Positions 1 to 64,000 of a stretch of DNA of 64,000 nt are shown here, piece by piece (within the stretch, counting starts at the first letter, position 1; every line of letters begins with the position of its first letter). Under the pieces are notes generated by a model that made no database searches, had not been told where the DNA came from, and was given only the letters and a program-made list of their open reading frames with translations. The translations under genes and the position numbers were made by a program. Source of the DNA: Xylanimonas ulmi (GTDB lineage Bacteria > Actinomycetota > Actinomycetes > Actinomycetales > Cellulomonadaceae); contig NZ_SGWX01000001.1 of NCBI RefSeq assembly GCF_004216535.1, positions 3,782,001 through 3,846,000 on the forward strand, given 5' to 3'.

Positions 1-2
1 AG

Positions 3-257
3 GCCATCCGCAAGAGCGACCACCTGCTGATCGCGGAGGCGGAGTCCTCGGCGTGGGCCTCGACGTGGCCGCTGCTGGCGGAGGTCAAGGGCTCGCGGCG
101 CGGTCTGCTGCTCCAACCGGAGGGCATCGACGGCGACTCGATCCTCAAGACGTCGCTGCCGCGCGCCGCGAAGGGCGAGTTCCCGGTGGGCCGCGGCGCG
201 TGGGTCGAACGCGGCAGGCATGTGCGCGTGCAGCTGCCGCTGGTGCTGGGGCAGTGA
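3..257 (+). CDS. C-terminal end of EccC/FtsK-SpoIIIE-type T7SS ATPase (partial)
   Basis: The window opens inside a gene; reading from base 3 gives 84 codons ending in TGA at 255-257. The tail contains RRGLLLQPEGIDGDSIL followed by RAAKGEFPVGRGAWVERGR, which matches the end of the third ATPase domain of WXG100-associated FtsK/SpoIIIE proteins (EccC/EssC), where a GRG turn and a final beta strand close the protein. EccC is the membrane-anchored motor of type VII secretion and recognises WXG100 substrates. A WXG100 gene follows 101 bp downstream, which supports the call. The Walker motifs lie outside the window, so the family is inferred from the tail and the neighbour. Confidence 0.75.
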   Translation, partial: AIRKSDHLLIAEAESSAWASTWPLLAEVKGSRRGLLLQPEGIDGDSILKTSLPRAAKGEFPVGRGAWVERGRHVRVQLPLVLGQ

Positions 258-303
258 TGGGCACCCCTCCCCATCGACGGGCTCGCGTGACCTGACTTAG
301 CCT
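256..303 (+). promoter_or_regulatory. Promoter with palindromic element upstream of the first WXG100 gene
   Basis: An interrupted palindrome (GATGGG at 256-261, CCCATC at 270-275) overlaps a -35-like TCGACG at 274-279. After an 18-base spacer comes TAGCCT at 298-303 as -10. The arrangement, including 15 of 20 palindrome positions, recurs before the second WXG100-like gene at 2350-2396. The element begins in the stop codon of the upstream ATPase gene. Confidence 0.5.
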
Positions 304-358
304 CCTGGCGGAGAGGGCGGCCGCGGGGGCCGGCCACAACGAGCGAGAGGGACCACCG

Positions 359-655
359 ATGTCCAACCTGAACGTGACTTACGCCGAGCTCGACGCCACC
401 GCCAACCAGCTGCAGCAGGGCCAGGGCGACCTCGAGCAGATCCTCGGGCACCTGCAGCAGCTCGTCGCCAACCTCGTGTCCTCGGGCTTCGTCACGGACG
501 CGGCGTCGGGCGCGTTCCAGCAGTCGTACGACGACTTCACGACGGGCGCCAAGCAGACCGTCGCCGGCCTCGAGGGCATGGCGCAGTTCCTGAAGACCAG
601 CGCCCAGACGCTGTCCGACGTCGACGCGCAGCTCGCCCAGGGCATCCGCGGCTGA
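359..655 (+). CDS. WXG100-family (ESAT-6-like) T7SS protein
   Basis: A 98-residue helical protein of the size and pattern of WXG100/EsxA-type substrates: two amphipathic helices joined by a turn near residues 41-44. The turn reads SSGF instead of Trp-x-Gly, so the WXG motif is degenerate, as in many actinobacterial homologues with the following VTDAASGAF segment. Such proteins form helical hairpin dimers exported by EccC. The ATG follows GAGCGAGAGGGACC as ribosome site. The gene sits just after the EccC-like ATPase end and is followed by a terminator hairpin, so it is a short transcript of its own. Family certain; substrate or structural role is inferred. Confidence 0.85.
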   Translation: MSNLNVTYAELDATANQLQQGQGDLEQILGHLQQLVANLVSSGFVTDAASGAFQQSYDDFTTGAKQTVAGLEGMAQFLKTSAQTLSDVDAQLAQGIRG

Positions 656-668
656 CGCCCACCACGCA

Positions 669-703
669 TGAGGCGGCCTCGGGCAGCGCCCGGGGCCGCC
701 TCA
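669..703 (+). terminator. Hairpin terminator after the WXG100 gene
   Basis: Sixteen-base arms (TGAGGCGGCCTCGGGC and GCCCGGGGCCGCCTCA) pair with one G-T wobble around an AGC loop, 14 bases after the stop codon. Confidence 0.7.
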
Positions 704-828
704 CCCACGTCGACGAGACCGCGCGAGCGCCAGGGGCCGGGCTTGTGCGGATGGTCCGCCGTCCGTGGAGGTTCCGTCCAGATCTTGGGACAGGTGATCC
801 GTCCGGGCTCGGCGCCGCCGGCGCGCCG

Positions 829-834
829 TAGAAT
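829..834 (+). promoter_or_regulatory. Predicted -10 box for fprA
   Basis: TAGAAT fits the actinobacterial TANNNT -10 pattern and lies about 80 bases before the fprA start. No convincing -35 is visible. The rest of 704-916 shows nothing else recognisable. Confidence 0.4.
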
Positions 835-916
835 CGTGTGTCGAAACGGGCAGCCGGCGTGTTCGCACTACGTGGCGCCTGGCACGTGCACCCCTGACTG
901 GAAGGCCCCTTCCGCT

Positions 917-2326
917 GTGACCAGCATCCGTCCTCTCCGTGTCGCGATCGTCGGCGCCGGACCCGCCGGCATCTACGCGGCCGACATCCTGTCGAAGACA
1001 GACCTGGACGTCTCGATCGACCTGTTCGAGCGCCTGCCGGCCCCCTTCGGGCTGGTGCGCTACGGAGTCGCGCCGGACCACCCGCGGATCAAGCAGATCA
1101 TCGTGGCGCTCCACAAGGTGCTCGCCCGCGGCGATGTGCGCCTGATCGCGAACGTCGACTACAGCGTCGACGTCAAGTTGGAGGACCTGCGTCAGTTCTA
1201 CGACGCCGTCATCTTCTCGACGGGCTCGATCAAGGACGCCCCGCTGCCGCTGCCCGGGGTCGACCTGCCCGGCTCGTTCGGCGCCGCCGACTTCGTCTCC
1301 TGGTACGACGGGCACCCCGACGTGCCGCGCACCTGGCCGCTCGAGGCCAAGACCGTCGCGGTGCTGGGCGCCGGCAACGTCGCGCTCGACGTCGCGCGCA
1401 TCCTGGCCAAGCACGCCGACGACCTGCTGCCCACCGACATCCCGGCCAACGTCTACGAGGGCCTCAAGGCGTCCCCCATCACAGACGTGCACGTGTTCGC
1501 GCGCCGTGGACCCGCGCAGGTCAAGTTCTCGCCGCTCGAGCTGCGCGAGCTGGGCCACGTGCCCGACGTCGACATCGTCGTCTACCCCGAGGACTACGAC
1601 TTCGACGAGGGCTCGATGGCGGCCATCGAGTCGTCGAACCAGACCAAGCAGGTCGTCAAGACCCTCACCGACTGGACGCTGACCGACCCGGCGACGCAGA
1701 CCGCCTCCCGCCGCATCCACCTGCACTTCCTGCACCAGCCCGACGCCATCCTCGGCGACGGCAAGGTCGAGGCGCTGCGCACGGAGCGCACCGCGCTGCA
1801 GGGCGACGGCACCGTGCGCGGCACGGGGGAGAAGCACGAGTGGCCCGTCGAGGCCGTGTACCGCGCGGTCGGCTACTTCGGCTCGCCCCTGCCCGAGGTC
1901 CCCTTCGACCAGGACCGCGGCGTCATCAGCAACCGCGAGGGCCGCGTCGTCGACCTGGTCGGCGACCACCTGCCCGGCGTCTACACGACCGGGTGGATCA
2001 AGCGCGGCCCGGTGGGGCTCATCGGCCACACCAAGTCCGACGCGTCCGAGACCATCCGCCACCTCGTCGAGGACGTCACCGGAGTGGGCGACGGCGGCGA
2101 CGTGTCGACCGGCGACCTCGCCGGCGGCCGCACGGCCGCGCACGCCGACCCGCAGGCCGTGCTCGACTTCCTCGCCGAGCGGGGCGTCGAGTTCGTCGAG
2201 TGGCACGAGTTCGAGCTGCTCGACCAGCACGAGCGCACCCTGGGTGAGCCGCACGGACGTGAGCGCATCAAGGTCGTGCCGCGTGAGGAGATGGTCGACG
2301 TCGCCAAGGGGCGCGCCGGGCGCTGA
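917..2326 (+). CDS. fprA: Ferredoxin--NADP+ reductase, adrenodoxin-reductase type
   Basis: A 469-residue flavoprotein that moves electrons between NADPH and ferredoxin, as mycobacterial FprA does. The FAD dinucleotide motif VAIVGAGPAGIYAA is at about residues 9-22, the NADPH site VLGAGNVALDVA at about 149-160, and the C-terminal FAD-closing segment GWIKRGPVGLIGHTKSDA at about 359-376, all in family order. The GTG at 917 was chosen because it places the glycine motif near the N-terminus, as in homologues; the frame stays open upstream but that segment is unlike any reductase. The gene is monocistronic, between two T7SS-related units, with no sign that it belongs to secretion. Confidence 0.93.
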   Translation: MTSIRPLRVAIVGAGPAGIYAADILSKTDLDVSIDLFERLPAPFGLVRYGVAPDHPRIKQIIVALHKVLARGDVRLIANVDYSVDVKLEDLRQFYDAVIFSTGSIKDAPLPLPGVDLPGSFGAADFVSWYDGHPDVPRTWPLEAKTVAVLGAGNVALDVARILAKHADDLLPTDIPANVYEGLKASPITDVHVFARRGPAQVKFSPLELRELGHVPDVDIVVYPEDYDFDEGSMAAIESSNQTKQVVKTLTDWTLTDPATQTASRRIHLHFLHQPDAILGDGKVEALRTERTALQGDGTVRGTGEKHEWPVEAVYRAVGYFGSPLPEVPFDQDRGVISNREGRVVDLVGDHLPGVYTTGWIKRGPVGLIGHTKSDASETIRHLVEDVTGVGDGGDVSTGDLAGGRTAAHADPQAVLDFLAERGVEFVEWHEFELLDQHERTLGEPHGRERIKVVPREEMVDVAKGRAGR

Positions 2327-2348
2327 GGTCGACAACGCCGGGGCCACT

Positions 2349-2396
2349 CGATGGGGAGTGGTCCCCATCGACGTCCGCTGAGTCGGTCAGTAGTTT
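2349..2396 (+). promoter_or_regulatory. Promoter with perfect palindrome upstream of the second WXG100-like gene
   Basis: CGATGGGGA (2349-2357) and TCCCCATCG (2362-2370) form a perfect nine-base inverted repeat with a GTGG centre. The right arm overlaps a -35-like TCGACG at 2368-2373, followed by 17 bases and TAGTTT at 2391-2396. The same element and layout occur at 256-303. The position over the -35 would suit a repressor or a sigma-specific recognition element. Confidence 0.55.
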
Positions 2397-2426
2397 CCTG
2401 AGGGCGACGACCGAGGAGGCGATCGA

Positions 2427-2741
2427 GTGGCGAGCGGGTACGACTTGGAGATCGACATGACGTCGCTGCGGGAGTTGGCGGACGACCTGCAGATGATCAT
2501 GGAGGCGTTCGAGGACGCCGACGACAGCGCTGAGAGTGCCCGGCATGCGATCGGACACGACGAGTTGTCCGGTGTGGTCGAGGACTTCGCGGACAAGTGG
2601 CGGGTCAAGCGCGGGAAGATGACCGAGGCCGTCACGACGCTGCAGGGCGTTCTGCAGGGCGTCGTCGACAAGTTCACCGAGGTCGACGCCGAACTGGCCA
2701 AGGCGCTTGAGGACGCCTCCCGGAGCGTGGGCCGTGGCTGA
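2427..2741 (+). CDS. WXG100-like small T7SS protein
   Basis: A 104-residue, highly helical, acidic protein with a central VEDFADKWR segment at about residues 51-59 and heptad-like hydrophobics on both sides, the pattern of WXG100-superfamily partner proteins in actinobacterial T7SS effector loci. It has no signal peptide and no membrane segment. The GTG start follows GAGGAGGC seven bases upstream. Its 3' end overlaps the next gene by eight bases, implying coupled translation with the putative secreted protein. A targeting-partner role for that protein is inference from context; a standalone regulator is possible but there is no DNA-binding motif. Confidence 0.7.
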   Translation: MASGYDLEIDMTSLRELADDLQMIMEAFEDADDSAESARHAIGHDELSGVVEDFADKWRVKRGKMTEAVTTLQGVLQGVVDKFTEVDAELAKALEDASRSVGRG

Positions 2742-4257
2742 CGTCGAGTTCGAGCCGCTCCTCGGCGACCCGAGCCTCGTCGAGCGCAAGGGCGAGGAGT
2801 ACAAGAACGTCGCCGACGCCATCCGGCGCTCGTTGGTGAACCTGGACCGCATCACCGAGGAGATCCGGACCAAGTCGCTCGCGATGGACGAGACGCGCAA
2901 GCTCGCCGGCGACGTGCGCGACGACATCGTCCGCGCGCTCGACCGCTACAGCGAGACCGGCGAGGCGCTCACCTCCTACGCCCATGGTCTGAGCACCGCC
3001 CAGGCCCAGGCCAACGCCGCGATCCTCCACCTGCGCCACGCGCAGAACGACCTGGAGGACGCGGCCTGGGCGGTCTGGGTGGCCAGGAACGACGCGGAGT
3101 CGCTCACGGTGGACGCGTCCGCGGCGCAGCGCCAGAGCGCGGACCGCGCCGTGGCTCGGGCGCAGCGCCGTGACGCGGAGGCCCTCGGCGAGGTCGCGCG
3201 CCGCGAGCAGGAGTGGCGCGAGGCTCGGGACGCCAAGGACGCCGCCGCGCGTGCCGCGCGGGACAGGATCCTCGACGTCGTCGAGGGCAGCCGCACGCAC
3301 GGACTGCGCGACAGCGGCTGGGATATCGTGGGCGACTTCGCCGCGGGCGTCTACAAGGTCTTCAAGGCGATCTGTGAGATCGCGGCCATCCTCGCGCCGA
3401 TCCTGTCCTGGGTGCCGGTCATTGGAACGGCCATCTTCGCGCTCGGGTTGATCGGGACGCTGATCGGGCTGGCCGAGGCGATCGTGACCTTGGTGCGGGA
3501 GCGGACGGAGGGCGCGCTCGGCGGGGTCGCGCTGGCCGCGCTCGGCCTGTTCGGCGCCAAGGCCGTCACCGCCCTCGGCAAGTTCGCCTCCGCGCGGCTG
3601 GTGGTGGCGACCGAGGCACAGATCCTGGCGACAGGAGCGAAGGCCGCGCCGCGGGTCGCGAGCGCACGTCTGGGCGCGGGGGCGATCCGCGACGCGAAGA
3701 GCTTCCTTGAGCCCGCCCAACTGAGGAAGACTGCGGCCGAGGTGTTCGACCCGCGCACCAGCCTGCGCAAGACTCCGGAGTGGGCCAAGGCGCTCAAGGA
3801 GGGCAAAGGGCTCCGCGAAGCGTTCGGCAAGGGGTTCCCGGACTCTCCTCACGCATGGCTGGGTGTCGACGACGACATCGCTCAGGCGTGGAAGTCCGTA
3901 GGCATGACGCTGCGCGACGGGCCCAACCCGCTGTTCGCCGCCAGCCTGGCCGACGACCCGCTCGCGGCAGCCGCGCTTCGCGTCGGAACCGCGCTCAACG
4001 GCGCGCAGATCGCAGTCCGGTTCGATGGCGTCAGGTCGGACGTCACGGCCGCGGTCGACGCGTTCAGCGACGGGAACATCGTCGACGGCGTCCTGAGCGT
4101 GGCCGACTCGGCCAACGGTGTGGCGGACAACGGCGTCGTCGCGGACGCTCTCGGCGTCGCGCACGGGATCAACGACGTGGCCAACGCGGTTGACGACCAC
4201 GACCTGCTCCAGGGCGGCGAGATGCGTGACGTCATCGGCCCAGGTGGCAGACCGTGA
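2734..4257 (+). CDS. Putative T7SS-secreted protein (LXG/T7SS_signal-like)
   Basis: A 507-residue protein. Residues 1-200 are almost all charged helix and coiled coil, beginning FEPLLGDPSLVERKGEEY, which resembles the N-terminal signal region of large actinobacterial T7SS substrates. Residues about 207-285 are strongly hydrophobic and glycine-rich (AAILAPILSWVPVIGTAIF and following). The rest is Ala/Asp-rich and ends in acidic low-complexity sequence. GTG 2734 was chosen over the upstream TTG 2707 because GGAG precedes it and it overlaps the previous stop by eight bases. No known toxin domain is recognisable at the C-terminus, so effector status is inferred from architecture and context. Confidence 0.6.
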   Translation: MADVEFEPLLGDPSLVERKGEEYKNVADAIRRSLVNLDRITEEIRTKSLAMDETRKLAGDVRDDIVRALDRYSETGEALTSYAHGLSTAQAQANAAILHLRHAQNDLEDAAWAVWVARNDAESLTVDASAAQRQSADRAVARAQRRDAEALGEVARREQEWREARDAKDAAARAARDRILDVVEGSRTHGLRDSGWDIVGDFAAGVYKVFKAICEIAAILAPILSWVPVIGTAIFALGLIGTLIGLAEAIVTLVRERTEGALGGVALAALGLFGAKAVTALGKFASARLVVATEAQILATGAKAAPRVASARLGAGAIRDAKSFLEPAQLRKTAAEVFDPRTSLRKTPEWAKALKEGKGLREAFGKGFPDSPHAWLGVDDDIAQAWKSVGMTLRDGPNPLFAASLADDPLAAAALRVGTALNGAQIAVRFDGVRSDVTAAVDAFSDGNIVDGVLSVADSANGVADNGVVADALGVAHGINDVANAVDDHDLLQGGEMRDVIGPGGRP

Positions 4258-4862
4258 GGCAGGCCGTCGTCACGGGATACACGCTTGCGTTCACCGACCG
4301 CTGGTTCCCGCTTCCCCCGCCGGCGACGGCCGACTGGGCGCGGGGGCTCGCGGGCGAGATCCTGGGCCGGGCGGACGACGAGGCGCGCGTCGCCGAGCTT
4401 GAGCGCGCGCTGCGTGAGGTCGAGGAGGCGGCTCGCACCGTCGACCTGCCCGCCCAGACCGCGGCGGTGCTCGCCCGCACGCCGGGCGCGCCCGTGCTCG
4501 ACGCGACGCTCATCGTCGGCGTCCACCCGCACGCGACGCGCGAGCTGTTCGAGCTGCGGATGGCCGAGTGGCGCGACGGACGGTTCGCGGGCGGCGAGGT
4601 CATGTCCTTCACCGAGGTGACCTCGAGCACCCCCGCGGGCGCGATCGTCGGATGCCACCTGCTGGTGGGACGTCGCGACCCACACTCCGACGCCGGTGTC
4701 GCCTACCTCGAGGAGCGGGTCATGCTCGGGGTCGTCCCGGACGTCACACGAGGCGTCATCGAGGTCACCGCGGTCGCGGCCCACTTGGGGGCCTTCGCGG
4801 ATATGGCGCAGGAGGTCCTCGACCTGGTCGCAGCATTGAGCGTCACGACGGAGAACGCATGA
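4254..4862 (+). CDS. Unknown protein of T7SS-linked operon (202 aa)
   Basis: Not recognised. It is soluble, with no signal peptide or membrane span. Layout: beta strand and FTDRWFPLPPPA near residues 12-24, a helical region to about residue 75, then alternating strands and helices. The next gene encodes a protein of nearly the same length beginning with the analogous segment IVLPGSWINVPLADPEE, so the two may be diverged paralogues. The GTG start overlaps the upstream stop as GTGA, so it is co-translated with the putative secreted protein. Possible roles are effector chaperone (EspG-like logic) or immunity; neither can be shown here. Confidence 0.6.
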   Translation: MRQAVVTGYTLAFTDRWFPLPPPATADWARGLAGEILGRADDEARVAELERALREVEEAARTVDLPAQTAAVLARTPGAPVLDATLIVGVHPHATRELFELRMAEWRDGRFAGGEVMSFTEVTSSTPAGAIVGCHLLVGRRDPHSDAGVAYLEERVMLGVVPDVTRGVIEVTAVAAHLGAFADMAQEVLDLVAALSVTTENA

Positions 4863-5494
4863 GCATCACCACCACGCAGCGGGGGCGGCTGCGCCGCATG
4901 GCCGGCGGCCTGACCATCGTTCTGCCGGGCTCGTGGATCAACGTGCCGCTCGCGGATCCCGAGGAGACGACGGCGTTCGTGCGCCGGGTGGTGCGCGAGC
5001 GCGTCGGGGTCGCCGATCGGCTCGCACGGATGCGACGCCTGACCGCCGACGATCTCGTCGCCAACGCCCGCGACGCGGCGAAGGTGGGTGTGCACACCTA
5101 TCTCATGGCGCTTGAGCTCTACCCGGGCATCCCGTTCCCGGCCGCGCTGCTCCTGTTCGACGCGTCATGGCCGCAGGGATCGGCGCCGGCCCCCGACGCG
5201 ACCGCGCAGGAGGTCGGCGCCGCGCTGGCCGCCGCGTTCCCCGACGGTGAGCTCGGCCACCTCTCGCACGGCGCGGTCTCCCGCACCGCCACGGTGACGA
5301 AGGAGCCGATCGCCGACACCGACAGCGTCCGGCTCACGATCGACTACCGCATTCCCTACCCGGACCGCACGCGGCTGCTCGTGGGCCGGGCCACGATTCC
5401 CGCCCTGCCGTCCGCGGAGCCGTTCGCCACCCTGATCGACGCGATCGTCGACTCCATCCAGTTCCCCGTGGCGAGCGCGGACGCGGTGAGGTGA
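4859..5494 (+). CDS. Unknown protein of T7SS-linked operon (211 aa)
   Basis: Not recognised. A 211-residue soluble protein; ATG overlaps the previous stop as ATGA. The N-terminal segment (IVLPGSWINVPLADPEETTA at about 19-38), a helical middle, and the strand-rich C-terminal half (SVRLTIDYRIPYPDRTRLL, then LPSAEPFATLIDAIVDSI) parallel the layout of the upstream 202-residue protein, suggesting an ancient duplication. The final helix after a strand pair is reminiscent of small alpha/beta lipoprotein or Mog1/PsbP-like folds, but no motif allows a family call. It probably works with its operon partners. Confidence 0.6.
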   Translation: MSITTTQRGRLRRMAGGLTIVLPGSWINVPLADPEETTAFVRRVVRERVGVADRLARMRRLTADDLVANARDAAKVGVHTYLMALELYPGIPFPAALLLFDASWPQGSAPAPDATAQEVGAALAAAFPDGELGHLSHGAVSRTATVTKEPIADTDSVRLTIDYRIPYPDRTRLLVGRATIPALPSAEPFATLIDAIVDSIQFPVASADAVR

Positions 5495-5495
5495 G

Positions 5496-6275
5496 ATGCG
5501 ACTCAAGCTCGCGCCGTGGGACCCCAACCCGGCCAAGCCGCTGTGGCTGTCCGACCCGCACAGCGCCGACGGCGCACGCCCGTCGGCGCTCGCCGTCGCG
5601 CTGCGCCCCTTCGGGTACCTGCTGTACGCCGCGTTCTTCTGGCTGATCCTGCTGATCGTGATCGGGCTGGCGGTCGGTTTCGTCGTCTTCGCCGCCGTCG
5701 CGACACGCCCCGACGGCCCCCTGTCCGACGTGGCGTGGGACGGCGCCGTCTCAGGTGCGGTGGAGGGGTTTGGGCGCGTGGGGGCGGTGCTCGTGTGGCT
5801 CGTGGTCGCGGTTCTCGCCTCGATGTGCTTCGGAGCGGCGATGCTCGTCTACCTCCCGCTGTCGACCGCAGCCGCCGCGCTGGTCGCGAGTCTGGCGTTC
5901 GCGCGCTCGCTCCAGCACCGGTACCGCGAGGAGAAGATCACCGGCACGTCGTGGGCGCGTCCGGGGGACACGCTCGGGTTTCGGTGGCCCGGGCCGGACG
6001 GGCGAGGACTGGCGATCACGATCCCCGTGCGCCGCACGCCCTACTCCATCGCGGTGGTGAAACTCGTGCACGCGGGCTACTTCGTCAAGCGGTGGACGTT
6101 CCTGGCCGGATGGGCGATCGGCGTGAGTTACGTCGCGACGCTGGTGATCGTCTGGCACGACGTTCCGCCGACAGTCACGGTCGTCGCCGCCGTGGTGGGC
6201 GTCGTCGGTCTCGGTCTGTCCGTCCCCGCGTTCGTGCGCGCGCGCCGGGAGTACGTCGACCCGCGGTCGCGCTGA
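5496..6275 (+). CDS. Multi-pass membrane protein of T7SS-linked operon
   Basis: A 259-residue protein with about five hydrophobic spans: near residues 40-68 ([19 protein letters not shown]), two around 95-140, one near 190-212 ([19 protein letters not shown]) and one near 222-245. The N-terminal 35 residues are soluble and proline-rich; a soluble loop of about 45 residues ([12 protein letters not shown] to YSIAVVK) separates the spans. ATG lies one base after the previous stop, so it ends the five-gene unit. It could be a membrane anchor for the module or an immunity protein against a pore-forming effector; neither is shown. No homologous family recognised. Confidence 0.65.
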
Positions 6276-6403
6276 CACCGCGCGCCCCGGGGGCGCGCGC
6301 GGCACGCCGGGCGCGCCCGCGGCGGGAACCGTGGCCGCTCCCGTCGCGTTCTTCCCGGCAGGGTCGCGCACGCTCGACGCGCGGACCGGGAGGGAATTTC
6401 ACC

Positions 6404-7300
6404 ATGGGTCAGCGCAACCACTTCAACGGCCTGAAGACCGCCGCACTGTTCGGCGTGATGTGGGCTGTCGTGCTCGGCGTCGGCTGGATCGCGGGCGGCG
6501 GCACGCCGCGCCTGCTGTGGCTGTTCACCATCGCGGGTCTGGTCATGACGTTCGTCGGGTACTGGAACTCCGACAAGATCGCCATCCGCGCCATGCACGC
6601 CTACCCGGTGACCGAGCTCGAGGCGCCGCAGATGCACCGCATCGTGCGCGAGCTGTCGACGGCGGCCCGCCAGCCGATGCCGCGCCTGTACATCTCGCCC
6701 ACGCGCGCGCCCAACGCGTTCGCCACCGGCCGCAACCCCAAGAACGCGGCGGTGTGCTGCACCGAGGGCATCTTGCAGATGCTCGACGAGCGTGAGCTGC
6801 GCGGCGTGCTCGGCCACGAGCTCATGCACGTCTACAACCGCGACATCCTCACGGCGTCGGTCGCCTCGGCGCTCGCGGGCGTCATCACGTCGCTGGCGCA
6901 GTTCCTCATGTTCTTCGGCGGTGGCAACCGCCGCGAGGGCGGCAACCCGCTCGCGGCGCTCGCGATGGTGATCCTCGCGCCGATCGCCGCCACGCTCATC
7001 CAGCTCGCCATCTCGCGCACCCGCGAGTACGACGCCGACGAGGACGGCGCGAAGCTCACGGGCGACCCGTTGGCGCTCGCGAACGCGTTGCGCAAGCTTG
7101 AGCAGGGCACTGCCGCGGCGCCGCTGCCGCAGACGCGCGAGCTGGAGAACGTCAGCCACCTCATGCTGGCCAACCCGTTCCGCGGCGCGGGCCTGGCCCG
7201 GCTGTTCTCGACGCACCCGCCGATGGCCGAGCGCATCCGCCGCCTGGAGTCGATGGCGGGCGGGCACGGCTTCGGCCCGGGCGGCATCACCCGCTACTGA
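6404..7300 (+). CDS. htpX: HtpX-type membrane zinc metalloprotease
   Basis: A 298-residue M48 peptidase that degrades misfolded membrane proteins. Two hydrophobic N-terminal spans lie near residues 11-30 and 38-53. The zinc motif [11 protein letters not shown] places His138, Glu139 and His142; a further hydrophobic pair follows ([17 protein letters not shown], then [16 protein letters not shown]), and [10 protein letters not shown] holds the third zinc ligand Glu, followed by the conserved STHPP segment near the end. The ATG is preceded by GGGAGGGAA. Length and order match the family. It overlaps the convergent phosphatase gene by seven bases at the 3' end. Confidence 0.95.
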
Positions 7301-8190
7301 GCGGCGAGCGCGGCCTCAAGAGCCGCGGCGACGCCGTCGGCGTCATTGCTCGCGACGACGGCGTCGGCCGCGGCGAGCACGTCGGGGTGCGCGTTGCCGA
7401 CGGCGACGCCGCGCCCGGCCCAGCGCAGCATCGGCAGGTCGTTGGGCATGTCGCCGAAGGCCCAGACGTCGGCGGCCGCGATGCCCTCACGGGCGCACCA
7501 GCGCGCGAGGGCCGCGTCCTTGGTGACGTGCGGGGCGAGCAGCTCGGCGAGCCCGCCCGCGCCCGAGTAGGCCAGATTGGCGCGGGGGCCGACGACGGCG
7601 CGCACGCGGCCGAAGAACTCCTCCTGCGCGGCGGTCGCCGCCACCGGCGCCGTGGCGGGCGTGCTCCACGCCTCGCCGTCGCCTGTGGACCCCGCCGTCG
7701 CCGCGTCGGCTTCGGAGTCCAGGTGCGCGTCGAGCGCCAGGATCTTGCCCACCGGCGCCGCGCCGCGCCCGAGCGCACTCTCGACCCCCGGGGTGATCCA
7801 GGCCGGGTCGAGCGCCTCGCCCGAGCGGAACGCGGCGTCGTACACAGGTCCGTCGACGCGCTCGAACGCGAGCGCGACGCCCGGCAGCGCGACCCGCAGA
7901 TCGGCGACCAGCCCGCGGGCGGCGTCGTCGGCGAACCCGTCCACCTCCAGCGCCCGGCCGGCCGCCAGGTCCCAGACCGCCGCGCCGCCGAGGCACACCA
8001 CGCGTCCGTGCCCGCCGACGACGTCGGCGAGGTGCCCGAGCCAGCGCGGCGGGCGGGCCGTGACGAACAGCACCTCGACGCCGGCGTCCTCGGCGGCCGC
8101 CAGGGCGTGGCGCGTGCGCGCCGACAGCGTGCCGTCGCCGCGCAGCAGCGTGCCGTCCAGGTCGGTCGCGACCAGGCGGGGCAGGGGCAT
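7294..8190 (-). CDS. HAD-superfamily Cof-type phosphatase
   Basis: A 298-residue haloacid-dehalogenase hydrolase. Motif I is ATDLDGTLL at residues 8-16 with the nucleophile and acid Asp pair; motif II is FVTARP; motif III Lys is in HVTKDAAL; motif IV is [10 protein letters not shown] near residue 248. A C2-type cap lies between motifs II and III, containing an unusual Ala/Thr-rich insertion ([14 protein letters not shown]). This type usually dephosphorylates sugar phosphates or flavin/pyridoxal precursors; the substrate cannot be told. It starts eight bases after yajQ on the same strand, so the two are probably one operon. Confidence 0.88.
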
Positions 8191-8198
8191 CGCGAGGC

Positions 8199-8693
8199 TC
8201 AGCGGTAGTTGGTGAACTGCAGGGCGACGTCGAGGTCCGCGCCCTTGAGCAGTGCGATGACCGACTGCAGGTCGTCGCGCGACTTGCTCGTCACACGCAC
8301 CTCCTCGCCGGTGATCTGCGTCTTGACGCCCTTGGGGCCCTCGTCGCGGATGAGCTTGGTGATCTTCTTCGCGGCCTCGCCGCTCAGGCCCTCCTTGATC
8401 GAGGCGGCCAGGCGGTACTCCTTGCCCGAGGGCTTGGGCTCCTTGTCGCCGGTGTCCAGGGCCTTGAGCGAGATCCCCCGCTTGATCAGCTTGGTCTCGA
8501 ACACGTCAAGGATCGCCAAGACACGCTCGGCCGAGTTGGCGACCATGAGGATCGACTCGCCACTCCAGGTGATCGAGGCGCCGACGTTCTTGAAGTCGTA
8601 GCGCTGCGAGATCTCCTTGCTGGCCTGGTTGAGGGCGTTGTCGACCTCCTGGCGGTCGACCTTGGAGACGATGTCGAACGACGAGTCGGCCAC
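8199..8693 (-). CDS. yajQ: YajQ-family nucleotide-binding protein
   Basis: A 164-residue protein beginning with [20 protein letters not shown] and continuing QRYDFKN, both diagnostic of YajQ/UPF0234. The family folds as two RNP-like domains, binds nucleic acids or GTP, and in xanthomonads binds cyclic-di-GMP. The end, [12 protein letters not shown], is the canonical C-terminus, so the gene is full length. The GTG start follows AAGGAG. It is upstream of the HAD phosphatase on the minus strand. Confidence 0.95.
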
Positions 8694-8827
8694 GGCGGGC
8701 TCCTTGGGTGCTCGGGAACGGTCTGCTGACGCTCACCGTATCCGTCCGAGCGCCGCGATTTCACGACGAGGCCGATCGGGCGCTATCGTTGCTCCCGCCC
8801 TGCCACGGCGGGGTGCGCACCACACCT

Positions 8828-8912
8828 GGCAGGTTGCCCGAGCGGCCAAAGGGAGCTGACTGTAAATCAGCCGCGTCATGCTACGGGGGTTCGAATCCCT
8901 CACCTGCCACCA
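8828..8912 (+). tRNA. tRNA-Tyr (anticodon GTA)
   Basis: Acceptor arms GGCAGGT (8828-8834) and ACCTGCC (8902-8908) pair fully; discriminator A and an encoded CCA follow. The anticodon GTA is at 8862-8864, and the long class II variable arm expected of bacterial tRNA-Tyr is present. T-loop GGTTCGAATCC is intact. A weak -10 (TATCGT, 8784-8789) lies upstream. Confidence 0.97.
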
Positions 8913-9037
8913 GCGCGAAGGGCTCGGTCTGCGACCGGGCCCTTCGTCGTGGGAGGGCTCGATAGGCGTCCGCGAGGCGCCCGTCACACCCGGCAGGCGC
9001 GGGACGGAGCCGATTTCGCAGCCCGCCGGATGCCGTG

Positions 9038-9043
9038 TAGAGT
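9038..9043 (+). promoter_or_regulatory. Predicted -10 box for tRNA-Thr
   Basis: TAGAGT ends ten bases before the tRNA-Thr start; TTTCGC at 9014-9019 gives an 18-base spacer as a weak -35. Confidence 0.4.
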
Positions 9044-9053
9044 CTTCCCCGCT

Positions 9054-9126
9054 GCCCCGATAGCTCAGTCGGCAGAGCGTCTCCATGGTAAGGAGAAGGT
9101 CAAGGGTTCGATTCCCTTTCGGGGCT
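9054..9126 (+). tRNA. tRNA-Thr (anticodon GGT)
   Basis: Acceptor arms GCCCCGA and TCGGGGC pair; D-arm GCTC...GAGC and T-arm AGGGTTCGATTCCCT are complete. Anticodon GGT is at 9087-9089. CCA is not encoded, unlike the tRNAs on either side. Confidence 0.96.
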
Positions 9127-9190
9127 CTGTGATCACGGCGCGGGGCCGCCTCCGGAGACGGCAGGTGGCCTCGCGTTAAGTCACGTTTGT

Positions 9191-9267
9191 GGCGGGGTAG
9201 CTCAGCTGGTCAGAGCGCACGACTCATAATCGTGAGGTCGCGGGTTCGAGCCCCGCCCTCGCTACCA
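9191..9267 (+). tRNA. tRNA-Met (anticodon CAT, elongator type)
   Basis: Acceptor GGCGGGG pairs with CCTCGCT using two G-U pairs; anticodon CAT is at 9225-9227; T-arm and encoded CCA are present. The G1-U72 pair is not the C1-A72 mismatch of initiator tRNA, so it is elongator Met or, less likely, a lysidine-modified tRNA-Ile2. Linkage to rpmG is common for elongator Met in actinobacteria. Confidence 0.92.
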
Positions 9268-9369
9268 CTTCGACCAGGGTCCTGATGGGCCCGGCGGCAC
9301 GACGGCCGGCGTCGTCGCCGACTCCGATTTGCACGTAGCGCCTACCGGGGGCGCGAGAGGTGACTCACC

Positions 9370-9540
9370 ATGGCTTCCAAGAGCGCGGACGTCCGCCCCA
9401 AGATCACGCTGGCCTGCGTGGACTGCAAGGAGCGGAACTACATCACCAAGAAGAACCGCCGCAACGACCCCGACCGTCTTGAGTTGGCGAAGTTCTGCCC
9501 GCGCTGCGGCAAGCACACGGCTCACCGCGAGACCCGCTGA
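9370..9540 (+). CDS. rpmG: 50S ribosomal protein L33 (zinc-ribbon form)
   Basis: A 56-residue protein, [19 protein letters not shown] and onward, with two CXXC pairs (CVDC and CPRC) that form the zinc ribbon of the C+ version of L33. The core [23 protein letters not shown] is typical. It follows the tRNA-Met gene and precedes the MaoC pair, a standard actinobacterial order. AGAGGTGA lies upstream as ribosome site. Confidence 0.96.
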
Positions 9541-9562
9541 GCCTGGTCGCCCCTCACCGAGA

Positions 9563-10030
9563 ATGACCGACGCGCTGCCCGACCCCGCGTTCACGGGGCG
9601 CGAGTACCCGGCCACCGCGCCGTACTCCGTGGGGCGCGAGAGGCTCCGCGAGTTCGCGGCGGCGGTCGGCGCCCGGCACCCCGCCCACTTCGACATCGAA
9701 GCGGCGCGGGGTTTCGGCTATTCGGATCTGGTCGCGCCCGCGACCTTTGCGGTCGTCGTGGCACAGCGCGCTGAGGCGCAGTACATCCAGGACCCGGCGG
9801 CGCGGATCGACTTCTCCCGCGTGGTGCACGCCGACGAGCGCTTCACCCACCATCGCCCGATCGTCGCCGGTGACGACCTGGTCACGGTGCTGCACGTGGA
9901 CGGCGTCACGCACCGGGCGGGCCTGGCGATGGTCACCACGCGCTGCGAGATCGCCGCGCTGCGTGACGGCGGCGCCGAGCCCGTCGCGACCGTCGTCTCG
10001 ACGCTTGCCGTGCGGGGGGAGGACCAGTGA
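9563..10030 (+). CDS. MaoC-like dehydratase subunit (HadA-like)
   Basis: A 155-residue hot-dog-fold protein resembling the mycobacterial HadA subunit of (3R)-hydroxyacyl-ACP dehydratase and the UPF0336 family: YPATAPYSVGRERLREFA near the start, the substrate-loop region LVAPATFAVVV, and RVVHADERFTHHRPIVAGD in the middle. HadA-type subunits lack the catalytic Asp-His pair and bind the acyl chain, pairing with a catalytic HadB. The next gene supplies that partner and overlaps by four bases (GTGA). The position after rpmG is as in Mycobacterium. The physiological chain length here is unknown. Confidence 0.85.
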   Translation: MTDALPDPAFTGREYPATAPYSVGRERLREFAAAVGARHPAHFDIEAARGFGYSDLVAPATFAVVVAQRAEAQYIQDPAARIDFSRVVHADERFTHHRPIVAGDDLVTVLHVDGVTHRAGLAMVTTRCEIAALRDGGAEPVATVVSTLAVRGEDQ

Positions 10031-10455
10031 CCGCTGAGCGTCCCGCGTTCGAGCCCCTCACCGTCGGCGACGTCGTCGGACAGCGCACGATCGAGCTCGA
10101 CCGCCCGCGCCTGGTGCGCTACGCGGGGGCGAGCGGCGACTTCAACCGCATTCACTGGGACGAGGCGTTCGCCCAGGGTGTCGGCCTGCCGTCGGTGATC
10201 GCCCACGGCATGCTCACGATGGGCGCCGCCGTCGGCGTCGTCGAGGACTGGGCCGGCGATCCCGGGGCCGTGATCGACTACCAGACCCGCTTCACACGGC
10301 CCGTGCCCGTGCCCGCCGACGGCGTCGCCGCCGTCGAGGTCACCGCCACGGTCGGCGCGCTCGACGCCGCGGCGCGCACCGCTCGGATCGACCTGACGGT
10401 CACGTTCGAGGGCGCCCGCGTGCTGGGCAAGGCCCAGGCGCTCGTCCGCCTCTAG
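10027..10455 (+). CDS. MaoC-like dehydratase catalytic subunit (HadB-like)
   Basis: A 142-residue hot-dog protein carrying the hydratase-2 motif YAGASGDFNRIHWDE, where the Asp and His are the catalytic pair, followed by the conserved GLPSVIAHGMLTMG helix and the strand YQTRFTRPVPVPADG. It likely forms the active heterodimer with the upstream HadA-like subunit and acts on (3R)-hydroxyacyl-ACP or -CoA. GTG overlaps the preceding stop. In related actinomycetes murB commonly follows directly; here murB is 5.4 kb away, beyond an insert. Confidence 0.88.
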   Translation: MTAERPAFEPLTVGDVVGQRTIELDRPRLVRYAGASGDFNRIHWDEAFAQGVGLPSVIAHGMLTMGAAVGVVEDWAGDPGAVIDYQTRFTRPVPVPADGVAAVEVTATVGALDAAARTARIDLTVTFEGARVLGKAQALVRL

Positions 10456-10537
10456 AGCACGGCTCCGGCGCCGGTCGACCCCGCTGCTGGTCGCCTCTGC
10501 CGGTCGAGCCTGTCGAGACCACCGCCCGCAGGGACGC

Positions 10538-11638
10538 CTACTGGTGCGGGGCCGGCCCCGTCGTCGTCCCCTGGACCAGCCGCACCGGCAGCGTCCGCAC
10601 CTGCGGCTCGTCGCCCGCGAGCAGCCCGATGACGGCGGCGCCCAGGGCCGCGCCCTTCTCGCGCAGCGGCTGGTGCACGCTTGTGAGCACGTCGGGTGAC
10701 AGCCACGGCAGGTCCAGCCCGTCGAACCCTGCGATCGACACGTCCTGCGGGACGCGCAGGCCGAGCTCGCGCGCGGCGATCACCGCGCCCGCGGCCAGCA
10801 GGTCGGAGTGCGCGAAGATCGCCGTCGGGCGCTGTGAGGCCGGAACCCACTGGCCGAGGATCTCGATCGCGGCGTCGCGGCCGTGCTCGACGAGCGAGGC
10901 GGGCGTCTCCCACGAGATCACGGGCTCGACGACGTCGCGCACCCCCGCCAGACGGTTGTGGGTGGGCGTGCGGTCGGCGCACGCCAGGCGTTCGGCGTCG
11001 ACGGGGCCGGACCGCTCGCCGCGGCCGAACGGCAGGGTGATCTCGGCGATGCGCGTGTGCCCGAGGTCGACCAGGTGCCGGATCGCCTCGGCGGCCCCGC
11101 TGCGGTCCTCGATGCGCACGAGGGGAGCGTCCGGGACCTCGCGGCCCTCGCCGACGACGATGCGCACGCCCCGCCGCTGCAGCGCCAGGAGGTTCGGGTC
11201 GTCGCTCAGCACACCCCAGACGAGGATGGCGACGTCCATCGCGGCGGACTCGACCAGCGGGTCGACGGGCGCGACCTCGTCACTGGGCGTCGGGCCGGCC
11301 GGGGAGATCCCGGGCACGAGCAGCACGCCGAGTCCACGCTCGCCCAACACCTGCATGAGTCCGTCGAGCACCTGGACCGAGACCGGATCGCGGAACGCGC
11401 GTCCGGGCTTGTCGCCGATGACCACGCCCACGATGCCCGAGCGGCCCGAGCGCAGCTGACGGCCCAGCGGGTTGGGTCCGGAGTAGCCCAGCGCCGCGGC
11501 TGCGGTCAGCACGCGCTCGCGTGTCTCGGGTGTGATGGGCCCGGCGCCGGAGAACGCGAGCGAGGCCGTCGAGACCGACACCCCCGCGTGCTCGGCGACC
11601 CGGGCCAGTGTGGGGCGGCCGGTGGCGCTGCGGGCCAT
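10538..11638 (-). CDS. LacI-family transcriptional regulator
   Basis: A 366-residue regulator. The N-terminal helix-turn-helix (PTLARVAEHAGVSVSTASLA) and hinge helix (PLGRQLRSGRSGIVGVV) are followed by a periplasmic-binding-protein-like effector domain ending IAGFDGLDLPWLSPDVLTSV, typical of LacI/GalR proteins. ATG at 11638 has AGGAG eight bases upstream; the frame remains open further upstream but adds non-family sequence. It diverges from an MFS gene, with 169 bp between, so control of that exporter is likely. The ligand is not evident; a sugar or nucleoside would be usual. Confidence 0.92.
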   Translation of the reverse strand: MARSATGRPTLARVAEHAGVSVSTASLAFSGAGPITPETRERVLTAAAALGYSGPNPLGRQLRSGRSGIVGVVIGDKPGRAFRDPVSVQVLDGLMQVLGERGLGVLLVPGISPAGPTPSDEVAPVDPLVESAAMDVAILVWGVLSDDPNLLALQRRGVRIVVGEGREVPDAPLVRIEDRSGAAEAIRHLVDLGHTRIAEITLPFGRGERSGPVDAERLACADRTPTHNRLAGVRDVVEPVISWETPASLVEHGRDAAIEILGQWVPASQRPTAIFAHSDLLAAGAVIAARELGLRVPQDVSIAGFDGLDLPWLSPDVLTSVHQPLREKGAALGAAVIGLLAGDEPQVRTLPVRLVQGTTTGPAPHQ

Positions 11639-11756
11639 CACGTCTCCTGTCAGTGCGGCGTCAGTGCGGCTCGCGGCCGCTGTGGCCTCGGCCGGTCGGC
11701 GGGGCGAGTGGTCGCGGGCGTGGCGCGAGCCTACCGGGCGCCGACGCCATGGCGCT

Positions 11757-11771
11757 GCGAAACGATTTGAC
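11757..11771. promoter_or_regulatory. Possible LacI-type operator
   Basis: GCGAAACGATTTGAC is an A/T-rich island in the very GC-rich spacer between the divergent regulator and MFS genes. It is centred on CG as LacI-family operators often are, but only about half the arm positions match. Confidence 0.25.
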
Positions 11772-11807
11772 GAGACGCCCGGCGTCGGGGACCGTCGGGT
11801 GGTGAGC

Positions 11808-13064
11808 ATGAGCCCCTCGCGTCCCGGCGACGACGCCGCCACCCGCCGAGCCGTGCGCGCCGCGTGGGCGGTGTTCCTGGTCTTCGCCGCGAACGGCGCG
11901 ACGTTCGCCACGTGGGCCTCGCGCGTGCCCGCCGTGCGCGACGCCCTGGGATTCTCGGGCAGCCAGATGGGCCTGCTGCTGCTCACGGGCGCGGTCGGCT
12001 CGGTCGCGGCCCTGCCCCTGTCGGGTCTGATCACCTCGCGTCTCGGCGCTGCCCGCGCCGTGCTCACCTTCGCGCTCATCGCGGCCGCGGGATACACGCT
12101 GGTGTGCGTCGGCGTGGGCACGGTGAGCCCGCTCGCCGTGCGGATCGGCCTGGCCGTCGCCGGGGTCGGCTACGGGGTGTGGGATGCGGCGATGAACCTC
12201 GAGGGCGCCGTCGTCGAGCAGCGCTTGGGGCGCGCGATCATGCCGCGCTTCCACGCGGGCTTCTCACTCGGCACGGTGGTGGCCGCGGGCGTCGGCGCGC
12301 TGGTCGCACACGCGGGCGTGTCATTCGTCTGGCACATGGGCGCCGGCGTCGCGATCACGACGACGGCGGCGGCCGTCGGTGTGCGCGGCTTCCTGCCGAC
12401 GCCGCACGCCGCCCCCGAGCCCGTGCTCGCGGCGTCGGGCGCCGACCCTGCGCAGGCCGCGCCCGCGCACGGCCTGCGCGACACGCTCGCCGCGTGGCGC
12501 GAGTCGCGCACCCTGTTGGTCGGTGTCGTCGTGCTCGCCGCGGCGCTGACCGAGGGCGCCGCGAACGACTGGACCGGCCTGGCGCTCGTCGACGGGTTCG
12601 GCGCCTCGCAGGCCACGGGCGCGTTCGGCCTCGCGCTGTTCCTGACGGCGATGACCCTCACCCGCTTGGCGGGGACCTCGCTCATCGACCGCTTCGGTCG
12701 GGTCGCGGTCCTGCGGGCCAGCTCGGCCGCGGCGCTCGTCGGGGTGGGTGCGTTCGCGTTCGCGCCCTGGCTGTGGCTTGCGCTCGCGGGCAGCCTCGTG
12801 TGGGGCGCGGCGGCCGCGTTGGGCTTCCCGCTCGGCATGTCGGCGGCGTCCGACGACCCGCGCCGCGCGGCGATGCGCGTCGCGGTCGTCTCGACCATCG
12901 GGTATGCGGCGTTCTTTGCCGGTCCGGCGCTCATCGGTTTCGCCGCGGACCACGTCGGCTACCGCCACGCGCTGGCCGTCATCGCGCTGCCGGTGGTGAT
13001 CGGCCTGGCGTTCGCGGGCAGCGCCCGCCCGATCGCTCCGAGCGCCCCGACCTCGCACACGTAG
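11808..13064 (+). CDS. MFS transporter
   Basis: A 418-residue major facilitator protein with about twelve hydrophobic spans. After span 1 (AVFLVFAANGATFATWASRVP) comes the loop 2-3 region GLITSRLGAARAVLTFA. The pattern resembles the YbjJ/FucP-like group, with WASRVPAVRDALG. A central cytoplasmic loop (residues about 205-235) is Ala/Pro-rich. Substrate unknown. ATG 11808 was taken; an in-frame GTG six bases upstream is equally possible. It is divergent from the LacI gene and convergent with the DUF222-HNH gene. Confidence 0.88.
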   Translation: MSPSRPGDDAATRRAVRAAWAVFLVFAANGATFATWASRVPAVRDALGFSGSQMGLLLLTGAVGSVAALPLSGLITSRLGAARAVLTFALIAAAGYTLVCVGVGTVSPLAVRIGLAVAGVGYGVWDAAMNLEGAVVEQRLGRAIMPRFHAGFSLGTVVAAGVGALVAHAGVSFVWHMGAGVAITTTAAAVGVRGFLPTPHAAPEPVLAASGADPAQAAPAHGLRDTLAAWRESRTLLVGVVVLAAALTEGAANDWTGLALVDGFGASQATGAFGLALFLTAMTLTRLAGTSLIDRFGRVAVLRASSAAALVGVGAFAFAPWLWLALAGSLVWGAAAALGFPLGMSAASDDPRRAAMRVAVVSTIGYAAFFAGPALIGFAADHVGYRHALAVIALPVVIGLAFAGSARPIAPSAPTSHT

Positions 13065-13153
13065 GGTCCCCGCGGCGCCTGACCCCAGACACCGGGTTTC
13101 GCCGGGGTCGCCGCGCGATCCCTGGCCGCGCCGGAGCGCGGGACCGTCTACCG

Positions 13154-13223
13154 GAGCGAGGAGCGAGGAGCGAGGGGCGAGGGGCGAGGGGCGAGGGGCG
13201 AGGGGCGAGCGGCGAGGGGCGCC
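13154..13223. repeat. Heptanucleotide tandem repeat
   Basis: Ten seven-base units in a row: three GAGCGAG, five GGGCGAG, one CGGCGAG and a diverged last unit. It lies between convergent genes and is not coding in any supported frame. Copy number is likely to vary between strains. Confidence 0.85.
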
Positions 13224-13349
13224 GGGATCGCTCACGAGGCAGGCACAGGCTCCTCGGGCTCCTGGGCTCCTGGGGAGGCTCGCTTGCTTGCGGTCGTGCT
13301 CATGCAGCCCATGCGGACGAGCCCCGCGTGGAGGTGCTTGCGGCTGTGG

Positions 13350-15578
13350 TCATGGAGCCCGTGTGGCGGACGAGCCCCGCGTGGTGGGACTTTGCGGCGT
13401 CCACCGCGGCGGCACCGGCCCGAGCAGGTCGTCGCAGCGTGATGGGCGCACCGTGGTGGGCGCACTCGTCGCGCGTCCCTCGGTCCTCCTTTCCGCGTGT
13501 CGCTTGCGACTCTCAGGCGCCTGCGAGCGAGTGTGCTGGTCAGAAGGGTGGGTCGCCGAGGTCGCCGAGGTCGCCGAGGTTGTCGGGGTCGTCGGGGTCG
13601 TCGGGGTCGCCGAAGTCGTCCGGGTCGTGGTGGCGAGGTGGCGAGGTGGCATGCCGGCGAGGTCGGGGTGGGGGTCGTCGAGGGCAGGTGGTGGCGGGTC
13701 GGGCTCGGGGTCGGGCGGGGGGAGGGCGGCGGGCTGCGGCCGTCTGTCGTGGATGGTGGTGGGCGCTGGCGCGGGGTGGGTGGTGTGCGTGTGCCCGGTC
13801 GGCGTGGTCCATGTCAGGGTGCCCTCGTCGTCGTCTTGACGGACGGCGAAGCGGGTTTGGTGCTTGAGGACGTGGTGGTGGCGGCACAAGTGGGCGAGGT
13901 TGTCGGGCGCGGTGGGGCCGCCGAGGGCGTGGGCGAGGGTGTGGTCCGTGTCGGCGGTGGCGGCGGGTCGGGTGCAACCGGGGAAGCGACATGTCGTGTC
14001 GCGAACCTTGACGTAGTGGCGTAGGTCGGCTGGGGGCCGGTAGGCCTCGACTCCGACTGCGAGGACCCTGCCGGTGTGGGGGTGGGTCAGCAGGCGCGTG
14101 AACGAGGTGGCCACACCGGCCAGCTCGCGTGCGGTCTGCGGGTCGATCGGGATGGTCCCGTCGAGCAGCGCGGGCTCGTCCGTCCGGCCCAACAAGGTCA
14201 GCACGGGGACGGTGACGTAGATCTTGGGCCGCACCGACCGAGCGATACGGGCCAGGTGGACGTCCGTGTCGCCGAACTCCACATCGCGTGTCGAGGCGCG
14301 AGCCGCGCTCGCGTGGTCGAGGGCGTGCCCGGTGTCCGGCCCGAGGGCGGGGTTGGCGACGGCGCCGGCGGCCGTGACGGCGCCGGCGGCCGTGACGGCG
14401 CCGGCGGCCGTGACGGCGCTGGCGGTGTTGACAGCGCTGGCGGCGGAGAGGTCGAGGGTGCCGTCGTCCAGCAGGAGGGCGCAGGCGACGTCGGAGCGCA
14501 ACTGTGTCAGGGTGCGCCCATCGCCCTGGGCGCGGGCGGCGCGGGCGACGGTGGTCAGGCGGTCTTTGATCGCGCAGACGGCCGGCGCGGGTGCGAACAG
14601 GGTCAGATAGGCCATGCCGTCGCGCGCGGGGTCGGTCCACACCCCGCGTTTGGTCGCGGCCTCCTGGTGGCGGACCTCGGGCGGGGTGGGGCAGACGCGT
14701 TCGCGCGCGCGGCGCACCGTGCGGGCGAACGTGCGCGTGTTCTGGCGGGTGGCGGCGGGTGCGACGGCCTCGTCCAGGCGCGCCGCGGCTCGCTCGTTCA
14801 GTTCTGCGACCGTCTCGGCGACCTTGGAGGCGTTCGCCCACGCGGCCCGCCCCGACAGGGCCGCCGTCAGGGTGCGCGGTGCCCGGGCGGCCAGCGCCTG
14901 AGCCGCGCACATCCGTGCGCCGATGACCTGTTCGCCCTGGTGGGTGCCCAACGCGATCTCGGCGACCACTGCCCGCCGGGCCAGGTCGGCGCGCCGGGTC
15001 GTGCCCGCCGCGCGGAGCATCGGGCCGTGCTCCGCCAGCAGGTCCTCGGCACGCAGCGCCTGCCTGCGCGCCCGCTCCAGCAGCACTCCTTCGAGGGCCT
15101 CGAGCGCGTTGACCCGCGAGCGCACCTCGGCGATCGCCTCCACCGTCTCGTCCAGGTCGCTCATCCCGACCGCCCCGCGCACCTGGAGCAGGCTCCTCGC
15201 GTCCGACGGCAACGACGGGCAAGGCTCGGGCCAGCTCCGGGCGGCGGGGTCGAGGGGCGAACGGCCCAGCAGCGAGTTGACGAGGCCGGGACGGCCCGGC
15301 AGCCGTGACGCGAACGATCCGTCGTCCTCGATCGGCGCCGGCGCGAGCGCCGCCAGGCGCGCACGCACCTCGGCCCGAAGCGGCTCAGGGGTCGGCGCGC
15401 CGGTCGCGGCGACAGGGTTCGGACCGGAAGGCCGCGCGCCGAGCGCGGGAGAGTTGACGGCCTCGGGAGCGCCGAGGGGCGCAGGGGAGTTGCCCACCTC
15501 GGGCGTGTCGGTGCGGGCGTGGGATCGGCTCGCGCCCGCCACGTCTCCCGCCACGTCTCCCGCACCGTCCTCGACCAT
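13350..15578 (-). CDS. DUF222 and HNH endonuclease domain protein
   Basis: A 742-residue protein of the DUF222-HNH (mycobacterial 13E12-repeat) family. Residues about 150-330 form the helical DUF222 domain. The HNH nuclease near 555-605 retains all parts: CRFPGCTRP, then TDHTLAHALGGP, DNLAHLCRHHHVLKH. Between them is an Ala-rich stretch encoded by an 18-bp tandem repeat, and the last 130 residues are Pro/Thr/Arg low complexity. The N-terminal 100 residues are also disordered-looking. A LexA-type box and a -10 box abut the ATG, predicting DNA-damage induction and a leaderless mRNA. The biological role of the family is not established; nuclease activity is inferred from the motif. Confidence 0.9.
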   Translation of the reverse strand: MVEDGAGDVAGDVAGASRSHARTDTPEVGNSPAPLGAPEAVNSPALGARPSGPNPVAATGAPTPEPLRAEVRARLAALAPAPIEDDGSFASRLPGRPGLVNSLLGRSPLDPAARSWPEPCPSLPSDARSLLQVRGAVGMSDLDETVEAIAEVRSRVNALEALEGVLLERARRQALRAEDLLAEHGPMLRAAGTTRRADLARRAVVAEIALGTHQGEQVIGARMCAAQALAARAPRTLTAALSGRAAWANASKVAETVAELNERAAARLDEAVAPAATRQNTRTFARTVRRARERVCPTPPEVRHQEAATKRGVWTDPARDGMAYLTLFAPAPAVCAIKDRLTTVARAARAQGDGRTLTQLRSDVACALLLDDGTLDLSAASAVNTASAVTAAGAVTAAGAVTAAGAVANPALGPDTGHALDHASAARASTRDVEFGDTDVHLARIARSVRPKIYVTVPVLTLLGRTDEPALLDGTIPIDPQTARELAGVATSFTRLLTHPHTGRVLAVGVEAYRPPADLRHYVKVRDTTCRFPGCTRPAATADTDHTLAHALGGPTAPDNLAHLCRHHHVLKHQTRFAVRQDDDEGTLTWTTPTGHTHTTHPAPAPTTIHDRRPQPAALPPPDPEPDPPPPALDDPHPDLAGMPPRHLATTTRTTSATPTTPTTPTTSATSATSATHPSDQHTRSQAPESRKRHAERRTEGRATSAPTTVRPSRCDDLLGPVPPRWTPQSPTTRGSSATRAP
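14358..14447 (-). repeat. 18-bp tandem repeat inside the DUF222-HNH gene
   Basis: Five units of GACGGCGCCGGCGGCCGT on the plus strand; the first three are identical and the last two diverged. They keep the frame and encode repeated AVTAAG on the minus strand, expanding a linker between the DUF222 and HNH domains. Confidence 0.85.
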
Positions 15579-15584
15579 GAGGCC

Positions 15585-15590
15585 AGTCTA
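15585..15590 (-). promoter_or_regulatory. -10 box of the DUF222-HNH gene
   Basis: On the minus strand this reads TAGACT and ends six bases before the ATG at 15578, so transcription would start at or next to the start codon (leaderless). Confidence 0.6.
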
Positions 15591-15608
15591 TTCGAACACC
15601 TGTACGAA
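15591..15608 (-). promoter_or_regulatory. LexA/SOS-type box
   Basis: The plus strand core at 15592-15607 reads TCGAACACCTGTACGA. It matches the actinobacterial/Gram-positive SOS pattern TCGAAC-N4-GTTCGA with a single mismatch. It sits immediately upstream of the -10 box, within the -35/-10 spacer, where LexA binding would block RNA polymerase. LexA control of 13E12-family genes is known in Mycobacterium tuberculosis. Confidence 0.75.
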
Positions 15609-15800
15609 TGACCAGGTCACCGCTCATCCCGCGACACCATTCATCCCGCCGTGATCCGCGCGCGAGCCCTCGGCGGCTCCCCGTGCCCCGGCGCCGGGAC
15701 GCCCTGCCCCGATCCCGCAACGGGGGATCACCCGCGACCCGATCGCGCGCCCGTCGCTCGCGCAGGCCCGCCACACCGAACGGCCGCTCGCGCAATCTCC

Positions 15801-15806
15801 TAGTCT
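15801..15806 (+). promoter_or_regulatory. -10 box of murB (leaderless spacing)
   Basis: TAGTCT lies six bases before the murB GTG. No ribosome-binding site is present, which favours a leaderless transcript. Confidence 0.5.
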
Positions 15807-15812
15807 GGCTCG

Positions 15813-16985
15813 GTGAGCATCTCCACCGTCGCCCCCGCCCTGGCCGAGTTGACGACGCTGCGCGTGGGCGGTCCCGCCGACGCGTACGTCGAGGCGACGA
15901 CCGAAGCCGAACTCATCGACACCGTCCTCGCCGCCGACGACGCCGGTCAGCCGCTGTTGGTCGTCGGCGGCGGCTCCAACCTGCTGGTGTCCGACGAGGG
16001 CTTCGGCGGCGTCGTCGTGCGCGACCTGCGCACCGGCTTCACGCTCGACTCCGCGGACACGTGCGGCGGCGCGAGCGTCTCGGCCGTCGGCGGGCAGGAC
16101 TGGGACGACGTCGTCGCGGCGTCGGTCGAGCAGGGCTGGGTGGGCCTCGAAGCGCTGTCGGGCATCCCGGGCACCGTGGGCGCCGCGCCCGTGCAGAACA
16201 TCGGCGCGTACGGCCAGGAGGTCGCGGGCGCGCTGTCGACAGTGCGGACCTGGGATCGGCTCAAGGGCCGCGTGCGCACCTTCGCGGTCGGCGAGCTGGG
16301 CTTCGGCTACCGCACCTCGGTGCTCAAGCGCTCGATGCGCGGCATGCCCTCGCAGGACGACCCGCAGGCGCCGTGGTTCCCGACGCCGCGCTACGTGGTT
16401 CTCGACGTGACGTTCCAGATGCGCCTGGGCACGCTCTCGGCGCCGATCGGGTACGGGGAGCTCGCCGCGCGGCTCGGTGTCGACGTCGGCGAGCGGGCCC
16501 CGTCGACGGCGGTGCGTGATGCGGTCCTGGAGCTGCGCGCGGGCAAGGGCATGCTGCAGGACGGCCGGTTCGGCTCGGCGCCCGGCGCCGACCACGACCG
16601 GTGGTCGGCCGGCTCGTTCTTCACCAACCCCGTCGTGCCCGCCGAGCAGGCGGACCTGCTGCCGCCCGACGCTCCGCGCTACCCGGTCCGCTCCGCCCGG
16701 CCCGCCGCGACCACGGGCCCGAGCCTCGGCGCCGTCGATGCGTCGCTGATCAAGACGAGCGCGGCCTGGCTCATCGCCCGCGCCGGGTTCGACAAGGGCT
16801 TCGGGGTGTCAGGTCCGGACAGCCGCGCGACGCTCTCGACCAAGCACACGCTCGCGCTGACCAATCGGGGTGGCGCCTCGGCCGACGACGTCGTCGCCCT
16901 CGCGCGCGTGCTGCGCGACGGCGTGCTCGACGCCTTCGGGATCGAGCTCGAGCCCGAGCCGGTGCTCGTGGGCGTCAGCCTCTGA
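15813..16985 (+). CDS. murB: UDP-N-acetylenolpyruvoylglucosamine reductase
   Basis: A 390-residue flavoenzyme that reduces enolpyruvyl-UDP-GlcNAc to UDP-MurNAc with NADPH, in cytoplasmic peptidoglycan synthesis. FAD-binding segments are visible: TTLRVGGPAD near residue 12, VVGGGSNLLVSDEGF near 50, and LSGIPGTVGAAPVQNIGAYG near 113. The active-site Ser is in AGSFFTNPVV near 270, and the C-terminus holds the usual SGPDSRATLSTKHTLALTNRG. The GTG start has no Shine-Dalgarno but a -10 box six bases upstream. In this lineage murB normally follows the MaoC pair; here an insert separates them. Confidence 0.95.
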   Translation: MSISTVAPALAELTTLRVGGPADAYVEATTEAELIDTVLAADDAGQPLLVVGGGSNLLVSDEGFGGVVVRDLRTGFTLDSADTCGGASVSAVGGQDWDDVVAASVEQGWVGLEALSGIPGTVGAAPVQNIGAYGQEVAGALSTVRTWDRLKGRVRTFAVGELGFGYRTSVLKRSMRGMPSQDDPQAPWFPTPRYVVLDVTFQMRLGTLSAPIGYGELAARLGVDVGERAPSTAVRDAVLELRAGKGMLQDGRFGSAPGADHDRWSAGSFFTNPVVPAEQADLLPPDAPRYPVRSARPAATTGPSLGAVDASLIKTSAAWLIARAGFDKGFGVSGPDSRATLSTKHTLALTNRGGASADDVVALARVLRDGVLDAFGIELEPEPVLVGVSL

Positions 16986-16998
16986 CGCGCGAGGCCGG

Positions 16999-17967
16999 TC
17001 AGTAGACCAGGACCGTCGTCCCGATCGGCATTCCCCACGAGTCCCACAGCCAGTTCATGGCCCCGTTCGACACGCGCACGCACCCGTGCGAGGCGGGATA
17101 GGGCGGGATCGACCCCGAGCCGTGCACCGCGATCCCGCCGGTGAAGTACTTGGGCCGCCACATGTCCCCGAGTTCGAGCGTCGAGGCGTGCATGCCGTCG
17201 TCCTGCATGTACACCTGGAACGTGCCGCGCGGGGTGCGGGCGACGTACTGGCGGCCGAGGGCCTCATACGGCTTGCCGTTGCCCGAGGATGCGTTGATGA
17301 CCTTGGTGACGTGGCCGTCGTCCACGGCCAGGAGGATCTGACGGTCGATGTCGATCTCGACCACGTGGCCCGACGTCGAGCGCGGCGCCGGGCGGTGGCC
17401 CGCGTCGAGCGCCGCCTGCGTCTGCGGGCCGATCACGCCGTCGCGCGCCAGGCCGGCCGCCTTCTGGAACGCCCAGACCGCCTGAAGCGTGGCCGACCCG
17501 TACACGCCGTCGGGGTCGACGAAGCCGTAGCCGAGGTCGCGCAGGCGCTCCTGGAGCGCGAGCACCTCGGGGCCCGTCGAGCCGCGCCCGACGTACTCGG
17601 GCTCCGGCTCTGGCTCTGGCTCGGGCTCCGGCTCGGCGGTCGGCTCCGGGTCGCTGGTCTCGGCGCCCGGCTCGCCGCCCGCCTCGCCGCTCGGCGTGTC
17701 GGACGGCGTGTCCGAGGGGGACTGCGAGGGGTCGGGCTCGGCGGACGCCGACGCCGACGCGTCGGGCGTCGGTGGGGTGGCCGTGGTGGGGAGCGGGGTG
17801 GCGGACGACGAGCTCGGGGCCGGCGCGGCGCCGTGCGTCGCGCCCTCGCCCGGCCAGGCGCACGCCGCGAGGGCTGTGACGAGCCCCGCGGCGAGCGCCC
17901 GGCGCAGCCAGGCCTTCGCCTGGACCCGCGGGTCCGTGCGTGTTGTGCCGTGCCCGCGGTGACCCAT
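16999..17967 (-). CDS. Lipoprotein L,D-transpeptidase with peptidoglycan-binding domain
   Basis: A 322-residue exported protein. The signal peptide ends in a lipobox (VTALAAC), followed by a long Ser/Thr/Pro linker and an EP repeat. A peptidoglycan-binding domain (GPEVLALQERLRDLGYG ... GVIGPQTQAALDAG) precedes a YkuD catalytic domain with the motif HGSGSIPPYPASHGCVRVSN, where Cys is the nucleophile. It should form 3-3 peptide cross-links or attach proteins in the wall. ATG 17967 has AGAGGAAG upstream; an in-frame ATG at 18006 would add 13 residues. It converges with murB. Confidence 0.9.
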   Translation of the reverse strand: MGHRGHGTTRTDPRVQAKAWLRRALAAGLVTALAACAWPGEGATHGAAPAPSSSSATPLPTTATPPTPDASASASAEPDPSQSPSDTPSDTPSGEAGGEPGAETSDPEPTAEPEPEPEPEPEPEYVGRGSTGPEVLALQERLRDLGYGFVDPDGVYGSATLQAVWAFQKAAGLARDGVIGPQTQAALDAGHRPAPRSTSGHVVEIDIDRQILLAVDDGHVTKVINASSGNGKPYEALGRQYVARTPRGTFQVYMQDDGMHASTLELGDMWRPKYFTGGIAVHGSGSIPPYPASHGCVRVSNGAMNWLWDSWGMPIGTTVLVY

Positions 17968-18076
17968 CGAAGCGTGCTTCCTCTCGCCTGTCTCTCGGCC
18001 TTCCATCGTGTGCCCAGCGTGCCCGGACAGGCTCACGCCAGGCCCGGCCAGGCGTCGATCGTCACCGGTTCGTGAC

Positions 18077-19123
18077 TTATGCGGGCGCCTCGTCGTCTCC
18101 GGGCGCGGGCTCGGCGAGCCAGGAGTCGACGCCCGCGAGCATCCGCCATTTGCTGCCCTCGGACGCCCGGCTCGCGCGGATCGAGGACCGGGCCAGGTCC
18201 GCGAGCGCCGCGTCGTCGAACCCGTGCGCGCTGCGCGCGGCCTCGTACTGCGCGACCAGGCGCGTGCCGAACAACAAAGGGTCGTCGGCCCCGAGCGCGA
18301 CGATCGCTCCGGCGTCGACGAGCGTGCGCAACGGCACGTGGGCGGTGTCGGGGTAGACGCCCAGGCCCACGTTCGAGGCTGGGCAGACTTCGAGCGCGAC
18401 GCCGCGCGCGACGACGTCGTCCAACGTCGCCGGGTCCTCGCTCGCCCGGACGCCGTGCCCCAGGCGGTCGGGCCGCAGCGTCGTGAGCACCGTGTCCACG
18501 TGCTCAGGTCCGAGCAGCTCGCCGCCGTGCGGCACCGAGGCGAGCCCCGCGTCACGCGCGATGCGGAAGGCGCGCGCGAACGCCTGCGTGTCCCCGGACC
18601 GCTCGTCGTTGCTCAGCCCGAACCCGACCACCTCGCCCGGGCCCTGTCCCGCGTACCGCGCGGCCAGCCGCGCGAGCGTGCGCGCGTCGAGCGGGTGGCG
18701 CGTGCGGCTGGCGGCGACGACGACGGCGACCTCGAGGCCGTGCGCGGCGCTCGCGGTCCGGGCGGCGTCGAGCACGATCTCGACCGCGGGCGTGATGCCG
18801 CCCACGAACGGCGCGTACGAGGTCGGGTCGACCTGGAGTTCGAGGCGGACCGAGCCCTCGGCGGCGTCGGCGGCCGCGGCCTCGTCGACGATGCGGCGCA
18901 TATCGCCCTCGGACCGCACGCACGCGCGCGCCGCGTCGTACAGGCGCTGGAAGCGGAACCATCCGCGTTGGGTCGCCGGGACGCGCAGCGGGTCGCCGTC
19001 GAGCAGCGCGGGCGGCACGCGCACCCCGCGCGTCGCGGCGATCTCGCGCAGCGTGGGCACGCTCATCGACCCCGTGAAGTGCAGGTGCAGGTGGGCCTTG
19101 GGCAGCCGGGTGAGGTCGCGCAC
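18077..19123 (-). CDS. add: Adenosine deaminase
   Basis: A 348-residue metal-dependent deaminase converting adenosine to inosine in purine salvage. Zinc ligands His13 and His15 are in KAHLHLHFTGS; further active-site groups are SVPHGGELLG, the RLGHGVRA histidine, LEVCPASNVGLG, and ALGADDPLLFG with the Asp pair. The GTG at 19123 puts the HLHLH motif at the family position. Upstream is GAGACT, six bases from the start, a possible leaderless -10 lacking the first T. Synteny upstream of tRNA-Trp-secE-nusG is common in actinomycetes. Some adenine or aminofutalosine deaminases are similar, so substrate is not fully certain. Confidence 0.85.
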   Translation of the reverse strand: MRDLTRLPKAHLHLHFTGSMSVPTLREIAATRGVRVPPALLDGDPLRVPATQRGWFRFQRLYDAARACVRSEGDMRRIVDEAAAADAAEGSVRLELQVDPTSYAPFVGGITPAVEIVLDAARTASAAHGLEVAVVVAASRTRHPLDARTLARLAARYAGQGPGEVVGFGLSNDERSGDTQAFARAFRIARDAGLASVPHGGELLGPEHVDTVLTTLRPDRLGHGVRASEDPATLDDVVARGVALEVCPASNVGLGVYPDTAHVPLRTLVDAGAIVALGADDPLLFGTRLVAQYEAARSAHGFDDAALADLARSSIRASRASEGSKWRMLAGVDSWLAEPAPGDDEAPA

Positions 19124-19203
19124 GCCCGCAGTCTCGCATCGGCGCGGTGAGCGCGCCTCGGGCGCGGGACCCGGCGCGCTGCGACCGGTCGGCCGCTGGC
19201 GGT

Positions 19204-19232
19204 TCGACCCAGGGTCCGCGGTCGCGTACAGT
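19204..19232 (+). promoter_or_regulatory. Promoter of tRNA-Trp
   Basis: TCGACC (19204-19209), 17 bases, then TACAGT (19227-19232). It lies 77 bases before the mature tRNA and may also drive secE-nusG. Confidence 0.45.
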
Positions 19233-19309
19233 GGTCCCTCGGTGGTTGACGGCCGCCATGCTGGTCCGCGCCCTTCGGGGCGCGCGGCGGGGCACGCCGT
19301 CGGTCGCAA

Positions 19310-19385
19310 AGGGTAGTGGCGCAATTGGCAGCGCAGCGGTCTCCAAAACCGCAGGTTGCAGGTTCGAGTCCTGTCTACCCTGCCA
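19310..19385 (+). tRNA. tRNA-Trp (anticodon CCA)
   Basis: Acceptor arms AGGGTAG and CTACCCT pair; discriminator G and encoded CCA follow. Anticodon CCA is at 19343-19345, with the standard D and T arms. It precedes secE, as in most actinobacteria. Confidence 0.97.
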
Positions 19386-19478
19386 GGGGTCCCCGCGGCC
19401 TCGGTACGCCAGGTGTCAGTGCCGTCCCGCGTCGCCGGCAGGCGGCGCGGACGCCGTCGGAAGTACGAGGTTGGACGA

Positions 19479-19733
19479 GTGAGCGAGTCGACCGGAGCCG
19501 TTCAGACCGGGGGAGCCGAGGCGCGCGACCGAGAGGGTCGCAAGGGCCTCTTCGCCCGCATCGTGCTGTTCGTGCGCCAGGTGGTCGCCGAGCTCAAGAA
19601 GGTCGTCTCCCCGACCCGCCAGGAGCTGCTGACCTACACGGGTGTCGTGCTCGTGTTCGTCGTGATCGTCATGGCCTTCGTGGGAGTGCTGGACTACCTC
19701 ATCGGGCTGGGCGTCTTCGCCCTGCTCGGCTGA
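19479..19733 (+). CDS. secE: Preprotein translocase subunit SecE
   Basis: An 84-residue single-span protein. The amphipathic cytoplasmic helix ([20 protein letters not shown]) is followed by a membrane span ([21 protein letters not shown]), the minimal SecE layout of Gram-positive bacteria. It clamps SecY in the translocon. The GTG at 19479 was chosen since it directly precedes the hydrophilic tail; the frame is open upstream through the tRNA. It is cotranscribed with nusG 50 bases on. Confidence 0.95.
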
Positions 19734-19783
19734 GCCTGCGCATCCCGGCAATACCCATCGAGAAGTCGAAAGCAGGTTCGTTC

Positions 19784-20632
19784 GTGTCCCAGGAGCCTCT
19801 GGACCAGGAGAACGTCGACGTCGCCGAGCCCGTCGAGGGCGTGGAGGCGGACATCGACGCGCCCGCGGACGCGCCCGAGCAGGTCGAGGAGGCCGAGACG
19901 GCGCTCGCCGCGGCTGACGAGGCCGACGCGGCAGACGACGACGCCGCGGCCGACGAGGCCGACGCCGAGACCGACGAGGATGCGGGCGAGGAGACCGGCG
20001 AGGACGAGTCCCCCGAGATCGCCGACCCCGCCGCGGAGTTCAAGCGCACGCTGCGCTCGCAGATGGGCGACTGGTACGTCATCCACTCCTACGCGGGCTA
20101 CGAGAACCGCGTGAAGGCCAACCTGGAGAACCGCATCCAGAGCCTGAACATGGAGGACTACATCTTCCAGATCGAGGTCCCGATGGAGGAGGTGACCGAG
20201 ATCAAGAACGCGCAGAAGAAGACCGTCCGCCGCGTGCGCATCCCCGGTTACGTCCTCGTCCGCATGGACCTCACCGACGAGTCGTGGGGCGCCGTGCGCC
20301 ACACGCCGGGCGTGACGGGCTTCGTGGGCCACACGCACCAGCCGGTGCCGCTGACGCTCGACGAGGTGTTCTCGATGCTCGCCCCGACGATGCTCGAGGC
20401 TCCCGCCGCCACGGCGGGCAAGGCCTCCACGGCGGGCGCCAAGTCGCAGGCCACCGTCCTGGTCGACTTCGAGGTGGGCGAGTCGGTCACCGTCACCGAC
20501 GGCCCGTTCGACACGCTGCCCGCCACGATCTCCGAGATCAACGTCGAGGCCCAGAAGCTCAAGGTCCTCGTCTCCATCTTCGGCCGGGAGACCCCGGTCG
20601 AGCTGTCGTTCAACCAGGTCGCCAAGATCTAG
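19784..20632 (+). CDS. nusG: Transcription termination/antitermination factor NusG
   Basis: A 282-residue NusG. Residues 1-90 are an acidic Ala/Asp/Glu-rich extension typical of actinobacteria. The NGN domain begins at [18 protein letters not shown], with GYVLVRMDL, and ends [10 protein letters not shown]; the KOW domain ([19 protein letters not shown]) closes the protein. NusG binds the RNA polymerase clamp and couples to ribosome or Rho. The region between the domains carries an extra Ala/Thr-rich stretch. The GTG start lies ten bases after an AGCAGG site. Confidence 0.95.
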
Positions 20633-20651
20633 TCGCCCGACGGCGTCGACG

Positions 20652-20673
20652 GCCCGCGGAGCAGTCCGCGGGC
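20652..20673 (+). other. Hairpin between nusG and rplK
   Basis: GCCCGCGGA and TCCGCGGGC form a perfect nine-base stem with a GCAG loop, 20 bases after nusG. It may be a weak terminator or part of an L1/L11 leader structure. Confidence 0.5.
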
Positions 20674-20734
20674 TTCGGCATGCAACCGGTTCATCGCCCA
20701 CGGCGTCGGACCACGAACAGGAAAGGGGAAGCAC

Positions 20735-21166
20735 ATGCCTCCCAAGAAGAAGGTCTCCGGCCTCATCAAGCTCCAGATCAACGCCGGTGCGGCCACGCCC
20801 GCCCCGCCGATCGGCCCCGCGCTCGGTCAGCACGGCGTGAACATCATGGAGTTCTGCAAGGCGTACAACGCGGCGACCGAGTCGCAGCGCGGCAACGTCG
20901 TGCCCGTCGAGATCACGGTGTACGAGGACCGCTCGTTCACCTTCATCACCAAGACGCCGCCGGCCGCCGAGCTCATCAAGAAGGCCGCGGGCGTCGCCAA
21001 GGGCTCCGCCACGCCGCACACCGTCAAGGTCGCCTCGCTCACCGCCGACCAGGTGCGTGAGATCGCGCAGACCAAGATGGAGGACCTCAACGCGAACGAC
21101 ATCGACGCCGCGATGAAGATCGTGGCCGGCACGGCGCGTTCGATGGGCATCACCACCGACCTCTGA
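20735..21166 (+). CDS. rplK: 50S ribosomal protein L11
   Basis: A 143-residue L11 with the N-terminal proline-rich segment [20 protein letters not shown], which binds EF-G and thiostrepton-class drugs near 23S helices 43/44, and the C-terminal RNA-binding domain ending in [15 protein letters not shown]. Pro22/Pro26-type prolines altered in thiostrepton-resistant mutants are intact. ATG is preceded by GAAAGGGGAAG. It is followed by rplA after a hairpin. Confidence 0.98.
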
Positions 21167-21176
21167 GTCACCCCCA

Positions 21177-21198
21177 CGGGTGGTCGAGAGACCACCCG
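21177..21198 (+). other. Hairpin between rplK and rplA
   Basis: CGGGTGGTC and GACCACCCG form a perfect nine-base stem closed by a GAGA tetraloop. It lacks a T run. A role in L1 autoregulation or transcript processing is possible. Confidence 0.5.
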
Positions 21199-21257
21199 CG
21201 AGACAACCCCTGTGGCAGGGCTTCGGCCCGCTACGACCACTCAAGGAGAAAGCCATC

Positions 21258-21974
21258 ATGGCGAAGCACAGCAAGGCCTACCGGGCCGCCGCCGAGAAGA
21301 TCGACGCCGACGCGCTCTACGCCCCGCTCGACGCGGTGCGTCTGGCCAAGGAGACGTCGACGACTAAGTACGACGCCACCGTCGAGGTCGCCTTCCGCCT
21401 CGGCGTCGACCCGCGCAAGGCGGACCAGATGGTCCGCGGCACGGTCAACCTGCCGCACGGCACGGGCAAGACCGCCCGCGTCCTGGTGTTCGCGAACGGC
21501 CCCAAGGCCGAGGAGGCCCTGGCCGCCGGCGCCGACATCGTGGGCGGCGACGACCTCATCGCGCGCGTCGCGGGCGGGTTCACGGACTTCGACTCGGCTG
21601 TGGCGACCCCGGACCTCATGGGCAAGGTCGGTCGTCTGGGCAAGGTGCTGGGCCCCCGCGGCCTGATGCCGAACCCCAAGACCGGCACGGTCACGATGGA
21701 CGTCACCAAGGCCGTGACCGAGATCAAGGGCGGCAAGATCGAGTTCCGCGTCGACAAGCACGCGAACCTCCACTTCATCATCGGCAAGGTCTCGTTCGAC
21801 GAGAAGCAGCTGGTGGAGAACTACGCCGCGGCGCTCGACGAGGTGCTGCGCCTCAAGCCGTCGACGTCGAAGGGCCGCTACCTGACCAAGGCGACCGTCT
21901 CGACCACGATGGGCCCGGGCATCCCGGTCGACCCGTCGCGCACGACGAGGCTCACCGAGGAGACCGCCGCCTGA
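21258..21974 (+). CDS. rplA: 50S ribosomal protein L1
   Basis: A 238-residue L1 of the ribosomal L1 stalk, also a translational repressor in many bacteria. Typical signatures are [20 protein letters not shown] near residue 35, the [20 protein letters not shown] signature near 122, and [17 protein letters not shown] near the end. ATG at 21258 follows AAGGAGAAAG. A very strong terminator follows, closing the secE-nusG-rplK-rplA unit. Confidence 0.98.
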
Positions 21975-21996
21975 GTCGGCGCCTCGGCACGTCCCA

Positions 21997-22053
21997 CGAA
22001 GGGCCTGCGCCCGCCACCGCGACACGCTCGCGGCGGTGGGCGCAGGCCCTTCG
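21997..22053 (+). terminator. Strong hairpin terminator after rplA
   Basis: CGAAGGGCCTGCGCCC pairs with its near-exact complement ending CGCAGGCCCTTCG, making a stem of about 20 bp. It separates the ribosomal unit from the sigma/CHAT operon. Confidence 0.85.
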
Positions 22054-22212
22054 ATGTGCCCGTGGGGCATCTCACCCGCTCGGGCTCGCCGTGCGCTGTA
22101 TCAGGAGGCGGCCCGGCGCCTCCTGACCCGTGACAGCAATGCCGCGAGGGCGGGAGGGGTGAAATGCCGTCAGACGGGCGGCTCGACGCCGTCGGCGACG
22201 CCTCACGGGCCC

Positions 22213-22218
22213 TAGGCT
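22213..22218 (+). promoter_or_regulatory. Predicted -10 box of the sigma/CHAT operon
   Basis: TAGGCT, 53 bases before the sigma factor start. No clear -35 is seen, so an autoregulated ECF promoter remains possible. Confidence 0.35.
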
Positions 22219-22271
22219 CGTCCCGTTCAGGAGGGAGCCTGAGGGCGCCGCCACGACCGCGCGAGGGCACG

Positions 22272-22934
22272 ATGACCACCGACGACGCCGTCCCCGACGA
22301 GCCGCACGGCGAGGACGCCACCGCGGCCGACGACGCCGTCGCCCGCGCCGCGGGCACGCTGGGCGACCGCGGCGCGCACGCCCTGCTGGAGTACCGCCAG
22401 GGGCGCACGCAGGCGTTGACGGCCCTGGTGCACGAGGCCACTCCGCTGCTGTGGCACACGGTGCGCGCGCAGGGAGTCGACCGCGACACGGCCGACGACG
22501 TCGTGCAGTCGGTGTGGGCCGCGCTGGTGCGCAACGCGCACACGATCGCCGAGCCGCACGCGGTGCTCAAGTGGCTGCTGGTCACGGCGCGCCGGGCGGC
22601 CTGGGAGGCGGTGCGCCGCTCGCGCGAGGACCAGCGCCGTCGCGCCGACCTGCCCGACGACGCGCCCGACTCGCCGGTCACGCTGCGCGACCCGCAGCCC
22701 GGCCCGGACGCGCACGTGCTGACGGCGGAGCGCGACCGCGCGGTGTGGCGGGCGCTGGAGCGCCTGCCCGAGCGGTGCCAGGAGCTGCTGCGGCTCGTCT
22801 CACTCGCGGACCGGCCGGACTACCGGATGATCTCGACCGCCATCGGCATGCCCGTGGGCAGCATCGGAGCGACCCGGGGACGGTGCTTGGCCAAGCTGCG
22901 CACCGTCCTCGACGACATGGGGGAGGGCCCATGA
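22272..22934 (+). CDS. ECF-type RNA polymerase sigma factor
   Basis: A 220-residue sigma-70-family protein with only regions 2 and 4. Region 2 spans ALTALVHEATPLLWHTVRAQG to AVLKWLLVTARRAAWEAVRR, including DRDTADDVVQSVW for core binding and -10 melting. Region 4 (ALERLPERCQELLRLVSL and SIGATRGRCLAKLRTVL) is the -35-binding helix-turn-helix. The N-terminal 35 residues are acidic and disordered-looking. It overlaps the next gene by four bases (ATGA) and heads a three-gene operon with a CHAT protease. No anti-sigma membrane protein is adjacent; the middle protein might serve that role. Confidence 0.9.
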   Translation: MTTDDAVPDEPHGEDATAADDAVARAAGTLGDRGAHALLEYRQGRTQALTALVHEATPLLWHTVRAQGVDRDTADDVVQSVWAALVRNAHTIAEPHAVLKWLLVTARRAAWEAVRRSREDQRRRADLPDDAPDSPVTLRDPQPGPDAHVLTAERDRAVWRALERLPERCQELLRLVSLADRPDYRMISTAIGMPVGSIGATRGRCLAKLRTVLDDMGEGP

Positions 22935-23428
22935 GCCATCTGAGGTACAGCGAGGACGCCCTGCTCGACCGCGAGGACGTCGCGGTCCTTGACCGGGTGG
23001 CGCGCGCCACGAGGGCGCTCGACCCCGTGCCCGAGGGCCTGGCCGAGCGGTCGCTGTTCGCGATGACGCTCGCGGCCCTCGCCGCCGACGTCGAGACGAT
23101 GTCGATGCGCGAGGTCCACCCGCTCGCCGGCGCCGTGCGCGGTGAGACCACACCCGTGGAGGCCCGCACCATCACCTTCACGCACGACTCACTGACCGTG
23201 ATGGTCGCGCTGTCGGCGGCCGACGCCGGCCTGGTGCGCATCGACGGCTGGCTCGCCCCCGCGGCGGCGCTGACGGTGGAGCTGCGTCAGCCGGGCGGTG
23301 ACCGCGTCACCCGCGCCGACGCCGACGGGCGGTTCTCGTTCGACGTGGTGGAGCGCGGGCCCGCAAGCCTGCTGGTGCGTCCCGAGGGCCAGGACGCGCC
23401 TGTGCTGACGCCGGTGGTCGAGCTGTGA
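22931..23428 (+). CDS. Unknown protein between ECF sigma and CHAT genes
   Basis: A 165-residue soluble protein. Residues 1-60 are helical, with PEGLAERSLFAMTLAAL resembling the start of small sigma-associated regulators. Residues about 75-165 are beta strands (ARTITFTHDSLTVMVALS, then DGWLAPAAALTVELRQPGG and GRFSFDVVERGPASLLVRPE), which suggests an Ig-like or carboxypeptidase-regulatory-like sandwich. No membrane segment. Translationally coupled to the sigma factor by an ATGA overlap. An anti-sigma role or an adaptor between sigma factor and CHAT protease is plausible inference; nothing in the sequence proves it. Confidence 0.7.
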   Translation: MSHLRYSEDALLDREDVAVLDRVARATRALDPVPEGLAERSLFAMTLAALAADVETMSMREVHPLAGAVRGETTPVEARTITFTHDSLTVMVALSAADAGLVRIDGWLAPAAALTVELRQPGGDRVTRADADGRFSFDVVERGPASLLVRPEGQDAPVLTPVVEL

Positions 23429-23510
23429 GCGGCGCCCGGCGGCGCTGATCCCCGGGTGAACCCGTCGCCCGGCGTGATGGACCCCCTCCCGCCGGGGGCG
23501 GGCGCGGACG

Positions 23511-23516
23511 TACTCT
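23511..23516 (+). promoter_or_regulatory. -10 box of the CHAT gene (leaderless spacing)
   Basis: TACTCT ends six bases before the GTG at 23523 and there is no ribosome-binding site, so the CHAT gene may have its own leaderless transcript. Confidence 0.5.
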
Positions 23517-23522
23517 CGGGCC

Positions 23523-25943
23523 GTGGTCGAGGCCCTGGAGCGTTCCTGGTGGGGGATCGCGCACGGCCACGGGGACGGCCGCGACCTGGCGGCCGCGCTC
23601 GCGGCGCTCGACGCGGACGAGCGGCGGTGCGCGCGTGAGGGCCGGTCCGACGAGTTGCAGGCGGTGCGCGGCCGGCGCGGCCTGCTCCTGCTGAGCGCGG
23701 GGCGGCTCGACGAGGCGCTGGCGGCACTGGGGGCCGTGGTCCCGCGACCTGGGGCGGACCCGAGCGTCGAGCTCGGGGTCGTGCTGCTGCACCGCGGGGC
23801 GCTGCGCGTCGAGCGAGGGCGCGTCGAGGCCGCCATCGGCGACCTCACGCTCGCCGTGTCCTACGGCCAGCGCCTGCGTCACGCGGGTCTGACGGCGCTG
23901 GCGCGGCACAGCCTGGGCTACGCGCTGTACCTGCAGGGTGACCTGCCGCGCGCGCTGCGCGAGATGTCGGCGGCCGCGGGCGGGCTCGACGAGGCCGTGA
24001 CCCTGCTGGACCGCGCGCGGGTGCTGGCCGCGGCGGGTCTGGTCGGCGACGCCGTCGCCGTGCTGTCGAGCGCGGTGGCACGCGGCGAGTCGGAGGGGGC
24101 CGACGTCGCCCTGGTCGCCGAGACGCGGCTGGAGCTGGCCCGCTGCCTGCTCGACGCGCAGGAGCACGAGCGGGCGCGGGCCGCCGCGCACGCGGCCGCC
24201 GCGGCGTTCACGCGCGTCGGCAACGTCGCCTGGGCCCTGCGCGCCCAGGTCGTCGAGCTGGAGGCCCTGCTGGGGGCCGACCGGTGGACGCGCACCCGCG
24301 CGCCACGCGCGACGCTGCGCCGCCGGGCCGCGGCGGCGGCCCGGCTCGCGGCCGCGGGCGACACCGGCGTCGTCGGGCGCATGACCGTGACCTACCCCGC
24401 GCTGCTGGCGGCCGCCGAGTGGTCGACGCTCGCGGGCGACCTCGCCGGGGCGCGCCGCGACCTGGACGGTGTGCCCGCCGACCTGACGACCGCGCCGCTG
24501 GCGGTGCGCGTCGCGCGGGCGGCCGTGGTCGCGCGCCTCGCCTACGCCTCGGGTGAGCGCGGCGCGGGAGTGCGCGCCGTGCGCCAGGGCCAGCGTGTGC
24601 TGGCGGCCCACCGCGGCCTGGGGTCGGTCGAGGCCGTGGCCGCCAGCGGCGTCCTGGCCATGAGGCTCAACCTCGTCGACCTGGAGGCGGCGCGCGCCAC
24701 GGGCGACGGCGCCGCGGTGTTCGACGCGCTGGAGCGCGGCCGCGCGACGGCGGCCGGCGCGGCGCGCGTCGTCCCGCCCGACGACCCCGAGCTGGCCGCG
24801 CTGCTCGGCCAGGCGCGCTCCGAGCAGCGCGCGGCCACCGCGCTGGGCACGAGCACGGCGCCCGAGGCCGCCCGCGCCCGCCGCCAGCACCTGGTGCAGG
24901 TGCGCCGCCTGCAGGCCGCGGCGCGCGAGCGATCCTGGCAGGTCGAGGGCCAGCGCCGCCTGGTCCAGCCGACGACGGCGCGGTCGCTGCGCGCGGCGCT
25001 GCGGCGCGCGGACGAGGAGGCCGGGGCGCCTGTCGTGGCCTCCTACGTCGCGATGGCCGGCAGCGTGTTCGTGGTCCGCCTCGACGCCCGCGGGCAGTCG
25101 CTGCGGCGCCTGGCCCCGCTGGACGAGGTGAGCGAGCTGGCGCAGCGCGCGCACGCCGACCTGACGGTCGTGGCCAACACCCTCATCCCCGCCGCGCTGC
25201 GCGACGTCGCCCACGCCTCGCTCGCGCGCACCCTCGCCCGGCTCGACGCGCTGCTGGTCGCGCCGTTGGAGGTGGAGGGGCGTCTGCACGTCGCGGCGCG
25301 CGGGCGGCTGCTGACGCTGCCCTGGTCGACGCTGCCGTCGCGGGTGGGCCGCTGCACGTGGGTGGGCGACCGCGTCGACGTGCGCTCGGGCGGGCGGGCG
25401 CGCCCAGGCGGCGTCGTCGTGCTGGCGGGGCCGGGCACCGACGGCGCGGTGGGCGAGGCCGCGGCGGTCGCCGCGCGCTGGCCCGGCGCGCGCCTGCTGC
25501 GTGGGGCGCAGGCGACGACGACGGCGGCGCTCGACGCGTTCGGGCGCGCCGCCGTCGTGCACCTGGCGGCGCACGGCGGTCACGTGCCCGACAACGCGAT
25601 GTTCTCCTCGCTGCGCCTGGCCGACGGGCCCCTGTACGCCCACGAGCTCGACGGCGTGGACCTGACGGGCGCGGTCGTCGTGCTCTCGGCGTGCGAGCTC
25701 GGACGCTCGACCCTCGACGTCGGGGGAGAGGCGCTGGGCTTTGCGAGCGTGCTGCTGCGCCACGGCGCCAGCGCCGTGGTCGCGGCCGTCGCCCCGCTGC
25801 GCGACGAGGCCGCCGTGCGGGTCATGCCACGGCTGCACGCCGCACTGCGCGAGGGGCTGCGGCCCGCGGCGGCGCTCGCGGCGGCGACGGCGCCCGAGCC
25901 CGAGCCGGCGCCGTTGGTCTGCTTCGGGCCGTTGGCGCTGTGA
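23523..25943 (+). CDS. TPR-like CHAT-domain (caspase-like) protein
   Basis: An 806-residue protein. Residues 1-500 are Ala/Arg-rich helical repeats with TPR-like spacing (ALAALGAVVPRPGADPSVEL; AATAFARALAR-type helices), a sensor or scaffold. The C-terminal 250 residues form a CHAT domain, a clan CD cysteine protease fold related to caspases: the catalytic His is in VVHLAAHGGHVPDN near residue 684 and the Cys in VVVLSACELGRS near 723, followed by GFASVLLRHGASAVVA. Both catalytic residues are intact. Known CHAT proteins act in cell-death and phage-defence systems and as separase relatives. The start is GTG with a -10 box six bases upstream. Confidence 0.88.
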   Translation: MVEALERSWWGIAHGHGDGRDLAAALAALDADERRCAREGRSDELQAVRGRRGLLLLSAGRLDEALAALGAVVPRPGADPSVELGVVLLHRGALRVERGRVEAAIGDLTLAVSYGQRLRHAGLTALARHSLGYALYLQGDLPRALREMSAAAGGLDEAVTLLDRARVLAAAGLVGDAVAVLSSAVARGESEGADVALVAETRLELARCLLDAQEHERARAAAHAAAAAFTRVGNVAWALRAQVVELEALLGADRWTRTRAPRATLRRRAAAAARLAAAGDTGVVGRMTVTYPALLAAAEWSTLAGDLAGARRDLDGVPADLTTAPLAVRVARAAVVARLAYASGERGAGVRAVRQGQRVLAAHRGLGSVEAVAASGVLAMRLNLVDLEAARATGDGAAVFDALERGRATAAGAARVVPPDDPELAALLGQARSEQRAATALGTSTAPEAARARRQHLVQVRRLQAAARERSWQVEGQRRLVQPTTARSLRAALRRADEEAGAPVVASYVAMAGSVFVVRLDARGQSLRRLAPLDEVSELAQRAHADLTVVANTLIPAALRDVAHASLARTLARLDALLVAPLEVEGRLHVAARGRLLTLPWSTLPSRVGRCTWVGDRVDVRSGGRARPGGVVVLAGPGTDGAVGEAAAVAARWPGARLLRGAQATTTAALDAFGRAAVVHLAAHGGHVPDNAMFSSLRLADGPLYAHELDGVDLTGAVVVLSACELGRSTLDVGGEALGFASVLLRHGASAVVAAVAPLRDEAAVRVMPRLHAALREGLRPAAALAAATAPEPEPAPLVCFGPLAL

Positions 25944-25988
25944 GGTACGTCGCCCGGGCGCGGTTTCCGGGTTCTGTCGCGGGTGCTG

Positions 25989-25994
25989 TACTGT
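25989..25994 (+). promoter_or_regulatory. Predicted -10 box of rplJL
   Basis: TACTGT, about 215 bases before rplJ, at the beginning of the presumed L10 leader. Confidence 0.35.
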
Positions 25995-26064
25995 GTCCAG
26001 GTAACCCAAGACCGCCGGTCGTCTCCGGCTGCCCTCCTGAGCTCAGGCTCTCCCGGTGGGTGGT

Positions 26065-26119
26065 CATTGACCGAAGCTCCGCAGACGCGGGGGCCCGCGC
26101 AGGTGACATCACGCTCTTC
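26065..26119 (+). promoter_or_regulatory. Candidate ribosomal L10 leader RNA
   Basis: The stretch GACCGAAGCTCCGCAGACG and the following GC stem resemble the L10(L12)4-binding leader found before rplJ in Gram-positive bacteria. An attenuator-like hairpin follows at 26120. Feedback by L10 is known for the family; it is inferred here from sequence likeness and position. Confidence 0.5.
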
Positions 26120-26147
26120 GAGCCCCGGTGCGCCTGTGCCGGGGCTC
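26120..26147 (+). terminator. Attenuator-like hairpin in the rplJ leader
   Basis: GAGCCCCGG and CCGGGGCTC form a perfect nine-base stem with a ten-base loop, followed by TTCTCGTCTC. It lies 61 bases before rplJ inside the predicted transcript. Confidence 0.6.
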
Positions 26148-26208
26148 TTCTCGTCTCCCGGGGCTTCGCCATCCTGGAGCCGGTGGCACCACCATCGGAA
26201 GGATTGCC

Positions 26209-26733
26209 ATGGCGAGGCCGGACAAGGCAGCCGCTGTCGCGGAGGTTGCGGACAAGTTCCGCGAGTCCAACGCGGCCGTGCTGACCGAGTACCGCGGGCT
26301 CACCGTCAAGCAGCTCAAGGAGCTGCGTCGGTCGCTCGGCGGCAACGCAACCTACGCCGTGGTGAAGAACACGCTCACCCAGATCGCGGCCAAGGAGGCG
26401 GGTGTCGAGGGTCTCGACGCCGACCTCAAGGGCCCGTCCGCCATCGCGTTCGTGACCGGTGACCCGGTCGAGGCCGCGAAGGGTCTGCGTGACTTCGCCA
26501 AGGCGAACCCTGCTCTGGTCATCAAGGGTGGTGTCCTCGACGGGCGCGCCCTGACCGCCGCAGAGGTCACCAAGCTCGCGGACCTCGAGTCCCGCGAGGT
26601 CCTGCTGGCCAAGGCGGCCGGCGCGATGAAGGCCAAGCTCTTCCAGGCTGCCTACGTCTTCACCGCGAACACCGCCCAGGCCGCACGCGTCATCGATGCC
26701 CTGCGTCAGAAGCAGGAGTCGGCCGCTGCCTGA
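26209..26733 (+). CDS. rplJ: 50S ribosomal protein L10
   Basis: A 174-residue L10, the base of the L7/L12 stalk. It begins [20 protein letters not shown] and contains [27 protein letters not shown] and [19 protein letters not shown], all typical. The C-terminal helix ([21 protein letters not shown]) binds L7/L12 dimers. ATG 26209 follows GGAAGGATT. rplL follows 93 bases on. Confidence 0.98.
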
Positions 26734-26826
26734 TCCGCTCCGCGGACCGCAGCGAACCCACCCAACCCCCTTTGCTTCTGACGGGCGTCACAGGCGCCAA
26801 GAAGCGTGAACGAAAGGAACGCCATC

Positions 26827-27216
26827 ATGGCGAAGCTCAGCACCGAGGAGCTCATCGAGCAGTTCAAGGGTCTGACCCTCATCGAGCTGTCGGAGTTCGT
26901 CAAGGCCTTCGAGGAGACCTTCGAGGTCACCGCCGCCGCCCCCGCCGCCGTCGCGGTCGCCGCCCCCGCGGGTGGCGCCGGTGAGGCCGCCGCCGAGGAG
27001 GAGAAGGACGAGTTCGACGTCATCCTCACCGCCGCCGGTGACAAGAAGATCCAGGTCATCAAGGAGGTGCGTGCTCTGACGTCGCTCGGCCTGAAGGAGG
27101 CCAAGGACCTCGTCGACGGCGCCCCCAAGCCCGTCCTGGAGCACGTCAACAAGGAGACGGCCGAGAAGGCCAAGGCTCAGCTCGAGGGCGCCGGCGCCAG
27201 CGTCGAGCTCAAGTGA
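26827..27216 (+). CDS. rplL: 50S ribosomal protein L7/L12
   Basis: A 129-residue stalk protein that recruits translational GTPases. The N-terminal dimerisation domain ([20 protein letters not shown]) is joined by an Ala/Gly/Pro hinge to the C-terminal domain ([39 protein letters not shown]). ATG 26827 follows CGAAAGGAA. A strong terminator is located 32 bases after the stop. Confidence 0.98.
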
Positions 27217-27248
27217 CGCTCGCGGCACTGGCCGCGTGACCTCACGGA

Positions 27249-27286
27249 CGAGGCCCCGTCCCCACCGCGGTGGGGACGGGGCCTCG
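27249..27286 (+). terminator. Strong terminator after rplL
   Basis: CGAGGCCCCGTCCCCACC and GGTGGGGACGGGGCCTCG are perfect 18-base arms around GC. It isolates rplJL from rpoBC. Confidence 0.88.
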
Positions 27287-27298
27287 TCGTCACCGGGG

Positions 27299-27304
27299 TA
27301 GAAT
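27299..27304 (+). promoter_or_regulatory. Upstream -10-like box before rpoB
   Basis: TAGAAT lies right after the rplL terminator. A TTGACA at 27319-27324 with CATATG about 17 bases on is a second possible promoter. Either could give a long rpoB leader. Confidence 0.35.
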
Positions 27305-27460
27305 CCCGGGAAACCTGTTTGACAGGAAGCATTGCTTGGGCGGCATATGGCGGCCACCGAGACAACGCCTCGTACCCTCCCGGTCTGCGAGTTCGGTCAC
27401 ACCGACCTCGCGCCGACAATGACCGGCCCGGCTTGGCGTCTGTAGGCGCGCCCTCGTGCC

Positions 27461-27490
27461 TTGGACAAAGCGGTCAGGGCCGACTATGCT
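27461..27490 (+). promoter_or_regulatory. Promoter of rpoBC
   Basis: TTGGAC (27461-27466), an 18-base spacer and TATGCT (27485-27490) form the best housekeeping-type promoter in the 446-bp rplL-rpoB gap. The leader to rpoB would be about 165 bases. Confidence 0.55.
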
Positions 27491-27662
27491 AGCGCTTTGC
27501 GCTCGCGTGTGCCCTCCTCGCCTTCCTCGACCACCACCTGCCGCCGCCGCGCGCGGTGCGGAACTCTCCGCGCCGTCGCTCCCGACGCCCGGTGCCCGGA
27601 AGGATTCGTGCAGGGCTCACGAAGCGTACAGCGTGCCATCGAACTGCAGGGAAGGACCCCTC

Positions 27663-31214
<3,552 letters not shown>

Positions 31215-31298
31215 AGCGACTTCGCCCGCCCGCCCACGGGCGGGCGGGCGCGAGCCGCACCTAGACGATCATCTGAGTTTCTGAGGAAGTAGGACACT

Positions 31299-35174
<3,876 letters not shown>

Positions 35175-35197
35175 TCCGGCCCTCCGCCTGACCGACA

Positions 35198-35234
35198 CCG
35201 AGGCGCCCCCCGTCCACGACGGGGGGCGCCTCGG
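35198..35234 (+). terminator. Strong terminator after rpoC
   Basis: CCGAGGCGCCCCCCGTC and GACGGGGGGCGCCTCGG are perfect 17-base arms with a CAC loop, 23 bases after the stop. Confidence 0.88.
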
Positions 35235-35284
35235 CCGTTGGGGGACCTCGCCGCCAAGGCGGCCAACGTCACAGCGCTGCGCTT

Positions 35285-35313
35285 TTGCCCCTGCGCGGCG
35301 TGGCGGGTAGTCT
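35285..35313 (+). promoter_or_regulatory. Promoter of the str operon (rpsL)
   Basis: TTGCCC (35285-35290), 17 bases, TAGTCT (35308-35313). The transcript would have a leader of about 270 bases before rpsL. The rest of 35235-35589 shows no gene. Confidence 0.55.
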
Positions 35314-35589
35314 TGACGACTGTGCCCGTGCCGTCGCGCGCCCGCTGACGACAGTTCGACCTTGGTCGACTGCCCTGGTGGGTGTGGCGATGTGAGTGCC
35401 CGGGCATCCCGCGATCCCGCTGCCGGCGTCCTGTGACAGCCGCGGCCGATCCGGGCCATCGAGCCGGTGGTAAGTGGCGCAGCGGTCCCTTCGTGAGGAC
35501 TGCGTGCCGTCTGCTGTCGGCACGCACAGCCTGATACATCCGACGGGGACCGGCCGGTCTCCCGTAGCCGACAAGACGACGGAGACGTA

Positions 35590-35964
35590 GTGCCTACGAT
35601 CCAGCAGCTCGTCCGCAAGGGCCGAGCCACGAAGCCGGGGAAGTCGAAGACCCCCGCGCTCAAGGGCTCCCCGCAGCGGCGCGGCGTGTGCACCCGCGTG
35701 TACACCACCACCCCCAAGAAGCCGAACTCCGCCCTGCGCAAGGTCGCCCGCGTCAAGCTGTCCTCGGGCATCGAGGTCACCGCGTACATCCCCGGCGTCG
35801 GCCACAACCTGCAGGAGCACTCGATCGTGCTCGTGCGCGGTGGTCGTGTGAAGGACCTGCCCGGTGTCCGATACAAGATCGTCCGCGGCGCCCTTGACAC
35901 GCAGGGCGTGAAGAACCGCAAGCAGGCTCGCAGCCGCTACGGCGCCAAGAAGGAGAAGGCCTGA
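35590..35964 (+). CDS. rpsL: 30S ribosomal protein S12
   Basis: A 124-residue S12, decoding-centre protein. It begins [11 protein letters not shown] and holds [17 protein letters not shown] with the streptomycin-relevant Lys43-equivalent, and [17 protein letters not shown] with the Lys88-equivalent, both wild type. GTG start with CGGAGACGTA upstream. It overlaps rpsG by one base (TGATG). Confidence 0.98.
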
Positions 35965-36434
35965 TGCCTCGTAAGGGTCCGGCCCCCAAGCGGCCGCTCA
36001 TCGCCGACCCGGTCTACGGGTCCCCCGTCGTCACCCAGCTGATCAACAAGGTCCTGCTGGACGGCAAGAAGTCCACGGCTGAGGCCATCGTCTACGGCGC
36101 CCTGGAGGGTGTCCGCACCAAGACGGACCAGGACCCGGTCGTCGTGCTCAAGCGCGCGCTGGAGAACGTCCGCCCGGCCCTTGAGGTGCGCTCTCGCCGC
36201 GTCGGTGGCGCGACCTACCAGGTCCCGGTCGAGGTGCGTCCGACGCGCTCGACGACGCTGGCCCTGCGCTGGCTGACCGACTTCTCGCGCGCCCGCCGCG
36301 AGAAGACGATGACCGAGCGCCTCATGAACGAGATCCTCGACGCCTCGAACGGCCTCGGCGCCGCGGTCAAGCGCCGCGAGGACATGCACAAGATGGCTGA
36401 GTCGAACCGCGCGTTCGCTCACTACCGCTGGTAG
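35964..36434 (+). CDS. rpsG: 30S ribosomal protein S7
   Basis: A 156-residue S7, head assembly protein binding the 3' major domain of 16S rRNA. It begins [20 protein letters not shown] and contains [20 protein letters not shown] and [23 protein letters not shown] shares one base with the rpsL stop. A perfect hairpin sits between it and fusA. Confidence 0.98.
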
Positions 36435-36442
36435 TCGTCCGT

Positions 36443-36473
36443 CGGCCCTGGGGGTGACCTGCCCCCAGGGCCG
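36443..36473 (+). terminator. Hairpin between rpsG and fusA
   Basis: CGGCCCTGGGGG and CCCCCAGGGCCG are perfect 12-base arms with a seven-base loop. It starts eight bases after rpsG and ends 36 bases before fusA, so it may attenuate or process the str transcript. Confidence 0.65.
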
Positions 36474-36509
36474 CAGGCGCATCACCTCCACCGACAAGGG
36501 GACCCCACC

Positions 36510-38612
36510 GTGGCACTTGACGTGCTGACCGACCTGAACAAGGTCCGGAACATCGGCATCATGGCGCACATCGATGCCGGCAAGACGACGACGACCGAGC
36601 GGATCCTGTACTACACGGGCGTCAACTACAAGATCGGTGAGACGCACGACGGCGCCTCGACGACCGACTGGATGGAGCAGGAGCAGGAGCGTGGCATCAC
36701 GATCACGTCCGCTGCTGTGACCGCCTTCTGGAACAAGAACCAGATCAACATCATCGACACGCCCGGCCACGTCGACTTCACCGTCGAGGTCGAGCGCTCG
36801 CTGCGCGTCCTCGACGGCGCCGTCGCGGTGTTCGACGGCAAGGAGGGCGTCGAGCCCCAGTCGGAGACGGTGTGGCGCCAGGCCGACAAGTACGACGTGC
36901 CGCGCATCTGCTTCGTCAACAAGATGGACAAGCTGGGCGCCGACTTCTACTTCACGGTCGACACCATCATCAACCGCCTCAAGGCGAAGCCGCTGGTCAT
37001 CCAGCTCCCGATCGGCGCTGAGAACGACTTCGAGGGCGTCGTCGACCTGGTCGAGATGCGCGCCATCGTCTGGCGCGGCGAGACCAAGCTGGGCGCCGAG
37101 TACACGGTCGAGGAGATCCCCGCCGACCTGCGCGACAAGGCCGACCAGTACCACTCGGAGCTCATCGAGGCCGTCGCCGAGACGGACGAGGAGCTGCTGG
37201 AGAAGTACCTGGGCGGCGAGGAGCTGACGGTCGCCGAGATCAAGGCCGGCATCCGCAAGCTCACCATCACCGGCGAGGCGTTCCCGGTCCTGTGCGGCTC
37301 GGCGTTCAAGAACAAGGGCGTCCAGCCCATGCTCGACGCCGTCGTCGACTACCTGCCCTCGCCCCTCGACGTCCCGGCCATCAAGGGCACCGACGTCAAG
37401 GACCACGAGAAGGTCATCGAGCGGCACCCCGACGCGACCGAGCCGTTCGCGGCCCTCGCGTTCAAGATCGCCGCGCACCCGTTCTTCGGCAAGCTCACCT
37501 TCATCCGCGTCTACTCGGGCAAGGTGGCGCAGGGCGCCCAGGTCGTCAACTCGACCAAGGGCAAGAAGGAGCGCATCGGGAAGATCTTCCAGATGCACGC
37601 CAACAAGGAGAACCCGGTCGACGAGGCGTCGGCGGGCCACATCTACGCGTTCATCGGCCTCAAGGACGTCACCACGGGTGACACCCTGTGCGATTCGAAC
37701 GCGCAGGTCATCCTCGAGTCGATGACCTTCCCCGAGCCGGTCATCGACGTGGCCATCGAGCCCAAGACGAAGGCCGACCAGGAGAAGCTCTCCACGGCGA
37801 TCCAGAAGCTCGCCGAGGAGGACCCGACCTTCCGCGTCAAGCTCGACGAGGAGACCGGCCAGACCGTCATCGGCGGCATGGGCGAGCTCCACCTCGACAT
37901 CCTCGTCGACCGTATGCGCCGCGAGTTCAAGGTCGAGGCGAATGTCGGCAAGCCGCAGGTCGCCTACCGCGAGACCATCCGCCGCAAGGTCGAGAAGGTC
38001 GACTACACGCACAAGAAGCAGACCGGTGGCTCGGGCCAGTTCGCCAAGGTCCAGGTGACCTTCGAGCCGCTCGACACCTCCGAGGGCGAGCTCTACGAGT
38101 TCGAGAACTCGGTCACCGGTGGCCGCATCCCGCGCGAGTACATCCCGTCGGTTGACGCCGGCATCCAGTCCGCCTTGCAGCAGGGCGTGCTCGCGGGCTT
38201 CCCGCTCGTGGGCGTCAAGGCCACGCTGCTCGACGGCGCCTACCACGAGGTCGACTCCTCCGAGATGGCGTTCAAGATCGCCGGCTCGATGGTCCTCAAG
38301 GAGGGCGTCAAGCGCGCCGACCCGGCGCTCCTCGAGCCGATCATGGCAGTCGAGGTGCGCACGCCCGAGGAGTACATGGGTGACGTGATCGGCGACATCA
38401 ACTCCCGCCGTGGCATGATCCAGTCCATGGAGGACGCGACCGGCGTCAAGGTCGTTCGCGCCCAGGTGCCGCTGAGCGAGATGTTCGGGTACATCGGTGA
38501 CCTTCGGTCGAAGACCCAGGGCCGTGCGGTGTACTCGATGCAGTTCGACAGCTACGCCGAGGTTCCTCGCAACGTTGCTGACGAGATCATCAAGAAGACC
38601 CGGGGCGAGTGA
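36510..38612 (+). CDS. fusA: Elongation factor G
   Basis: A 700-residue translocation GTPase. P-loop [20 protein letters not shown], switch [20 protein letters not shown] and NKMDKLG lie in the first 150 residues; domains II-V follow with [10 protein letters not shown] and [16 protein letters not shown] at the end. GTG start; AAGGGGACC upstream. Regions altered in fusidic acid resistance look standard. Only one fusA is in this window, in the usual str operon order rpsL-rpsG-fusA-tuf. Confidence 0.98.
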
Positions 38613-38675
38613 GTCCCCACAGGTCGACCAGCTTCACCATCAACCTGTAGGCAAACCCCGTCGCCCCGCGGGAGG

Positions 38676-38681
38676 TAGGCT
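38676..38681 (+). promoter_or_regulatory. Internal -10 box before tuf
   Basis: TAGGCT lies 55 bases before tuf in the 124-bp fusA-tuf gap. An extra promoter for tuf is common. No clear -35. Confidence 0.4.
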
Positions 38682-38736
38682 TTCCAGCCGAGTCTCGCAA
38701 CGTTCGGGAACAACAACGAGTCCCAGGAGGACCCCA

Positions 38737-39933
<1,197 letters not shown>

Positions 39934-39962
39934 TCTTGCGCTGAGCTGAGCTCCATCGCCTC

Positions 39963-39993
39963 AGGCCCGGGCCCCCGTCGGGGGTCCGGGCCT
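39963..39993 (+). terminator. Terminator after tuf
   Basis: AGGCCCGGGCCCCC pairs with GGGGGTCCGGGCCT (one mismatch) around GTC, 29 bases after tuf. Confidence 0.8.
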
Positions 39994-40064
39994 CTGCGCG
40001 TGCGCGCCGCCGTCGGATGGCGCCGCACCGGCTGGCGCTGGGTGCAGCGTCACAGCCCTCCGGC

Positions 40065-40093
40065 TTGGGTTCCTCCGGGCCGTATGGCACACT
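40065..40093 (+). promoter_or_regulatory. Candidate promoter of the S10 operon
   Basis: TTGGGT (40065-40070), 17 bases, CACACT (40088-40093). The leader to rpsJ would be about 370 bases with small GC hairpins such as the one at 40226-40241, which may serve S10-operon feedback. No gene is seen in 39934-40467. Confidence 0.4.
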
Positions 40094-40467
40094 AGGGAAG
40101 TTGCCTGTCACGGGCGCGTTCTTTCTCGTGTCGAACAGTGTGTTGCACCGCAGCCGCGCGGACCACAGCGGCCATGCTCCCCAGTGAGCCTGGCCGAGGG
40201 TCGAAGGCGCCGGCTGGATCGGGTCCCCCTCCAGGAGGGGTTCGCGGGGTCGCCGTCTGTTCATCACACCTGAGCGCCCCGATCTGACCCGGCCCCGGTG
40301 GGACGCACGTCCTCAGGGAGAGGGTTCGGCAGGCCAGACATTCGTCGTGGTCGGTCCCTGATCGATCACAATCAACGGTCCCCAGGACTTCGAGCGGGTC
40401 GCTAAGCGACACGCCCGAGCGCGGGGGTCGGACAGTAGCGGTTCGAGAGAGAGAGTCAGACGACGCC

Positions 40468-40776
40468 ATGGCGGGACAGAAGATCCGCATCCGGCTCAAG
40501 TCCTATGACCACGAGGTCATTGACAGCTCCGCGCGCAAGATCGTCGACACGGTGACGCGCGCCGGTGCGACTGTGGTGGGCCCGGTGCCGCTCCCGACGG
40601 AGAAGAACGTCTTCGTCGTGATCCGGTCGCCTCACAAGTACAAGGACAGCCGCGAGCACTTCGAGATGCGCACGCACAAGCGGCTCATCGACATCATCGA
40701 TCCCACGCCGAAGGCCGTCGACTCGCTCATGCGTATCGACCTGCCTGCCGACGTGAACATCGAGATCAAGCTCTGA
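40468..40776 (+). CDS. rpsJ: 30S ribosomal protein S10
   Basis: A 102-residue S10, also the NusE antitermination partner. It begins [20 protein letters not shown] and holds [20 protein letters not shown] and [20 protein letters not shown], fully typical. The first gene of the S10 operon, after a 370-base leader. GAGAGAGAGTCAG precedes the ATG. Confidence 0.98.
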
Positions 40777-40792
40777 GGCAGGGGAGCGAGAG

Positions 40793-41446
40793 ATGAGCAA
40801 CCTGCACAAGAACGTGACCGCGGTGCTGGGCAAGAAGCTCGGCATGACGCAGCTGTGGGACGAGGCCGGTCGCCTGGTGCCCGTCACGGTCGTCGCGGTC
40901 GACACCAACGTGGTGACCCAGGTCCGCACGACCGAGACCGACGGCTACAGCGCCGTCCAGCTGGCTGTCGGCCAGATCGACCCGCGCAAGGTCACCAAGC
41001 CGCTCAAGGGCCACTTCGAGAAGGCCGGCGTCACGCCGCGCCGTCACGTGGCCGAGATCCGCACCGCCGACGCGGCCACCTACACGGTCGGCCAGGAGAT
41101 CACCGCCGCGGCCTTCGAGGCCGGCGCCGTGGTCGACGTCAGCGGTACGACCAAGGGCAAGGGCACGGCCGGTGTGATGAAGCGTCACGGCTTCTCCGGT
41201 GTGGGCGCCTCGCACGGCTCGCACCGCAACCACCGCAAGCCGGGCTCGATCGGTGGCGCGTCGACGCCGTCGCGCGTGTTCAAGGGCCTGCGCATGGCCG
41301 GCCGGATGGGCAACGCCCGTCAGACCACCCAGAACCTGACCGTCCACGCGGTCGACGCCGAGAAGGGTCTGCTGCTCGTCAAGGGCGCGGTTCCCGGCCC
41401 CAAGGGTGGCGTCGTCGTCGTCAAGACCGCCGCGAAGGGTGCGTGA
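40793..41446 (+). CDS. rplC: 50S ribosomal protein L3
   Basis: A 217-residue L3 that nucleates 50S assembly near the peptidyl-transferase centre. It contains [20 protein letters not shown], the loop [20 protein letters not shown] reaching toward the catalytic centre, and [15 protein letters not shown]. Start ATG follows GGGGAGCGAG; 16 bases after rpsJ. Confidence 0.98.
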
Positions 41447-41451
41447 ACCGC

Positions 41452-42153
41452 ATGACTTCCCTCACTGTTGACGTCCTGGACGCCGCGGGCAAGAAGGCCG
41501 GCACGGCCGAGCTGCCCGCCGAGGTGTTCGACGTCGTCACCAACGTCCCGCTGATCCACCAGGTCGTCGTCGCCCAGCGCGCCGCCGCGCGTCAGGGCAC
41601 GCACGCGACCAAGACCCGCGGCGAGGTCCGCGGCGGTGGCAGGAAGCCGTACAAGCAGAAGGGCACCGGCCGCGCCCGTCAGGGCTCGACCCGCGCTCCG
41701 CAGTTCGCCGGCGGTGGCACCGTCCACGGCCCGCAGCCGCGCTCGTACGACCAGCGCACCCCCAAGAAGATGAAGGCCGCCGCGCTGCGTGGCGCCCTGT
41801 CCGACCGCGCCCGCGCCGGGCGCGTGCACGTCGTGGCCGGCTTCGGCGTCGACGGCACGCCGTCGACCAAGACCGCGCTCAAGACGCTCGCGACCCTGAC
41901 CGAGCGCGAGCACGTGCTCGTGGTGATCGAGCGCTCGGACGAGGCGACGATCCTGTCGCTGCGCAACGTGCCGACGGTCCACCTGATCGCGGCCGACCAG
42001 CTCAACACGTATGACGTCCTCGTCTCCGACGACGTCGTCTTCACGCAGGACGCGCTCGCCGCGTTCCTCGAGGGCCCGGTCAAGGGCGCGAAGGCGACCG
42101 CCACCGAGTCCGAGGCCGCGGACGCCGCCGCCGACGAGGAGGCCACCAAGTGA
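41452..42153 (+). CDS. rplD: 50S ribosomal protein L4
   Basis: A 233-residue L4, exit-tunnel protein. The extended loop [20 protein letters not shown] and [20 protein letters not shown] is intact, including positions linked to macrolide resistance. The ATG at 41452 has AAGGGTG ten bases upstream and is preferred over the in-frame GTG at 41443 that would overlap the rplC stop. The C-terminus has an acidic Ala/Glu tail. Confidence 0.97.
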
Positions 42154-42452
42154 CCACCGTGCAGAAGGACCCGCGCGACATCCTGCTCGCGCCGGTCGTC
42201 TCCGAGAAGAGCTACGGCCTCCTCGACGAGGGCAAGTACACCTTCGTCGTGGACCCGCGGGCCAACAAGACCGAGATCAAGATCGCGGTCGAGAAGGTCT
42301 TCGGCGTCAAGGTCGACTCGGTGAACACGATCAACCGCAAGGGCAAGGCGCGTCGCACGCGTTTCGGCCTGGGCAAGCGCAAGGACACGAAGCGCGCGAT
42401 CGTCACCCTCCGCGAGGGAACGATCGACATCTTCGGCGGTCCGGTCGGCTGA
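42150..42452 (+). CDS. rplW: 50S ribosomal protein L23
   Basis: A 100-residue L23 at the tunnel exit, docking site for trigger factor and SRP. It begins [20 protein letters not shown] and has [20 protein letters not shown] and [22 protein letters not shown] overlaps the rplD stop by four bases. Confidence 0.98.
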
Positions 42453-42483
42453 CCCGGACAGAGCAGATCGAGGACTGAATCCC

Positions 42484-43320
<837 letters not shown>

Positions 43321-43335
43321 TAAGGAGCCTGGAAC

Positions 43336-43617
43336 ATGCCTCGCAGCCTGAAGAAGGGCCCCTTCGTCGACGGCCACCTTCAGAAGAAGGTGGACGTGCA
43401 GAACGAGAAGGGGACCAAGAACGTCATCAAGACCTGGTCCCGTCGGTCGGTCATCACGCCCGACTTCCTCGGTCACACCTTCGCCGTGCACGACGGTCGC
43501 AAGCACACGCCGGTCTTCGTGACCGAGTCGATGGTCGGCCACAAGCTCGGTGAGTTCGCCCCCACGCGGACCTTCCGCGGCCACGTGAAGGACGACAAGA
43601 AGGGCCGTCGTCGCTGA
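43336..43617 (+). CDS. rpsS: 30S ribosomal protein S19
   Basis: A 93-residue S19 of the 30S head: [18 protein letters not shown] at the start, then [20 protein letters not shown] and [23 protein letters not shown] follows TAAGGAGCC, 15 bases after rplB. Confidence 0.98.
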
Positions 43618-43675
43618 GCCCCCGTGGCTCGCGACTGACAGCCCCGACTGTCTGAGAAAAGGAAGCAGGACAGCA

Positions 43676-44050
43676 ATGGAAGCCAAGGCGCAGGCGCGGT
43701 TCGTCCGCGTGACGCCGATGAAGGCCCGGCGCGTCGTGGACCTCATCCGTGGCAAGCAGGCCGGCGAGGCCGTCGCGGTGCTGAAGTTCGCACCGCAGGC
43801 CGCCGCCGAGCCGGTGCGCAAGGTCGTGGAGTCCGCGATCGCGAACGCCCGGGTGAAGGCCGACCGTGCGAGCGAGCGCTTCGACGAGCAGGACCTCGTC
43901 GTCGCCGCTGCGTTCGTCGACGAGGGCCCGACCCTGAAGCGGTTCCGTCCGCGTGCTCAGGGCCGTGCGGCTCGTGTGCTCAAGCGCACCAGCCACATCA
44001 CGGTCGTCGTCGCACCCAAGCAGACCGAGAAGAAGGAAGGGGCCCGATAG
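43676..44050 (+). CDS. rplV: 50S ribosomal protein L22
   Basis: A 124-residue L22. It starts [20 protein letters not shown] and its tunnel hairpin region is [20 protein letters not shown]. The C-terminus is lysine-rich. Stop and the next start share a base (TAGTG). Confidence 0.98.
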
Positions 44051-44886
44051 TGGGGCAGAAGGTTCACCCGCACGGGTACCGCCTCGGCATCACCACCGAC
44101 CACCGGTCGCGCTGGTTCGCCGACAGCACCAAGCCCGGTCAGCGGTACCGCGACTACGTCCGTGAGGACGTCCAGATCCGCAAGCTCATGGGCACTGGCC
44201 TGGAGCGCGCCGGCATCTCCAAGGTCGAGATCGAGCGCACCCGCGACCGCGTCCGCGTGGACATCCACACGGCGCGTCCGGGCATCGTGATCGGCCGCCG
44301 GGGCGCCGAGGCCGACCGCATCCGCGGCGAGCTGGAGAAGCTCACCGGCAAGCAGGTGCAGCTCAACATCCTCGAGGTCAAGAACGCGGAGATCGACGCG
44401 CAGCTGGTCGCTCAGGGCATCGCCGAGCAGCTCGCCAGCCGCGTCTCCTTCCGCCGCGCCATGCGCAAGGGCATTCAGTCCGCGCAGCGCGCCGGCGCCA
44501 AGGGCATCCGCGTTCAGGTCTCGGGCCGCCTCGGCGGCGCCGAGATGAGCCGGTCGGAGTTCTACCGTGAGGGCCGTGTGCCGCTGCACACGCTCCGCGC
44601 GAACATCGACTTCGGCTTCTACGAGGCGCGCACCACCTTCGGCCGCATCGGCGTGAAGGTGTGGATCTACAAGGGCGACATCACCGAGAAGGAGTTCGCC
44701 GCCCAGCAGGCCGCAGCCGCCCCCCGTCAGGGCCGTGGTGGCCCTCGCGGTGAGCGTGGCGAGCGTGGCGACCGCCGTGGCGGGCGCCGCAACGAGCGAC
44801 CGGCTGCCTCGGCCACCGAGACCCCGGCGGCCCCGGCCGCCGACTCGGCTCCCGAGGCGCCGGCTGAGACCGGAACGGAGGCCTGA
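44050..44886 (+). CDS. rpsC: 30S ribosomal protein S3
   Basis: A 278-residue S3 at the mRNA entry channel. [20 protein letters not shown] starts the protein; a KH domain holds [20 protein letters not shown]. The C-terminal 60 residues are an extension: an Arg/Gly-rich run ([15 protein letters not shown]) then an Ala/Pro/Glu tail, longer than the E. coli protein of 233 residues. GTG overlaps the rplV stop. Confidence 0.98.
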
Positions 44887-44888
44887 GC

Positions 44889-45308
44889 ATGCTGATTCCC
44901 CGCAGGCTCAAGCACCGCAAGCAGCACCACCCCGGCCGCTCCGGCGCGTCGAAGGGTGGCAACACGATCGCGTTCGGCGACTTCGGCATCCAGGCCCTCG
45001 AGCCCGCCTACGTCACCAACCGTCAGATCGAGGCTGCGCGTATCGCGATGACCCGCCACATCAAGCGTGGCGGCAAGGTCTGGATCAACATCTACCCGGA
45101 CCGTCCCCTGACCAAGAAGCCCGCCGAGACCCGCATGGGCTCGGGTAAGGGCTCGCCCGAGTGGTGGGTCGCCAACGTCAAGCCCGGCCGCATCGTCTTC
45201 GAGCTGGCCGGCGTCCCGGAGCCCCTGGCTCGTGAGGCCATGCGTCGCGCGATCCACAAGCTCCCGATGAAGTGCCGTTTCGTGGTGCGCGAGGGTGGTG
45301 CGATCTGA
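44889..45308 (+). CDS. rplP: 50S ribosomal protein L16
   Basis: A 139-residue L16 near the A site. It begins [20 protein letters not shown], with [20 protein letters not shown]-like core ([18 protein letters not shown]) and [23 protein letters not shown] lies two bases after rpsC; its stop shares a base with rpmC (TGATG). Confidence 0.98.
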
Positions 45309-45544
45309 TGGCTATCGGTACCAAGGGCCTTGCCCCGACCGACCTGGACGGCTTCGACGACGAGAAGCTCGTCGCCGAGCTGAAGAAGGCCAAGGAGGAG
45401 CTCTTCAACCTCCGCTTCCAGTCGGCCACCGGCCAGCTGGAGTCGCACGGCCGCATCAAGGCCGTCAAGCGTGACATCGCGCGGATCTACACGATCCTGC
45501 GCGAGCGCGAGCTCGGCATCCGTACGGCTCCGAGCGCTGAGTGA
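45308..45544 (+). CDS. rpmC: 50S ribosomal protein L29
   Basis: A 78-residue helical hairpin L29 at the tunnel exit. The core [20 protein letters not shown] and [19 protein letters not shown] is typical. The ATG at 45308 overlaps the rplP stop. The N-terminal [16 protein letters not shown] extension is common in this group. Confidence 0.97.
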
Positions 45545-45552
45545 GGCAGAAC

Positions 45553-45846
45553 ATGACGAACGAGACGACCCAGCCGGCGGCCGCGGCCGCCCCCGAGCGG
45601 GGCATCCGCAAGGTCCGCCGCGGCTACGTGGTCAGCGACAAGATGGACAAGACCATCGTGGTCGAGGTCGAGGACCGCGTGAAGCACGCGCTCTACGGCA
45701 AGGTCCTGCGTCGCACGACCAAGGTCAAGGCCCACGACGAGCAGAACAGCGCCGGCATCGGCGACCTGGTCGTCATCATGGAGACCCGCCCGCTGTCCGC
45801 GACCAAGCGGTGGCGCCTCGTGGAGATCCTCGAGAAGGCCAAGTGA
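45553..45846 (+). CDS. rpsQ: 30S ribosomal protein S17
   Basis: A 97-residue S17 with [20 protein letters not shown] and [23 protein letters not shown] 45553 with GAGGCAG upstream is preferred to the in-frame GTG at 45541. It ends the first part of the superoperon; a terminator follows. Confidence 0.97.
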
Positions 45847-45868
45847 CCCACGCCAGGAAGTGATCTTC

Positions 45869-45900
45869 GCCGTCCGGGCCCCGAAAGGGGGCCGGACGGC
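45869..45900 (+). terminator. Terminator between rpsQ and rplN
   Basis: GCCGTCCGGGCCCC pairs with GGGGGCCGGACGGC with one mismatch around a GAAA-like loop. A -10 box follows at once, so transcription is restarted here. Confidence 0.8.
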
Positions 45901-45901
45901 G

Positions 45902-45907
45902 TAGACT
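45902..45907 (+). promoter_or_regulatory. -10 box of the rplN (spc) unit
   Basis: TAGACT directly after the terminator hairpin; leader of about 135 bases to rplN. The -35 would fall inside the hairpin. Confidence 0.5.
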
Positions 45908-46046
45908 CTTCGATCGGCCTGCCCGCGGCGTGACACACGTATGCGTGCGGGCGGCCACACCCCAACAATCCGTTCGGCCAGGCTCCTCGCCCGCCGCGTG
46001 TCCGCACGTGGGCGTGGAGAACCAGCTCGACGACAGGAGCATTTGA

Positions 46047-46415
46047 ATGATCCAGCAGGAGTCGCGACTCCGGGTCGCCGACAACACGGGTGCGAAGGAG
46101 ATTCTCTGCATCCGTGTTCTCGGTGGGTCGGGCCGTCGCTACGCCGGTATCGGTGACGTCATCGTCGCCACCGTCAAGGACGCGATCCCGGGCGGCAACG
46201 TGAAGAAGGGCGACGTCGTCAAGGCCGTCATCGTCCGGACCGCCAAGGAGCGCCGTCGTCCCGACGGTTCCTACATCAAGTTCGACGAGAACGCCGCCGT
46301 CATCCTCAAGAACGACGGCGAGCCTCGTGGTACCCGCATCTTCGGCCCGGTCGGTCGCGAGCTTCGCGACAAGCGGTTCATGAAGATCATCTCGCTCGCG
46401 CCGGAGGTGCTCTGA
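46047..46415 (+). CDS. rplN: 50S ribosomal protein L14
   Basis: A 122-residue L14 of the subunit interface: [40 protein letters not shown] and [20 protein letters not shown]. First gene of the spc unit, under its own predicted promoter. GACAGGAGC precedes ATG. Confidence 0.98.
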
Positions 46416-46417
46416 CC

Positions 46418-46759
46418 ATGGCCAAGATCAAGAAGGGCGACCAGGTCGTCGTCATCTCGGGTCGCGACAAGGGCAAGACCGGCCGCGTGCTCGAGGTCCT
46501 GGTGGACTCCGACCGCCTCGTGGTCGAGGGCGTCCAGCGTGTGACCAAGCACGTCAAGGCCGGCCAGACCGCCCGCGGTTCGCGCACCGGCGGCATCGAG
46601 ACCGTCGAGGCCCCCATCCACGTCTCCAACGTCATGCTCGTGGACCCGGAGACCAAGAAGGGCACCCGCGTGGGCTTCCGCCTCGAGCAGGTCGAGCGCG
46701 ACGGCAAGACCAAGACGGTTCGCGTGCGCGTCGCGAAGCGCTCGGGGAAGGACATCTGA
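46418..46759 (+). CDS. rplX: 50S ribosomal protein L24
   Basis: A 113-residue L24 with KOW motif ([20 protein letters not shown]) and [20 protein letters not shown]. It is two bases after rplN and shares a base with rplE. Confidence 0.98.
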
Positions 46760-47334
46760 TGAGCGAGACCACTCTCGAGGCCCCGGCCTTGCCGCGCCTC
46801 AAGCAGAAGTACCGCGAGGAGATCCTGGCCGGGCTGCGCGAGGAGTTCGGCTACAAGAACGTCACCCTGGTTCCCGGTCTGACCAAGATCGTCGTGAACA
46901 TGGGCGTCGGCGACGCCGCCAAGGACTCCAAGCTCATTGAGGGCGCGATCCGCGACCTGACCGCGATCACCGGTCAGAAGCCGCAGGTCACCAAGGCCCG
47001 CAAGTCCATCGCCCAGTTCAAGCTGCGCGAGGGCATGCCGATCGGCGCCCACGTGACGCTGCGCGGTGACCGCATGTGGGAGTTCCTCGACCGTCTGCTG
47101 TCGATCGCCCTGCCCCGCATCCGCGACTTCCGCGGTCTGTCGGCCAAGCAGTTCGACGGCCACGGCAACTACACGTTCGGCCTCACGGAGCAGTCGATGT
47201 TCCACGAGATCGACCAGGACAGGATCGACCGCGTCCGCGGTATGGACATCACGGTCGTGACCACGGCGAACACCGACGACGAGGGCCGTTCGCTGCTTCG
47301 CCGTCTCGGCTTCCCCTTCAAGGAGGAGAACTGA
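46759..47334 (+). CDS. rplE: 50S ribosomal protein L5
   Basis: A 191-residue L5 that binds 5S rRNA and contacts P-site tRNA. It has [40 protein letters not shown] and [20 protein letters not shown]. Start ATG overlaps the rplX stop (TGATG). Confidence 0.98.
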
Positions 47335-47335
47335 C

Positions 47336-47521
47336 ATGGCGAAGAAGGCCCTGATCAACAAGGCCGCCGCGAAGCCTAAGTTCGCGGTGCGCGCCTACAC
47401 CCGGTGCCAGCGCTGCGGCCGACCGCACTCGGTCTACCGCAAGTTCGGCCTGTGCCGTATCTGCGTCCGGGAGATGGCCCACCGCGGCGAGCTCCCCGGC
47501 GTGACCAAGAGCTCCTGGTGA
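47336..47521 (+). CDS. rpsZ: 30S ribosomal protein S14 type Z (zinc-binding)
   Basis: A 61-residue short S14. Two CXXC pairs (CQRC and CRIC) in [20 protein letters not shown] make it the zinc-dependent type rather than the long zinc-free paralogue. It ends [11 protein letters not shown], the canonical C-terminus. ATG is two bases after the rplE stop. Confidence 0.97.
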
Positions 47522-47627
47522 GCTCGCGCAGCTGGTAATCACCACAACGTCGTAGGTCCTCCGGGACCCGGGGACTGGTTCTCCGAGAGCCGGCCGGAAA
47601 CCGCGACGAGGAAGGGCACGAGCCCAG

Positions 47628-48026
47628 ATGACGATGACTGACCCGATCGCAGACATGCTCACGCGTCTGCGTAACGCGAACTCGGCGCACCACGACTCCG
47701 TGACGATGCCGTCCTCCAAGCTGAAGCTCCACATCGCGGAGATCCTTCAGAAGGAGGGCTACATCGCCGGCTTCGTCGTCGAGGACGCGAAGGTGGGCAA
47801 GAGCCTCACCATCACCCTGAAGTACGGCCCGAACCGCGAGCGCGCCCTGTCGGGCATCCGCCGCGTCTCGAAGCCGGGTCTTCGCAAGTACGCGAAGTCG
47901 ACTGAGCTTCCCAAGGTCCTCGGTGGCCTCGGCGTCGCGATCCTGTCGACCTCGTCCGGCCTCCTCACCGACCGCCAGGCTCAGGCCAAGGGCGTCGGTG
48001 GCGAGGTCCTCGCCTACGTCTGGTAA
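47628..48026 (+). CDS. rpsH: 30S ribosomal protein S8
   Basis: A 132-residue S8, central-domain 16S binder and, in E. coli, spc operon repressor. [20 protein letters not shown] at the start, [20 protein letters not shown] and GGEVLAYVW at the end are typical. It follows a 106-base gap after rpsZ. Confidence 0.98.
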
Positions 48027-48046
48027 TCGGAAGGGAGATACAAGCC

Positions 48047-48583
48047 ATGTCTCGAATCGGCAAGATCCCCGTCCCGGTGCCCGCCGGCGTGGACGTCACC
48101 ATCTCGGGCGCACTCGTGACGATCAAGGGCCCCAAGGGCTCCCTTGAGCACCACGTGCCCGCCCCCATCACGGTCGCGCAGGAGGCCGCCACGCTCGTCG
48201 TGACGCGCCCGAACGACGAGCGCGACTCCCGTGCGCTGCACGGACTGACCCGCACGCTGCTGGCGAACATCGTCACCGGCGTCACGCAGGGCTACGAGAA
48301 GAAGCTTGAGATCGTCGGCACGGGTTACCGCGTCACGGCCAAGGGCTCCGACCTCGAGTTCGCCCTCGGCTTCAGCCACCCGGTGCTCGTGAAGGCCCCC
48401 GAGGGCATCACGTTCGCCGTCGAGAGCCCCACCAAGTTCTCGGTCTCCGGCATCGACAAGCAGCAGGTCGGCGAGGTCGCGGCGAACATCCGCAAGATCC
48501 GCAAGCCCGAGCCCTACAAGGGCAAGGGCGTGCGCTACGCCGGCGAGGTCGTCCGCCGCAAGGTCGGAAAGGCTGGTAAGTGA
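48047..48583 (+). CDS. rplF: 50S ribosomal protein L6
   Basis: A 178-residue L6 near the sarcin-ricin loop. It begins [20 protein letters not shown] and ends with the signature [22 protein letters not shown] follows GGAAGGGAG. Its stop overlaps rplR. Confidence 0.98.
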
Positions 48584-48954
48584 TGGCTATCAAGATCCTG
48601 GGCAAGGGCAAGGCCGTCGCTCGTCAGCGCCGCCACCTGCGTCTGCGCAAGAAGATCACCGGTACGCCGGCTCGTCCCCGCCTCGTCGTGACGCGCTCGA
48701 ACCGCCACATGGTGGCGCAGATCGTCGACGACACCGTGGGCAAGACCGTCGCGTCCGCCTCGACCCTCGAGGCCGACCTGCGGGCGTTCGACGGCGACAA
48801 GGTGGCCAAGGCCCGCAAGGTCGGCGAGCTCGTCGCCGCGCGCGCCAAGGCCGCTGGTGTCGAGTCCGTGGTCTTCGACCGCGGCGGCAACAAGTACCAC
48901 GGCCGCGTCGCTGCTGTCGCAGACGGCGCCCGCGAGTCGGGACTGGCGCTGTGA
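48583..48954 (+). CDS. rplR: 50S ribosomal protein L18
   Basis: A 123-residue L18 binding 5S r[43 protein letters not shown] and the final [23 protein letters not shown] at 48583 is used; an in-frame GTG just before it would add one Met. Overlaps rplF stop by one base. Confidence 0.98.
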
Positions 48955-48997
48955 TGGCCCCGGCTCCGACGACCGACCGGAAGATGAGGAACCTCTG

Positions 48998-49666
48998 ATG
49001 GCTGCAGGGCAGCGCACCGGCGCCCCCCAGGGCGCCAACGAGTCCACCAACGACGGACGTCGCAGCAACCGCCGCGACGACCGCCGCAACGACCGCCGCG
49101 AGGCGGAGAAGAGCGCCTTCGTCGAGCGCGTCGTGACGATCAACCGCGTCGCGAAGGTCGTCAAGGGTGGTCGCCGCTTCAGCTTCACCGCGCTGGTCGT
49201 GGTGGGCGACGGTGACGGCACCGTGGGCGTCGGCTACGGCAAGGCCAAGGAGGTGCCCGCGGCGATCGCCAAGGGTGTCGAGGAGGCGAAGAAGAACTTC
49301 TTCCGCGTCCCCCGCATCCAGGGCACCATTCCGCACCCCACCCAGGGTGAGGCCGCCGCCGGTGTCGTGTTCCTGCGTCCGGCCTCGCCGGGTACCGGTG
49401 TGATCGCCGGTGGTCCGGTGCGCGCCGTGCTGGAGTGCGCGGGCATCCACGACGTCCTGAGCAAGTCGCTCGGCTCGTCCAACTCGATCAACATCGTCCA
49501 CGCGACGGTGCAGGCCCTCAAGCAGCTCGAGGAGCCGGCCGCTGTGGCCGCGCGCCGTGGGCTCGCCCTTGAGGACGTCGCCCCGGCCGCGCTGCTGCGC
49601 GCCCAGGCGGCGGGCTTCGCCGCCAAGAAGGACGCGGCTGGCTCCGACGCGAAGGTGGGTGCGTGA
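48998..49666 (+). CDS. rpsE: 30S ribosomal protein S5
   Basis: A 222-residue S5. A charged N-terminal extension (residues 1-38, Arg/Asp/Asn-rich) precedes the double-stranded RNA-binding-like domain [20 protein letters not shown] and the C-terminal domain [23 protein letters not shown] at 48998 follows GATGAGGAACCTC. Its stop overlaps rpmD. Confidence 0.98.
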
Positions 49667-49848
49667 TGGCTCGCCTGAAGGTTACCCAGACCAAGTCCGC
49701 CATCGGCGGCAAGAAGAACCAGCGTGAGACGCTGCGGACCCTGGGCCTCAAGCGGATCGGCGACACCGCCGTGAAGGAGGACCGCCCGGAGATCCGCGGC
49801 ATGGTCAACACGGTCTCGCACCTGGTGACCGTCGAGGAGGTCGACTGA
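49666..49848 (+). CDS. rpmD: 50S ribosomal protein L30
   Basis: A 60-residue L30: [20 protein letters not shown] then [23 protein letters not shown] 49666 overlaps the rpsE stop; a GTG just upstream would add one residue. Confidence 0.97.
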
Positions 49849-49850
49849 CC

Positions 49851-50330
49851 ATGGCCGAGAAGAAGACCACGGCGGAGGAGACCTCGGTCAAGCCGCTCAA
49901 GGTCCACCACCTGCGTCCGGCCCCCGGCGCCAAGACCGCCAAGACCCGCGTGGGTCGTGGTGAGGCGTCGAAGGGTAAGACGGCGGGTCGCGGCACCAAG
50001 GGCACCAAGGCCCGCTACCAGGTCCCGCAGCGCTTCGAGGGTGGGCAGATGCCTCTGCACATGCGCCTTCCGAAGCTGCGTGGGTTCAAGAACCCGTTCC
50101 GCGTCGAGTTCCAGGTCGTGAACCTGGACAAGCTCGGCGCGCTCTACCCCGAGGGTGGCGCTGTCACCGTCGAGGACCTTGTCGCCAAGGGCGCCGTCCG
50201 CAAGGGCCAGCCGGTGAAGGTGCTCGGCACGGGGGAGATCACCGTCAAGCTGGACGTCGCGGTCGACGCGCTGTCCGGCTCCGCCAAGGAGAAGATCCTG
50301 GCGGCTGGCGGCTCGGTCTCGGAGGACTGA
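49851..50330 (+). CDS. rplO: 50S ribosomal protein L15
   Basis: A 159-residue L15 with an N-terminal extension, then [20 protein letters not shown], the Gly-rich [13 protein letters not shown] and [23 protein letters not shown] two bases after rpmD. A terminator follows, so secY is in another transcript. Confidence 0.98.
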
Positions 50331-50338
50331 GAGGCACC

Positions 50339-50376
50339 CACGGGGCCGGTGGCGCGACATGCGCCCCGGCCCCGTG
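50339..50376 (+). terminator. Terminator after rplO
   Basis: CACGGGGCCGG and CCGGCCCCGTG arms extend through GGCGC/GCGCC with one bulge around GACA, eight bases after the stop. Confidence 0.8.
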
Positions 50377-50423
50377 TGCTGTCGCGGTTCGCTCTCTGTG
50401 GCGAAGTCGCCCGCGCTTCCACG

Positions 50424-50429
50424 TAGAAT
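50424..50429 (+). promoter_or_regulatory. -10 box of the secY-adk-map unit
   Basis: TAGAAT, 172 bases before secY in the 271-bp rplO-secY gap; -35 weak. Confidence 0.45.
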
Positions 50430-50601
50430 CCGTTGCGGTTCGGTCGTGCCTTCCGGTGTGACCTGCGCAGGGGTCGTCAGACTCCTGCCGGACCGCGTCC
50501 AATCGGCGCCATGTCGGCGGGGTCAGCCCGTCGGCGAGACGCCCACCCTCGCCGGCAGCCCCGGCGACACGAGAACCCGCCTCGGCGGGCCAGGAGGATA
50601 G

Positions 50602-51900
50602 GTGCTCAGCGCATTCGCCCGGGCTTTCCGGACGCCTGACCTGCGGCGCAAGCTGCTGTTCACGATCGCCATCATGGTGGTCTTCCGTATCGGGTCGTTC
50701 ATCCCGGCGCCCGGTGTGAACTACACGAACGTCCGCCAGTGCGTCGACCTGGCGGCGAACGACACCTCGCTCCTGGGCCTCGTCAACGTCTTCAGCGGAG
50801 GCGCGCTGCTACAGCTGTCGGTCTTCGCGCTCGGCATCATGCCGTACATCACCGCGAGCATCATCATCCAGCTCCTGCGTGTGGTGATCCCCCGGTTCGA
50901 GGTCCTCCACAAGGAGGGGCAGGCCGGCCAGGCCAAGCTGACGCAGTACACGCGGTACCTGACGATCGCCCTGGCCATCCTGCAGTCCACGACGGTCATC
51001 ACGACGGCGCGCCAGGGCGCGCTGTTCCCGAGCTGCAACCTCGACGTCATCGCCGACGGCAGCGTGGTCACCATCCTGCTCATGGTCATCACCATGACCG
51101 CCGGCACCGGCCTGATCATGTGGCTGGGCGAGCTCATCACCGAGCGCGGCGTCGGCAACGGCATGTCGCTGCTGATCTTCACCTCGATCGCCGCGAGCTT
51201 CCCGGCCGGCCTGTGGTCCGTGGCGGGCGGCAACAACGGCATCCGCAACATCATCATCCTGGTCGCGGTGATCGTCCTGGTCATCGGCCTGGTCGTCTAC
51301 GTCGAGCAGTCGCAGCGTCGCGTGCCGGTCCAGTACGCCAAGCGCATGGTCGGTCGGCGCATGTACGGCGGCACCAGCACGTACATCCCGATCAAGATCA
51401 ACATGGCGGGCGTGATCCCGGTCATCTTCGCCTCCTCGCTGCTGGCCATCCCGACGCTCATCGCCCAGTTCGGCGACCAGTCGGCCGGGTGGGTGCAGTG
51501 GATCGTCCAGTGGCTCGCGACCCCGAGCTCGCCGCTGCACATCGCGCTGTACGCGCTGCTGATCCTGTTCTTCTGCTTCTTCTACACGTCGATCACGTTC
51601 AACCCCGACGAGGTCGCCGACAACATGAAGAAGTACGGCGGCTTCATCCCTGGCATCCGCGCCGGCCGCCCGACCGCGGAGTACCTGGACTACGTGATCA
51701 CCCGCATCACGTCGGCAGGCTCGCTGTACCTCGTGGTCATCGCACTCATCCCGACGCTGATCGTCGTGGCCCTGGGCCTGACTCACAACCTGCCGTTCGG
51801 CGGCACCTCGATCCTGATCATCGTGGGTGTCGGCCTGGAGACGGTCAAGCAGATCGACTCCCAGCTGCAGCAGCGTCACTACGAAGGGTTCCTCCGTTGA
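50602..51900 (+). CDS. secY: Preprotein translocase subunit SecY
   Basis: A 432-residue translocon channel with ten membrane spans. It begins LSAFARAFRTPDLRRKLLFT and contains the plug-region IPAPGVNYTN, the conserved QYTRYLTIALAILQS and GTSTYIPIKINMAGVIPVIF, and the C-terminal loop PFGGTSILIIVGVGLETVKQ. GTG start with CAGGAGGATAG upstream. adk follows at once. Confidence 0.97.
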   Translation: MLSAFARAFRTPDLRRKLLFTIAIMVVFRIGSFIPAPGVNYTNVRQCVDLAANDTSLLGLVNVFSGGALLQLSVFALGIMPYITASIIIQLLRVVIPRFEVLHKEGQAGQAKLTQYTRYLTIALAILQSTTVITTARQGALFPSCNLDVIADGSVVTILLMVITMTAGTGLIMWLGELITERGVGNGMSLLIFTSIAASFPAGLWSVAGGNNGIRNIIILVAVIVLVIGLVVYVEQSQRRVPVQYAKRMVGRRMYGGTSTYIPIKINMAGVIPVIFASSLLAIPTLIAQFGDQSAGWVQWIVQWLATPSSPLHIALYALLILFFCFFYTSITFNPDEVADNMKKYGGFIPGIRAGRPTAEYLDYVITRITSAGSLYLVVIALIPTLIVVALGLTHNLPFGGTSILIIVGVGLETVKQIDSQLQQRHYEGFLR

Positions 51901-51959
51901 CAGCCAGCTCCGTTCCCTCGCGTCACGACCTGCACCCGGCCCCCGGGCCGGAGAGCCGC

Positions 51960-52535
51960 GTGACCCGCCTGCTCATCATGGGCCCGCAGGGCTCCGGCAA
52001 GGGCACGCAGGCCGCGCGTCTGGCCGAGGTCTTCGGGATCCCGGCGATCTCGACCGGCGACATCTTCCGCGCCAACATCAAGGGCGGCACCGAGCTGGGC
52101 CGCCTCGCGCAGGAGTACACCAACAAGGGTGAGCTCGTGCCCGACGAGGTCACGGACAAGATGGTCCGCAGCCGCCTCGGTGAGGACGACGCCCAGGTGG
52201 GCTTCATCCTCGACGGCTACCCCCGCAACCGCAGCCAGGTCGAGGCGCTCGACGCCATCCTGGGGGACCTGGGCTGGCAGCTCGACGGCGTGGTGGAGCT
52301 CACCGCCGACCGCGCCGAGCTGCTCGCGCGCATCGCCAAGCGCGCGGAGCTTGAGGGCCGCGCGGACGACACCGAGGAGGCCATCGCCCGCCGCCTCGAC
52401 ATCTACGCCGAGCAGACCGCCCCGCTCACCGCGGCCTACGCCGAGCGCGGCCTGCTGGTCCAGGTCGACGGGATCGGCGAGGTCCCCGAGGTGACCGACC
52501 GCATCGTCGCAGGCCTCGCCGCGCAGCTCGGCTGA
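51960..52535 (+). CDS. adk: Adenylate kinase
   Basis: A 191-residue short-form adenylate kinase catalysing ATP + AMP to 2 ADP. P-loop GPQGSGKGTQAARLAEVFG, AMP site ISTGDIFRANIKGGTELGRL, FILDGYPRNRSQVEAL, and the short lid KRAELEGRADDTEEAIARRL without a zinc site. GTG 51960 has GGAGAGCC upstream and puts the P-loop near the N-terminus; a TTG at 51897 overlapping the secY stop would add 21 non-family residues. Confidence 0.96.
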   Translation: MTRLLIMGPQGSGKGTQAARLAEVFGIPAISTGDIFRANIKGGTELGRLAQEYTNKGELVPDEVTDKMVRSRLGEDDAQVGFILDGYPRNRSQVEALDAILGDLGWQLDGVVELTADRAELLARIAKRAELEGRADDTEEAIARRLDIYAEQTAPLTAAYAERGLLVQVDGIGEVPEVTDRIVAGLAAQLG

Positions 52536-52540
52536 CCTGA

Positions 52541-53410
52541 ATGTCACTGCTGGGACGAGAGCGCGTCGAGCTCAAGACGCTCGAGCAGGTGCGCGTCATG
52601 CGGCGCGCCGGCCTCGTCGTGGCGGACATGCTCGCGGCCGTGCGCGCCGCCGCCCGCCCGGGCCGCACGACGTCGGACCTCGACGACGCCGCCCGGGCGG
52701 TGCTCGCGCATGCGGGCGCGACGTCCAACTTCCTCGGGTACCACGGGTTCCCGGCGACCGTGTGCGCGTCGGTCAATGACGAGGTGATCCATGGGATCCC
52801 CGGGCCTCGCGTGCTGGAGGCCGGTGACGTCGTCTCGATCGACGCCGGGGCCGTCGTCGACGGCTGGCATGGCGACTCGGCCATCACCTTTGTGCTCGGC
52901 GCCGACGGCGCGCTGCCGCTCGGCTCGCCCGAGGCGGACCCTGCGGTCGACGACCTGGTGCGCGCGACCGAGGCTGCCCTGTGGGCCGGCATCGCCGCGC
53001 TGGCCCCGCGCGGGCGCCTGGGCGACGTCGGGCGCGCGGTCGACACCGCGGTGGAGGTCGCGGCCGCCGCGACGGGCCGCGCCTTCGGCATCGTCGAGGA
53101 GTACGTGGGCCACGGCATCGGCACGGCGATGCACCAGCCGCCCGACGTGCTCAACTACGCGACGAGCTCGCGCGGCATCCCGCTCAAGGTCGGCATGTGC
53201 CTGGCGGTCGAGCCCATGGTGACGCTCGGCAGCGGCGAGACCCGCGAGCTGGCCGACGGCTGGACCGTCGTGACGCAGGACGGCTCCCTCGCCGCGCACT
53301 GGGAGCACACCGTCGCGATCCTCGACGACGGCATCAGCGTGCTCACCGCGCCCGACGGCGGAGCCGAGCGTCTCGCGGCGCTGGGCGTCGACGTCGTCCG
53401 CCTCGACTGA
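52541..53410 (+). CDS. map: Methionine aminopeptidase, type I
   Basis: A 289-residue enzyme removing N-terminal Met. The dinuclear metal ligands are visible: Asp in SIDAGAVVDGWHGDSAITF (two Asp), His in YVGHGIGTAMHQPPDVLNY, Glu in LAVEPMVTLG and Glu in AAHWEHTVAI. ATG starts six bases after adk. The tail after residue 270 is short and family-variable. secY-adk-map is the normal order. Confidence 0.96.
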   Translation: MSLLGRERVELKTLEQVRVMRRAGLVVADMLAAVRAAARPGRTTSDLDDAARAVLAHAGATSNFLGYHGFPATVCASVNDEVIHGIPGPRVLEAGDVVSIDAGAVVDGWHGDSAITFVLGADGALPLGSPEADPAVDDLVRATEAALWAGIAALAPRGRLGDVGRAVDTAVEVAAAATGRAFGIVEEYVGHGIGTAMHQPPDVLNYATSSRGIPLKVGMCLAVEPMVTLGSGETRELADGWTVVTQDGSLAAHWEHTVAILDDGISVLTAPDGGAERLAALGVDVVRLD

Positions 53411-53512
53411 CCGGCGCTGGACCAGCCGGCGCGAAGCGGATGGCGTCGCACTGGCGGCTGCGGCGTGAGCGACGGCACGCCCGTGCGACTTTCTGATCCT
53501 GGCGGTGTCCGG

Positions 53513-53518
53513 TAGGCT
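53513..53518 (+). promoter_or_regulatory. -10 box of the infA operon
   Basis: TAGGCT, 192 bases before infA, in the 300-bp map-infA gap. -35 is weak. Nothing else is seen in the gap. Confidence 0.45.
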
Positions 53519-53710
53519 GGTACGTCGGGTGTAGTCCGTTCGCGCCCATCTTCGGTCGACGCCCCGGCGTCGGCGCAGATGACCGGACGGCGACACGCGA
53601 CATCCCACGTCCCACCACCTGGTGCCACGCCGTCGGCCGTATGCCGCACGGTGCGGCCGGGCTCGCCCGGGGACGACGGGACGAAGTCAGGACGAGAGTT
53701 AGCGGAGGAC

Positions 53711-53932
53711 ATGGCAAAAAAGGACGGTGTCATCGAGATCGAGGGCAGCGTGGTCGAGGCCCTGCCGAACGCGATGTTCCGCGTGGAGCTGGCCAACGGC
53801 CACAAGGTGCTCGCTCACATCTCGGGCAAGATGCGTCAGCACTACATCCGCATCCTCCCCGAGGACCGGGTCGTGGTGGAGCTCAGCCCGTACGACCTGT
53901 CCCGCGGCCGGATCGTCTACCGCTACAAGTAG
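53711..53932 (+). CDS. infA: Translation initiation factor IF-1
   Basis: A 73-residue OB-fold protein: [40 protein letters not shown] and [17 protein letters not shown] 53711 is preceded by AGCGGAGGAC. The frame is open upstream but the start is set by family length. Confidence 0.98.
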
Positions 53933-54059
53933 TCACCCGTCACGTCCGTCCGGGTCTCCGGGCGGATTCGCCCTCAACCACGCCGACTCCCACCGCCCGC
54001 GGTGGGGTCCTCGCACCGTGTGACGGCCGTGCGAGGCCGAGGCGGCGAAGGAAAGAACC

Positions 54060-54173
54060 ATGAAGGTCAAGCCCAGCGTCAAGAAGATCTGCGACAAGTG
54101 CAAGGTGATCCGCCGGCACGGTCGCGTCATGGTGATCTGCGAGAACCTGCGCCACAAGCAGCGTCAGGGCTGA
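54060..54173 (+). CDS. rpmJ: 50S ribosomal protein L36 (zinc-binding form)
   Basis: A 37-residue protein: [20 protein letters not shown] then [17 protein letters not shown]. Cys11, Cys14, Cys27 and His32 make the zinc ribbon of the C+ form. GAAAGAACC precedes it. Confidence 0.98.
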
Positions 54174-54342
54174 GCAGTCGCATGACCCCCGGCGGCTGAG
54201 CCTCCAGCGAGGCCGCCATCAGCGCACCACCACGAAGCCGCGTCCCGACGCGGTGGAACCCCCGGTCCGGAGGCCGGGGCCCGCAGTTCGCGGGAGGGCG
54301 GTGCGGAAGACCTCCGGGCGAAGTACAGGAGCCGTCAGGCAC

Positions 54343-54717
54343 ATGGCACGTCTTATCGGCGTCGACCTCCCCCGTGAGAAGCGGGTCGAGATCGCGCTCA
54401 CCTACATCTACGGCGTCGGCCGTACCCGCGCGTCGCAGACGCTGACCGCCACGGGCATCAGCCCGGACGTCCGCGTCAAGGACCTCGACGACGCGCAGCT
54501 CGTCGCTCTCCGTGACTACCTCGAGGGCAACTACAAGCTCGAGGGTGACCTCCGCCGTGAGGTCGCCGCCGACATCCGCCGCAAGGTCGAGATCGGCACC
54601 TACCAGGGTCTGCGTCACCGTCGCGGGCTGCCGGTGCGCGGTCAGCGCACCAAGACCAACGCGCGTACCCGCAAGGGTCCCAAGCGCACCGTCGCGGGCA
54701 AGAAGAAGGCCCGCTGA
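54343..54717 (+). CDS. rpsM: 30S ribosomal protein S13
   Basis: A 124-residue S13 of the 30S head and intersubunit bridge: [33 protein letters not shown] and [23 protein letters not shown] follows a weak AGGAGCC. Confidence 0.98.
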
Positions 54718-54796
54718 CGTCAGCAGTCCGAGCAGCGGGGCCTCGTGAGAGGCCCGCTCCGGTCCGACGACCTCAGTACTAGGAGAGAACGAGCAG

Positions 54797-55204
54797 ATGC
54801 CTCCCAAGACCCGTGCCGCCGCAGGCACGCGCAAGCCGCGCCGCAAGGACAAGAAGAACGTCCCGCTCGGCCAGGCGCACATCAAGTCCACGTTCAACAA
54901 CACGATCGTCTCGATCACGGACCCGACGGGCGCCGTGATCGCGTGGGCCTCGGCCGGCCATGTCGGCTTCAAGGGCTCGCGCAAGTCGACGCCGTTCGCC
55001 GCGCAGCTGGCCGCCGAGTCGGCCGCCCGCCGCGCCCAGGAGCACGGCGTGAAGAAGGTCGACGTCTTCGTCAAGGGCCCGGGCTCCGGTCGCGAGACCG
55101 CCATCCGCTCCCTGCAGGCGACCGGCCTTGAGGTCGGCTCGATCCAGGACGTGACGCCGCAGGCCCACAACGGCGTCCGCCCGCCCAAGCGCCGCCGCGT
55201 CTGA
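54797..55204 (+). CDS. rpsK: 30S ribosomal protein S11
   Basis: A 135-residue S11: [40 protein letters not shown] and the end [21 protein letters not shown] follows AGGAGAGAACG. rpoA follows directly without rpsD. Confidence 0.98.
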
Positions 55205-55340
55205 CCCTCTCGGTTGGCCGGGCCCCTCGGGGTCCGGCTGACCGAACCCTGCCCGGACGGAGATCCCCCCGCCCGGTCGTGCGAGTGATCGCTGATCGTG
55301 CTGCGTCATATAGCGGACGCACACCGAAAGGACAACCACA

Positions 55341-56345
55341 GTGCTGATCGCACAGCGCCCCACCCTGACCGAAGAGGTCATCTCGGAGCACCGCACCCGT
55401 TTTGCCATCGAGCCGCTGGAGCCGGGCTTCGGCTACACGCTCGGCAACTCGCTGCGCCGCACCCTGCTGTCGTCCATCCCGGGCGCGGCCGTCACCTCCA
55501 TCCGCATCGACGGTGTGCTCCACGAGTTCACCACCGTGCCGGGGGTGAAGGAGGACGTCACCGAGATCATCCTCAACATCAAGAACCTCGTCGTCTCCTC
55601 GGAGAACGACGAGCCGGTCGTCATGTACCTGCGCAAGCAGGGCTCCGGGGCCGTCACCGCCGCCGACATCGTGCCGCCGGCGGGCGTCGAGGTGCACAAC
55701 CCCGACCTGCACATCGCCACGCTCAACGACAAGGGCAAGCTTGAGATCGAGCTGACCGTCGAGCGCGGCCGTGGCTACGTCTCCGCCGCCCAGAACAAGT
55801 CGGTGGACGCCGAGATCGGCCGCATCCCGGTCGACTCGATCTACTCGCCGGTCCTCAAGGTGACCTACAAGGTCGAGGCCACCCGTGTGGAGCAGCGCAC
55901 GGACTTCGACAAGCTGATCGTCGACGTCGAGACGAAGCCGGCCATCACGCCGCGCGACGCTCTCGCCTCCGCCGGCAAGACGCTCGTCGAGCTGTTCGGC
56001 CTGGCCCGCGAGCTGAACGTCGAGGCCGAGGGCATCGAGATCGGCCCGTCGCCGACGGACTCCGCGCTGGCCGCGGACCTGGCGCTGCCGATCGAGGAGC
56101 TCAACCTCACGATCCGTTCGTACAACTGCCTCAAGCGCGAGGGCATCCACCAGGTGGGTGAGCTCGTGGCGCGCAGCGAGGCCGACCTGCTCGACATCCG
56201 CAACTTCGGCGCGAAGTCGATCAACGAGGTCAAGGAGAAGCTGGCCGAGCTCGGCCTCGCGCTCAAGGACTCGCCGATCGACTTCGACCCGTCCGCCACG
56301 TTCTACGACGGCGACGACGCGGGCTACGACGAGCAGCCGTACTGA
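55341..56345 (+). CDS. rpoA: DNA-directed RNA polymerase subunit alpha
   Basis: A 334-residue alpha subunit. N-terminal assembly domain: [20 protein letters not shown] and [19 protein letters not shown]-terminal domain ([20 protein letters not shown], then [20 protein letters not shown]) binds UP elements and activators. GTG start with GAAAGGACAACC. It sits in the rpsM-rpsK-rpoA-rplQ unit. Confidence 0.98.
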
Positions 56346-56436
56346 CGACTCTTTCTGCGCGAGCGGCCTCCGCTAGCGCAGGCCCGTCGGCGTGGCTGCG
56401 GCCCGCGACGGGATACCCCTCAAGGAGAACCCGAAA

Positions 56437-56988
56437 ATGCCTACCCCCACCAAGGGTCCGCGGCTCGGCGGTGGCCCGGCTCACGAGCGCCTGATCCTCG
56501 CGAACCTCGCCACGGCCCTCTTCGAGCACGGCCGCATCACCACCACCGTGACCAAGGCGAAGCGCGTCCAGCCGCTGGCCGAGCGTCTGATCACGTTCGC
56601 CAAGCGCGGCGACCTGCACGCCCGCCGTCGCGTCCTGACCGTGGTGCGCGACAAGGGCGTGGTGCACACGCTGTTCACCGAGATCGCCCCGGCCGTGGCC
56701 GAGCGCAACGGTGGCTACACGCGCGTCACCAAGATCGGCAACCGCAAGGGCGACAACGCCCCCATGGCCGTCATCGAGCTCGTGACCGAGCCCGTCAGCC
56801 CGAAGCAGGCCGTCGTCGCGGAGGCCGAGAAGGCCGCCAAGAAGGCCGCCCCCGTCGAGGAGCCCGTGGTCGCCGAGACCGCCGAGGCCCCCGCCGAGGC
56901 CGCCGTTGAGGCGGCGGTCGAGGAGACCGAGGCCGTCGTCGAGGCGACCGAGGCCGCCGAGTCCACCGAGGAGACGAAGGAGGCCTGA
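56437..56988 (+). CDS. rplQ: 50S ribosomal protein L17
   Basis: A 183-residue L17: [20 protein letters not shown], the core [20 protein letters not shown] and [20 protein letters not shown]. After about residue 120 comes a 60-residue Ala/Glu/Val-rich acidic extension, longer than in most bacteria. ATG 56437 follows AAGGAGAACCC. Last gene of the alpha unit; terminator follows. Confidence 0.97.
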
Positions 56989-57005
56989 GCCTCCCTCTCA
57001 TCGCG

Positions 57006-57039
57006 CAGAGCCCCGCACCCGTCTGGGTGCGGGGCTCTG
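57006..57039 (+). terminator. Terminator after rplQ
   Basis: CAGAGCCCCGCACCC and GGGTGCGGGGCTCTG are perfect 15-base arms around GTCT, 17 bases after the stop. Confidence 0.88.
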
Positions 57040-57100
57040 TCGCGTCCGCACCCCGTGGCGTGGCACAGTGGCCAGACACCTTCCCGGCACGGAGCACGAC

Positions 57101-57904
57101 ATGAGGGTTCTGAGCGACGACGGCCGCACGCCCGTCGTCCTGGCGCACGGCGCACGCACCTCACACACCATGTGGCGCCGCCAGGTTGACGCGCTCGCCG
57201 CGGCCGGGATCCGGGCGGTCGCCGTCGACCTGCCCGGACACGGCGCCCGGCAGGGCGAGCGGTTCACGCTCGACGGCGCAGTCGACGCCGTCGCCCGTGC
57301 CGTCGACGACGTCGGCGGGCGCGCGCTGGTGGTCGGACTGTCGCTGGGCGGGTACGTCGCCGTCGAGCATCGGGCGCGGCGGCCGGAGCAGTCGGCCGGC
57401 CTCGTCGCGGCGTCGTGCAGCACACCCCCGCAGTCGCGGCTGCGTGAGGCCTGGCTCGTGGCCGCGCGACTGCTCGAGGCCAGCCCGGACCGTGGCGAGC
57501 GCCTCAACGACCTGCTGGTGGGCCTGACGCTCGACGCCGAGGCGGCGCGCGACGTCGCCGCGGGCGGCTACGCGCTGACCGTCATGGCCGACGTGCTGCG
57601 CGAGGTCGTCGCGAGCGACACCCTGACAGCCCTGGCCCGCGGCGTCAGCCCCGTATGGATCGTCAACGGCCGCTGGGACCACTTCCGCTCCCGGGAGCGG
57701 GCGATGCTCGCCGCGGCCCGCTCCGGCGGAGCCGGCGCCCGGCTGATCGTCGTGCCCCGCGCACGACACACCGTGAGCCTCGACGCGCCCGTCGCGTTCT
57801 CGCGGGTGCTGCTCGAGGCGGTCGCGGCCGTCAGCCCCAGGTCTCCAGCGGCAGCTCCCACGCGCGGGCCCCGCCCACGAGAGCCGCTGAGTTCGGCACG
57901 ATGA
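57101..57904 (+). CDS. Alpha/beta-hydrolase fold protein
   Basis: A 267-residue cytosolic hydrolase. The oxyanion region is VVLAHGARTSHTMWRRQVDA, the nucleophile elbow VVGLSLGGYVAVEHRA (Ser in GLSLGG), the acid Asp probably in IVNGRWDHF and the His in VPRARHTVSLDAP. Substrate unknown; the pattern is that of small lactonase- or esterase-type enzymes. ATG 57101 is the first plausible start after the rplQ terminator. Its last 74 bases overlap the convergent kinase gene, and the Pro/Arg-rich end may be an extension with no role. Confidence 0.82.
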   Translation: MRVLSDDGRTPVVLAHGARTSHTMWRRQVDALAAAGIRAVAVDLPGHGARQGERFTLDGAVDAVARAVDDVGGRALVVGLSLGGYVAVEHRARRPEQSAGLVAASCSTPPQSRLREAWLVAARLLEASPDRGERLNDLLVGLTLDAEAARDVAAGGYALTVMADVLREVVASDTLTALARGVSPVWIVNGRWDHFRSRERAMLAAARSGGAGARLIVVPRARHTVSLDAPVAFSRVLLEAVAAVSPRSPAAAPTRGPRPREPLSSAR

Positions 57905-58598
57905 CGACGTCGTCGCCCAGGCGAGCGAGGGCGGCGGGCGTGATGCGGCGTGAGTTGCCGCCGCCCACGTAGAGCCGGTCCCACCAGAAGACCGGGCGTA
58001 GGCCCTCGACGACCGCCACGACGCGCCGCGACCACAGCCCGTCGCCCAGGCGCCGTCGCTCGGGCTCGCCGATGAACTCGTCGTAGGTGGCGCCGCGGCG
58101 CACGGGCGCCCGCGACCACTCCAGGTGCGGCGCCAGCCGGCCACCGTCGAACGTGGCCGAGCCGAGGCCGGTGCCGAGCGTGAGCACCAACTCCAGCCCC
58201 GAGCCCGCGATGACGCCCGCGCCGTGAACCTCGGCGTCGTTGAGCACCCTGGTCGGCACGCGCAGGCGGTCGGCCACGGCCGCGCGCATATCGAAGCTCG
58301 ACCACGCCGCCACCAGGTCCGGCTCGACGCGCGAGCGCGGCCCTGAGCGGGTGACGTAGTGGGGCGTGTGCACGACGACGCCGTGGCGGATCATGCCGGG
58401 CATGCCGACGGTGGCGCGGTGGGCGCGCGGCAGCGAGTCGGCGATGCCCGCGATGGTCTCGACCAGCAGCGTCGGCGGGAGCGGGTACGGCGTCGGGACG
58501 CGCACCGGGGCCGCGTGCGCGGTCCCGGCCTCGTCGAGCACGGCGGCCTTGATGCCGCCGCCGCCACAGTCGACGGCGAGGGTGAGTGTCTCGGGCAC
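57831..58598 (-). CDS. ROK-family kinase, polyphosphate-glucokinase-like
   Basis: A 255-residue sugar kinase of the ROK/actin-like ATPase type. Phosphate-1 motif LAVDCGGGGIKAAVLDEAG opens the protein; VLNDAEVHGAG is the catalytic Asp region; LTLGTGLGSATFDGG is phosphate-2; RLYVGGGNSRRI is the adenosine-type motif. Length and order match polyphosphate/ATP glucokinases of actinomycetes, but the substrate cannot be fixed and the ROK zinc motif is not seen. GTG 58598 gives the usual N-terminus; GATGAT six bases upstream is a possible leaderless -10. It diverges from truA with 48 bp between. Confidence 0.75.
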   Translation of the reverse strand: MPETLTLAVDCGGGGIKAAVLDEAGTAHAAPVRVPTPYPLPPTLLVETIAGIADSLPRAHRATVGMPGMIRHGVVVHTPHYVTRSGPRSRVEPDLVAAWSSFDMRAAVADRLRVPTRVLNDAEVHGAGVIAGSGLELVLTLGTGLGSATFDGGRLAPHLEWSRAPVRRGATYDEFIGEPERRRLGDGLWSRRVVAVVEGLRPVFWWDRLYVGGGNSRRITPAALARLGDDVVIVPNSAALVGGARAWELPLETWG

Positions 58599-58646
58599 GG
58601 TGCCATCATCGCCCGTGCGGGCCGCGCCGTCCGGGAGAATGGGGCG

Positions 58647-59540
58647 GTGAACGTGGACAGTGTGCGCGTGCGGCTCGACCTGGCCTACGACGGCACGGAC
58701 TTCGCAGGTTGGGCGCGGCAGCCGAGACTGCGCACTGTGCAGGGCGCGATCGAGGATGGCCTGGAGCGCGTGCTGCGCCTGGGGCCGCTGGGCCTGCCCG
58801 CACCGCGCCTGACCGTCGCGGGGCGCACCGACGCGGGCGTGCACGCGCGCGGCCAGGTCGCACACGTCGACGTGCCCCTCCCGCGGTGGGACGCGCTGCC
58901 CGGACGCTCGGACCGCGAGCCCGGCGACGCGCTCGTCGCGCGGCTGGCCGGGGTGCTGCCGCGCGACGTCGTCGTCCACCGCGCGCGGCTCGCCCCCGTC
59001 GGCTTCGACGCGCGCTTCTCGGCGCTGTACCGCCGCTACGCCTTCCGCATCGCCGACGACGCCGCGCTGCGCGACCCGCTGCGGCGCGCGAACGTGCTGT
59101 GGCACCGCCGGGCGCTGGACGTCGCCGCGATGCACGAGGCCGTCCAGCCGTTGCGCGGCGTGCGCGACTTCGCCGCCTTCTGCAAACCGCGCCCCGGGGC
59201 GACCACCATCCGTGAGCTCAAAGAGCTCGACTGGGAGCGGCCCACCGACGGGCCGGACGCCGGACTCGTCGTCGCGCGCGTCGTGGCGGACGCGTTCTGC
59301 CACAACATGGTGCGCTCGCTCGTGGGGGCGTCGATCGCCGTGGGGGAGGGGCACAAGCCCGTCACCTGGCCCGCGCAGGTGCTCGCCTCGCGGCGGCGTG
59401 AGCTCAACGCGGCCGTCGTCGCCGCGCACGGCCTCGTGCTGGAGGAGGTCGTCTACCCGCCCGACGCCGACCTGGCCCAGCGCGCCGAGCGCGTGCGGGC
59501 GCTACGGATGGAGGAGGACGTCTGGGACGGCAAGGGGTAG
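58647..59540 (+). CDS. truA: tRNA pseudouridine synthase A (38-40)
   Basis: A 297-residue TruA modifying U38-40 in the tRNA anticodon stem. LAYDGTDFAGWARQPRLRTV opens the fold; the catalytic Asp is in AGRTDAGVHARGQVAHVD; the C-terminal region has FCHNMVRSLVGASIAVGEG. GTG 58647 fits the family; the frame is open upstream. GAGAAT lies six bases before the start. truA usually follows rplQ directly; here two genes intervene. Confidence 0.95.
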   Translation: MNVDSVRVRLDLAYDGTDFAGWARQPRLRTVQGAIEDGLERVLRLGPLGLPAPRLTVAGRTDAGVHARGQVAHVDVPLPRWDALPGRSDREPGDALVARLAGVLPRDVVVHRARLAPVGFDARFSALYRRYAFRIADDAALRDPLRRANVLWHRRALDVAAMHEAVQPLRGVRDFAAFCKPRPGATTIRELKELDWERPTDGPDAGLVVARVVADAFCHNMVRSLVGASIAVGEGHKPVTWPAQVLASRRRELNAAVVAAHGLVLEEVVYPPDADLAQRAERVRALRMEEDVWDGKG

Positions 59541-59546
59541 GGCGGT

Positions 59547-59752
59547 GCTGCGCTCCGGCTCAGGGCACGGGGCCCGGTGGTCGCCCTGAGCCTGCGCTCC
59601 GCTGCGGGCGGATGCCTCGTTCCTCGGCCTCCACCCTGCGCTGCGCTCCGGCTCAGGGCACGGGGCCCGGTGGTCGCCCTGAGCCTGCGCTCCGCTGCGG
59701 GCGGATGCCTCGTTCCTCGGCCTCCACCCTCCGCTGCGCTCCGGCTCAGGGC
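59547..59752. repeat. 93-bp tandem repeat, 2.2 copies
   Basis: Copies begin at 59547, 59640 and 59733 (the last is 20 bases long). The two full copies differ at about one base. Each full unit contains the inverted repeat GGCTCAGGGC / GCCCTGAGCC separated by 16 bases, able to form a terminator-like hairpin. The partial third copy covers the stop codon of the DUF5709 gene. Confidence 0.9.
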
Positions 59753-60162
59753 TCCTCGACCCAGTGGACGGCGGCTTCTTCGGCGGAGGCGCCTGCGCCG
59801 TCGACGCCGGCGTCGGCGCCGTAGATGTCGTTGGAGCGTTGGCCGCCCGCGTCGTCGGGGTCGGCGTCGTCGTCCTCGACGAGGCGCCCGGCGCGGTTCG
59901 GGTCGGCGGGCGGGCGGCGCTCGTCGTCCCACCAGTCGGGCTCCTCGGCCGCGAGGCGCTGGTCGAGCGGCTCGGTGCGCGCCTGCTCCCACGCTGTCTC
60001 GCCCCAGTGGTTCGGCCGGTCGCGGTCAGGCGGCGAGACGCCCTCGTCGAGCGGGTCGTAGTCGCCGCGGTCGAACAGCGTGTCGCCGGCCGCGAGTTGG
60101 TCGCCGTCGCCCTCCGCCCCGGACTCGGGATTGGGGGCCGTCCCCGGAGTGTCGTCGCTCAT
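59746..60162 (-). CDS. DUF5709-family protein
   Basis: A 138-residue acidic hydrophilic protein with the actinobacterial core DPLDEGVSPPDRDRPNHWGE and TEPLDQRLAAEEPDWWDD, typical of DUF5709. No membrane span and no known function. ATG 60162 was chosen over an upstream in-frame ATG since the family starts near SDDTPGTAP. A CATCGT box six bases before the ATG suggests leaderless expression. The final residues lie in the partial third repeat copy. Confidence 0.82.
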   Translation of the reverse strand: MSDDTPGTAPNPESGAEGDGDQLAAGDTLFDRGDYDPLDEGVSPPDRDRPNHWGETAWEQARTEPLDQRLAAEEPDWWDDERRPPADPNRAGRLVEDDDADPDDAGGQRSNDIYGADAGVDGAGASAEEAAVHWVEEP

Positions 60163-60342
60163 GCGACCACGATGGTCCTCTCGCCGTGGCCGCGCAGCAC
60201 GAGGGGCGCTTTTCGTGACCGTTCGGCCCACTCTGACTCTGGAAGAGCCGTGGTAAACGTTCCCGAGCGCACTGCGCGCCTCGGGGTTACCGTCGAATCA
60301 GGCGTGCCCTCCCGCGCACGCCCCGGACGACGGAGCCCCACG

Positions 60343-60915
60343 ATGGCTGGACTGGACGACCTCCTCAAGGCACTGCCGCTCGACCAGCTCGCGGGCAGCC
60401 TCGGCGTCGACGCGGACACCGCGCAGTCGGCGGTCGGCGGACTGCTCCCCGCGATCTTCGGCGGACTGCAGGCGAATGCGGCCGACCCGGCGGGCGCCGC
60501 CTCGCTCGGCCAGGCCCTCGCCCAGCACAGCGGCGGGCTGGTCGACGGCGGCGTCAGCCTCGACGACGTCGACACCGACGACGGCGCGAAGATCGCCGCG
60601 CACATCTTCGGCTCGCAGCAGGACCAGGTGGTCGCGAAGGTCGCCGAGACGACCGGCGCCTCCAGCGGGCTGCTGCAAAAGCTCCTGCCCGCCCTGGCGC
60701 CCATCGCCATGTCGTTCCTGTCGAAGCAGTTGGCGTCCAAGGCGCAGGGATCGGCCGTGCCCGAGGCCACGGGGCAGGACGCCGGTGGGATCGGGGGCGT
60801 CCTGGGGTCGATCCTCGGCGGTGGCTCGGGCGGCTCGGGAGCCCAGGGCGGCGGGTTCGACATCGGCTCGATCCTCGGCGGGCTCGGCGGACTGCTGGGC
60901 GGCGGACGCCGCTGA
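60343..60915 (+). CDS. DUF937-domain protein
   Basis: A 190-residue protein with DUF937 (YidB-like) helices: AGLDDLLKALPLDQLAGSLG, VGGLLPAIFGGLQANAADPA, HIFGSQQDQVVAKVAETTG and LLQKLLPALAPIAMSFLSKQ. The C-terminus is a Gly/Ser-rich tail with GSILGG repeats. No signal peptide. The function of the family is unclear. Divergent from the DUF5709 gene. Confidence 0.88.
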   Translation: MAGLDDLLKALPLDQLAGSLGVDADTAQSAVGGLLPAIFGGLQANAADPAGAASLGQALAQHSGGLVDGGVSLDDVDTDDGAKIAAHIFGSQQDQVVAKVAETTGASSGLLQKLLPALAPIAMSFLSKQLASKAQGSAVPEATGQDAGGIGGVLGSILGGGSGGSGAQGGGFDIGSILGGLGGLLGGGRR

Positions 60916-60979
60916 CCGCAGCATGGCCCCACGCGGGGCGCCTCCGCGTGCCACCGTGCGGGCCGTGACCGAACTCGCT

Positions 60980-61009
60980 TTGGCGATCGGTCGGGCGCCA
61001 CGCTAGACT
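60980..61009 (+). promoter_or_regulatory. Promoter of rplM-rpsI
   Basis: TTGGCG (60980-60985), 18 bases, TAGACT (61004-61009), giving a leader of about 170 bases. Confidence 0.55.
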
Positions 61010-61188
61010 GGCCAGTCGTTGTGCTTAGTTCCGACGTCCCGCGAATCTCAGCGCGCCCACTCGCACCGAGTTCGCATGGCCTGGACGTCTTGTGCCGTTG
61101 ACTCGGCAGGAGCCTCCCGCGCACAACGTGCTCTCATCGGGCGCCGCTTCTTGCCCGACGACTACCGAACACGAAAAGGTTACGAACC

Positions 61189-61638
61189 GTGCGTACGTAC
61201 ACCCCGAAGCCCGGCGAAGTTCAGCGCGACTGGTACGTCATCGACGCGACCGACGTCGTCCTGGGCCGCCTGGCGACTCATGTCGCCACTCTCCTGCGCG
61301 GGAAGCACAAGCCGACCTTCGCCCCGCACGTCGACGGCGGTGACTTCGTCATCGTCATCAACGCCGACAAGGTTGCCCTGTCCGGCAACAAGCGGGCCAC
61401 GAAGCTGGCCTACCGCCACTCCGGTTACCCGGGTGGTCTGCGTTCCGTCGCCTACGGCGAGCTGCTGGAGAAGAACCCCGAGCGCGCCGTCGAGAAGGCC
61501 GTCCGCGGCATGCTGCCCAAGAGCTCGCTCGGCCGTCAGCAGCTCGGCAAGCTCAAGGTCTACCGCGGTGCGGAGCACCCGCACGCGGCCCAGCAGCCCC
61601 AGCCGTTCGAGATCACCCAGGTTTCGCAGCAGGCCTGA
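61189..61638 (+). CDS. rplM: 50S ribosomal protein L13
   Basis: A 149-residue L13, early 50S assembly protein: [40 protein letters not shown] and [23 protein letters not shown] start with AAAAGGTTACG. rpsI follows 35 bases on. Confidence 0.98.
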
Positions 61639-61673
61639 GCCGCTGCTGAAGACGACACCGAAGGAACCGCAAA

Positions 61674-62168
61674 GTGGCAGAGACCACCGTCGACACCATC
61701 GACACCGAGCTGGACGAGACGCCCAGCACCTACACGACCGAGACCGAGGCGCCCGTCGCCAACAGCGGTCAGTCCATCACCGCCCCGGGCCAGGCCCTGG
61801 GCCGCCGCAAGGAGGCCGTGGCGCGCGTGCGCCTCGTCCCCGGCACCGGCCAGTGGAAGATCAACGGCCGCACCCTGGAGGACTACTTCCCCAACAAGGT
61901 GCACCAGCAGCTGGTCAACTCCCCGCTGAAGCTGGTCGAGGTCGAGGGCCGTTTCGACGTCGTCGCCCGCATCACCGGCGGCGGCTCGTCGGGCCAGGCC
62001 GGCGCCCTGCGCCTGGGCATCGCCCGCGCGCTCAACGAGATCGACCGTGACGCCAACCGCGCCGCGCTGAAGAAGGCCGGGTTCCTGACTCGCGACGCCC
62101 GCGTCGTGGAGCGCAAGAAGGCCGGTCTCAAGAAGGCCCGCAAGGCCCCGCAGTACTCCAAGCGCTGA
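61674..62168 (+). CDS. rpsI: 30S ribosomal protein S9
   Basis: A 164-residue S9 with an acidic N-terminal extension of about 40 residues, common in actinobacteria. The core is [40 protein letters not shown] and the basic end [12 protein letters not shown], whose tail contacts P-site tRNA. GTG start with GAAGGAACCGCAAA. Confidence 0.98.
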
Positions 62169-62189
62169 TCCCACCCGATCGCGCTGCGC

Positions 62190-62222
62190 ACGGCCCCGCC
62201 GGACACCGTCCGGCGGGGCCGT
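62190..62222 (+). terminator. Terminator after rpsI
   Basis: ACGGCCCCGCCGGAC and GTCCGGCGGGGCCGT are perfect 15-base arms around ACC, 21 bases after the stop. Confidence 0.88.
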
Positions 62223-62314
62223 CGCCGTCTGGCCGCAGTTCGGCATACGGCCACCGCGCACAGCGGCCCGCCGCGGGTGTCTACCATCGTCAGGTCTGTC
62301 CGAGGAGGAAACAC

Positions 62315-63679
62315 ATGGCTCGTTTGTTCGGCACCGACGGGGTGCGAGGGCTCGCCAACCGCGACGTGACCGCGGAGCTCGCCCTCGCGCTCGGGAGCGC
62401 GGCCGCGCACGAGCTCGCGTCGGCGCCCCAAGCCCCCGGCCACCGCTCACGCGCCGTGCTGGGCCGCGACCCGCGCGCGTCGGGCGAGTTCCTGGGGGCG
62501 GGCGTCACCGCGGGGCTCGCGAGCGCGGGCGTCGACGTCATCGACCTGGGCGTGCTGCCGACGCCGGCGCTGGCGTACCTGGTCAGCGCGCTCGACTGCG
62601 ACCTGGGCGTGATGATCTCGGCCTCGCACAACCCCATGCCGGACAACGGCATCAAGTTCTTCCAGCGCGGCGGCCTCAAGCTCGACGACGCGGTCGAGGA
62701 CCGCATCGAGGCATGGATCACCGAGACGTGGGAGCTGCCCACGGGCGCCGGGGTGGGGCGCGTGCGCGTCGACAACGGCAGTGCCGTGGACCGCTACGTC
62801 GAGCACCTGGTCTCGAGCATCGGCACGACGGCGGACCACCGTCCGCTCGAGGGCCTGCGCATCGCCGTCGACGCCGCCAACGGCGCCGCGAGCGTCGTCG
62901 GGCCCGAGGCGCTGCGCCAGGCCGGCGCCGACGTCGTCGTGATGAACGCGAGCCCCGACGGGCGCAACATCAACGAGAAGGCCGGGTCCACGCACCCTGA
63001 GCAGCTGCAGGCCGTCGTCGTGGCCGCCGAGGCCGACTTCGGTGTGGCGTTCGACGGGGACGCCGACCGGTGCCTGGCCGTCGACCACGCCGGCGCGCTG
63101 GTGGACGGCGACCAGATCCTCGGCATCCTCGCGCGCGCCATGAAGGCCGAGCAGCGCCTGCCCAACGACACGCTCGTGGTGACCGTCATGAGCAACCTGG
63201 GCCTGCTGCTGGCCATGCGGGAGTCAGGCATCACCACGCTCCAGACGGGCGTCGGCGACCGGTACGTGCTGGAGGAGATGCGCGCCGGCGGGCACGGCAT
63301 CGGCGGTGAGCAGTCGGGGCACATCATCCTCGCCGAGCACGCGACCACGGGCGACGGCGTCCTGACGGCGCTGCACCTGGCCGCCGAGGTCAAGCGCTCG
63401 GGCATGCGCCTGGCCGACCTCGCCGCGCTGATCCCGCGCCTGCCGCAGACCCTGGTCAACGTCAAGGGCGTCGACAAGGCGCGCGCGGCGAGCGACGAGG
63501 GCGTGCTGACCGCCGTGGCGGCCGCGGAGGCGCTGCTGGGCGAGACGGGGCGCGTGCTGCTGCGCCAGTCGGGCACCGAGCCGCTGGTGCGCGTCATGGT
63601 CGAGGCCGCGACGCAGCAGCAGGCCGACGGCGTCGCCGACTCGCTCGCGGCCGTCGTGCGTGAGCGGCTCGCGCTGTGA
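62315..63679 (+). CDS. glmM: Phosphoglucosamine mutase
   Basis: A 454-residue enzyme converting glucosamine-6-phosphate to glucosamine-1-phosphate for UDP-GlcNAc synthesis. [20 protein letters not shown] opens it; the active-site phosphoserine is in [18 protein letters not shown]; the metal loop is [10 protein letters not shown]; the sugar loop [10 protein letters not shown]; the phosphate loop [18 protein letters not shown] follows GAGGAGGAAACAC. rplM-rpsI-glmM order is usual. It overlaps the next gene by four bases. Confidence 0.97.
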
Positions 63680-64000
63680 GCGCGGGCTTCACCGGGCCCG
63701 TCGACGTCACGCTGCGCGCGCACGTCGAGGGACTGCTCACCACGGCCGGCCCCGGCGGGGCGCTGCCCATCGTGCAGGCCGGCGAACCCGTGCTGCGCCA
63801 GCGTGCGGCAACCTACACGGGCCAGCTCGGCGACCTGCTCGTGCCGTTCGTCGAGGCCATGCGACGCACCATGTACGCGGCGCCCGGCGTCGGGTTGGCC
63901 GCGCCGCAGGTGGGCGTCGGCCTCGCCCTCGCCGTCGTCGAGGACCGCGGATCCGAGCAGGACCCGCGCGAGCGCACGCCGCTGCCGTTCCGTGTGCTGG
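63676..64000 (+). CDS. def: Peptide deformylase (N-terminal part)
   Basis: The window ends inside this gene after 108 codons. [20 protein letters not shown] and the motif [21 protein letters not shown] are those of peptide deformylase, which removes the N-formyl group from nascent proteins. Motifs II (Cys) and III (HEXXH) would lie beyond the window. The GTG overlaps the glmM stop as GTGA. The first 20 residues are an extension relative to short deformylases. Confidence 0.88.

Follow-up and report, generated by a model that had tools for sequence, protein, structure and literature searches.

A putative damage-induced DUF222-HNH nuclease gene behind a leaderless SOS-type promoter in Xylanimonas ulmi

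The 64-kb stretch of DNA analysed here (the window; positions 3,782,001-3,846,000 of the 3.97 Mb, single-contig genome of Xylanimonas ulmi) carries a gene that probably encodes a chromosomal, damage-induced endonuclease, which would be guided by a ParB-type reader domain and would process host DNA; we give this reading as a whole a probability of about 0.6. A more detailed version is offered tentatively, at somewhat less than even odds: DUF222 would be a ParB/Noc-type reader and the family a set of damage-induced, sequence-guided nucleases, one clade of which would mimic the SSB tail for action at stalled forks; in the window copy a short tandem repeat would be the point at which this tip was lost, or perhaps is switched, and control would flip between LexA and PafBC while mostly keeping the damage signal. 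DUF222 genes occur widely among Actinomycetia, frequently in multiple copies, and their role is poorly understood. The combination of a common damage switch, a ParB-like reader and an SSB-like tail provides a concrete idea of where DUF222-HNH nucleases act, and flipping between LexA and PafBC would clearly exemplify a gene family in which the regulator is exchanged and the signal is retained.

The gene and its promoter

The gene is located on the minus strand (13350..15578), with an ATG at 15578 and an open reading frame of 742 aa, and was assigned to the DUF222-HNH (13E12) type on the basis of this frame and of its identity to paralogs; 13E12 and DUF222-HNH are taken here to be the same family. 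Read on the minus strand, the start region consists of TCGTACAGGTGTTCGA (15607-15592), A, TAGACT (15590-15585), GGCCTC and ATG (15578). The first of these elements (15592..15607), identified from the sequence and a genome-wide box scan, is the SOS-type LexA box of the original prediction, which was recovered with one mismatch to TCGAAC-N4-GTTCGA; TAGACT (15585..15590), the putative -10 element of a leaderless promoter, was likewise found next to the box and six bases before the ATG.

Taken alone, the box is modest evidence, because 39 sites match it at ≤1 mismatch in the whole genome, compared to six for the reversed pattern; several of the 39 apparently lie within coding sequence. Five perfect LexA boxes are present in the genome, and at ≤2 mismatches the window contains eight sites versus 3.2 expected. 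A search for the same box before other family genes of this genome, which had been suggested as a check, found it at all five members detected by a protein search and the Pfam DUF222 model, each of them (5/5) with box, -10 element and start in the same layout. Three members (2454352, 3120418 and 3497955) have perfect boxes, and the copies at 3314093 and in the window share an identical single mismatch. The lexA gene of this genome has two one-mismatch boxes upstream, so that this type of site fits the cell's own LexA. The repetition of the layout on the five own paralogs and across the class (see below) gives strong support to the predicted leaderless promoter of SOS type.

Further upstream, 47-58 bases before the start and 17 before the box, lies a motif (TGTCGCGGGATG; 15625..15636, minus strand) whose TGTCGC core is common to the five own paralogs; by itself, this motif is not above chance within the window. 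In the own paralogs, a TGTCGCGAAATG-like motif precedes the LexA box by 16-17 bases (15625-15636 in the window), with genome positions 3120389, 3497987, 3499442, 3499458 and 3314126, and two extra tandem copies are present beyond the insertion sequence (IS) at one own paralog. The motif could be a candidate site for the ParB-like domain described below.

A promoter layout shared across Actinomycetia

The composite pattern TCGAAC-N4-GTTCGA-N-TANNNT-N7-TG was scanned at ≤1 mismatch in 296 Actinomycetia genomes, with reversed patterns as controls. This combination of box, TANNNT and leaderless NTG occurred at 109 sites in 58 of the 296 genomes, while all controls gave 0. At 50 of the 109 sites, which come from 16 genomes and include 11 sites from a single one, the downstream ORF was recognised by an iterative profile search that started from the window protein, ORFs of <40 aa from the start codon of the pattern having been excluded from the profile scan. 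Pfam DUF222 was called in 26 of the 80 downstream ORFs of ≥90 aa. The other Pfam matches, among the 25 of 35 families listed, included Y-family polymerase (4), 2OG-Fe oxygenase (3) and SAV_6107-like HEPN (3), single matches to LexA, RecA and a DnaE-type polymerase, and further single matches that are not obvious members of the SOS response, a P450 and an amine oxidoreductase among them. The composite pattern enriches for the SOS regulon, and DUF222-HNH relatives are the largest class that it caught. In the Pfam-defined sample described below, an in-frame start codon inside the box was present in 10 (perhaps 13) of the 26 family genes with a LexA box; the window gene has the other layout.

LexA and PafBC control within the family

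The motif of the RecA-independent regulator PafBC has been given as TGTCGG-N10-TA-N3-T in PMC8151990. Among 33 named relatives, no LexA box at ≤2 mismatches was found for most of the copies in Agreia and further genera of the Microbacteriaceae, and these LexA-less relatives bear TGTCGGTG-N8-TNNNNT-N6-ATG, which corresponds to the PafBC motif. Counted strictly, the 33 relatives comprise 22 with PafBC, one with LexA and 10 with neither. The exact leaderless PafBC composite was found in 189 of the 296 genomes, with at least seven matches to the reversed pattern, and was absent from the window genome; seven of the 30 PafBC-composite loci returned encode the DUF222-HNH family by profile.

A Pfam-defined sample was drawn from 70 fetched loci (30 returned by a PF02720 scan of 148 genomes and 40 hand-picked from the listing of that scan, with a tilt to high Pfam scores), two of which (L247 and L253) gave no HMM match. 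The 68 family genes used carry LexA in 26 cases, PafBC in 23, both in four, either in 45 and neither in 23, compared to 0 (LexA) and 0.3% (PafBC) per region in shuffled controls. Only one LexA box and six PafBC motifs were detected among 659 other ORFs of the named loci and the window, and six of these seven non-family matches are frames overlapping family promoters.

A quickly built tree comprised 100 proteins; L186 (<300 aa) was left out, and several rows, including L185, drew long-branch warnings. On this tree, the LexA and PafBC states of 65 labelled genes need at least 10 changes, compared to a mean of 21.5 after shuffling; therefore each promoter state follows the tree, yet switching has recurred. 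At four loci (L248, L263, L228 and L264), a single start is preceded by both a LexA box and a PafBC motif, which overlap or lie side by side. Judging from this arrangement of sites, these genes may be activated by PafBC and also repressed by LexA.

Domain organisation of the encoded protein

PF02720 (DUF222) matches were found in 110 of 148 sampled genomes, in a survey in which 14 first-look candidates were scored in most genomes, and reached up to 17 copies in a listed genome (E ≤ 1e-10). The DUF222-HNH label of the original prediction stands as far as relatedness is concerned, since three sister copies, 57-67% identical to the window copy, score over the PF02720 cut-off; at the level of the Pfam model it does not, the window copy having no match to PF02720 at E ≤ 1 and its residues 60-640 none at E ≤ 5. 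By homology and tree, the window copy is a divergent relative that can be placed beside the DUF222-HNH family.

The DUF222 core (aa 155-298; 14685..15116, minus strand) is a predicted ParB/Noc-type DNA-binding domain, based on predicted fold and, tentatively, on profile comparison. Its predicted structure matches the ParB/Noc DNA-binding core, and hhalign comparison with a ParB-type profile gave P 4e-4 and a probability of 35%, above all of 100 shuffles. A PDB profile search returned 1vz0 at only E 0.029; MAGUK chains came up at 0.045-0.27 in a region overlapping that match, and a Foldseek search without a second aligner gave nothing at E ≤ 0.001. Much of the region ahead of the core is of low confidence in the predicted model.

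The HNH nuclease domain (aa 511-603; 13770..14048, minus strand) has a McrA-like predicted fold. The Pfam HNH model scored it at 17.2 bits, below the cut-off of 21.4; the zinc cysteines and the catalytic H-N-H are present within the 742-aa frame as CRFPGC...DTDH...NLAHLCRHHH, a complete motif as originally noted. Between the two domains, a repeat scan identified an 18-bp tandem repeat of 4.8 copies within the coding sequence of the low-complexity linker (14358..14444, minus strand). Two relatives (L121 and L139) have kept the damage promoter and have no HNH zinc cysteines; from their sequences, they are possible dead nucleases. With Pfam at E ≤ 5, a match to a RecA-dependent nuclease (Ref) was obtained at 0.11 in one of 58 family members.

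The C-terminal tail

The window copy terminates in ...SSATRAP, without an acidic ...PF tip in its frame. Of its four nearest relatives in the genome, three terminate in RDPPF, GDPPF and GEPPF, and the SSB of this genome ends in NDEPPF. Close to a perfect 8-bp tandem repeat (GGTGGCGA, 2.8 copies; 13629..13650), the window gene leaves the reading frame of the sister genes, and a tail in another frame (13540..13628, minus strand), ending in ...GDLGDLGDPPF and not joined to the gene frame, corresponds to the SSB-like tip that the sisters carry.

Ends in PF are found in 26 of 146 complete family proteins, among which related copies are not independent (11 Agreia loci are in the PF list), versus 4 of 1089 background ORFs, which are stop-to-stop frames, many of them non-genes; two of these four are apparently alternate frames of family genes. 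By set, PF ends occur in 18/33 named relatives, 3/5 own copies, 3/63 Pfam-chosen genes and 2/45 LexA-site genes. A split of the tree supported by SH-aLRT 100 separates 39 rows, which include all 24 PF-ending ones, from 61 rows with none, and the PF-tip state needs five changes versus a shuffled mean of 21.4. In PF-ending members the third-last residue is P, C or A only, the positions -10 to -3 contain on average 2.5 acidic residues (1.35 in the other members), and the linker from HNH to tip, measurable in 13 of 26, spans 55-171 aa. A script pattern selected 15 SSBs from 13 genomes with tip-bearing members and from the window genome; all but one end in PF, the exception being one of two Brachybacterium copies, which ends in PSF. 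We infer that the SSB-like tip binds SSB partners.

Outside the tip clade, many members (L226, L235, L244, L251, L271 and others) end in -AA. Such ends occur in 28 of 108 proteins in two sets (31 of 146 overall), versus 21 of 951 background ORFs, again stop-to-stop frames.

The resemblance of the -AA ends to ClpXP degron tails would suit a programmed cell death or abortive-defence effector, in which a damage-induced nuclease destroys the host chromosome. In PMC9416677, overexpression of the HNH nuclease MSMEG_1275 has been reported to inhibit growth of M. smegmatis, and the purified enzyme to cut chromosomal DNA; however, only one of five overexpressed HNH proteins was toxic according to the same paper, in whose text the term DUF222 is absent. 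Multiple copies per genome on one common switch would be odd for a suicide gene, and we consider this explanation unlikely.

Mobility of the family

A possible tie to mobile elements, also raised in the original prediction, was not borne out: a search of 50,697 phage records with the window protein gave four partial matches, while neither 72,556 plasmids nor viral contigs scanned by pattern contained any. The four phage matches (MT835496, MT835497, MT835574 and MT835602), which are unannotated and of human faecal origin, are 40-43% identical at the HNH end and cover 16-18% of the query. No match to an Agreia copy was found in viral contigs; a distant family member had none in phages at E ≤ 1e-6, none in viral contigs, and four in plasmids, all non-mobilizable (E ≤ 1e-10). 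With the queries used, phages, plasmids and viral contigs thus contain hardly any members of the family, and carriage as mobile or phage cargo is not supported.

Elements that we take to be IS481-like are located directly upstream of the TGTCGC motif at two own promoters (2454336, L040; 3497939, L042), 99.9% identical to each other over 1173 bases and in opposite orientation. They are read as recent, separate insertions beside the gene and not as carriage of the gene, and possibly prefer a target adjacent to TGTCGC.

These two insertions, the multicopy state (five copies detected here, and as many as 17 PF02720 matches in one of the genomes listed) and the HNH chemistry might be expected of a selfish, homing-type nuclease that uses damage to spread its own copies. 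Such an element would sit poorly with the near-absence just described, and with a promoter state that follows the tree and alternates between two damage regulators, which leaves this explanation improbable.

Proposed mode of action

The most likely job of the protein is the processing of host DNA during damage, and not the carriage or spread of mobile elements. In an undamaged cell, LexA would occupy the box, which lies within the promoter spacer and immediately precedes the -10 element, and would block RNA polymerase. In the SOS response, RecA filaments trigger the cleavage of LexA after damage, and this would release the promoter. Judging from the TANNNT-N6-ATG arrangement, transcription would start at the first base of the ATG or at one adjoining it, leading to a leaderless message. 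The protein is predicted to read DNA through its ParB/Noc-type DUF222 domain and to cut it through its McrA-type HNH domain, on fold and profile evidence in both cases. In the sisters, a long flexible tail ends in the SSB-like ...PF tip, through which the enzyme probably docks to SSB-tail-binding proteins; this would place it at single-stranded gaps or stalled forks; the window copy, in its present frame, would act without this docking tip.

A role as the missing actinobacterial mismatch-repair nuclease has been proposed from co-expression for the 13E12 proteins of M. tuberculosis (PMC4181829), and is very improbable here, as a ParB-type reader and an SSB-like tip are not particularly suggestive of mismatch recognition. 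Least probable of all is a chance match of the box, with the gene outside LexA control: its one mismatch and the 39 genome sites, several apparently within coding sequence, would permit this, but the spacing is identical at the five paralogs found and the composite controls gave 0 in 296 genomes.

LexA control of 13E12 genes in M. tuberculosis was reportedly described by Davis in 2002 and by Smollett in 2012. Within the range of our limited literature searches, three findings are new: a promoter rule that holds across the class and includes switching between LexA and PafBC, the ParB-like core, and the clade with an SSB-like tip, although in the partial literature covered the absence of a precedent for SSB tails or PafBC in connection with HNH is weak evidence.

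Comparison with known systems

The likeness to ParB, Noc, Spo0J and KorB lies in the helix-turn-helix core, by predicted fold and, tentatively, by profile, but here this core is fused to an HNH nuclease. With the McrA-type HNH nucleases (EcoKMcrA, TagI, ScoMcrA) the protein shares the HNH fold and the zinc cysteines, whereas its partner domain looks ParB-like. The ...PF end of one family clade, the acidic enrichment before it and the long linker resemble the C-terminal tip of SSB; however, the tip is borne by a nuclease instead of an SSB, and is absent from the frame of the window copy. Phage Orf-HNH fusions, as reported in PMC4118853, similarly combine HNH with a protein of the SSB/recombination pathway. 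In the PafBC regulon, a parallel is found in the relatives from Agreia, Protaetiibacter, Naasia and others, which bear a PafBC promoter instead of a LexA one, while the copies of the window genome use LexA boxes. The 13E12 genes of M. tuberculosis (PF02720 with PF01844) are HNH genes under LexA, as already published (PMC4181829) and in agreement with the original prediction; PMC8151990 reports the induction of five HNH genes. They differ from the window clade, which is divergent and missed by the Pfam DUF222 model; the window type is leaderless, with the box in the promoter spacer, and has sisters with SSB-like tails.
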